Source: Pirellulales bacterium
Lineage (GTDB): Bacteria > Planctomycetota > Planctomycetia > Pirellulales > Lacipirellulaceae
Assembly: GCA_020847515.1 (NCBI GenBank)
Contig: JADLBW010000235.1
Coordinates: forward strand, 1-34,593
Reading direction: 5' to 3'
DNA length: 34,593 bases
Under the pieces are notes generated by a model. That model saw only the letters and a list, made by a program, of their open reading frames with translations, did not search any database and was not told where the DNA came from. Position 1 is the first letter of the stretch. The number at the start of each line of letters is the position of its first letter. Positions 1-34,593 of the stretch are shown piece by piece. The translations under genes and the position numbers were made by a program.

Positions 1-498
1 ACCAACCGCCGGCTCGATGAAGAGGTGGCCGCCGGACGCTTTCGCGAGGATTTGTACTATCGCCTCAATCTCGTCGAGCTGCGGATGCCCCCCCTCCGCC
101 AACGGGTGGCCGATATCCCGTTGTTCATCGACTACTTCTCGCGCAAATTCGCCGAGCGCTACAACCAGCCCGTGTGGCAGCCCAGCGAAACGGCCCTGCA
201 GGCCTTCTGCGAGTACCCCTGGCCGGGCAACGTCCGGCAGCTTAGTTACGTCTTGGAACAGAGCTACGTCCTGCAATGCGAGCCCTCGCTGCCTGGTAAG
301 ACTAGCGTCGACGCCGGCGATCGGTCGCTCCCCTTCACCGATCTCAGTCGGCTGCGACGCGCCGCCGTCGAGCAAGCGCTGCGCAGCGCCGGCGGCCATA
401 AGGGGCGGGCCGCCAAGTTGCTTGGCGTCCACCCCAATACGATGACCCGCCTGCTAGGGCAGCTTCGCGACGCTCCGCCTCCTACCGAGCTGCTGTAA
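1..498 (+). CDS. Sigma-54-dependent transcriptional activator, C-terminal part
   Basis: The window opens inside this gene. The first codons read TNRRLDEEVAAGRFREDLYY, the typical late part of the AAA+ sigma-54 interaction domain. RLNLVELRMPPLRQR and the sensor-like WPGNVRQL follow. The last ~45 residues form a Fis-type helix-turn-helix (AAVEQALRSAGGHKGRAAKL, then a second helix with MTRLL). Proteins of this family bind an upstream enhancer and use ATP to open promoters held by sigma-54 RNA polymerase. The input domain (receiver, PAS or other) lies upstream and cannot be seen, so the signal is unknown. The frame stays open to base 1, so the gene starts outside the window. A strong hairpin follows the stop codon. 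Confidence 0.93.
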   Translation, partial: TNRRLDEEVAAGRFREDLYYRLNLVELRMPPLRQRVADIPLFIDYFSRKFAERYNQPVWQPSETALQAFCEYPWPGNVRQLSYVLEQSYVLQCEPSLPGKTSVDAGDRSLPFTDLSRLRRAAVEQALRSAGGHKGRAAKLLGVHPNTMTRLLGQLRDAPPPTELL

Positions 499-506
499 CA
501 TCACCC

Positions 507-552
507 TCGCTCGCCCCTGCCCGCGGGCCCTCCGTGCACTCCCGGCGAGCGA
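507..552 (+). terminator. Hairpin after the activator gene
   Basis: Perfect 9-bp arms (TCGCTCGCC / GGCGAGCGA) enclose a second palindrome, GCCCGCGGGC. It begins 8 bases after the stop of the sigma-54 activator. There is no T-run, so it may be a 3'-end stabilising hairpin rather than a strict intrinsic terminator. Confidence 0.5.
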
Positions 553-950
553 CCAAACCCTGTCCCTCCCGCTCGCAGCAGGCATGGTTATAGGCTATCG
601 CCGCGTCGCATGCCGCAACAAGCCAGTCGGCCGCCGGCCCGCCGGCTTCCCCTTGGCAGTTCATCCCTCGAGGGACGTAAGCGCCAGGCGTGGCGACGCT
701 AGCCCGCTCGCTCGGTAGGACTAGCTCGCGGTTCTTCTGCGAGTTGACGCTCCCTTCCAAAGGCCCCTTGGCCTCCGTCGCCGCCGCTGCCGTCAGCCCG
801 CCTTCGCTCAGGCGCCGCGCCGCCCGTGCCGCTACCCCTGCAGGTCCGCTCCCTGGCTCGCCCTAGATCGTGACGACGACCTCGCGCTAACTCCGCTCGC
901 CGGCGCCATAATAAGGATCGTTTTGTCCGCTATATCTGCTAGCACGCACC

Positions 951-1056
951 ACACCATTTTGGTGAGTCCTCATCATTCTAGTGAAAGAGAGCGGCGGGCC
1001 CTGTTTTCACCGTGCATCTCACACGGCGCGGCAACATCTCCTCACCATCTTGGTGA
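951..1056. promoter_or_regulatory. Three copies of a 15-bp palindromic operator-like site
   Basis: Sites at 951-965 (ACACCATTTTGGTGA), 970-984 (TCATCATTCTAGTGA) and 1042-1056 (TCACCATCTTGGTGA) share the symmetric consensus TCAYCA-NNN-TRGTGA. The third is a perfect 6-3-6 palindrome, and the first is imperfect only at its outermost base. The first two start 19 bp apart and the third 72 bp further on. Clustered short dyads in an AT-rich intergenic patch look like binding sites of a dimeric regulator. The regulator is not identified. The nearest downstream gene starts 238 bp beyond the last site. Confidence 0.5.
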
Positions 1057-1293
1057 ATTGTCGCGATGCGTCCGCCGCTGCCTCAATAGGCGGATAACCG
1101 CAAGCACGCCAAGCGGTTAGACGACCTCGGGCGACGGGCCGGCGCGTCATGGCACGCCGCTCGCTTAAGGGAACCGCCGGCTGATAGTGCGTAGTCGCAG
1201 TTGGCTAGGCCGGTCAGCAGCTAGCGAGTTTTTGTCTGCCGGCGTCGGGGCGTCGAGCCCGGCCGCGGGGACGTCACTTGAAAGGAAAAGCAC

Positions 1294-1473
1294 ATGAGTC
1301 ACATCCAACTCTACGAGCAGGAAGACATGGGCTATGGCGCGGATTCGTTTCGTCGCAAGGAAGACGCGAAACTCGCCAAACGCAACCGTCCGTCGCATGC
1401 TCGTCGCCGTGGCAAGTCGCCGCAATCGGTCAACGGCATACATCGCCGTCGCAATCGCAAAATGAGTTGGTAA
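1294..1473 (+). CDS. Small basic protein (59 aa), first of a related pair
   Basis: ATG preceded by a purine-rich GAAAGGAAAAG ribosome-binding stretch. The 59-residue product begins MSHIQLYEQEDMGYGADSFR and ends GIHRRRNRKMSW. The first third is mildly acidic and the rest very basic, rich in Arg and Lys, with no membrane segment or signal peptide. The ending matches that of the 59-residue protein at 2488-2667. Ungapped, the two share A36, R37, R38, P43, G48, H50, R52, N54, M57 and W59, plus basic residues at 41, 55 and 56. A nucleic-acid or ribosome-binding role would fit the composition, but no function is known to me. The good ribosome-binding site and the conserved tail argue for a real gene despite its size. 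Confidence 0.72.
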   Translation: MSHIQLYEQEDMGYGADSFRRKEDAKLAKRNRPSHARRRGKSPQSVNGIHRRRNRKMSW

Positions 1474-1892
1474 TTCGCCCTCCGCGTCTCGCGACGATTC
1501 GCCGCGCGCGCCCTCTGCGTGCGCCGGACGGTTGTCGACGGGCGCGTGCTTGCGTGCGCCACCGGCGCATAGCTGGCGCTTAGAGTCTCGGCTCGCCCTG
1601 CAACTGCGAGCCGCGGCGCCGGGCAATTTACCAACCGACGCTTTAGTCCAGGCCTGCAAGCTTGGGGTCTGGCGGCGGCGACATCGGCAGGAGTTGAGTC
1701 GCGTCCAAGCGGGCCCAAGGCAGTCAGCCCACGGCTCCGGGCGCTCGATGTGATGAACTTTTCATAGCCGGCGGGCCTGCCCTGCAGGAGCGTCGCGGGT
1801 GGTTGGGCAAGAGCGTGCAACACATGAGATGCAACCGCATGCGGGCGGGCCGCGAGGCTCGTCACGGGCATGCCCCGGAGTAACGCCGCAGC
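1474..1892. other. Non-coding gap
   Basis: About 420 bases between the first small protein and the receiver-like gene. Open frames on either strand are Arg/Ala-rich and show no family resemblance. No clear promoter, repeat or RNA gene is visible. Confidence 0.5.
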
Positions 1893-2429
1893 ATGGCCAT
1901 CGTCAACCGGACATCGAGCGCCGTAGTCGCGCCGCACGGCGAGGCTGCAACGATAGCAGCGCGAACCGCGCCGCCGCAGTTGCTGCGCTGCTTGGTCGTC
2001 TGCATGTCGGCGCAGCGGCGTCGTTTGATCCGGGCCGCGGCCGAAGCGCAGGCCTGGGACGCCATCATTTGCCGGGACGCCGGCGAGTTTTTGCGAGTCG
2101 CCTTCAAGCGGACGGTGCCCCTGGTCGTCGTCGATTTGCCGGCGGAGTGCTCGGCGGAGTATTGGGAGCTGCGGCAGGCGACGCGGAGTGCCAGCCAGGC
2201 CTGTCGGTCGTTGTTTTTTGTAACAGGAACTTCAGCCGATCCGGCGGAGGAGATTTGGGCCCGCGGCATGGGCGTCTGGGCGTACGTCAACGATCTGTGC
2301 GGGCAACGAGGGTTCGAATTGGTGTTGAGTGAAGCTCGCCACGTCGTTTCCCGCGATTGTTCGCTGACGCCGGCATTCCCGGACGCATACGAATTCCCCG
2401 CCGCCGACGGCAGCGAGGGCGACTGGTAA
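1893..2429 (+). CDS. Degenerate response-regulator receiver-like protein
   Basis: A 178-residue protein with the beta/alpha rhythm of a CheY-like receiver from about residue 30 to 145. LLRCLVVCMS is a first strand and WDAIICRDAGEFL a second unit. PLVVVDLP places Asp81 where the phosphoacceptor would be. LFFVTGTS is the fourth strand and GVWAYVN the fifth. The acidic pair after strand 1 is missing (Cys-Met-Ser instead), and Asn replaces the switch Lys, so normal phosphorylation is doubtful. There is no output domain; the tail ends GDW. A GGAG lies 13 bases before the chosen ATG; Met38 is a possible later start. It sits between two related small basic proteins, suggesting one functional unit. 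Receiver fold is inference from pattern only. Confidence 0.6.
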   Translation: MAIVNRTSSAVVAPHGEAATIAARTAPPQLLRCLVVCMSAQRRRLIRAAAEAQAWDAIICRDAGEFLRVAFKRTVPLVVVDLPAECSAEYWELRQATRSASQACRSLFFVTGTSADPAEEIWARGMGVWAYVNDLCGQRGFELVLSEARHVVSRDCSLTPAFPDAYEFPAADGSEGDW

Positions 2430-2487
2430 CCCGCTGTTGGCGTCAATGCCTCGCCAGCGATGCACCGCATGGAAATACACAAGTCAC

Positions 2488-2667
2488 ATGGCCAGCAGGT
2501 CGCTCGAAAACGAAAGCGAGGAAGCGCCTGACGCTGCCGCGGCGCGGACGTCGCCCTCGCGGCAGAACGCCAAGAAGAAGCCGTCTGTCGCTGCTCGCCG
2601 AATTCGGCGCAAGCCAGGCGTCGGCGGCGGAATGCACCTCCGCGCTAACAAGCGAATGAATTGGTAA
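2488..2667 (+). CDS. Small basic protein (59 aa), second of a related pair
   Basis: From ATG 2488 the product is 59 residues, exactly the length of the protein at 1294-1473. It begins MASRSLENESEEAPDAAAAR and ends GGGMHLRANKRMNW. The N-terminal third is acidic/Ala-rich and the rest Lys/Arg-rich. It aligns to the first protein without a gap over its C-terminal 25 residues (A-R-R ... P ... G-x-H-x-R-x-N-basic-basic-M-x-W). In-frame upstream starts exist (TTG 2437, ATG 2446), but the length match favours 2488. A GGAAA lies about 12 bases upstream. It follows the receiver-like gene by 58 bases. Function unknown; a strong hairpin directly follows. Confidence 0.65.
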   Translation: MASRSLENESEEAPDAAAARTSPSRQNAKKKPSVAARRIRRKPGVGGGMHLRANKRMNW

Positions 2668-2671
2668 ACGC

Positions 2672-2697
2672 GCCGCCCGCCCGGACGGGCCGGCGGC
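2672..2697 (+). terminator. GC-rich hairpin after second small protein gene
   Basis: Arms GCCGCC and GGCGGC plus inner GCCCG/CGGGC, with one mismatch, give an 11-pair stem starting 4 bases after the stop codon. No T-run follows, so factor-dependent termination or mRNA 3'-end protection is equally possible. Confidence 0.45.
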
Positions 2698-2850
2698 CAG
2701 AGTGAATTTCGAGTTTGCGTAGTTTTTTGTCCACCTTGGTAACGACCCGTAGTTTTCCGCTCTGTCGCTCACGCGCCGCTAGCTTCGCGCGCTGCACCAC
2801 GCAGTCCGTGCCGCCGGCCGAGCGACGCCACTCGCAAAGGATGACCCACT

Positions 2851-3594
2851 ATGCTTCGACCTGCAATTAAGTCCGCCGCGGCGCTGATCGCGCTGTTGGC
2901 GATCGGATGCCTGGCTGTCGCCGAGACGTCGGCGGCGCTGATCAACCTCACGCCGACGCCCGGCTCCTCCAATTCCGTCAATTCCGTCACCCTCTCGTCG
3001 CTGGTCGGCACGTCCGACGGCATCGTCGTGGGCGACAAGATCTTCACCGGGTTCTCCTACTCCCGCACCGGCGACATGCCGCAGGCCTCGTCCGTCAACG
3101 TGCTGGGCTTCCGCGATCCCGACGGCAACTGGGGCGTCACCTTCCACGGCTCCTTCATCGATCTGCCCGGCGGCGACAATTCCGACGCCTTTATCCGCTT
3201 CATGGTAGCCGTCGATCAGGCTTCGCAATCGGCTGGCTGGCGGATTTCCGACGCCCACCTGTTCCTCAGCGGCGCCGGCGTTGGAGACGACTCGGTATTG
3301 CTCGTCGACGAGTCGTTCCTCGGCCGCAACGAGACGCTGCACACCTTCATCGCCAAGGCGGGCAGCGCGCAGCAGGCCCAATTGCATGACCAGGTGCAAT
3401 TCGACCCCATGTCCAACCAGCTTGTCGTAACCAAGGACATCTTCGCCCGCGCTGCCAATGGCGGCTTCCTGCCGGCGCGTGCGACCGTCATCGATCAGTC
3501 CTTCTCCCAGACGCAGATACCCGAGCCGGCCACGGCGACCATGTTCGGCGTATCCGCCCTGGCCCTGGGTGCGGTCGTCCGGCGACGGAAGTAA
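2851..3594 (+). CDS. PEP-CTERM sorting-domain secreted protein
   Basis: The 247-residue product starts with a signal peptide (MLRPAIKSAAALIALLAIGC, then an AETSA-type cleavage region near residue 28). It ends with a PEP-CTERM signal: PEP at 224-226, a short hydrophobic stretch (MFGVSALALGAVV) and the basic tail RRRK. The middle is a beta-rich, Gly/Asp-rich extracellular domain of no family I recognise. PEP-CTERM proteins are recognised by an exosortase at the membrane and usually end up at the cell surface or in the exopolysaccharide matrix. No exosortase gene is in the window. The gene is solitary, between the small-protein group and the convergent trpC, and is followed by two hairpins. Confidence 0.85.
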   Translation: MLRPAIKSAAALIALLAIGCLAVAETSAALINLTPTPGSSNSVNSVTLSSLVGTSDGIVVGDKIFTGFSYSRTGDMPQASSVNVLGFRDPDGNWGVTFHGSFIDLPGGDNSDAFIRFMVAVDQASQSAGWRISDAHLFLSGAGVGDDSVLLVDESFLGRNETLHTFIAKAGSAQQAQLHDQVQFDPMSNQLVVTKDIFARAANGGFLPARATVIDQSFSQTQIPEPATATMFGVSALALGAVVRRRK

Positions 3595-3638
3595 CCCCCG
3601 CCGTCCGGCCGTCGTATGTAGTGCAGCTTGCTAATCCC

Positions 3639-3664
3639 GGCGAGCGACTGCGAGACCGCTCGCC
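3639..3664. terminator. Hairpin between convergent genes (first)
   Basis: Perfect 8-bp arms GGCGAGCG / CGCTCGCC with a 10-base loop, 45 bases after the PEP-CTERM stop. It can serve either of the convergent genes. Confidence 0.45.
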
Positions 3665-3691
3665 GGTTGGTTGATAGTCCGAGCGGAAAAC

Positions 3692-3725
3692 GGCGGCGAG
3701 GCGACGAAGAAGTTGCCTCGCCGCT
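3692..3725. terminator. Hairpin between convergent genes (second)
   Basis: Perfect 10-bp arms GCGGCGAGGC (3693-3702) and GCCTCGCCGC (3715-3724), extended by one G-T pair, with a 12-base loop. The sequence after it on the plus strand is AGTTATTG. It lies in the 256-base space between the convergent PEP-CTERM and trpC genes and is the best terminator candidate for the plus-strand gene. Confidence 0.5.
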
Positions 3726-3779
3726 AGTTATTGCGCTATGCCAAACGGCTGATCCTGGCGCAGCTTCAGTACGTTTCTG

Positions 3780-3806
3780 GCCGCCAGCCGCCAGCCGCCA
3801 GCCGCC
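3780..3806. repeat. 7-bp tandem repeat
   Basis: Almost four head-to-tail copies of CAGCCGC (GCCGCCAGCCGCCAGCCG and so on), just beyond the 3' end of trpC. A simple repeat of no evident function. Confidence 0.6.
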
Positions 3807-3850
3807 CTGGATCGTTCGCCGCGCCCCTCGAGCCGCCGGCGGCCCTCCCG

Positions 3851-4636
3851 CTAGCGCCCCAGCAGCCGGTCTACCGCGACGCCAATATTCGGCTCGCGCA
3901 TTAGCGACTCGCCCACGAGCATCGCCTGCACGCCGGCCGCCGCCAGCCGCTCTACGTCGGCGCGGCTCTTGATGCCGCTCTCGCTCACCATCACGCACTC
4001 CGCCGGCATCCGCGCGCGCAGCCGCAACGAGTGCTCCAGATCGACCGTAAACGATCGCAGATCGCGGTTATTGACGCCCACCAGCGCCGCCCCCGCCGCC
4101 AGCACCCGGTCCAGGTTCTCCGGATCGTAGAGCTCCACCAGCGGCGTCATGCCCAGTTCGAGCGCCTGATTATGGAGACCGCGAATACGGCAGTCGTCCA
4201 GTCATTCGGCGATCAGCAGCACCGCGTCGGCCCCCGCGGCTCGAGCTTCTAAAAGCTGATAGCCCTCCAGAATAAAATCCTTGCGCAGCACTGGCGCCGC
4301 CACAGCCTCGCGGACGGCCGTCAAGTACTCCAGCCGACCTTGAAAATACGGTTCGTCCGTAAGCACGCTGATGCAACTGGCGCCGTGGTCAGCGTAAATG
4401 CGAGCGATCCGCACCGGGTCGAAATCTGCACAGATCACGCCGGCCGACGGGCTGGCCTTCTTCACTTCGGCGATCAGGCGCACCGGGCCCGGTTCGGCCA
4501 GCGCCGCAAAAAAGTCTCGCACCGGCGGCGCGTCGGCGAGCCGCCGCAGCAGCTCGCGCTCCGGCACGCGCTGCTGGCGTTCGGCAACTTCACGCCGCTT
4601 CGTCGCGACGATTCTATCGAGGATCGTTTCGGCCAT
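3851..4636 (-). pseudogene. trpC: Indole-3-glycerol-phosphate synthase, interrupted by an in-frame TGA
   Basis: The enzyme converts carboxyphenylaminodeoxyribulose phosphate to indole-3-glycerol phosphate in tryptophan synthesis. Residues 1-144 run from [20 protein letters not shown] to AVLLIAE and carry [12 protein letters not shown] (Glu57, Lys59, Ser62), LRKDF (Lys119) and the catalytic Glu144. Codon 145 is TGA (4202-4204). The same frame continues LDDCRIRGLHNQALELGMTP and then shows VGVNNRDL and SESGI, the remaining substrate-binding motifs. Without the stop the protein would be a normal 261 residues, with nothing shifted or missing. A TGC/TGG/CGA-to-TGA change or a base-calling error are the simplest explanations. 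Neither half should be active alone: the N-terminal piece lacks the last three barrel strands. Confidence 0.9.
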
Positions 4637-4682
4637 AGCAGCATTCTAGCCTCCCCGCTGCAGCGCTTCGAGATCGTCCCCC

Positions 4683-4883
4683 ATGGCCAGGGCCCGATCA
4701 ACGCCTTCAATTGGGAGAGTGCGTGCCATGTCCACGTCCGCGTGGACATGCTTACTCTCCGGCAAATCACGTCCGCGCCGACATGCTTGCTTTCCTGCAA
4801 ATCAGTGCCGCGATGGCAAACCTCCGCCTCCATCGCGCCCGACCGAGCTTGAAGATGCGATCGGCGCTGAGCCCCGGTCGCTA
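4683..4883. mobile_element. Multi-hairpin repeat element, copy A (MITE/REP-like)
   Basis: Lies between the divergent trpC and DUF1570 genes. Its ends are inverted relatives of each other: CCAGGGCCCGATCA..CTTCAA at 4687-4710, and on the other strand GGGGC..CCGATC..CTTCAAG at 4848-4877. Inside is a palindrome at 4727-4750 with 10-bp arms CATGTCCACG / CGTGGACATG. From within it start two abutting 35-bp direct repeats (4735-4769, 4770-4804) that I count as identical at 30 of 35 positions. A further perfect hairpin follows (CGCGATGG 4809-4816 / CCATCGCG 4830-4837). No transposase is encoded. A second copy with the same end and palindrome sequences lies at 7812-8022. The boundaries are approximate. 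Confidence 0.6.
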
Positions 4884-4998
4884 AGGTCGTCGGCTCGCCT
4901 AACTCTGGTGTAGACTATAGAACAGCCGCGCCCCGCGCTATCGCGGCCAGCTCGCAACATGAGTCGGCGTTCGTCTAGAGCCCAGGGACGACCACTAC

Positions 4999-6147
4999 AT
5001 GCAACTTCACCGCAGCTATCTCCGCCGGACGATGCTCCTGGCCGCTCTAGCGTGGCCCGCCGCCTCGGCCGCGGCGCTGGAGCACTTGACGATCGATTCG
5101 CCCCGCGGCGACGACGAGCAGATTTCCGGCGAGGCCCTCGTCGAGGCCCAGGACGGCGGGCTGCTGCTGAAGACCCCCGACGGCGCCCTGCGGCGGCTGC
5201 CCGCCGCTACGATTCGCAGCCGAAGCTCCGACGACAAGCCGCTCGTCCCGCTTAACGACGAGCAGCTTGCCGAGAAGCTGCTCGCCGAGTTGCCGCCCGA
5301 TTTCCGCATTCATCAGTCCAAGAACTACATCGTCGCGTACAACACCAGCCGCACCTACGCCGAGTGGACCAGTTCGCTGCTGGAGCGACTGCAGCGGGCC
5401 TTCATCGCCTACTGGAAGCGGGAGGGATGCCCCGTCGCCGCGCCCGCTCAGCCCCTGATGGTGCTGGTGTTCGCCGACCAGGCGTCTTACGCCTCCTACG
5501 CGAAAAAGGACCTTGGCAGCGCCGTCGGCAACGTCATCGGCTACTACAATCTCGAAACCAACCGCATCATGATGTACGACCTCACCGGCATGCAGGCCTT
5601 CGGCGGCAGCCGCGGGTCGCTGCACGACATCACCGCGCTGCTTTCCAAGCCCGCCGCCGAGCCGCTCGTGGCGACCATCGTCCACGAGGCCACGCACCAG
5701 ATCGCCTTCAACTGCGGCCTGCAGAAGCGGCTTGTCGACAACCCCTATTGGCTCAGCGAGGGGCTGGCGACCTATTTTGAGACCCCCGATCTGTCCAGCT
5801 CGCGCAGTTGGAGCGGCATCGGCAACGTGAACTACAGCCGCTGGGATCTTTTCCGCGAGAACTACCACGCCGGCAAGACCGTGCCGCTGAAGCGCCTCGT
5901 GGCCGACGACAAGCTGTTTCAATCCCCAGCGACGGCGGTCGACGCCTACGCCCAGGCCTGGGCCTGGAACTACTTCCTCATCCGCTGGAGGCCCAAGCAG
6001 TATGCCGCCTACCTGAAGGCGCTCGCCGCCAAGCCGCTGCTCCTTGAAGATTCGCCGGCGAAGCGCGTCCAACAGTTCCGCGATCAGTTCGGCGAGCTGG
6101 ATGAATTGGAAAGCGAATTCTATCGCCGCATGGCCCGCGTCAAATAG
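4999..6147 (+). CDS. Secreted DUF1570-type zinc peptidase-like protein
   Basis: A 382-residue protein. An Arg-containing start plus hydrophobic stretch (MLLAALAWPAASAAA) makes a signal peptide, so it should act outside the cytoplasm. After a small beta-rich N-terminal region (to ~80), a domain from about 105 to 380 carries the zincin motif HEATH (His229-Glu230-His233). LSEGLATYFE supplies a candidate third zinc ligand at Glu254. This arrangement matches the DUF1570 family, common in planctomycetes and presumed to be metallopeptidases; no substrate is known. It stands alone, divergent from trpC and convergent with xylB, whose stop lies 11 bases away. Confidence 0.8.
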   Translation: MQLHRSYLRRTMLLAALAWPAASAAALEHLTIDSPRGDDEQISGEALVEAQDGGLLLKTPDGALRRLPAATIRSRSSDDKPLVPLNDEQLAEKLLAELPPDFRIHQSKNYIVAYNTSRTYAEWTSSLLERLQRAFIAYWKREGCPVAAPAQPLMVLVFADQASYASYAKKDLGSAVGNVIGYYNLETNRIMMYDLTGMQAFGGSRGSLHDITALLSKPAAEPLVATIVHEATHQIAFNCGLQKRLVDNPYWLSEGLATYFETPDLSSSRSWSGIGNVNYSRWDLFRENYHAGKTVPLKRLVADDKLFQSPATAVDAYAQAWAWNYFLIRWRPKQYAAYLKALAAKPLLLEDSPAKRVQQFRDQFGELDELESEFYRRMARVK

Positions 6148-6158
6148 CCGGCGCCCAC

Positions 6159-7682
6159 TTACGCCTCTCCCAACCGCCGAAACTCCTCCCGCAACGCACC
6201 ATACAAGCCTTGAAATATCGGAAACAACCGGTCGTACGCCTTGCGGGCCTGGGCCTGGGGCTTGCTGCCGTCGGCGACTTGCACCGTGGCGGCGCACGCC
6301 TCCGAGATGTTCTTGTAGTGTCCGGCGCCCACCGCCGCCAGCAGCGCCACGCCGTAGGCTGGCCCCTCGTCGGCCGCCATGCCATGCACGGCCTTGCCGA
6401 ATACGTCGGCCTGCATCTGCCGCCAGAACCGGTTCTTCGACCCGCCCCCCCCGGCCCGCACCTGCTTTACCGGCACGCCAAGCCCTTCGATGATCGCCAG
6501 GCTGTCCCGCAGCGCGAACGTCACCCCTTCCATGATCGCCCGCACGACGTGGCCGCGGGTGTGGGCCAGCGTGATGCCCACCAGGGCCCCGCGGGCCCGC
6601 GGATCCAGATGCGGCGTCCGTTCGCCCGCCAAATAGGGCAAGAACTGCAGCCCCTCGGCCCCCGTCGGCGTGGCGGCGGCTTCGCTGCACAACTGCTCGA
6701 AGCTGATCGACGACTTCTTCCCGTTCTTTCCGACTGAGCTGCACATCGCATCTTGGAACCATTGCAGCGAGCCCCCGGCCGACAGCACTACGCCCATCAT
6801 GTGCCATTTTCCCCGCACCGCATGGCAGAACGTGTGCAGTCGCCCCTGCGGATCGAACTGCGGCTGATCGCTATGCACGAACACCACGCCGGAGGTGCCG
6901 ATCGACGTGGCCAGCAGACCCGGCTTCACGATGCCGTTGCCCACGGCCCCGGCGGCACAATCGCCGGCGCCGCCTACCACTTGGCACGCGGTTGTCAGCC
7001 CCAGCAGCTTGGCCGCCTCGGGGGTCAGCGTGCCGGTCGCCTCCTCTGATTCGTAACAGCGGGGCAACAGCTCGCCGTCAAGCTCCAATTTCTCCAGCAG
7101 CTTCGTCGACCAGCGGCGGTTCACCACGTCCAACAGCAGCGTGCCGCTGGCATCGCTCACTTCGCTGGCGAGCTCGCCAGGGAGCCGCCGGCGGATTTCA
7201 TCCTTCGGCAATAGCACCTTCGCCGTCCGTGCGAAGTTCCGCGGCTCGTGGTTTCGCAGCCACAAGATTTTCGGCGCCGTGAATCCCGTCAGCGCCGGGT
7301 TGGCGACCAACTGGATGAGCGCTGCCCGCCCCCCGGCCCGCGACTCGATCTCGTCGCACTCGGCCGCCGTGCGCTGGTCGTTCCATAGGATCGCCGGCCG
7401 AATCACCCGGCCCGACTTGTCGAGAAACACCGAGCCGTGCATCTGTCCCGAGAGGCCGATGGCCGCGACGTCGGCGGCCTTCAGCTTTGCCTGCTTGACC
7501 ACCTGGCGGACGGTCTTGACGGTCGCCCGCCACCAGTCCTCCGGGTCCTGTTCGCTCCACAACGGCCGCGGATGGGCACAAGGATAGCCCGCGCTGGCCG
7601 AGGCCAAGATCCGCCCGTCCGGTGCGATCGCCAGCGCCTTGGTCCCCGAGGTGCCCACGTCGATGCCAATCAAAGCCGCCAT
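6159..7682 (-). CDS. xylB: Xylulokinase
   Basis: This 507-residue FGGY-family kinase phosphorylates D-xylulose with ATP to xylulose 5-phosphate, feeding the pentose phosphate pathway. Visible features are the N-terminal phosphate-binding MAALIGIDVGTSGTKAL, GLSGQMHGSVFLD and ILWNDQRTAAEC (substrate side). EVSDASGTLLLDV, GGAGDCAAGAVGNG with the catalytic-type Asp, and the C-terminal RAGGGGSKNRFWRQMQADVF (adenine site) follow. LSGQMHG and SDASGT point to xylulokinase rather than glycerokinase. Length is normal. No xylose isomerase or transporter is adjacent, although a sugar-type solute-binding lipoprotein is divergently encoded. A multi-hairpin repeat fills the upstream space. Confidence 0.92.
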   Translation of the reverse strand: MAALIGIDVGTSGTKALAIAPDGRILASASAGYPCAHPRPLWSEQDPEDWWRATVKTVRQVVKQAKLKAADVAAIGLSGQMHGSVFLDKSGRVIRPAILWNDQRTAAECDEIESRAGGRAALIQLVANPALTGFTAPKILWLRNHEPRNFARTAKVLLPKDEIRRRLPGELASEVSDASGTLLLDVVNRRWSTKLLEKLELDGELLPRCYESEEATGTLTPEAAKLLGLTTACQVVGGAGDCAAGAVGNGIVKPGLLATSIGTSGVVFVHSDQPQFDPQGRLHTFCHAVRGKWHMMGVVLSAGGSLQWFQDAMCSSVGKNGKKSSISFEQLCSEAAATPTGAEGLQFLPYLAGERTPHLDPRARGALVGITLAHTRGHVVRAIMEGVTFALRDSLAIIEGLGVPVKQVRAGGGGSKNRFWRQMQADVFGKAVHGMAADEGPAYGVALLAAVGAGHYKNISEACAATVQVADGSKPQAQARKAYDRLFPIFQGLYGALREEFRRLGEA

Positions 7683-7811
7683 AGTTGAGCTCCGCCAGTT
7701 GCATGGGTCGCCGCCAGGTATGGCGTCAAAGTATAATCGCGGCGCGAGCGAACGCCAGAATCGCCGCCGGCGCCGTCAGTTGCGGCACATGTCCGCAGCC
7801 AAGGCGACCGG

Positions 7812-8022
7812 CAAGATGACCAGGGCCGATCAGTTCTTCAAACTGCAGACCTGCGTGCCATGTCCACGTCCGCGTGGACATGCTGAATTTCCATTCGCGT
7901 GCGTGTCCACGTCCGCGTGGACATGCTGATGTCCCATCAGCCAACGGCCACCTCGGTGGATATCCGTGCCCGTCGCGACCGACTTGATTTGAAGAAACTT
8001 ATCGGCCCCGGCATGATCGCTG
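7812..8022. mobile_element. Multi-hairpin repeat element, copy B (MITE/REP-like)
   Basis: Fills most of the space between the divergent xylB and lipoprotein genes. Inverted ends: CCAGGGCCGATCAGTTCTTC at 7820-7839, and the opposite-strand relative at 7988-8011 (CCGGGGCCGATAAGTTTCTT). The 10-bp-arm palindrome of copy A recurs at 7859-7882 and, slightly shorter, at 7904-7923, each followed by GACATGCTGA. Two more hairpins follow: GCTGATG-TCC-CATCAGC (7925-7941) and CCACC-TC-GGTGG (7948-7959). It would fold into at least four successive stem-loops. No protein is encoded. The match of both ends and the core to copy A defines a dispersed family; the limits are approximate. Confidence 0.62.
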
Positions 8023-8088
8023 AGTCAACCTGACTGCCGATTTTCAATCGGCCCCATTTAACGTACTCGATCCATTGCCCCCTTCGAC

Positions 8089-9570
8089 ATGCGCAGCCGC
8101 CACACGCCCAGTCGTCGACGAGCGCCGGCGCCGTGGTGCCCAGCACGGTTGAGCTTGCTGCTGCTGACGGCACTGTCCGTCGCCTGCCCAGGGTGTAGCC
8201 GTCGAGCGCCGACCCATGATCCGGCTGATTCTGCGGCCCCCAAGGCCCCGCCGCCAGCTATTAAACTGGTGGTGCAAGTCGCCGGCGACGACGAGCTGGC
8301 CGCCGGGCTGCGGCTGCTGCGCGGCGAATGGAAGGCCCGCAGCGGCGGAGAGCTGGACGTCCGCGCCGGTTCGCTCGACGACCTCGCCGCCGGCCTCGCC
8401 GGCGCCGATCTGGTGATCTTCCCCTCGCGCTGGCTAGGGCACCTTGTCGAGCGCGGCGACTTGCGCCCCATGCGGCGATCGGTGCTCGATAGCGCTGAGC
8501 TGGGATTCAACGACCTCTTCCCCGCCCTTCGCAGCGGCGAGTTGCGATACGCCGGGCAGATCTACGCGCTGTCGCTGGGCTCGCCGCCGCTGATGGCCTG
8601 TTACGACGGCGCGGCCGAACAATCGCCTGGCAACGAGCCGCCGCAGCCGGCCGCGCGGACCTGGGACGAATTTGACTCGATAAAAACTGGCGCCGAAGCG
8701 CCGCGGCCGGCTGCCCTGCCGCTTGCCGACCGAGCGGCGGCGATCAGCTTGCTGGGTCGCGCACTAGGCTATATCGAGCCCCATCGGCGCAGCGAGGCGC
8801 TGTTCGATCCCGCCAGCATGGCGCCAGGCATCACCCAGCCCCCGTTCGTCCGCGCGCTGACGGAAATGGTTGCCGCGACGGAGCCCCCGCCGGAAATCCC
8901 CTTAGATTTCGCCGCCGCCCTTGGACGGGTGCACACCGGCCAATCGGCCGCCGCGCTCGGTTGGCCAACCATCGTAAAAACGAGCGCCGCTATTGCCGCC
9001 GCGACCCGTCCCCTCCACTGGGCTCCGCTGCCAGTCGGCCGCCAGATCTATCAACAACTGCAGGCGACGTGGGAGAACCAATCGACGCCCGCCCGCGTAA
9101 CCCTTTTGGGCGCGGAAGGTCGACTAGTCGGAGTGACCACCGCCACCCGCAACGCCGTCGCTGCGTTCGAGCTGGCTCAATGGTTGACCGCGGGCGATCC
9201 TGCCGTGCAGCTCAGCTCACGCAGCGGAGGCACGCTGTGGTTTCGCGCGTCGCAAGTTCCCTTGGCCGGCAAGTGGCTCGGCCCCCCAGGCCCCGCTGCG
9301 CCGGCGGACCAGGCAGCCACAATCGCCGCCGTCGACCAAGCGCTCGCCACCGATAGTCCTGTGTTGATTCCGCGTTTACCCAGCATCGACGAGTACTTGA
9401 ACGCGCTCGCCCAGGCGGTGCGCTCCGCCGAGCCGGGCGAGGCGTCGGCCCGCACCGCGCTGGAAGCCGCCTCCGCCGCCTGGGAATCGATTACTGACCG
9501 CCTCGGCCGCGATAAGCAGCTTCGCGCCTACCACCGTCATCTGAACATCGATGAGGGCGGCCCCGACTGA
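8089..9570 (+). CDS. Extracellular solute-binding lipoprotein (ABC sugar-type, divergent)
   Basis: A 493-residue protein with a basic start, a hydrophobic stretch (LSLLLLTALSVAC) and cysteines at the expected lipobox position. The lipobox (SVAC/PGC) is weak. From about residue 58 the pattern IKLVVQVAGDDE, LRGEWKARSG, DLVIFPSRWLGHLVERGDL and YALSLGSPPLMACYD is that of type 1 periplasmic binding proteins: a distance-spanning first strand, then 'establish position, then choose a path' loops around the ligand. No permease or ATPase is beside it, so it is an orphan. The nearest partner is the divergent xylulokinase, which makes a pentose or polyol ligand a guess only. Similar orphan lipoproteins are common in planctomycetes. 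Confidence 0.68.
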   Translation: MRSRHTPSRRRAPAPWCPARLSLLLLTALSVACPGCSRRAPTHDPADSAAPKAPPPAIKLVVQVAGDDELAAGLRLLRGEWKARSGGELDVRAGSLDDLAAGLAGADLVIFPSRWLGHLVERGDLRPMRRSVLDSAELGFNDLFPALRSGELRYAGQIYALSLGSPPLMACYDGAAEQSPGNEPPQPAARTWDEFDSIKTGAEAPRPAALPLADRAAAISLLGRALGYIEPHRRSEALFDPASMAPGITQPPFVRALTEMVAATEPPPEIPLDFAAALGRVHTGQSAAALGWPTIVKTSAAIAAATRPLHWAPLPVGRQIYQQLQATWENQSTPARVTLLGAEGRLVGVTTATRNAVAAFELAQWLTAGDPAVQLSSRSGGTLWFRASQVPLAGKWLGPPGPAAPADQAATIAAVDQALATDSPVLIPRLPSIDEYLNALAQAVRSAEPGEASARTALEAASAAWESITDRLGRDKQLRAYHRHLNIDEGGPD

Positions 9571-9884
9571 TCACCAACCGGCCGCGTCGAGCGCCCGCTT
9601 GGAAACCTCCCTGTCCCCCTCACCCCGTGGAGACTGCTCAAGCAGGTAAAAGCGAAGCCGGCATTCCGCAAATATCCAAAGATGCCATCCTGCACCGCGA
9701 GATGCATCCCCGCTCGCTAAAGCGAGCCGCGTACGCCTGCCGCGACAAACCGCCCCGCCGCTCGCCCAGCTCTCACCGCGCCGCCCGCCGCCCCGCCGCA
9801 CGCCGACGCGCCGCTTGTGCGACTTACCGCAAACCAGTAGTTTGATGGGTTCTACTTAGACCACCAGCGGCTGATTATTTTTCC
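9571..9884. other. Gap upstream of the lipid cluster
   Basis: About 310 bases with no gene. One perfect hairpin is present, GCTCGCT-AA-AGCGAGC (9712-9727). The last ~45 bases before the ketoacyl synthase are AT-richer and probably hold the cluster's promoter, but I cannot assign -35/-10 boxes with confidence. Confidence 0.45.
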
Positions 9885-11129
9885 ATGATTCGAAGCGCCG
9901 AAGACGACCAGCGGATTGTCATCACCGGCATCGGGCTGACCGCGCCCAACGGCGATACCCTGGCCGATTACCGCGCCGCACTGCTCGCCGGGCGCAGCGG
10001 CGTCGAGCCCTACACGATCCGGTATGTCGGCGACACCCTTGCCGGGGTCTGCCATTACGACGAACTGAAATACCAGAACCGCCGCGACGTCCGCCGCGGC
10101 ACCCGCGCCGGCAGCATCGGCATCTACTGCGCCCGCGAGGCGGTCGCCGATTCGGGCGTCGACTGGGATCGGATCAACCCTGAAACGGTCGGCGTCTACG
10201 TCGGCGTCACCGAGCACGGCAACGTCGAGACCGAAAACGAGATCTACGAGATCACCCAGTTCAATTACGACACCAAGGTCTGGTCCCACCACCACAACCC
10301 CCGCACGGTGGCCAACAATCCCGCCGGCGAGATCACGCTCAACATGGGGATCACCGGTCCCCATTATACGATCGGCGCGGCCTGCGCCGCCGGTAACGCC
10401 GGGCTGATCCAAGGCGCGCAAATGCTCCTGCTGCACGAGTGCGATTTCGCCATCGCCGGCGGCGTCTCGGAGAGCATCCGCACCTTCGGCATCTTCGCCG
10501 GCTTTGCCAGCCAGGGCGCCCTGGCCGCCCACGCCGACCCCGCCAAGGCCTCTCGCCCCTTCGACCGCGGCCGCAACGGCATCGTCGTCTCCGAGGGCGG
10601 TTGTCTGTACGCCCTCGAGCGCTACAGCGACGCCGCCCGACGCGGAGCGAAGATTTACGGCGAGCTGGTCGGCTACTCGATGACCAGCGACGCCACCGAC
10701 TTCGTCTTGCCGAACCCTGTGCAGCAATCCCGCTGCATGGAGCAGGCCCTGCGCCGCGCCGGCCTCAACGCCGAGGACGTCGACGTCCTCAGCACCCACG
10801 CCACCGCCACCCCCAGCGGCGACGTGCAGGAGTGCCAGGCGATCCGCCGCGTCTTCGGCGGCTCGAACCGCACCCGAATCAACAACACCAAGAGCTTCAT
10901 CGGCCACGCCATGGGCGCCGCCGGATCGCTGGAGCTCGCCGGCAACCTGCCGGCGTTCGACGACGGCGTCTGCCACGCCACGATCAACGTCGACGACCTC
11001 GACCCCGAATGCGCATTGCCGGGCTTAGTATTGAATGAACCCCAAGAGACCGCGGGAGTGAACTATATCCTCAACAACTCTTTCGGCATGCTCGGCATCA
11101 ACTCGGCCGTAATCATCAAGCGAGTGTAA
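9885..11129 (+). CDS. Beta-ketoacyl-ACP synthase (KAS II / FabF-like)
   Basis: A 414-residue thiolase-fold condensing enzyme that would join an acyl group to malonyl-ACP. The catalytic set is complete: Cys167 in GAACAAGNAG, His305 in STHATATPSGD, Lys336 in NTKSFIGH and His341. The usual SFGFGG glycine loop near the C-terminus reads NSFGMLGIN, and the Asn-His-Gly around the first His reads Ser-Thr-His-Ala. Both changes suggest a specialised synthase rather than the housekeeping FabF. It is the first gene of a cluster with an ACP, two FAD oxidoreductases, a FabZ and a FabI on the same strand. ATG 9885 gives the family's normal N-terminus (IVITGIGLTAPNGD). Confidence 0.93.
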   Translation: MIRSAEDDQRIVITGIGLTAPNGDTLADYRAALLAGRSGVEPYTIRYVGDTLAGVCHYDELKYQNRRDVRRGTRAGSIGIYCAREAVADSGVDWDRINPETVGVYVGVTEHGNVETENEIYEITQFNYDTKVWSHHHNPRTVANNPAGEITLNMGITGPHYTIGAACAAGNAGLIQGAQMLLLHECDFAIAGGVSESIRTFGIFAGFASQGALAAHADPAKASRPFDRGRNGIVVSEGGCLYALERYSDAARRGAKIYGELVGYSMTSDATDFVLPNPVQQSRCMEQALRRAGLNAEDVDVLSTHATATPSGDVQECQAIRRVFGGSNRTRINNTKSFIGHAMGAAGSLELAGNLPAFDDGVCHATINVDDLDPECALPGLVLNEPQETAGVNYILNNSFGMLGINSAVIIKRV

Positions 11130-11163
11130 CTCAGATCGACAACCACACGACGGATGCGGCGGA

Positions 11164-11310
11164 AGACGAAGAGAAGCAACCGCTGATAAACGCTAACAGG
11201 CGCTGATATCCCCCGCGCACATAGGTGCGTTGACGCTGCAGGCGATGTTTCCTAAACAATCGCTGATCCGCGCAAATCAGCGTTCATCAGCGGTTCCTCG
11301 TAGTTCTATT
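11164..11310. repeat. Inverted repeat at the KAS-ACP junction
   Basis: The left arm contains AACCGCTGATAAACGCT (11178-11194) and the right arm AGCGTTCATCAGCGGTT (11279-11295), complementary at 16 of 17 positions. Weaker pairing extends outward (GACGAA-AGAA on both sides) and inward. Within each arm CGCTGAT/CGCT words recur in tandem. It fills the 214-base junction, so the transcript would carry a long stem-loop before the ACP start. Confidence 0.7.
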
Positions 11311-11343
11311 CGTCGTTCGTCACGAATCCGCATAGGGACAGAC

Positions 11344-11604
11344 ATGACCAGAGATCAAATTCGCGAAGAAGTCCTCGACATCCTCAGCGACATCGCTCCT
11401 GACGAAGACCTGTCGAGTCTCAAGGATGATCAGAGCTTCCGCGAGCAGCTCGAACTCGACAGCATGGACTTCCTCGACATCGTCATGGAGCTCCGCAAGC
11501 GCCACCGCATTCAGATTCCGGAGGACGACTACATGAACCTCCGCAGCATGGACTCGACCGTCAGCTACCTCGAGCCCCTGATGAAGGACATTCAGAAGGT
11601 CTAG
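11344..11604 (+). CDS. Acyl carrier protein
   Basis: 86 residues from ATG 11344 (MTRDQIREEVLDILSDIAPD). The phosphopantetheine attachment site is Ser40 in LELDSMDFLDIV, with the usual Asp before it and Met rather than Leu after. The protein is acidic and helical throughout, normal ACP length. The frame is open upstream to 11230, but that stretch lies in the junction repeat and is not ACP-like. In this cluster it would hold the acyl chain for the neighbouring KAS, dehydratase and reductase. Its stop codon is immediately followed by another inverted repeat. Confidence 0.92.
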   Translation: MTRDQIREEVLDILSDIAPDEDLSSLKDDQSFREQLELDSMDFLDIVMELRKRHRIQIPEDDYMNLRSMDSTVSYLEPLMKDIQKV

Positions 11605-11605
11605 A

Positions 11606-11681
11606 GCTGGATGCTGAATGCCGGTCGCTTGATGCGTGATGGCACTATGGAAAATTTACCATCCAGCGACCAGCATCCAGC
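11606..11681. repeat. Inverted repeat at the ACP-oxidoreductase junction
   Basis: Left arm GCTGGATGCTG (11606-11616) plus GGTCGCTTGATG (11623-11634). The right arm, 11659-11681, contains CCATCCAGCGACC and AGCATCCAGC. The arms pair well apart from a 6-base insertion on the left. The left arm starts 2 bases after the ACP stop. The start codon of the next gene is in the loop, and the right arm is translated. Confidence 0.65.
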
Positions 11682-13074
11682 GTCAGGTTCCTACGACGTC
11701 CTCATCATCGGCGCCGGCATGAGCGGCTTGGCCGCCGGCATCCGCCTGGCCTATTACGATCAGCGGGTCTGCATCCTCGAACGCCACTGGACCATTGGCG
11801 GGCTCAACTCCTTCTACCGTCTCCGCGGCCGCGATTACGACGTCGGGCTGCACGCCATCACCAATATCACGCCCAAAGGCGCTAAGCGCGGGCCGCTCGC
11901 CCGCCTCCTCCGCCAACTTCGCCTTACCTGGGACGAGCTGGCCATCTCGCCGCAGATCGGCTCGGAGATCGCCTTTCCCGGCGTGCGGCTCAGGTTCAGC
12001 AATGAGCTTGATCTGCTCCGCTCCGAGATCCACCGCGCCTTCCCCGACCAGCGCGACAACTTTGAACGCCTCGTCGAAGCCGTCATCCAGTACGACGACC
12101 TCGATGAAACCCACGCCGCCCAGTCCGCCCGCTTGCGGCTAAGCGAGCTGATCACTGAACCGCTGCTTGTTGAAATGCTCCTCTGCCCGCTGATGTTCTA
12201 CGGCTCAGCCCGCGAGCAGGACATGGACTGGGGCCAGGTCTCGATCATGTTCCGCAGCATCTTCATGGAAGGCCTCGGCCGCCCGCACGCCGGCGTGCGG
12301 CTCATCCTCAAGCAACTTGTGCGCAAGTTCCGCTCCCTGGGCGGAGAGCTGCGGCTCCGCTCGGGAGTCGAGCGGCTTCATGTCGACCAGGGCCGCGTTG
12401 TCGGCGTTACGCTGGAAAGCGGCGAGACTCTCGAGGCCAGGCGGGTTCTCTCGTCAGCCGGCTGGCTGGAGACGATGCGCCTTTGCGACGACGGCCAAGC
12501 CGTGCCGGCGCAGCGCCCGCCGGGACGCCTCAGCTTTTGCGAGACGATCGCCACGCTCGACGTGGAGCCCAAGCGCCTCGGCTACGACCGCACGATCACC
12601 TTCTTCAACGATTGGGAGCGGTTTGATTGGCGGGAGTCCCAGGCCCCCTGCGACGCCCGCAGCGGCGTCGTCTGCAGCCCGAATAACTTCGACTACGACT
12701 CGCCCCTCGACAAAGACGGCGCCGGCGTCGTTCGGATTACGGCCCTGGCCAACCACGACTACTGGCGCTCCCTCGACGACGATGCGTACCGCCTCGAAAA
12801 GCTCCGCTGGTACGATCGGATCGCTACTTCGGCCGTGCGATTCATCCCCGACTACCGCGGCCGCGTCGTCGACGCCGACATGTTCACCCCCAAGACGATC
12901 GTCCGCTTCACCGGCCATGAAAACGGCGCCATTTACGGCGCCCCCGACAAGCAGCTCGACGGCCGAACCCACCTCGACAACCTCTTTATCTGCGGGACCG
13001 ACCAGGGCTTCGTCGGCATCATCGGCGCCATCACCAGCGGCATCAGCATGGCCAACATGCACTGCCTCAAATAG
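11647..13074 (+). CDS. CrtI/phytoene-desaturase-like FAD-dependent oxidoreductase (first)
   Basis: About 475 residues. A Rossmann dinucleotide site at 22-27 (VLIIGAGMSGLAAG), then ILERHWTIGGLNS and YDVGLHAI, the pattern of the amine oxidase/phytoene desaturase superfamily. The C-terminal FAD-sealing motif is LFICGTDQGFVGIIGAITSG. The family oxidises, reduces or isomerises C-C bonds in long hydrophobic chains, using FAD. ACP- and FabZ-linked members suggest acyl-chain rather than carotenoid substrates here; this is inference. Start: ATG 11647 is the last ATG before the Rossmann strand; ATG 11611 is also in frame. Residues 5-13 (PSSDQHPAS) are encoded by the right arm of the junction repeat, so this N-terminus was probably acquired from the repeat. 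Confidence 0.87.
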   Translation: MENLPSSDQHPASGSYDVLIIGAGMSGLAAGIRLAYYDQRVCILERHWTIGGLNSFYRLRGRDYDVGLHAITNITPKGAKRGPLARLLRQLRLTWDELAISPQIGSEIAFPGVRLRFSNELDLLRSEIHRAFPDQRDNFERLVEAVIQYDDLDETHAAQSARLRLSELITEPLLVEMLLCPLMFYGSAREQDMDWGQVSIMFRSIFMEGLGRPHAGVRLILKQLVRKFRSLGGELRLRSGVERLHVDQGRVVGVTLESGETLEARRVLSSAGWLETMRLCDDGQAVPAQRPPGRLSFCETIATLDVEPKRLGYDRTITFFNDWERFDWRESQAPCDARSGVVCSPNNFDYDSPLDKDGAGVVRITALANHDYWRSLDDDAYRLEKLRWYDRIATSAVRFIPDYRGRVVDADMFTPKTIVRFTGHENGAIYGAPDKQLDGRTHLDNLFICGTDQGFVGIIGAITSGISMANMHCLK

Positions 13075-13083
13075 CCGCAGGAT

Positions 13084-13107
13084 AGCCGCGGCTCAACGAG
13101 CCGCCGG
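13084..13107. repeat. 24-bp hairpin repeat, copy 1 (3' end of first oxidoreductase)
   Basis: GCGGCTC-AAC-GAGCCGC stem-loop, 10 bases after the stop codon, with flanks AGCC and CGG. An identical 24-bp copy lies after the FabI gene at 16717-16740, and both are preceded by TAGCCGCA at the stop codon. The 3'-end position of both copies suggests a terminator or transcript-end element; no T-run. Confidence 0.65.
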
Positions 13108-13133
13108 CGCCGCCTTCAATGCCAACCCTCCCT

Positions 13134-13163
13134 TTGGACCCTAACCAGCGCGCCTGCTATAGT
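13134..13163 (+). promoter_or_regulatory. Sigma-70-type promoter of the toxin-antitoxin pair
   Basis: TTGGAC (13134-13139), an 18-base spacer and TATAGT (13158-13163), 20 bases before the antitoxin ATG, with GGAGGA between. It would give the toxin-antitoxin pair its own transcription inside the lipid cluster. Confidence 0.5.
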
Positions 13164-13183
13164 TGCATCGGAGGAAGTCCGCC

Positions 13184-13450
13184 ATGGCCACCGATTTCAG
13201 AGCTGAACTGAGCGAAGCCGAACTGCTGCACCTCTACCTGGAGCGTCGCTTCGAGAAGGGCCAACGCGGCGGCACGCTTGACGACGTGATGGCCGGCTTC
13301 GCCGAGTACCGCCGGCAGTTGAAAAGAATACGCGAATTGGTCCGCGAGGCCGAGGAATCTTTTGCGCGGTTTGGCTCACAACCGCTGGACCTCGATGCGA
13401 TGTGGGCAGAACTCGATCTCCAATTCGACGCCGAAGGGATTCCAGAATAA
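13184..13450 (+). CDS. Probable antitoxin of a ParE-type toxin-antitoxin pair
   Basis: 88 residues from ATG 13184, preceded by a near-perfect GGAGGA ribosome-binding site 8-13 bases upstream. The product (MATDFRAELSEAELLHLYLE and on) is acidic and helical, with a likely coiled segment around RRQLKRIRELVREAEESFAR and an acidic C-terminus. I recognise no named antitoxin domain. The call rests on size, charge and position: its stop overlaps the ATG of a RelE/ParE-like gene by one base (TAATG), the usual translational coupling of such pairs. The toxin is broken while this gene is intact. Confidence 0.6.
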   Translation: MATDFRAELSEAELLHLYLERRFEKGQRGGTLDDVMAGFAEYRRQLKRIRELVREAEESFARFGSQPLDLDAMWAELDLQFDAEGIPE

Positions 13451-13803
13451 TGTCCCGGGCGATGTGGACCGCCGAGGCTCGTCGCGATTTAGAGACCCTC
13501 GCAGAATTTATCGTACATCGCGATGGTCGACGGCGAACGGCTCGCCAGATCACCCGCGAAATCCGCGACAAGTGCGACCATTAGGCCCGCTTCCCGCTAA
13601 CGGCAACCGCACGGCCGGAATTCGGCGAAGACATTCGCATCTTCGCACACAAGCGTTGGGTAGTGCTCTTCCGACCGACCCATAACGGCATCAAGATCCT
13701 GCGAGTCTTCGACGGCAGCCAGGATTACGAAAGTCTCTACTGCGCAGCGCAGGATTCCGGCCAGGTTGCGGCTACTAAATCGAATCGACAAGCGATACGT
13801 TAG
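13450..13803 (+). pseudogene. RelE/ParE-family toxin with in-frame TAG
   Basis: The frame begins MSRAMWTAEARRDLETLAEF IVHRD, typical of the ParE first helices. Codon 45 is TAG (13582-13584). The same frame continues ARFPLTATARPEFGEDIRIF, then [20 protein letters not shown] and [12 protein letters not shown], the beta-sheet core and the conserved late region of the fold. Read through, the product would be 117 residues, a normal size. Only one base need differ (TTG, CAG or AAG to TAG). The 44-residue remnant lacks the active sheet. Loss of the toxin with retention of the antitoxin is a common fate. The second oxidoreductase starts 5 bases after its end. Confidence 0.82.
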
Positions 13804-13807
13804 TAGC

Positions 13808-15253
<1,446 letters not shown>

Positions 15254-15259
15254 AGAAAC

Positions 15260-15358
15260 CTCTCGCAGAGACGCAGAGACGCAGAAATTTGAAGAACAAC
15301 GGAACGTTGTAACGCGCTCGTTCTATCCTTACTCTGCGTCTCCGCGCCTCTGCGAGAG
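15260..15358. repeat. Inverted repeat at the oxidoreductase-FabZ junction
   Basis: 26-base arms 15260-15285 and 15333-15358, complementary except for two positions, separated by 47 bases. Each arm has a short-period inner repeat (CGCAGAGACGCAGAGACGCA on the left). It fills the 115-base junction completely. Confidence 0.82.
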
Positions 15359-15368
15359 ATCATTGAAC

Positions 15369-15818
15369 ATGTCGTTAGAAAGAATTAAAGCCGCCATCCC
15401 TCATCGCGAGCCGTTCTTGCTCATCGACGAGATTGTTGAGCAGAGCGATTCTCGCATCCTCTGCCGGAAGACCTTCACCGGCGACGAGTTCTGGTATCGC
15501 GGCCATTACCCCGATTACCCGATCACACCGGGCGTAATCCTCTGCGAAGCGGCCATGCAGGCCGGCGCCGCGCTGCTCTCGAAGCTCGTCGCCGAGCAGA
15601 CAGATTCCGTCCCTGTCGCCACGCGGGCCAACAACGTCCAGTTCAAGCAGATGGTGCTCCCCGGCGATACGATCGACCTGGAAGTCGAGCTGACCGAACG
15701 CCTCTCGACGGCCTTCTTCATGAAGGCCAAAGTCACAGTAAAGGGCAAAGTCGCCTGTCGCTTCGACTTCGCCTGCACCCTGGCGCCCACGAAAGCACCA
15801 ATGACCAAGCACCAATGA
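15369..15818 (+). CDS. FabZ-type 3-hydroxyacyl-ACP dehydratase
   Basis: 149 residues with the hot-dog-fold dehydratase signature: IPHREPFLLID near the start, then RGHYPDYPITPGVILCEAAM with catalytic His46 and Glu60, and NNVQFKQMVLPGDTIDLEVE. It removes water from 3-hydroxyacyl-ACP to give trans-2-enoyl-ACP, the substrate of the FabI-like gene next door. Chosen start ATG 15369 (MSLERIKAAIP); a TTG two codons earlier is possible. The last residues, PMTKHQ and the stop, are encoded by the left arm of a perfect inverted repeat, so the normal C-terminus has been replaced or extended by repeat DNA. Confidence 0.92.
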   Translation: MSLERIKAAIPHREPFLLIDEIVEQSDSRILCRKTFTGDEFWYRGHYPDYPITPGVILCEAAMQAGAALLSKLVAEQTDSVPVATRANNVQFKQMVLPGDTIDLEVELTERLSTAFFMKAKVTVKGKVACRFDFACTLAPTKAPMTKHQ

Positions 15819-15866
15819 CCAAGGTCGCGTGGCCAGCCCTGTTGGTCATTGGTGCTTGGTCATTGG
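15798..15866. repeat. Perfect 25-bp inverted repeat at the FabZ-FabI junction
   Basis: Arms 15798-15822 and 15842-15866 are perfect reverse complements with a 19-base loop. Each arm is itself two near-copies of CCAATGACCAAG. The left arm contains the last six codons and the stop of the dehydratase gene. As RNA it would be a very stable stem ending 18 bases before the FabI start. Confidence 0.93.
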
Positions 15867-15884
15867 CAATTTACCATTCACGCC

Positions 15885-16700
15885 ATGCCCGACTTCCTTC
15901 AACTCGCCGGCCGGCGCATCGCCGTCTTCGGCGTCGCCAATCGCAAGAGCGTCGCCTGGCATGCGGCCCAGGTCCTCCGTGAGGCCGGCGCCGAGGTCGT
16001 CTACGTCGTCCGCTCGCCCCAGCGCCAGGCCTCCGTCGCCAGGCTCATCGGCGACGCTCCGCTCTACGTCTGCGACGTCGAACGCCAGGACCAGATCGAC
16101 CGCCTCGCCGAGCGGCTCGCCGCTGACTTCGGCAAGTTCCACGGCCTGGTCCACTCGATCGCGTTCGCCGCCTACGACCAACGCGGCATGCGCCCCTTCC
16201 ACGAAACCAGCCGCGAGCAACTGCTGCGCACCTTCGACGTCTCCTGCTTCTCGCTCATCGCCCTGTCCAGCGCCCTGAAAGACCAGTTCGCCCGCGACGC
16301 CTCGGTAGTGACGATCTCCATTTCCACCACCCGCATGGCCAGCGAAAACTACGGCTTCATGGCCCCCGTAAAGGCGGCGCTCGATTCCAGCCTCGCCTTC
16401 CTCGCCAAGTCGTTCAGCCAGTTCTCGGAGGTCCGCTTCAACGCCGTCGCCCCCGGTCTGCTGAAGACCAGCGCCTCGGCCGGCATCCCCGGCTACGTCG
16501 ATTCATACCTCTTCGCCCAGCGCGCCACCCTCCGCGGCCGCGCGGTTCAAACCGAAGAAGTAGCCAACGCCGTAGCGTTCCTCCTCAGCCCCCGCTCCAG
16601 CGGCGTCAACGCCCAGCGCCTGGTCATCGACGCCGGCATGGAAACCAACTACTTCGACCCCCGCCTGGTAAAGCCCGCCGTCGATGCGCTCTCCAAGTAG
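15885..16700 (+). CDS. fabI: Enoyl-ACP reductase, FabI-type
   Basis: 271 residues, an atypical short-chain dehydrogenase. The FabI-style N-terminus is [31 protein letters not shown] and the Tyr-x6-Lys pair Tyr156/Lys163 (NYGFMAPVK), [14 protein letters not shown] and a late GMETNY follow. It reduces trans-2-enoyl-ACP with NAD(P)H, the last step of an elongation cycle. The residue ten before the active Tyr, Tyr in E. coli FabI, appears to be Ile here. Start ATG 15885 follows the junction repeat; TTG 15849 in frame lies in the repeat and is unlikely. It is the last gene of the lipid cluster. It may be a second, cluster-specific FabI or the only one; the window cannot tell. Confidence 0.9.
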
Positions 16701-16716
16701 CCGCAACTCATGCGGC

Positions 16717-16740
16717 AGCCGCGGCTCAACGAGCCGCCGG
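16717..16740. repeat. 24-bp hairpin repeat, copy 2 (3' end of FabI gene)
   Basis: Identical over 24 bases to 13084-13107 (GCGGCTC-AAC-GAGCCGC core). It starts 17 bases after the FabI stop, again preceded by TAGCCGCA at the stop codon. Likely 3'-end element of the cluster. Confidence 0.65.
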
Positions 16741-16792
16741 AGCGCTAACAAAAAACTACTTGCCCTGGGTCAATTGGTCGGCAAATGGTCTC

Positions 16793-16990
16793 GCCCGCGA
16801 ACGGGCGCGAACGGGCGCGAAAAAGGAACAAGAACAGGAACTCGCCGCGAGGCATTTGCGAGGAACGAAAGAACGGAAACGCAAGCACCACAAGTCCCCC
16901 GACCTTCACGGCGCACACTGCTTCCCTTTGGCGCCGTACGGCAGATTTGTAAACCTCTTCCTTTCGCGGCCTTTCGCGTGTTTCGCGGGC
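16793..16990. repeat. CGCGAA-type inverted repeat, copy 1
   Basis: The left arm 16793-16826 contains GCCCGCGAACGGGCGCGAAC with a 10-bp tandem unit (GGGCGCGAAC). The right arm 16959-16990 reads CTTTCGCGTGTTTCGCGGGC on the plus strand. The arms pair as CCCGCGAA..CGCGAA..CGCGAAA with small mismatches. It occupies most of the 322-base space between the convergent FabI and ABC permease genes; nothing else is visible there. Confidence 0.6.
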
Positions 16991-17022
16991 ATTCTCTTCG
17001 ATCCAATCCACAATAGACCAGC

Positions 17023-18165
17023 TCAATCCAGCGTCTGCCGATATCGCTTCACCGCCACCGTAAGCGCCACTAGCGCAAACGCCCCGATCGGCCACAACTG
17101 CGGCGCGATCTCCGCAAAACCGTTCCCCTTGATGAGTATCCCGCGCACGATCCGCAGGAAGTGGGTCAGCGGCAAGGCTTCGCCGATCCACTGGGCCCAA
17201 ATCGGCATCCCGCGGAACGGAAACATGAACCCCGACAACAATAGCGACGGCAGGAAGAAAAAAAACGCCATCTGCACTGCCTGCAACTGGTTCGTGGCGA
17301 CCGTCGAAAACGTGATCCCCATCGCCAGGTTGGCGATGATGAACGCCAGGGCCACGGTCAAAAGCAGCGCCAGACTCCCCTCCATGGGCACCTGAAACAG
17401 CCCCCGCGCCGCCAGCAGAATCAAACCCAACTGGATATATCCTACGACGATGTACGGCACGATCTTGCCCACCAGCGCCTCCAGCGGCCGCGTCGGCATC
17501 GACAGCAGGTTTTCCATCGTGCCCCGCTCGCGCTCCCGCGTAATGGCCAGGCCGGTGATGATTACCATCGTCATCGTCAGCACCACTCCCATCAGCCCGG
17601 GCACGATGTTGTACTGCGTAATCGCCTCGGGGTTGTACCGGGCGTGAATCCGCAACTCCACCGGCCCCGGCCGCCCGCGAAGCTCCGCCAGCGGCCCCTT
17701 CAGGTCGTTCGACAGCGACGTCTCAATCAGCGACCGCAGCGCCGCCACGGCGTTGCTCGTCGCCGCCGGATCGGTGGCGTCCGCTTCCATCAGAATCGCC
17801 GGCCGCTGGCCGCGGATCAGATCGCGGCTGAAGTTCGGCGGCACGCTGACGACGAACAGCACCTCGCCGCGAACGATCGCCTCGTTCGCAGCCCGTTCGT
17901 CGGCATACTGCTCCACGAAGCTGAAGTAACCGCTGTTCTGAATCGCCTTAAGCACCGTTCGCCCCTGCGGGCCATAGTCGGCCAGCAGTACGCCGGTCGG
18001 CAACTGCTTGGGGTCCGAGTTGATCGCGTACCCGAACAGCACCAATTGCAACAGCGGTATGCCGACCATCATCCCGAACGTCACGCGATCGCGGCGCATC
18101 TGGATGAATTCCTTCACCACGATGGCCCAAAACCGCCTCGGCGAAAACTGCCGTCGCTCGCCCAT
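17023..18165 (-). CDS. ABC-2-type export permease
   Basis: About 380 residues. A cytoplasmic N-terminus with RRFWAIVVKEFIQMRRDRVT, then the first membrane helix (FGMMVGIPLLQLVLFGYAIN). A large extracytoplasmic loop (residues ~50-195) precedes five helices in the C-terminal half, including IVPGLMGVVLTMTMVIITGL and the EREGTMENLL-type motif (ITRERERGTMENLLSMP). This is the YhhJ/YbhR pattern, drug or polymer exporters working with an ATPase and an HlyD-type protein. Start ATG 18165 is preferred over TTG 18171. It is the last gene of the TetR-HlyD-ATPase group but is cut off from the ATPase by ~400 bases of repeats, so it may be less tightly co-expressed. Confidence 0.9.
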   Translation of the reverse strand: MGERRQFSPRRFWAIVVKEFIQMRRDRVTFGMMVGIPLLQLVLFGYAINSDPKQLPTGVLLADYGPQGRTVLKAIQNSGYFSFVEQYADERAANEAIVRGEVLFVVSVPPNFSRDLIRGQRPAILMEADATDPAATSNAVAALRSLIETSLSNDLKGPLAELRGRPGPVELRIHARYNPEAITQYNIVPGLMGVVLTMTMVIITGLAITRERERGTMENLLSMPTRPLEALVGKIVPYIVVGYIQLGLILLAARGLFQVPMEGSLALLLTVALAFIIANLAMGITFSTVATNQLQAVQMAFFFFLPSLLLSGFMFPFRGMPIWAQWIGEALPLTHFLRIVRGILIKGNGFAEIAPQLWPIGAFALVALTVAVKRYRQTLD

Positions 18166-18271
18166 AACCAATCCCCCTCCCTCGAAGGGAGGGGCCAGGG
18201 AAGGGATTGACCGACCCGAAAGCCGTCCAAGCCGTCACAGGCCGCCATACCAAACGCGTTATCCCGGAGTT

Positions 18272-18352
18272 GCCCGCGAATCACGCGAATGCACGCCCAG
18301 GGCTCCTATTTCAAAGTCTGGCTATTCGCGCCGATTCGCGCAATTCGCGGGC
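18272..18352. repeat. CGCGAA-type inverted repeat, copy 2
   Basis: Arms 18272-18295 (CCCGCGAATCACGCGAAT core) and 18323-18352 (opposite-strand core CCCGCGAATTGCGCGAAT) around a 27-base loop. It belongs to the same sequence family as 16793-16990 and 18375-18567. Confidence 0.65.
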
Positions 18353-18374
18353 CGCCTCTCCCGCAACCAAGAAA

Positions 18375-18567
18375 CTCCCGCGAAACACGCGAGAAGACGC
18401 GAAACAATTAGAGTATCTAAGGCATCTATAACCTAAGGGCATGAAGTGCTTCTTTATGAGAAGCTCAGTTGCAGCCATTAATTGAAGTCGTCCCCCACCA
18501 CGTCGGCTTGCATCGGCCTCTTCTGTTCATCCCCTTTCGCGATCTCTCGCGTCCTTTCGCGGGCAAC
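18375..18567. repeat. CGCGAA-type inverted repeat, copy 3
   Basis: Left arm 18375-18405 (CCCGCGAAACACGCGAGAAG) and right arm 18534-18567 (opposite strand CCCGCGAAAGGACGCGAGAG), with about 130 bases of AT-richer DNA between. The right arm ends 2 bases from the stop codon of the ABC ATPase gene. Together with copy 2 it fills the gap between ATPase and permease genes. Confidence 0.65.
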
Positions 18568-18569
18568 TC

Positions 18570-19490
18570 TTAAGCCGCCTGTTGCGAGCGCTCCATCAAG
18601 TGTATGAACACGTCCTCCAGCCCTGACTCAATCTCCCGCCACTCATACGGCGGCGCTTGAAACGGCCGAATCGCCTCGGCCAGCGCTTGCGGGTCGTCGC
18701 CGCTCACGTGCAGCAGATTCCCGAACGGCGCCGACTGATCCACCCCGGGCCGCCCGCGGAGCTGCTCGTCGAGCCACGCCAGATTAGGCCCGCTTACCGA
18801 CCAGGTCGTCAGTCCCGCTTGGCGAATCACCTCCTCGACCGTTCCGGTGGTCAGCAAATGCCCGTTCAGCAAGTACGCCAGCCGATGGCATCGCTCCGCC
18901 TCATCCATGTAATGCGTCGTAATCAGGAAGGTCAGGCCGCTGGCGGCCAGCTCGTGGATCTCCGCCCAAAACTCCCGCCGCGCTTTCGGATCGACTCCCG
19001 CCGTCGGCTCGTCGAGCAGCAGCAGCTTCGGCTCGTGAATGAGGCAGGCCGCTAGCGCCAGCCGCTGCTTCCACCCCCCGGAAAGCTGCCCGGCCAATTG
19101 CCGGCGCCTTCGCACGAGGCCAAGCTGCTCCAGGCTCCGCCGCACCGCTTCCCGCCGGTTCTTCACGCCATACATCCGCGCGACGAAGTCGATATTCTCC
19201 TCGATCGTCAGGTCTTCCCAGTAGCTGAACCGCTGCGTCATATAGCCGACCTGCCGCTTGATCGGTTCGCTCTCGGAGAGCACGTCGTAACCCAGCACCA
19301 CGCCGGAACCTGCGTCCGGCACCAGCAGGCCGCAGAGCATCCGAATGAACGTCGTCTTGCCGCTGCCGTTGGGCCCGAGAAAGCCGCAGATCTCTCCGGC
19401 GCGAACTTGCAGGCCCACATGGTCGACGGCCACCAGGTCGCCGAACCGCTTCGTCATTCCGGCGACGTCGATCGCAAATTCCTCTGGCAT
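18570..19490 (-). CDS. ABC transporter ATP-binding protein
   Basis: 306 residues. Walker A GPNGSGKTT (39-47), Q-loop Gln86 in GYMTQRFSYWEDLTIEEN, signature LSGGWKQRLALA (136-147), Walker B LLLLDEPTAGVDPKAR with Asp160/Glu161, and switch His193 in ITTHYMDEAERC. All catalytic residues are present. MTQRFSYWEDLT and THYMDEAERC are typical of ATPases that partner ABC-2 permeases with an HlyD-type protein (YbhF-like, here with a single ATPase domain). The gene starts 50 bases after the HlyD-like gene in the same direction. Confidence 0.93.
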   Translation of the reverse strand: MPEEFAIDVAGMTKRFGDLVAVDHVGLQVRAGEICGFLGPNGSGKTTFIRMLCGLLVPDAGSGVVLGYDVLSESEPIKRQVGYMTQRFSYWEDLTIEENIDFVARMYGVKNRREAVRRSLEQLGLVRRRRQLAGQLSGGWKQRLALAACLIHEPKLLLLDEPTAGVDPKARREFWAEIHELAASGLTFLITTHYMDEAERCHRLAYLLNGHLLTTGTVEEVIRQAGLTTWSVSGPNLAWLDEQLRGRPGVDQSAPFGNLLHVSGDDPQALAEAIRPFQAPPYEWREIESGLEDVFIHLMERSQQAA

Positions 19491-19540
19491 CCTGTCGGTT
19501 TCCCTTTTGCCTGGCCCTGGCGGCCGTCGGCCCCCCGTCG

Positions 19541-20530
19541 CTACTTGTCCACGAGCTCTACGTCAACGGGCTGCCCCGGATGCAATTTCGCCGCCGTCTC
19601 GCGATCGAACGCCGCTTCGACCATGAACACCAGTTTTTGCCGACTCTCGCGGCTGTAGATCACCGGCGGCGTATATTCCGCCCGCGGCGAAATAAAACTC
19701 ACCCGTCCCGGCAGCGACTCCGCCGCTCCGTCGACTCGGACCCTGACGTTCGCCCCCAGTTCGATTGTCCCCAGCAGGGCCTGCGGGATGAAAAACCGGA
19801 CCTTTACCTCTTCTGGCGGCAGCAAGGCCACCACTGGGCTGCCGGCCGGCACCCATTCCCCCCGCTGATAGAGCGTGTCGAACGTCAGGCCGCTGCTCGG
19901 GGCCGTTTGCCGGGTCTCGTCGAGGTTCCACTGCGCTCTCACCCGCGCCGCCGCCATGGCCTCGACATTGGCTTCCGCCGCCGCTATCTGGTCCGTCCGC
20001 GATCCCAGTTTGCCCGTCGCCAGTTCAGCCTCCAGTTGGACCACACGCTGTCGATTCTGATCACGCGTCGCATTGACTCGATCGAACTCCTCCTCGGTGA
20101 CCGAGCCGCTTCGCACCAGTCGCCCGACCCGCGCCGCCTCGCGCTCCGAGAACTCCAGCGCCGACTGAGCTTGCTTGAGCTGCGCCGCCAGCGACTCGAC
20201 TTCCGTAGGCCGCAGGCCTTTGCGCGCGTCCGCTAAGCGCGCTTGCGCCTCGGCCAGCCGCTGGTCGGCCTCTCGCACCGCCGCCTGCTCGGCCGTGTCC
20301 TCCAGCGCGAACAGCAAATCGCCCTGGGAGACCGCCGTCCCCCGCGCGACTTCCAGCGACGTCAATTCGCCGGCCCGCGGCGAGGCGATGTAGACGAACT
20401 CCCCCTCGACATAGCCTTGCCAGCGACCAGTTTCCCGCTGCGGTTGGCAGCCGGCAAGCAAGCAGGTCGCCGCCAGCGCACCGACGGCCAGCCGCCGCAC
20501 TACCCCCCGTTTCGCCAGGTGCGCGCTCAC
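19541..20530 (-). CDS. HlyD/YbhG-family periplasmic adaptor, likely lipoprotein
   Basis: 329 residues. The N-terminal hydrophobic stretch ends in the lipobox LLAGC (VGALAATCLLAGCQPQRETG), so it is probably a lipoprotein. The fold order is a biotinyl-lipoyl half (YVEGEFVYIASPRAGELTSL), then a long helical hairpin (~70-180, Glu/Ala/Arg-rich coiled coil). The second half follows (QTAPSSGLTFDTLYQRGEWV), with a beta-barrel near the end. It links the inner-membrane ABC-2 permease to the outer parts of an efflux path. Its start overlaps the end of the tetR-like gene by 4 bases (ATGA), so the two are co-translated. Confidence 0.92.
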   Translation of the reverse strand: MSAHLAKRGVVRRLAVGALAATCLLAGCQPQRETGRWQGYVEGEFVYIASPRAGELTSLEVARGTAVSQGDLLFALEDTAEQAAVREADQRLAEAQARLADARKGLRPTEVESLAAQLKQAQSALEFSEREAARVGRLVRSGSVTEEEFDRVNATRDQNRQRVVQLEAELATGKLGSRTDQIAAAEANVEAMAAARVRAQWNLDETRQTAPSSGLTFDTLYQRGEWVPAGSPVVALLPPEEVKVRFFIPQALLGTIELGANVRVRVDGAAESLPGRVSFISPRAEYTPPVIYSRESRQKLVFMVEAAFDRETAAKLHPGQPVDVELVDK

Positions 20531-21150
20531 GATGGCGACCTTCCTTTCGCCGTCAGGACCCCCTCCAGAAAGACCGAGACGACCGCTGCCACTCCGTCCC
20601 GCGGCGACAGCCCCAGCGTGGCCAGGTTCGCCGGCGTCAGGATGTTCTGGACCGCCACCTGCAGCACTTGAATGACCAGTTCGAGCGGCACGTCGCTTCG
20701 GACGACGCCGCTGCGGCGGCCCTGTCGCAGCATCTTGGCAAAATGCTGCGTGATGACCGCATTGCGCCTCGCCTGGGCCAACTCGAACAGGCCAGATGGG
20801 GCTCGGCCGACGTCCCTCAAAAACGCGGGCTGGATCTCGCCGGCATGCCGCTGCAGGCAGGCCAGCGTTTCCCCCAGTCCCGCAGCCACGTCGACCGACT
20901 GAGCTGCCACCTGATCCAGATCGCTTTCGAGCTCCGCGAACTTATCGACAATGACCGCCTCGATCAGCGCCGTCTTACTGGCGAACGAGCCGTAGAGGGT
21001 CTTCTTGCTGATGCCTAACTGGCGGGCAATCTCATCCATGGTGACTTGGCGGAAGCCGTGCAGGAAAAACTCCCGGCGGGCCGCGGCGACGATTCGCTCC
21101 GCTGCAGCGCCGGCGGACTCCATTGCGACAGTCGGCTTCAGCGACCCCAT
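20527..21150 (-). CDS. TetR-family transcriptional regulator
   Basis: 207 residues. A TetR N-terminal helix-turn-helix lies at about 17-63 (AAERIVAAARREFFLHGFRQ, then MDEIARQLGISKKTLYGSFA). The C-terminal part is a helical ligand-binding region with no predictable ligand. ATG 21150 is used; Met10 (21123) is possible. As first gene of the exporter operon, downstream of a promoter with an inverted repeat over the -10/spacer, it most likely represses itself and the exporter until a substrate binds. Confidence 0.93.
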   Translation of the reverse strand: MGSLKPTVAMESAGAAAERIVAAARREFFLHGFRQVTMDEIARQLGISKKTLYGSFASKTALIEAVIVDKFAELESDLDQVAAQSVDVAAGLGETLACLQRHAGEIQPAFLRDVGRAPSGLFELAQARRNAVITQHFAKMLRQGRRSGVVRSDVPLELVIQVLQVAVQNILTPANLATLGLSPRDGVAAVVSVFLEGVLTAKGRSPS

Positions 21151-21172
21151 GTTTGGCGCCCCCAGGAAACCA

Positions 21173-21215
21173 TGGAAACCAGTGCAGTATACTTAGTTTC
21201 CAGGCCCGGAGTCAA
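21173..21215 (-). promoter_or_regulatory. Promoter and overlapping operator of the TetR-exporter operon
   Basis: On the minus strand TTGACT (21215-21210), an 18-base spacer, then TATACT (21191-21186): a good sigma-70-type promoter 35 bases before the TetR ATG. Inverted arms TGGAAAC (21173-21179) and GTTTCCA (21196-21202) span 30 bp across the -10 box and spacer. A further direct GGAAACC lies at 21165-21171. Such an overlap is the classic layout of a TetR operator. Confidence 0.68.
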
Positions 21216-22108
21216 ACTTGTGCGCCGCCGGCGAGATCTGTTCCCGCAGCCCACGCCAACTCCCAAAAATCGCCAGTCTCTAAAAAAGGGCAGCAAGCAT
21301 TCCGCCAGCCTGGTTCGCCCTGGGGGCCCCTAAGCCCCGCCGTCCACCGCGTCGCCCGCACGCCGAGCACTCGCTCCGCCACGCCGCGGCGTCACAGCGC
21401 AGTTCGCCGGCGCTCGGTGGCCAAAAATAGTCGTGGATTGATCCCTGGAGCTGAGCTAAGTTCGACTCTTAAGAAGCACTGCACGCTCCCCTCACGTGTG
21501 GCACGGACTGTCGCGCAAGAGGCCCTCCTTGCTTGGCAGGTGGACACAACGCTCACCGGATTACCCCCCTGGTTCGATCCGGCAGGCAACCGGCCGATGA
21601 GATCACAACACCGCACAAGGGCCAAATTCACCGCCCTGCACCTCGTAACGGCATTACACAAAATCTTTAGAAGCAAGGACTTGGAATTCTGTCGCCAAAA
21701 ATGTAATTCGTTCTCAGACCCGCCTGCGTCCCCATGCCGCCCGCACCGCCGCGAGGCGGCCCACCCCTTCGACGGCGGAATCCTGGCTGAGAGATCGCAC
21801 GCCGACGTCGATGGCGACCTCCAACGACCGTCGGTCCCGCCCTCCGGCGACCGCCAGCAAAGCTGGCCGTCGGCCTAAGACCATGCTATGCTGAGAGTTG
21901 AGGCGACCGCGCAACGCGGAGCTGGCGCCTTCTGGCGTTGCAAGTGAGGCGGCAACGGTTCGATCGGCCTTGGCGCGACTTCGCCCCCGAACAGAGAGTC
22001 CCTTGTCCTGCACGTCGGTAGACCCGTTCCCAGCCTGACTGGGGCTGTTTGAGCCCACAGACCCCGCCCGGGCTGTCGAGATCGCGTACCTTCTTCGCCT
22101 TTGGATGC
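21216..22108. other. Large gap between TetR and kinase genes
   Basis: Nearly 900 bases. Open frames exist on both strands, but their translations are low-complexity and match no family I know. Base composition is uneven, with an AT-richer patch at about 21600-21715 that could be a remnant of something acquired. No RNA gene, long repeat or insertion-sequence end is visible. The promoter of the kinase gene is presumably near the right end. Confidence 0.45.
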
Positions 22109-23668
22109 ATGACCGCCAACGAGCTCCTAGACCTGCTACGGCGAAGCCAACTGGTAGAAGAGGACCAGTTGTCGAAGTTTCTCGGCATGCTGGCCGCCGC
22201 TAACGGTCATCGCCTTCCCGAAGATCCGGAAAAAATCGCCGCGGCGGCCGTCGACGCGGGGCTGCTCACCGAATGGCAATCCGAAAAGCTGCTCGCCGGC
22301 AAGCACAAGGGCTTCATCCTCGGCAAGTACAAGCTCCTGCGACACCTCGGCAAAGGCGGCATGAGCCAGGTCTACCTGGCCGAGCATATGCTCATGAAAC
22401 GCAAGGTGGCCATCAAGGTGCTGCCCGCCAATCGCGTCGAGGATTCGACCTACCTGGAGCGGTTCCGCACCGAGGCCCGCGCCGCCGCCAAGCTCGACGA
22501 TCCGAATATCGTTCGCGTCTACGACATCGACAACGACGGCAAGACCCACTACATCGTCATGGAATTCGTCGACGGCGTCGACCTCCATGTTCGCGTCAAG
22601 GACGACGGACCGCTCCCGTTTGAAAAGGCCGCCGACTACATCGCGCAGGTGGCCCGCGGCCTGGCCCACGCCCACGAGATGGGGCTGGTCCATCGCGATA
22701 TCAAGCCCGCCAACTGCATGGTCACCAGAAGCGAACTGGTGAAGTTGCTCGATATGGGCTTGGCCCGGCTGATCGACGACGAAGCGTCCCTCACGCTCGA
22801 AAACAACGAAAACGTCCTGGGAACGGCCGACTACCTGGCGCCGGAACAGGCCCTTAACAGCCATAAGGCCGACGCCCGGGCCGACATCTACAGCCTGGGT
22901 TGCACCCTCTATTTTCTGCTCACCGGTCATCCGCCGTTTCCCGACGGCACCATCTCCGAGCGGCTGCTCAAGCATCAGGTCGAACAGGCCCCCAGCATTT
23001 TCAAGGACCGTCCCGACGCCCCGTCGACGCTGATCACCATCTGCAACCGCATGATGGCTAAGAAGCCCGAAGACCGCTATCAATCGGCGGCCGAGGTCGA
23101 GCAGCGGCTGGGCGAGTGGCTCGCCGATCGCGGCATTACGGTCGGCGAAAACGCCAAACGCAAAGAGTCTGGCGGCTCCGGCGGCTTAGGCAGCGACGTC
23201 TTCCGGCGCTTCGCATCGATGAGCAAATCGGGCAGCGACCCCGAGGCCAAGACCACCAAGCTTACCGGCGTCCGCAAGCCTCCGACCCCCAAGCCTACGG
23301 TCGTCCGCCCTCTCGACGACGAGGAAATGAAGCTGGCGCCGCTCGATGAAGAAGGGCCGTCGAAGCTCGCCGCCGGGCCGGCAGGCAAAAATCCCGGCGC
23401 CGCCCCAGCCGCCGCCGCCCAGCCTGCGGTCCTCGCCAAACCGAAGCCCGCGCGATCGTTAATTGAAGAGGAGTTGGAAGCCGCCCGCAAAGCCGCCGGC
23501 CCCATGCCCACCGCCGCCGCCATGCGCCGCGACGGCGAATTCGATCCCCTCAAGCCGCCCGGCTACAGCGGACCCAGCTATGGGCCGCCGACCTGGGTCT
23601 ACGTGGCCATCGGTCTGGGAGTTTTCGTGGTCGTCGGGGTGGTCATCGCCCTCATCACGACCAGTTGA
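22109..23668 (+). CDS. Tail-anchored Hanks-type Ser/Thr protein kinase
   Basis: 519 residues from ATG 22109. Residues 1-65 form a small helical region (MTANELLDLLRRSQLVEEDQ) common in planctomycete kinases. The kinase domain is at ~72-345: GKGGMSQVYLAE (glycine loop), AIK Lys103, Glu123, HRDIKPANC (Asp197), then DMG (Asp215) where most kinases have DFG, and GTADYLAPEQ. Catalytic residues are all present. A Pro/Lys/Ala-rich linker (~365-490) precedes one C-terminal membrane helix (WVYVAIGLGVFVVVGVVIAL) ending 3 residues later. The kinase therefore faces the cytoplasm with no extracellular sensor. The in-frame start further upstream is less likely. No phosphatase or obvious substrate is adjacent. 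Confidence 0.9.
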   Translation: MTANELLDLLRRSQLVEEDQLSKFLGMLAAANGHRLPEDPEKIAAAAVDAGLLTEWQSEKLLAGKHKGFILGKYKLLRHLGKGGMSQVYLAEHMLMKRKVAIKVLPANRVEDSTYLERFRTEARAAAKLDDPNIVRVYDIDNDGKTHYIVMEFVDGVDLHVRVKDDGPLPFEKAADYIAQVARGLAHAHEMGLVHRDIKPANCMVTRSELVKLLDMGLARLIDDEASLTLENNENVLGTADYLAPEQALNSHKADARADIYSLGCTLYFLLTGHPPFPDGTISERLLKHQVEQAPSIFKDRPDAPSTLITICNRMMAKKPEDRYQSAAEVEQRLGEWLADRGITVGENAKRKESGGSGGLGSDVFRRFASMSKSGSDPEAKTTKLTGVRKPPTPKPTVVRPLDDEEMKLAPLDEEGPSKLAAGPAGKNPGAAPAAAAQPAVLAKPKPARSLIEEELEAARKAAGPMPTAAAMRRDGEFDPLKPPGYSGPSYGPPTWVYVAIGLGVFVVVGVVIALITTS

Positions 23669-23674
23669 TCGCCG

Positions 23675-23701
23675 CGCTCGGTCGCTCAGCGGAGCCGAGC
23701 G
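23675..23701. terminator. Hairpin between convergent kinase and preA genes
   Basis: CGCTCGG (23675-23681) pairs perfectly with CCGAGCG (23695-23701) over a 13-base loop, exactly in the 34-base space between two convergent stops. Likely a shared terminator, although it has no T-run. Confidence 0.5.
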
Positions 23702-23702
23702 G

Positions 23703-24827
23703 TCACCCCCGAGCCAGCGCATCGCTCTGCTCGACGAAGTCGTCCCCGGACCATTGTTCGTCCCGCTGAATCATCCGCTGGGCGCCTGCCCGGGCGGCCG
23801 CCCGGGCCTCGCGCTGGCGGCGCACCAGATCGGAATGAGTAGTGAAGTATTGCAGGCTGTGCCCGCGAAAGTCCTCGAGCCGCTCGAATCCGTGCCGATC
23901 CATGAACTTCAGCAAGGCGTCGCAGAGGGGGTGGATCAGCCCGTAGCCGTACTTCATCACGCCGGTGCAGACCTGGACGGTATCGGCCCCCAGCAGCAAA
24001 AACTGGGCGGCGTCTTCGCCGGTCTCGATCCCCCCGACGCCGCTTAAGGTGCGCCCGGGAAATTCATCGCGAATCACCGTGGCGATTTCCATCACCATGC
24101 GCAGCGCGATCGGCAACACCGCTCGCGACGAATATCCCCCCGCCGTGGTGTAGCCCTCGACGGCAGGCTCCGGCCGCAGCGTCTCGAGATTCACGCCCAG
24201 CACGCTGCGGATGGTATTAATCGCGCTGACGCCCTCGCAACCAGCGCGGAACGCCCCCCGCGCCGGCTCTTCGATGTATGTCACGTTCGGCGTCAGCTTC
24301 GCCCACACCGGCCGGGAGGCGACCGCCTTCACCCAGCCGGCGACCTCTTGCAGGATCTCCGGATTCTCGCCCATGGCCGAACCCATCTTCCGTTCCGGCA
24401 ACCCGTGCGGGCAGGAGAAGTTCAGCTCGAACCCGTCGACGCCCGCGGCCTCGCACCGCTCGACGATCTCGACCCAGGCGTCCTTGCGGTACTCCTCCAT
24501 GATCGACGCGATGAGCGCGCGATCCGCGTATCGGTCCTTGGTCGCCTTCAGCTCGTCTATCCAGACGTTGAACGGGCGGTCGCTGATCAGCTCGATGTTT
24601 TCCCAACCGATGATCTCGTCCGAGCGCCGCGCCCGCAGACGCGCATACCGCGGCTGGACGTTGTGGATCTTTCCGGCGTCGAGGCTGATCGTCTTGCAGA
24701 TGACGGCGCCCCAGCCCTCGTCGTAGGCCTTGGCCATCACATTGCCGTTGGTACCCGGGGGTCCTGAAGCAATGATGAACGGATTGGGCAGCTTCAACCC
24801 GTCGACGGTGGTTTCCAGAGTGGGCAT
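23703..24827 (-). CDS. preA: NAD-dependent dihydropyrimidine dehydrogenase PreA-like subunit
   Basis: 374 residues with the FMN-barrel of the dihydroorotate/dihydropyrimidine dehydrogenase family. MPTLETTVDGLKLPNPFIIA, ASGPPGTNG and ICKTISLDAGKIHNVQPRYA are followed by the catalytic-loop FELNFSCPHGLPERKMGSAM with active Cys. AKLTPNV and SGVGGIETGEDAAQFLLLGA complete the pattern. PreA reduces uracil or thymine to the dihydro form together with the PreT subunit. E. coli PreA has a C-terminal 4Fe-4S ferredoxin part; here the protein ends with an Arg/Ala-rich helix without cysteines, so the electron path must differ. The aminotransferase upstream on the same strand supports a pyrimidine-breakdown role. 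Confidence 0.87.
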   Translation of the reverse strand: MPTLETTVDGLKLPNPFIIASGPPGTNGNVMAKAYDEGWGAVICKTISLDAGKIHNVQPRYARLRARRSDEIIGWENIELISDRPFNVWIDELKATKDRYADRALIASIMEEYRKDAWVEIVERCEAAGVDGFELNFSCPHGLPERKMGSAMGENPEILQEVAGWVKAVASRPVWAKLTPNVTYIEEPARGAFRAGCEGVSAINTIRSVLGVNLETLRPEPAVEGYTTAGGYSSRAVLPIALRMVMEIATVIRDEFPGRTLSGVGGIETGEDAAQFLLLGADTVQVCTGVMKYGYGLIHPLCDALLKFMDRHGFERLEDFRGHSLQYFTTHSDLVRRQREARAAARAGAQRMIQRDEQWSGDDFVEQSDALARG

Positions 24828-24927
24828 GATGCGCCGAACTTCGATCCTGAATCGCCGCCGTAGCGGCTGCGACTGACTATTCCATGGTATGGCGCCGCGG
24901 GGTCCGAAGCATCAGCGGCGCCCGCCC

Positions 24928-26322
24928 TCAGTCGCCTGCCGGCAATTCGCTAAGCGCTTCATCGAGGCAATCGACGATAAAATCCGCGTCATCCTGCGTC
25001 ACGCACAGCGGAGGCTTCAGGCGAATGACGTTGCCGAAGAGGCCTCCCTTGCCGAGCAGCAGGCCCCGCAGCTTGGCCTTTTCCAATACCTCGGCCGTCT
25101 CGGTACTCGCAGGCTCCTTAGTCTTGCGATCGCGCACTAGTTCAATCCCCAGCATCAGCCCCAGGCCGCGGACTTCGCCGATCAACCGGCGCCGCTCCTG
25201 CAGCTCTTGCAGACGCTGCTTGAGTCGGCCCCCCACCGCCTGGGCGTTTTGCTGGATGTTCTCCCGATCGATGACTTCCAGGGTGGCCAGGCCCTGCGTC
25301 ATGGAGATCGGGTTGCCGCCGAACGTGTTGAAGTGCACCCGCTTGCGCATCACGGCGGCAATTTCCGGTCGCGTCGTGCAGGCGCCCAGCGGCGCGCCGT
25401 TGCCGATGCCCTTAGCCATCGTCACGACGTCCGGCGTGACGCCCCAATTCTGGAAGCCCCAAAAGTGTTCGCCCGTACGCCCAAAGCCGGTCTGCACTTC
25501 GTCGGCGACGCAGAGCCCGCCCGCCCTCCGGACGATCTCGTAGACGATCTCAAAATACCCCGGCGGCGGCGTCACCGCGCCGCCGACGCCCTGGATCGGT
25601 TCGGCAATGAAGCAGGCCGCCTCCCCGCACGTCTCATATTTGATGACGTTCTCTACGTCGTGGGCGCACTTCAGCCCGCAGCCTGGGTATTGCAGCCCGT
25701 ATGGGCAGCGGTAGCAGTACGGCGCCAGGGCGTTGTTGACCCCTACGCTCGGGTTGCTTTTGAACTTCCACGTACTATGGGCCGTCAAGGCCATCGTGCC
25801 TTGCGTGCCGCCGTGATAACAGTTTCGCAGGCTGACGACCTCCTGGTTGCCCGTGAACTCGCGGGCGCTTAGCACGGCAAGCTCGTTGGCTTCACTGCCG
25901 GAGTTCGTAAAGTAGCTGACCGTCAGCCCGCTATCGCCGGGGAAATGCTCGGCCAGCTTCTTGGCGAACTGGGCCGCCGCCGGGTGCAGGTAAATGGTCG
26001 TCGCATGCTGCAGCTTGCCGGCCTGTTCTTGAACCCTTTTCACCACCTCGGGATGGCAATGGCCGACCGATATCGTGACGATCCCCGCGAACCCGTCCAG
26101 GTAGCGCTTGCCCTGCTCGTCCCACACGTACTGCATCTGGCCCTCGACGATCATCAGCGGATCGCGGTAGTAGGTCAGCAGCCCTGGCGTCAGGTACTGT
26201 TGCCGCAGCGCCAGCACCTCCTGTTTCGCGGGACCGTCATACGGCGCGGGCTGATGATCGGTCGGCGGCAGCGAAGTGCGACATCGCATAGCGACAGCCT
26301 CAGAAGGCCGGATGTAATGCAC
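24928..26322 (-). CDS. Class III aminotransferase, AGXT2-like
   Basis: 464 residues of a PLP fold-type I aminotransferase: YVWDEQGKRYLDGFAGIVTI, SYFTNSGSEANELAVL, ADEVQTGFGRTG, and Lys in VTMAKGIGNGAPLGA for the internal aldimine, FNTFGGNPISMTQGL. This is the pattern of alanine-glyoxylate aminotransferase 2, which also accepts beta-alanine and 3-aminoisobutyrate, end products of uracil and thymine breakdown. With preA 100 bases downstream, the two could cover the first and last steps of reductive pyrimidine catabolism; the middle enzymes are not here. An inserted Cys-rich CYRCPYGLQYPGCGLKCAHD loop around residues 207-226 is notable. Met12 (26289) is an alternative start. Confidence 0.88.
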   Translation of the reverse strand: MHYIRPSEAVAMRCRTSLPPTDHQPAPYDGPAKQEVLALRQQYLTPGLLTYYRDPLMIVEGQMQYVWDEQGKRYLDGFAGIVTISVGHCHPEVVKRVQEQAGKLQHATTIYLHPAAAQFAKKLAEHFPGDSGLTVSYFTNSGSEANELAVLSAREFTGNQEVVSLRNCYHGGTQGTMALTAHSTWKFKSNPSVGVNNALAPYCYRCPYGLQYPGCGLKCAHDVENVIKYETCGEAACFIAEPIQGVGGAVTPPPGYFEIVYEIVRRAGGLCVADEVQTGFGRTGEHFWGFQNWGVTPDVVTMAKGIGNGAPLGACTTRPEIAAVMRKRVHFNTFGGNPISMTQGLATLEVIDRENIQQNAQAVGGRLKQRLQELQERRRLIGEVRGLGLMLGIELVRDRKTKEPASTETAEVLEKAKLRGLLLGKGGLFGNVIRLKPPLCVTQDDADFIVDCLDEALSELPAGD

Positions 26323-26422
26323 GCCATCGCATGCACGGCCCTGCGATTCTAACCCAGCGGTCCCGCAGACACTACCGAACCGAAGACGCCGGCAGGCGCA
26401 CTGGCTAGCGATCGGCGTCTGA

Positions 26423-26440
26423 CAAACGCATTTGCGTTTG
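26423..26440 (-). terminator. Hairpin after the secreted Gln/Ala-rich protein gene
   Basis: CAAACGCA-TT-TGCGTTTG, a perfect 18-base palindrome 19 bases past the 3' end of the minus-strand gene, with partly complementary GGCG/CGCC flanks. Confidence 0.4.
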
Positions 26441-26458
26441 CGCCTGCGCGTACGCCGC

Positions 26459-27358
26459 TCAAGGCGATCCTGTCCCGCCGCCGCTCGCGCCTGCGCCGGC
26501 AGCCCCGCCTGCCGCGGTCCCCTCGGCGCCGGCTCCCGCGGGCGCTCCTCCGAGGCTCCCTGAGCCCGGAACGACGCCGCCCAGATAGGCCGCCGCGCCC
26601 GTGGGATTCAGATTGGCGACGTCCACGTCGGTGCCGCGGATGTTATTGCCGTTGGCGTCAATGAGATCGCCCGGCAAGCTGGCGGCCGCCGCCCAGCGGG
26701 TGTAGGCGTTAGGACTGGCCGGATCGAGCGTGGGGGCGAACGGGTTGAAGTTTTGCGCCAGGATCATGTCCAGCGTATCGCCGCGCGCGGCCGCCTTGTT
26801 ACCGACTGCCTGGCCGGCCAGCAGCGCCTGTTGCTGCAAGCGCTGGCGTGCGTCCTCGGCTGCCTGAGTCTGGTTCTGATTGAACTTGGCCGCCGATTGC
26901 CGGGCCCCTTCAATCCGCTGCAGGGCCTGCGCTACGCTCTGCTGCCGGGCCCGGCGGGCGAGTTCTGTCGAGCGGGCAATCTGCGCCCGCCGGGCCTGGT
27001 ATCGCTGGAGCCAGGACTTCAACTCGGGCGCCGACATCTGTTCCAGCCGGGCAAGGTACTGCTGCGCTTCGCTCGGCGTGAACTGCACCGACCGGCGACT
27101 GTACTGCACGATAAAGTCGCGCGCGTCCTTCATCTCGCGACTGTTCCAGATTTCCAGGCGCTGGGCCGCCTCATCGCCGCCCGTCGCGGCGTTGGAATCG
27201 CCGGCCGCGTAGGGTACAGCGGCCGCGGTGGCGGCCGGCCTCTCTGCGGCGCCCCGCCTCTGGTTCCCCGCCGCTGAGGGCGCCGTCTGACCCCAGGTCT
27301 GGTCATACAGGCCGCATGCCGCCAGAGCCGCCACCGCAAAGAGAAGTCGCCGTCTCAT
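26459..27358 (-). CDS. Secreted Ala/Gln/Arg-rich protein of unknown function
   Basis: About 299 residues from ATG 27358 (MRRRLLFAVAALAACGLYDQ), a signal peptide with likely cleavage near WGQTA. Residues ~35-65 are low-complexity Ala-rich. Residues ~75-190 are helical and charged (IWNSREMKDARDFIVQYSRR; LEQMSAPELKSWLQRYQARR; AEDARQRLQQQALLAG) and probably form a coiled coil. The last 50 residues are Gly/Ala repeats ending GGGTGSP. An upstream in-frame ATG exists, but only the chosen start gives a proper signal peptide. I recognise no family; similar envelope proteins occur in planctomycetes. It is divergent from the ion-channel gene. Confidence 0.72.
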   Translation of the reverse strand: MRRRLLFAVAALAACGLYDQTWGQTAPSAAGNQRRGAAERPAATAAAVPYAAGDSNAATGGDEAAQRLEIWNSREMKDARDFIVQYSRRSVQFTPSEAQQYLARLEQMSAPELKSWLQRYQARRAQIARSTELARRARQQSVAQALQRIEGARQSAAKFNQNQTQAAEDARQRLQQQALLAGQAVGNKAAARGDTLDMILAQNFNPFAPTLDPASPNAYTRWAAAASLPGDLIDANGNNIRGTDVDVANLNPTGAAAYLGGVVPGSGSLGGAPAGAGAEGTAAGGAAGAGASGGGTGSP

Positions 27359-27592
27359 GTTACTGTTTCCGTTGACGCTTTGGCCTAAAGGACCAAAAAC
27401 TCGGTTCAGCTTCCCCGCCACCTCTTAAGCCTAACAAATCATATGCCGTTTACTGAAATCCCATCTACTGCGCACGGCATTAGGGGGGATGTACGCCCTC
27501 TATCACCTTGAATAACCGCTCGCGGGGCATGCAACTTGCTGTTGGCCGGTCGAACGCATCACCCATGGCGTCCATTAAGCGCGGAAAGGCAA

Positions 27593-28399
27593 ATGGAACG
27601 GGCATCGTCGGCGCCTCAGGCACGAGAGCAATACCGCGTGCTGCGTGAAATCGAGGACGGGCTCGAAATGCCCCTGTTCGTGCTCAGCCTCGTCTGGGCG
27701 GCGCTGCTGATTGTCGAACTTGGCTGGGGCGCCGGAGTGGCGATTAATCGCGCCGCCACCGCGATCTGGATCGCCTTCGTCGTCGAGTTCGCGTTACGGT
27801 TCGTAATCGCCCCCGGAAAGCTCGCCTTCCTACGGGCTAACTGGCTGACGCTGTTTTCGCTGGTCTTGCCCGCCTTGCGGGTGTTTCGCATCGCGCGGGT
27901 GGCCCGAATATTGCGCGCCGGGCGGGCCGTCCGCGGCCTTACGTTGGCCCGCGTCGTCACCGCATTCAATCGGGGTTTGCGGTCGCTGCAGAGGACGATG
28001 GGCAGGTTTGGCTTCATCTACGTCGCCATGCTAACGATCCTGGTAACGCTGCTGGGCGCGGCGGGAATGTTTTACTTTGAACGCAGCGCGAGCGATGTCC
28101 GCGGCTTGGACACGTTTGGCGACGCCCTGTGGTTTACCGGAATGCTCATGACGACGTCCGGTTCGGATTACTGGCCTCGCACCGCCGAAGGGCGGATCCT
28201 CTGTTTCTTGCTGGCGGTCTACGCCTTCACGGTCTTCGGGTATGTCACCGCGGCCCTGGCCAGCTTGCTGCTGAAGGAAGATCGCGCCAGCGGCCCGGGG
28301 ACAGCTCGTTCCGAGTCCATGGATCGCTTGCATGCGGAAATCGCCGCACTCCGCCGGGAACTACGCGCCCGCAGCCCTGACCGCCGCGCTGGCGGGTAG
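27593..28399 (+). CDS. Voltage-gated ion channel-like protein with atypical pore
   Basis: 268 residues from ATG 27593. Helices at ~26-45 and 55-75, then a helix with Arg at 96, 99, 102, 105, 108, 111 and 114, an exact three-residue rhythm typical of an S4 voltage sensor. Another helix (~140-162), a pore loop and a last helix (~202-226) follow, then a charged, likely coiled tail (SMDRLHAEIAALRRELRARS). The pore loop reads ALWFTGMLMTTSGSDYWPRT, not the K+ filter TVGYG, so the ion preference is uncertain. Proteins annotated as 'ion transporter' often have this GSxYWP loop. In-frame starts before 27593 are unlikely. An intrinsic terminator follows. Confidence 0.82.
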   Translation: MERASSAPQAREQYRVLREIEDGLEMPLFVLSLVWAALLIVELGWGAGVAINRAATAIWIAFVVEFALRFVIAPGKLAFLRANWLTLFSLVLPALRVFRIARVARILRAGRAVRGLTLARVVTAFNRGLRSLQRTMGRFGFIYVAMLTILVTLLGAAGMFYFERSASDVRGLDTFGDALWFTGMLMTTSGSDYWPRTAEGRILCFLLAVYAFTVFGYVTAALASLLLKEDRASGPGTARSESMDRLHAEIAALRRELRARSPDRRAGG

Positions 28400-28478
28400 C
28401 CGCGAGCCGGCAAACACCGGCCGAACTCACGCCAGCGGCGCGGCGTTCGCCCGCAGAAACCCTCCGTTTGGAAACCGG

Positions 28479-28498
28479 CCGCCGCCGGGCGGTTTTTT
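28479..28498 (+). terminator. Intrinsic terminator after the ion-channel gene
   Basis: CCGCC-GCCG-GGCGG followed directly by TTTTTT: five GC pairs, a 4-base loop and a T-run, 79 bases past the channel stop. It is the clearest rho-independent terminator in the window. Confidence 0.75.
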
Positions 28499-28620
28499 AG
28501 CCGACCGCCTGGAGCTTCCGCCCCGGCCGCGGTACGCTAAAGGGCTTTCCACATCCTGTCGGACGCGTGCAAGCGGCGGGCAAGTCGCGATACCCCTTGG
28601 CGACGCGGTGAATTTCACCC

Positions 28621-29637
28621 ATGATCATCATTCTCAACGAATCCGTCACTGAAGAGCAGATCCGCCACGTCGCCGCCAAGGTCGAGCAGCTTGGCCTCCA
28701 GCCTTCGATTAGCCGCGGCACCTATCGAACCGTGATCGGCGTCATCGGCGACGAAACCCAGCTTCAGTCGGCCCCCTTGGCGGCCATCCCCGGAGTGGCG
28801 GAGGTCGTCCCCGTGATGGCCCCCTACAAGCTGGCCAGCCGCACCGCGCACCCCAAGCCCACGGTCGTCGAAGTCGGACGGGTAAAGATCGGCGGCGGCC
28901 ATTTGGGCATGATCGCCGGGCCGTGCGCCGTCGAAAATCTTCAACGCATGGAAGCCATCGCGGCGGCCGTCCGGAAGTCCGGCGCCAACATCTTCCGCGG
29001 CGGGGCGTTCAAGCCGCGGACCAGTCCGTATTCCTTTCAAGGACTCGGCGAGGAAGGGCTCAAAATCCTGCGCGACGTCGGCCAGAAGTTCGGCATGCCC
29101 GTCGTCACGGAAGTCGTCGATCCCCGGCAAGTCGATCTGGTGTGCCAGTACGCCGACATGCTGCAGCTCGGCGCCCGCAACATGCAGAACTTCGCCTTGC
29201 TCACCGAAGTCGGCCGCACCAACAAGCCGGTCCTGCTGAAACGCGGCATGAGCGCCACGATCCAAGACTGGCTGATGAGCGTCGAGTACGTCCTCTCCCA
29301 AGGCAACTCCAATGTCGTCCTCTGCGAGCGCGGCATTAAGGGCTTCGATCCGGCCACGCGAAACTGCTTCGACGTAGCGGCTATTCCGCAAGTCCACAAA
29401 CTTTCGCATCTGCCGGTGATCGTGGATCCCAGCCATGCGACCGGCCGGCCGGAACTGATCCCCGCCTGCGCGCTGGCCGGCGTGGCGGCCGGCGCCGACG
29501 GCGTGCATATCGAGGTCCACGACAAGCCCGAAGAAGCCATGTCCGACGGCCCCCAGGCGCTGCTCCCGGCTCAGTACGGCGACCTCATGGATCAACTACG
29601 CAAAGTCGCCGCCGCGGTCGGCAAGCAGATGAGTTAA
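28621..29637 (+). CDS. aroF: 3-deoxy-7-phosphoheptulonate (DAHP) synthase
   Basis: 338 residues. It condenses phosphoenolpyruvate and erythrose 4-phosphate, the first step to chorismate and aromatic amino acids. An N-terminal ferredoxin-like regulatory domain ([20 protein letters not shown]) precedes the barrel, as in the Thermotoga-type enzyme. The barrel has [55 protein letters not shown] (Cys-Glu metal/PEP region), [15 protein letters not shown] and [20 protein letters not shown]. All expected metal ligands (Cys, His, Glu, Asp) are visible. The N-terminal domain implies feedback control by an aromatic amino acid. The distant trpC in this window belongs to the same pathway but is not in an operon with it. 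Confidence 0.93.
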
Positions 29638-29756
29638 TTTCGGAAGTGACTGGTGCGCGGCGGCGGGAAGACACGAGCCTCAGCGGTCTACCTGCCGTCG
29701 CCCCATAGCATTAGCCGCCAGCCGCCCCTCACCCAATTGAAAACGGATCCCGCACC

Positions 29757-30551
29757 ATGCGTAAACCATTGATCGCCGGCAACTGGAAGATGAACGCCAC
29801 CGGCGAGACGGCCGCGGCGCTGGCACGCTCGATCTCTGATCAGTCCCCGGCTTACGGGGCCGTCGATTTGCTCGTCTGCCCGCCGTTCTGTTATTTGCAG
29901 GCAGTCGCCGCCGTGCTTGAGGGGGGTACCGTTCTGTGGGGCGCGCAGAACATGTATCACGAACCGGGCGGCGCGTTCACGGGCGAGATTTCGGCTGCCA
30001 TGCTGAAGGACTGCGGCGCCACGCATGTCATTCTCGGCCACAGCGAGCGGCGCCACGTCCTAGGGGAAACCGACGAGGCGATCAATAAGAAGACGCTCGC
30101 CGCCCACCAGGCCGGTCTAATCCCCATCGTCTGCGTGGGCGAGCTGCTCAGCGAACGGGAGGCCGGCCAGACCGGCGCGGTGATCCGCCGCCAGTTCGAC
30201 CGATCGTTGGCGGGGCTGTCCGCCGAGCTGATGGCGGCCACCGTCATTGCCTATGAGCCCGTCTGGGCGATCGGCACCGGCAAGGTGGCCGCCCCCCAGC
30301 AGGCCGAGGAGGTCCATGCCGACCTTCGCAGGTTGATTTCCGAACGTTACAATGCCGGCGCCGCCGACCAGGTGCGAATCCTCTACGGCGGCAGCGTCAA
30401 GCCCGACAACGCGGCCGAGTTGCTCGCCCAACCCAATATAGACGGGGCGCTGGTTGGCGGCGCCAGCCTGAAGGCGGATGACTTTTTGGCGATCGCCGCC
30501 GCTGGCACGCTGCTGGCGGGCGACGACGTCGACCGCCCGCAGACCCGCTGA
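29757..30551 (+). CDS. tpiA: Triosephosphate isomerase
   Basis: 264 residues. It interconverts dihydroxyacetone phosphate and glyceraldehyde 3-phosphate. Catalytic residues are all present: Lys in AGNWKMN, His in ILGHSERRHVLGE, Glu in AYEPVWAIGTGKVA. ILYGGSVKPDN and VGGASLKADDF complete the phosphate loop. Length and order are normal. It is followed, after ~190 bases, by secG, a neighbourhood common to many bacteria. Confidence 0.97.
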   Translation: MRKPLIAGNWKMNATGETAAALARSISDQSPAYGAVDLLVCPPFCYLQAVAAVLEGGTVLWGAQNMYHEPGGAFTGEISAAMLKDCGATHVILGHSERRHVLGETDEAINKKTLAAHQAGLIPIVCVGELLSEREAGQTGAVIRRQFDRSLAGLSAELMAATVIAYEPVWAIGTGKVAAPQQAEEVHADLRRLISERYNAGAADQVRILYGGSVKPDNAAELLAQPNIDGALVGGASLKADDFLAIAAAGTLLAGDDVDRPQTR

Positions 30552-30744
30552 ACGGCAGGAGACGGCGATCGGCAGGCCGTAATCCGTCATCGGCAATCCG
30601 GTCCCATAGGTCGAATTCTTTGACCGCGCCGCGTACCAAGCTGCGACGTCGCAACCGAAAGCAATACCAACCGACATCCCCCCACGCTTCTCGCATCAAT
30701 CCACTGGCCTCAAGCCTCAACCCTCACCCTCCAAGCCTCCGCCC

Positions 30745-31197
30745 ATGCTTGCCTCTCTTACGCAAACGCTCCTTGGCCTGCTGCTGTCGTTGATCGCCAT
30801 CTTCATGATCCTGCTGATCTTGGTGCAGCGGGGCCGCGGCGGCGGATTGGCGGGCGCCCTGGGCGGCATGGGGGGGTCGAGCGCCTTCGGCGCCAAGGCT
30901 GGCGACGTCTTCACCCGCATCACGGGCGTTTCGGCCTTTGTCTGGATCCTGTTGTGCATTGTGATGGCCAAATGGGGAGGCGCCGCCAGTTCGAGCCGTC
31001 TGGACGTGCCGAACCGTGCCAACGCGCCGACGGATAACGCCGCCGTGACCGCCGAAAAGGAGCCGGGCGGCGACGCGGCCACCGCCCCCGCGACCAATGG
31101 CGCCGAACCGGCGCCCGCGTCCGCCTCAGGGCCGGCGCCGCCGGCGAGCGGCCCTGCAACGCCCCCTGCCAATCCTGGGCCCCCCGCCCAGCAGTAG
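30745..31197 (+). CDS. secG: Preprotein translocase subunit SecG
   Basis: 150 residues. The first helix (LTQTLLGLLLSLIAIFMILL), the conserved VQRGRGGGLAGALGGMGGSS loop, FGAKAGDVFTRITG, and a second helix (FVWILLCIVMA) define SecG, a small partner of SecYE. After residue ~80 there is a Pro/Ala/Gly-rich low-complexity tail of ~65 residues, making it about twice the E. coli loop-and-helix core; such tails are frequent in planctomycetes. It lies between tpiA and yicC. Confidence 0.92.
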   Translation: MLASLTQTLLGLLLSLIAIFMILLILVQRGRGGGLAGALGGMGGSSAFGAKAGDVFTRITGVSAFVWILLCIVMAKWGGAASSSRLDVPNRANAPTDNAAVTAEKEPGGDAATAPATNGAEPAPASASGPAPPASGPATPPANPGPPAQQ

Positions 31198-31288
31198 TAC
31201 GTCCGCCTGGGCTCTGCGAATCGACCGGTCCAGTCGCGCGGCGCCTCCGCAACCGTTTTCCGCTCCCTTCCTTGTCTGAGACACGCCT

Positions 31289-32176
31289 GTGCCGCTCCTG
31301 AGCATGACCGGTTTCGGCGACGCGCGCGACGAGCGGGCCGATCACGCCTTGTCCGTCGAAGTCCGCGCCATAAACAACCGACACTTCAAGCTCAATCTGC
31401 GGACCACCGAAGGCTACGGCGCCCTCGATTCCAGGATCGAGTCGGTGGTGCGGGAGTATATTCGCCGCGGCACCGTCAACGTCAATGTTCGCATTCGACA
31501 CCTGAGCGCCGCGGAGGATTACCGCGTTAACGCCGCCGTGCTGGAAGGTTACGCCGACCAATTGCAGAAGGTCGCCGCCAAACGCCTCATGGCCGAAGAG
31601 CTTCGCCTGGAACAACTGGCTCAACTGCCCGGCGTCATCGAAGAACTTTCCTCCGAAGCTCACGCGGCCGACGACGTCTGGCCGCTGTTGGAACCGTCGC
31701 TGCGGGCCGCCCTGCACGCGATGACCCAGATGCGCCTGGCCGAAGGCGGCGCCCTGGCCGACGATCTGCGCGCTCAGTGCGGAGCGGTCGACGCCAGCCT
31801 TCAAAGAATCGCGGCCCGCTCGCCGCTGGTGATTGAAGGTTACCGTCAGCGCTTGCAGGATCGCGTCGGCGAGGCGCTGGCCAAGTTCGCCGTGACCGTC
31901 GAGCCGCTCGACCTGGTCCGCGAGATTTGCGTGTTCGCCGACCGCAGCGACATTTCCGAGGAGATCGTCCGCCTGCGAAGCCACCTGGCGCAATTCGTCC
32001 AGGCCTTGCAGGCCGCCGAGAGCGCCGGTCGTAAGCTAGAGTTCATTTGCCAGGAGATGGGCCGCGAAACCAATACGATCGGCTCCAAAGCCAACGACGC
32101 GGAGATCTCGCATGAAGTCGTTGAAATCAAGACCGCCTTGGAGCGAATCCGCGAGCAAATCCAAAACGTGGAGTGA
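31289..32176 (+). CDS. yicC: YicC/YloC-family endoribonuclease
   Basis: 295 residues. The N-terminus MPLLSMTGFGDARDE matches the family's conserved SMTGFG start, which supports the GTG at 31289. Then VEVRAINNRHFKLNLRT, a basic central part, and the C-terminal DUF1732-type block LEFICQEMGRETNTIGSKAN with DAEISHEVVEIKTALERIRE. Family members are RNA endonucleases acting with PNPase. It precedes gmk, as in many bacteria. Confidence 0.95.
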   Translation: MPLLSMTGFGDARDERADHALSVEVRAINNRHFKLNLRTTEGYGALDSRIESVVREYIRRGTVNVNVRIRHLSAAEDYRVNAAVLEGYADQLQKVAAKRLMAEELRLEQLAQLPGVIEELSSEAHAADDVWPLLEPSLRAALHAMTQMRLAEGGALADDLRAQCGAVDASLQRIAARSPLVIEGYRQRLQDRVGEALAKFAVTVEPLDLVREICVFADRSDISEEIVRLRSHLAQFVQALQAAESAGRKLEFICQEMGRETNTIGSKANDAEISHEVVEIKTALERIREQIQNVE

Positions 32177-32327
32177 TCGCCCACGCGCCAGGCTTGAGGG
32201 ACGAAGCTTGAAGGAGGAAGATCGAGCTCACACCGCCGCCGTGCTCGATGCACCCGAGGAGCACGCCTTCGCGCCGACCGGCGAGGAAGACCCTCCGGGC
32301 CCCCGACTCACCCCTTACGCCTCCCCC

Positions 32328-32951
32328 ATGATCGCCGCCAAGCCGGGAAAGCTCGTCGTGATCTCCGGCCCCTCCGGCGTCGGGAAGAGCACCGTCGTGC
32401 GGCAGGTTTTGGAGCGGCTCGGTCCGGCGATCCGGCTGAGCATTTCGGCGACGACGCGGCCGCCGCGCCCCGGCGAGCGGGAGGGCGTCGATTACTACTT
32501 CCTGACCGACGGGGAATTCGCCCGCCGCCGCGAGGCCGGCGAGTTCCTCGAATGCATCGAGGTTTTCGGCCGCGGACACTGGTACGGCACGCTATGGAGC
32601 GAAGTCAGGTCTAGTCTGTCGCAGGGCAAGTGGGTAATCTTAGAGATTGACGTCGATGGCGCCGGCGAAGTGCTGCGGCAGTTCCCCGAGGCGGTGACGA
32701 TCTTCATCCGCCCCGAGTCCGTCGAGGAGTTGGAGCGGCGACTCCGCAACCGCGGCACCGAGAGCGAAGACGCCGTCCAGCGACGCCTGGCCGTAGCTCG
32801 CCACGAATTACAGCGGACGAGCCAGTACGAGCATCAAATCGTAAATGTCACCGTCAGCCGCGCGGTAGACGACATATGCGAAGTCTTGCGCAGCCATGGC
32901 TACGCCTCTGAAGACCCCGCGCAAGCGCCAGCAACGCCCTGTCACGACTGA
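32328..32951 (+). CDS. gmk: Guanylate kinase
   Basis: 207 residues from ATG 32328 (MIAAKPGKLVVISGPSGVGK). P-loop GPSGVGKST, the GMP-binding SISATTRPPRPGEREGVDYY, FGRGHWYGT, and EIDVDGA are visible; all are needed for phosphoryl transfer from ATP to GMP. The frame is open much further upstream, overlapping yicC, but that translation is not kinase-like. The 150 bases between yicC and gmk have no obvious signal. Confidence 0.95.
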   Translation: MIAAKPGKLVVISGPSGVGKSTVVRQVLERLGPAIRLSISATTRPPRPGEREGVDYYFLTDGEFARRREAGEFLECIEVFGRGHWYGTLWSEVRSSLSQGKWVILEIDVDGAGEVLRQFPEAVTIFIRPESVEELERRLRNRGTESEDAVQRRLAVARHELQRTSQYEHQIVNVTVSRAVDDICEVLRSHGYASEDPAQAPATPCHD

Positions 32952-33037
32952 ATTCGCCGCGGCAGCCGCGAGCCATGCCCGTCTGCCCTTCCTCGGCCAT
33001 GTCCCCCGGCATACGCCACAACCCACATTCAAAGAAT

Positions 33038-33301
33038 ATGATTGACGCTCTGAAGGAAGAAGAGATCGTGAACAAGGTCGGCGGCCGGTTCAAGCTGTCG
33101 ACGTTGATCCAAAAGCGGCTGGCGGCCATTAACGCCGGCGCCCGCCCGCTGGTCGACCTCAAGAGCGACGACAAAATGGAGGTCGTCGTCCAAGAAATCC
33201 TTCAGGACAAGATCTATCTCGATACGTCCAACGAAGTGCGGATCGTCGCCGAAGGCCGTCCGGTGGGCGGCCCGCCGGAATTCGACCTGTCGTCGCTCTA
33301 A
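33038..33301 (+). CDS. rpoZ: DNA-directed RNA polymerase omega subunit
   Basis: 87 residues from ATG 33038 (MIDALKEEEIVNKVGGRFKL). The conserved omega pattern follows: VGGRFKLSTLIQKRLAAINA, GARPLVDLKSDDKMEVVVQE. The gene follows gmk, the usual context in many bacteria. The short distal part (VGGPPEFDLSSL) is variable in the family. An upstream in-frame ATG (32975) gives a non-homologous extension and is less likely. Confidence 0.9.
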   Translation: MIDALKEEEIVNKVGGRFKLSTLIQKRLAAINAGARPLVDLKSDDKMEVVVQEILQDKIYLDTSNEVRIVAEGRPVGGPPEFDLSSL

Positions 33302-33398
33302 GGAAGTGCGGTCGGCGCCTCCTGATGGGCGCCTGGCCTGAAGCCCTTCGCCTTTGCTGCCGGTCGCTAATCGCCAATCGCGCTCCGTCACTGCCCCC

Positions 33399-33947
33399 AT
33401 GCCTCGCGAAATCCTTATCGGCGTGACCGGCGGGATCGCAGCCTTCAAGACCGCGGCGCTAGTCAGCGAGCTCGTCCAGTCCGGCCTGGGCGTAACGGTG
33501 GTCATGACCCCCTGCGCACGGAAGTTCGTCGGTCCGGCCACCTTTCGCGCATTGACGGGCCGACCGGTGGCGACGCGGGCGTTCGAACGCGACGCTCATC
33601 CGCTGGGCCCTCATATTGAACTTGCCCGCCAGGCCGAAGTGCTCTGCGTCGCCCCGGCGACGGCTAACTTCCTCGCCAAGGCGGCCCATGGCATCGCCGA
33701 CGACTTGTTGAGCACGATGCTCCTGTCCTTTACGGGACCGATCATCCTGGCGCCGGCGATGAACCGCGAAATGTGGACGAAGGCCGCTGTCCAGCGCAAC
33801 GTAAGCCAACTCCGCGAGGACGGCTTTCACCTGGTAGGCCCGGCCGATGGCTGGCAAAGCTGCCGCGAGCGAGGCGCCGGCCGCATGAGTGAGCCGGCGG
33901 AAATCGCCGCAGCGATCCGGGGATTGTTGGATAAGTCGTCCGCATAA
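33399..33947 (+). CDS. coaC: Phosphopantothenoylcysteine decarboxylase (stand-alone CoaC)
   Basis: 182 residues from ATG 33399. A flavoprotein with EILIGVTGGIAAFKTAALVS (FMN site), the active-site His in LGPHIELARQAEVLCVAPAT, ANFLAKAAHGIADDLLSTML, APAMNREMW and the substrate-recognition Cys in WQSCRERGAGRMSEP. It decarboxylates phosphopantothenoylcysteine to phosphopantetheine in coenzyme A synthesis. The protein ends after this domain; the CoaB domain usually fused to it is encoded separately 46 bases downstream. Confidence 0.92.
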   Translation: MPREILIGVTGGIAAFKTAALVSELVQSGLGVTVVMTPCARKFVGPATFRALTGRPVATRAFERDAHPLGPHIELARQAEVLCVAPATANFLAKAAHGIADDLLSTMLLSFTGPIILAPAMNREMWTKAAVQRNVSQLREDGFHLVGPADGWQSCRERGAGRMSEPAEIAAAIRGLLDKSSA

Positions 33948-33993
33948 GCCCTCGTTACTGGGCTCGACCGAGACCAAGTGCGCATGCCGCTCC

Positions 33994-34593
33994 ATGGCCA
34001 GCATCCTGATCACCTCCGGGCCGACGCGGCAGTACATCGATCCGGTCCGCTATCTTACGAACGCCTCCAGCGGTCGTATGGGATCGGCCCTTGCGGCCGC
34101 TGCGCTCGAATTGGGTCATGAGGTGACGATCATCTCCGGTCCCGTCGAGGTCGCCTACCCGGCCTCAGCGCGGGTCGTTTCGGTCATTTCCACCGAAGAA
34201 ATGCTGGCCGCCGCTCGCGAGGCCTTTGTGACGTCCCACGGCCTGATTGGCGCCGCCGCCCCGTGCGATTATCGACCCGAACACATCCAGCAGCACAAGA
34301 TCGCCAAAACGGGCGAGCCGCTGCTGCTGCGGCTGCTGGAGACTGACGACGTGGTCGCCACGCTGGCCGCTGAGAAACGAGAGCGCTGGGTGGTCGGATT
34401 CGCGCTCGAAACCGACGACCACCGCCTTCGCGCCCTGGCCAAATTAGAGCGCAAACGGTGCGACCTGATGGTGTCCAACGGCGTCGAGGCCATGAATTCC
34501 CCGGAAAACCGCGTCGAGATCCTCGACCCGGCCGGAACCGTCCTCCGCCAGGCCGCGGGAACCAAAGAAGCCGTCGCCCGCGAGATCCTGGCT
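33994..34593 (+). CDS. coaB: Phosphopantothenate-cysteine ligase (CoaB), 3' end outside window
   Basis: The last 200 codons in the window are open to the final base. MASILITSGPTRQYIDPVRY matches the CoaB N-terminus, followed by LTNASSGRMGSALAAAALEL (nucleotide-binding loop), the conserved GAAAPCDYRPEHIQQHKIAK and FALETDD. The enzyme joins 4'-phosphopantothenate and cysteine using a nucleotide triphosphate, the step before CoaC. The expected C-terminus is about 20-30 residues beyond the window. Confidence 0.9.
   Translation, partial: MASILITSGPTRQYIDPVRYLTNASSGRMGSALAAAALELGHEVTIISGPVEVAYPASARVVSVISTEEMLAAAREAFVTSHGLIGAAAPCDYRPEHIQQHKIAKTGEPLLLRLLETDDVVATLAAEKRERWVVGFALETDDHRLRALAKLERKRCDLMVSNGVEAMNSPENRVEILDPAGTVLRQAAGTKEAVAREILA

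Follow-up and report, generated by a model that had tools for sequence, protein, structure and literature searches.

A probable sigma-54-dependent operon joining two small basic proteins, a pseudo-receiver and presumed exosortase cargo in Pirellulales

The window analysed here is a stretch of 34,593 nucleotides from a genome that is 69% complete and belongs to the same genus as Lacipirellula limnantheis. Three of its genes, encoding the small basic protein A, a pseudo-receiver and the small basic protein B, may form the core of a sigma-54-dependent operon for exosortase (PEP-CTERM) cargo, in which A and B serve as regulators or handling factors. For this chain as a whole we consider the arguments for and against to be evenly balanced. 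The operon itself, leaving aside any role for A and B, is very probably real. Gene content, gene order, promoter, enhancers, selection and folds are established from the sequence (Table 1). The sequence-only reading had taken positions 1294-2667 as the unit. Its trio was retained, but its limits were too narrow, with the promoter and enhancers lying upstream and the PEP-CTERM gene downstream, and it had noted neither the sigma-54 promoter nor the dedicated activator nor the connection with PEP-CTERM. Rfam and tRNA scans of the whole window gave no matches.

Table 1. Features of the module in the window
Feature	Position	Strand	Remarks
Receiver-less sigma-54 enhancer-binding protein, 3' part	1-498	+	AAA+ lid and Fis-type HTH; cut by contig start
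Enhancer palindrome ACACCATTTTGGTGA	951-965	.	11/12 to TCACCANNNTGGTGA; -199 from promoter
Enhancer palindrome TCATCATTCTAGTGA	970-984	.	10/12 to TCACCANNNTGGTGA; -180 from promoter
Enhancer palindrome TCACCATCTTGGTGA	1042-1056	.	12/12 to TCACCANNNTGGTGA; -108 from promoter
Sigma-54 promoter TGGCACGCCGCTCGCT	1150-1165	+	-24 GG / -12 GC
Small basic protein A	1294-1473	+	59 aa, ends GIHRRRNRKMSW
Pseudo-receiver protein	1893-2429	+	178 aa; AlphaFold, Foldseek receiver matches, alignment of homologues
Small basic protein B	2488-2667	+	59 aa from ATG 2488, ends GMHLRANKRMNW; C-terminus paralogous to A
Putative PEP-CTERM (exosortase-sorted) secreted protein, presumed cargo	2851-3594	+	247 aa; weak PEP-CTERM matches, synteny

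The window was compared with a family set of 43 Lacipirellulaceae genomes (22 loci) and with 37 loci from other families. Absence of the module was called from profile searches of assemblies, many of which are incomplete. In Lacipirellulaceae the genes follow the order receiver-less sigma-54 activator, A, pseudo-receiver, B, PEP-CTERM gene. The order A, pseudo-receiver, B is kept in 20 of the 22 loci and is accompanied by one conserved sigma-54 promoter. The earlier suggestion that the trio is one small unit is thus borne out; that this unit is regulatory is what we infer. The pairing of a pseudo-receiver with an A-like gene recurs elsewhere in the order, the pseudo-receiver usually lying directly upstream. 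The pseudo-receiver profile matched 109 of 296 Pirellulales genomes at E 1e-6, some 102 of these being strong matches, and neither an A relative nor a pseudo-receiver relative was found in 392 genomes sampled for each from the phylum outside Pirellulales. Outside the family, about 31 of the 37 loci carry an A-like gene or fusion; four (L140, L145, L150 and L152) carry the pseudo-receiver but no recognised A, and two (L146 and L147) are cut by contig ends. In the assemblies compared, the pseudo-receiver, the A-like protein and the promoter with its enhancers recur jointly across many Pirellulales families.

The promoter listed in Table 1 is the sole site in the window that combines a promoter score of at least 18.3 with enhancers. 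Each of the 22 Lacipirellulaceae loci has a site resembling TGGCACGNNNNTCGCT upstream of A, and the TCACCANNNTGGTGA palindromes, its presumed enhancers, stand about 105 and 175-199 bases above the promoter in two to three phased copies. A promoter with at least one enhancer was found in 22/22 family loci and in 30/37 other-family loci, about five of these 30 having a weak or oddly placed promoter-like site, as against 19 of 450 control stretches handled alike. Several other-family loci showed no detectable enhancer. A genome-wide search with the enhancer palindrome alone, allowing one mismatch, was too unspecific to define a regulon. When enhancer-promoter pairs were searched for within the family, the recurrent match was the module itself, and the remaining matches look like chance or isolated cases.

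Two sites outside the module are worth recording. At about 5063-5561 of locus L191 a sigma-54 promoter and an enhancer-like palindrome lie upstream of a FabZ-like gene; the scan found no such site at the window homologue of that gene (15369-15818). At about 5058-5240 of locus L190 (minus strand; genome G009), where the other module genes are absent, a lone gene with a strong sigma-54 promoter and a weak enhancer match encodes a basic protein of 60 residues (MQTYANHAF...GRRGRRWGW). This protein is perhaps a further, diverged member.

The activator copy in the window matches Pfam AAA_lid_14 and HTH_8. Its full-length relatives are about 330 residues long and contain GAFTGA; the one at locus L059 matches Sigma54_activat (PF00158) at 223 bits and HTH_8 at 33 bits and has no receiver. 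A close homologue of the activator, scoring above 400 bits where all other activators score about 240-280, was found in all 11 genomes tested that bear the module and in 2 of the 25 tested that do not (Fisher 1e-7, kinship ignored). This Fisher value, like the one for exosortase below, overstates the significance because the genomes compared are kin and hence not independent. Close homologues in other families show 60-68% identity, and where the homologue does not adjoin the module it sits elsewhere in the genome, in trans. Each of the 11 genomes tested for rpoN has one such gene. The activator would bind the TCACCANNNTGGTGA palindromes and open the promoter, and one transcript running through the PEP-CTERM gene would allow A, the pseudo-receiver, B and the cargo to be made together. 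PspF, which is controlled by PspA, is a receiver-less enhancer-binding protein regulated in trans. The module activator likewise lacks a sensory domain of its own, and by analogy its candidate partner would differ, being the pseudo-receiver and/or A and B. Two genomes (G137 and G155) have the activator homologue without a detected pseudo-receiver, which reflects either module loss or assembly gaps. At four Lacipirellulaceae loci (L059, L064, L075 and L076, at about 5-8 kb) LpxD- and LpxI-like genes were recognised by eye upstream of the activator.

The pseudo-receiver has a predicted receiver (beta-alpha)5 fold (AlphaFold with 32 homologues, mean pLDDT 94), and its Foldseek matches are response-regulator receivers with TM scores of about 0.7-0.8. 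The observation that the middle protein lacks the acidic pair and the switch Lys holds across the alignment, with S/T/A and P/S/N in their place in nearly all of the 32 sequences; at the phospho-acceptor position, where beta3 ends, 29 of them have Asp. This protein is not expected to act as a normal phospho-switch. E97, W99, A100, R101, G104 and W106, in the alpha4-beta5 region, are invariant or nearly so. The pseudo-receiver would serve as an adaptor, not as a switch, through the conserved E-x-W-A-R-Q-x-G-x-W-x-Y-L-P surface at alpha4-beta5, the usual output face. No ordinary receiver match was obtained in Pfam. The VpsR domain PF20161 matched weakly in 6/32 sequences at E <= 0.01 (4.5e-5 for the strongest), and the protein of the window is far below the cut-off. 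In VpsR a degenerate receiver domain is fused to the AAA+ domain. The two cases are alike in that a receiver-like domain is linked with NtrC-type activators, but the pseudo-receiver is a separate protein and most of its members have no PF20161 match.

A and B align without gaps, as the sequence-only reading had described, over 59 columns, with 27% of positions identical (single-pair E 5e-5). The described change from an acidic or neutral N-terminus to a basic remainder was also found, with a net charge of -4 over residues 1-18 in both and then +14 in A and +13 in B. The last 12 residues of B score 44 (BLOSUM62) against the A ending, the next best among 627 window ORFs scoring 19, and the A-family and B-family profiles match only in their last 19 columns (E 1e-8). 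Since the endings stand out in this way among the 627 ORFs and the profile match lies in the last 19 residues, the relationship between A and B is one of their C-termini. Their common length of 59 residues is correct for the window but coincidental, because B varies from 55 to 72 residues in relatives (A from 58 to 62); an alternative TTG start at 2437 would give a B of 76 residues. The proposed shared ending G-x-H-x-R-x-N-(K/R)-(K/R)-M-x-W likewise describes related endings in the window, but M-x-W is strict in neither family: position -3 of A varies among M, L and I, and the final Trp is gone in several B relatives (endings NRRSS, HSR and RTHL).

A is present in 40 of the 43 Lacipirellulaceae genomes. 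Of the three without it, one is small (2.8 Mb), another is 66% complete, and in the third the contig ends 142 bases away from the pseudo-receiver. B is present in 20 of the 22 loci. The conservation of the A frames in these relatives leaves the earlier proposal unrefuted on the point of missing homologues or broken frames. Among 16 relatives, the last 21 codons of A show a pN of 0.084 against a pS of 0.65, which agrees with the claim of selection on the C-terminus; in the first 38 codons 76% of synonymous and 34% of non-synonymous sites differ. Both A and B are real protein-coding genes on which purifying selection acts. Neither matches Pfam or NCBIfam, as would be expected if they were chance ORFs in GC-rich DNA. 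This explanation is refuted by the conserved frames, the excess of synonymous substitution, the synteny and the plausible ribosome-binding sites that precede most A starts. TIGR04137 is a small basic protein family of Verrucomicrobia and Chlamydiae; A and B resemble it as very small basic proteins of the same superphylum and differ in lacking any NCBIfam match. A PDB profile match of A to IceA2 (E 0.011) involved three NGIHKR repeats only and was judged to be chance.

The conservation of A climbs toward the C-terminus and reaches the stop codon, as it might in a regulatory leader peptide on which the ribosome stalls near the stop codon to control downstream translation. All three stop codons are in use, however, the fusions described below read through the A ending, the final Trp is often absent from B, and the 420-nt stretch between A and the pseudo-receiver gene, checked for a conserved RNA element, showed no sequence conservation. 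We consider a leader peptide very unlikely. A bias in stop codons, taken as a sign of stalling when TGA was seen in 0 of 16 sequences, was discarded, since TGA occurs once more sequences are counted.

In the predicted structure of A (mean pLDDT 64) residues 46-58 form a helix. Most of A and B is taken to be disordered, apart from a basic helix at the C-terminus (NGIHRRRNRKMSW in A, for which the helix was predicted). A strongly basic, Arg-rich, helix-forming C-terminus would also suit nucleic-acid-binding proteins, of the nucleoid or of RNA, that share the operon only incidentally. Against this, G, H and W, together with N in A, are kept as exact residues beyond mere charge, the pseudo-receiver accompanies these proteins near-strictly, and the A domain is fused to secreted proteins. 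Nucleic-acid binding is, in our judgement, quite improbable. A and B would most likely be partners of the adaptor, and the binding targets proposed here are putative. Together with the adaptor they would tune the activator, or couple the synthesis of the cargo to its handling.

The putative PEP-CTERM protein of the window scores slightly under the cut-offs of both models (PF07589, 18.2 versus 20.7 bits; TIGR02595, 14.6 versus 16 bits). By eye, its C-terminus consists of IPEP, a hydrophobic stretch and RRRK, and relatives carry PEP-CTERM genes at the same place. A PEP-CTERM ORF was found no more than 3.6 kb downstream in 16/22 family loci and 15/37 others, compared with 1.8% of control positions. 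These downstream cargos fall into 10 unrelated clusters. No PEP-CTERM gene was detected at two Botrimarina loci that have A and the pseudo-receiver (L076 and L077), or at several other-family loci. Outside the family, exosortase was found in 58/61 module-bearing and 132/192 module-less genomes (Fisher 6e-6, kinship ignored). In several genera of one family (f7), PEP-CTERM proteins that contain a formylglycine-generating-enzyme-like domain carry the A domain as a fusion ahead of their signal peptide. That the A domain is attached to the preproteins at their cytoplasmic N-terminus fits a coupling of synthesis to handling. The evidence as a whole fits both roles of A and B, tuning of the activator and handling of the cargo.

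It is worth considering a reading in which A and B are purely export-handling factors, their basic C-terminal helix docking at the inner membrane or translocon and helping to deliver PEP-CTERM preproteins, with the pseudo-receiver as a structural partner. In the f7 fusions the signal peptide follows immediately on the A domain, the junction RWTWGSGRG being conserved, the predicted basic helix contains Ile and Trp, and in some f7 loci a signal peptidase I-like gene (by eye only) lies upstream of the pseudo-receiver. On the other hand, most A genes do not adjoin the cargo gene but open the operon or come immediately after the pseudo-receiver, the co-occurrence partner is a transcription activator, and A and B have no apparent hydrophobic membrane segment. 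This reading is doubtful, though it is the strongest of the alternatives weighed here. A further reading, which we regard as unlikely, is that the pseudo-receiver recognises the G-I-H-x-R-x-N-K-R-x-x-W peptide as a tag in the cytoplasm, and that free A and B or tagged, unexported preproteins report the export status to the activator.

Some further observations were made in passing. Locus L143 has three A-like small ORFs (4556-7149), two of which come right after the pseudo-receiver and a PEP-CTERM-like gene and the third further on, which suggests that they were duplicated together with cargo genes. In the window, trpC (3851-4636) contains an in-frame TGA at 4202-4204 (minus strand) where the relative at L069 has Cys (AE*LDD versus AECLDD); this could be an error of the draft genome or a real nonsense change. 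By eye, the genes at 9885-16700 (a ketoacyl synthase, an acyl carrier protein, two FAD oxidoreductases, and FabZ-like and enoyl-reductase-like genes) read like a fatty-acid or polyene-type pathway.

Sigma-54 promoters with enhancer sites were described before proteobacterial PEP-CTERM genes, together with the PrsK, PrsR and PrsT proteins, by Haft et al. 2006 (PMC1569441). Their table lists no PrsK/R/T for Rhodopirellula baltica; they anticipated the discovery of further regulators and, in 2006, explicitly left open the control of PEP-CTERM/exosortase genes outside Proteobacteria. The module shares with that system a -24/-12 sigma-54 promoter, repeated activator sites upstream and an AAA+ activator with a Fis-type HTH. 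It differs in its palindrome, in the position of the promoter, which precedes A and is not immediately in front of the cargo gene, and in having a separate pseudo-receiver plus the small proteins A and B. Against the PrsR model TIGR02915, the full-length activator relatives at L059 and L066 score 260 and 267 bits versus a cut-off of 502.6, and since the match begins at model position 140-141 the activator lacks the receiver part of PrsR. The module resembles PrsK/PrsR control in its logic but not in its parts, and is not a member of the PrsK/PrsR/PrsT system: its activator has no receiver and scores half the PrsR cut-off. In the portion of the report on Aquincola tertiaricarbonis considered here (PMC9850573), transcription of pepA is RpoN-dependent, from a TGGCAC promoter. 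The window PEP-CTERM protein partly matches the PepA model, but far below the cut-off, and proteins like A and B go unmentioned in that portion. Searches of open-access papers brought up no account of A, B or the pseudo-receiver.

A and B add two more families of proteins of fewer than 75 residues that are absent from Pfam and NCBIfam. Were the tag read by the pseudo-receiver and the export status reported in this way, exosortase cargo would be subject to a novel form of export-coupled feedback. Within one planctomycete order, three protein families without a curated model travel together with a promoter, an enhancer sequence and a candidate activator, and the module thereby offers components that can be tested directly, as well as a regulon marker.
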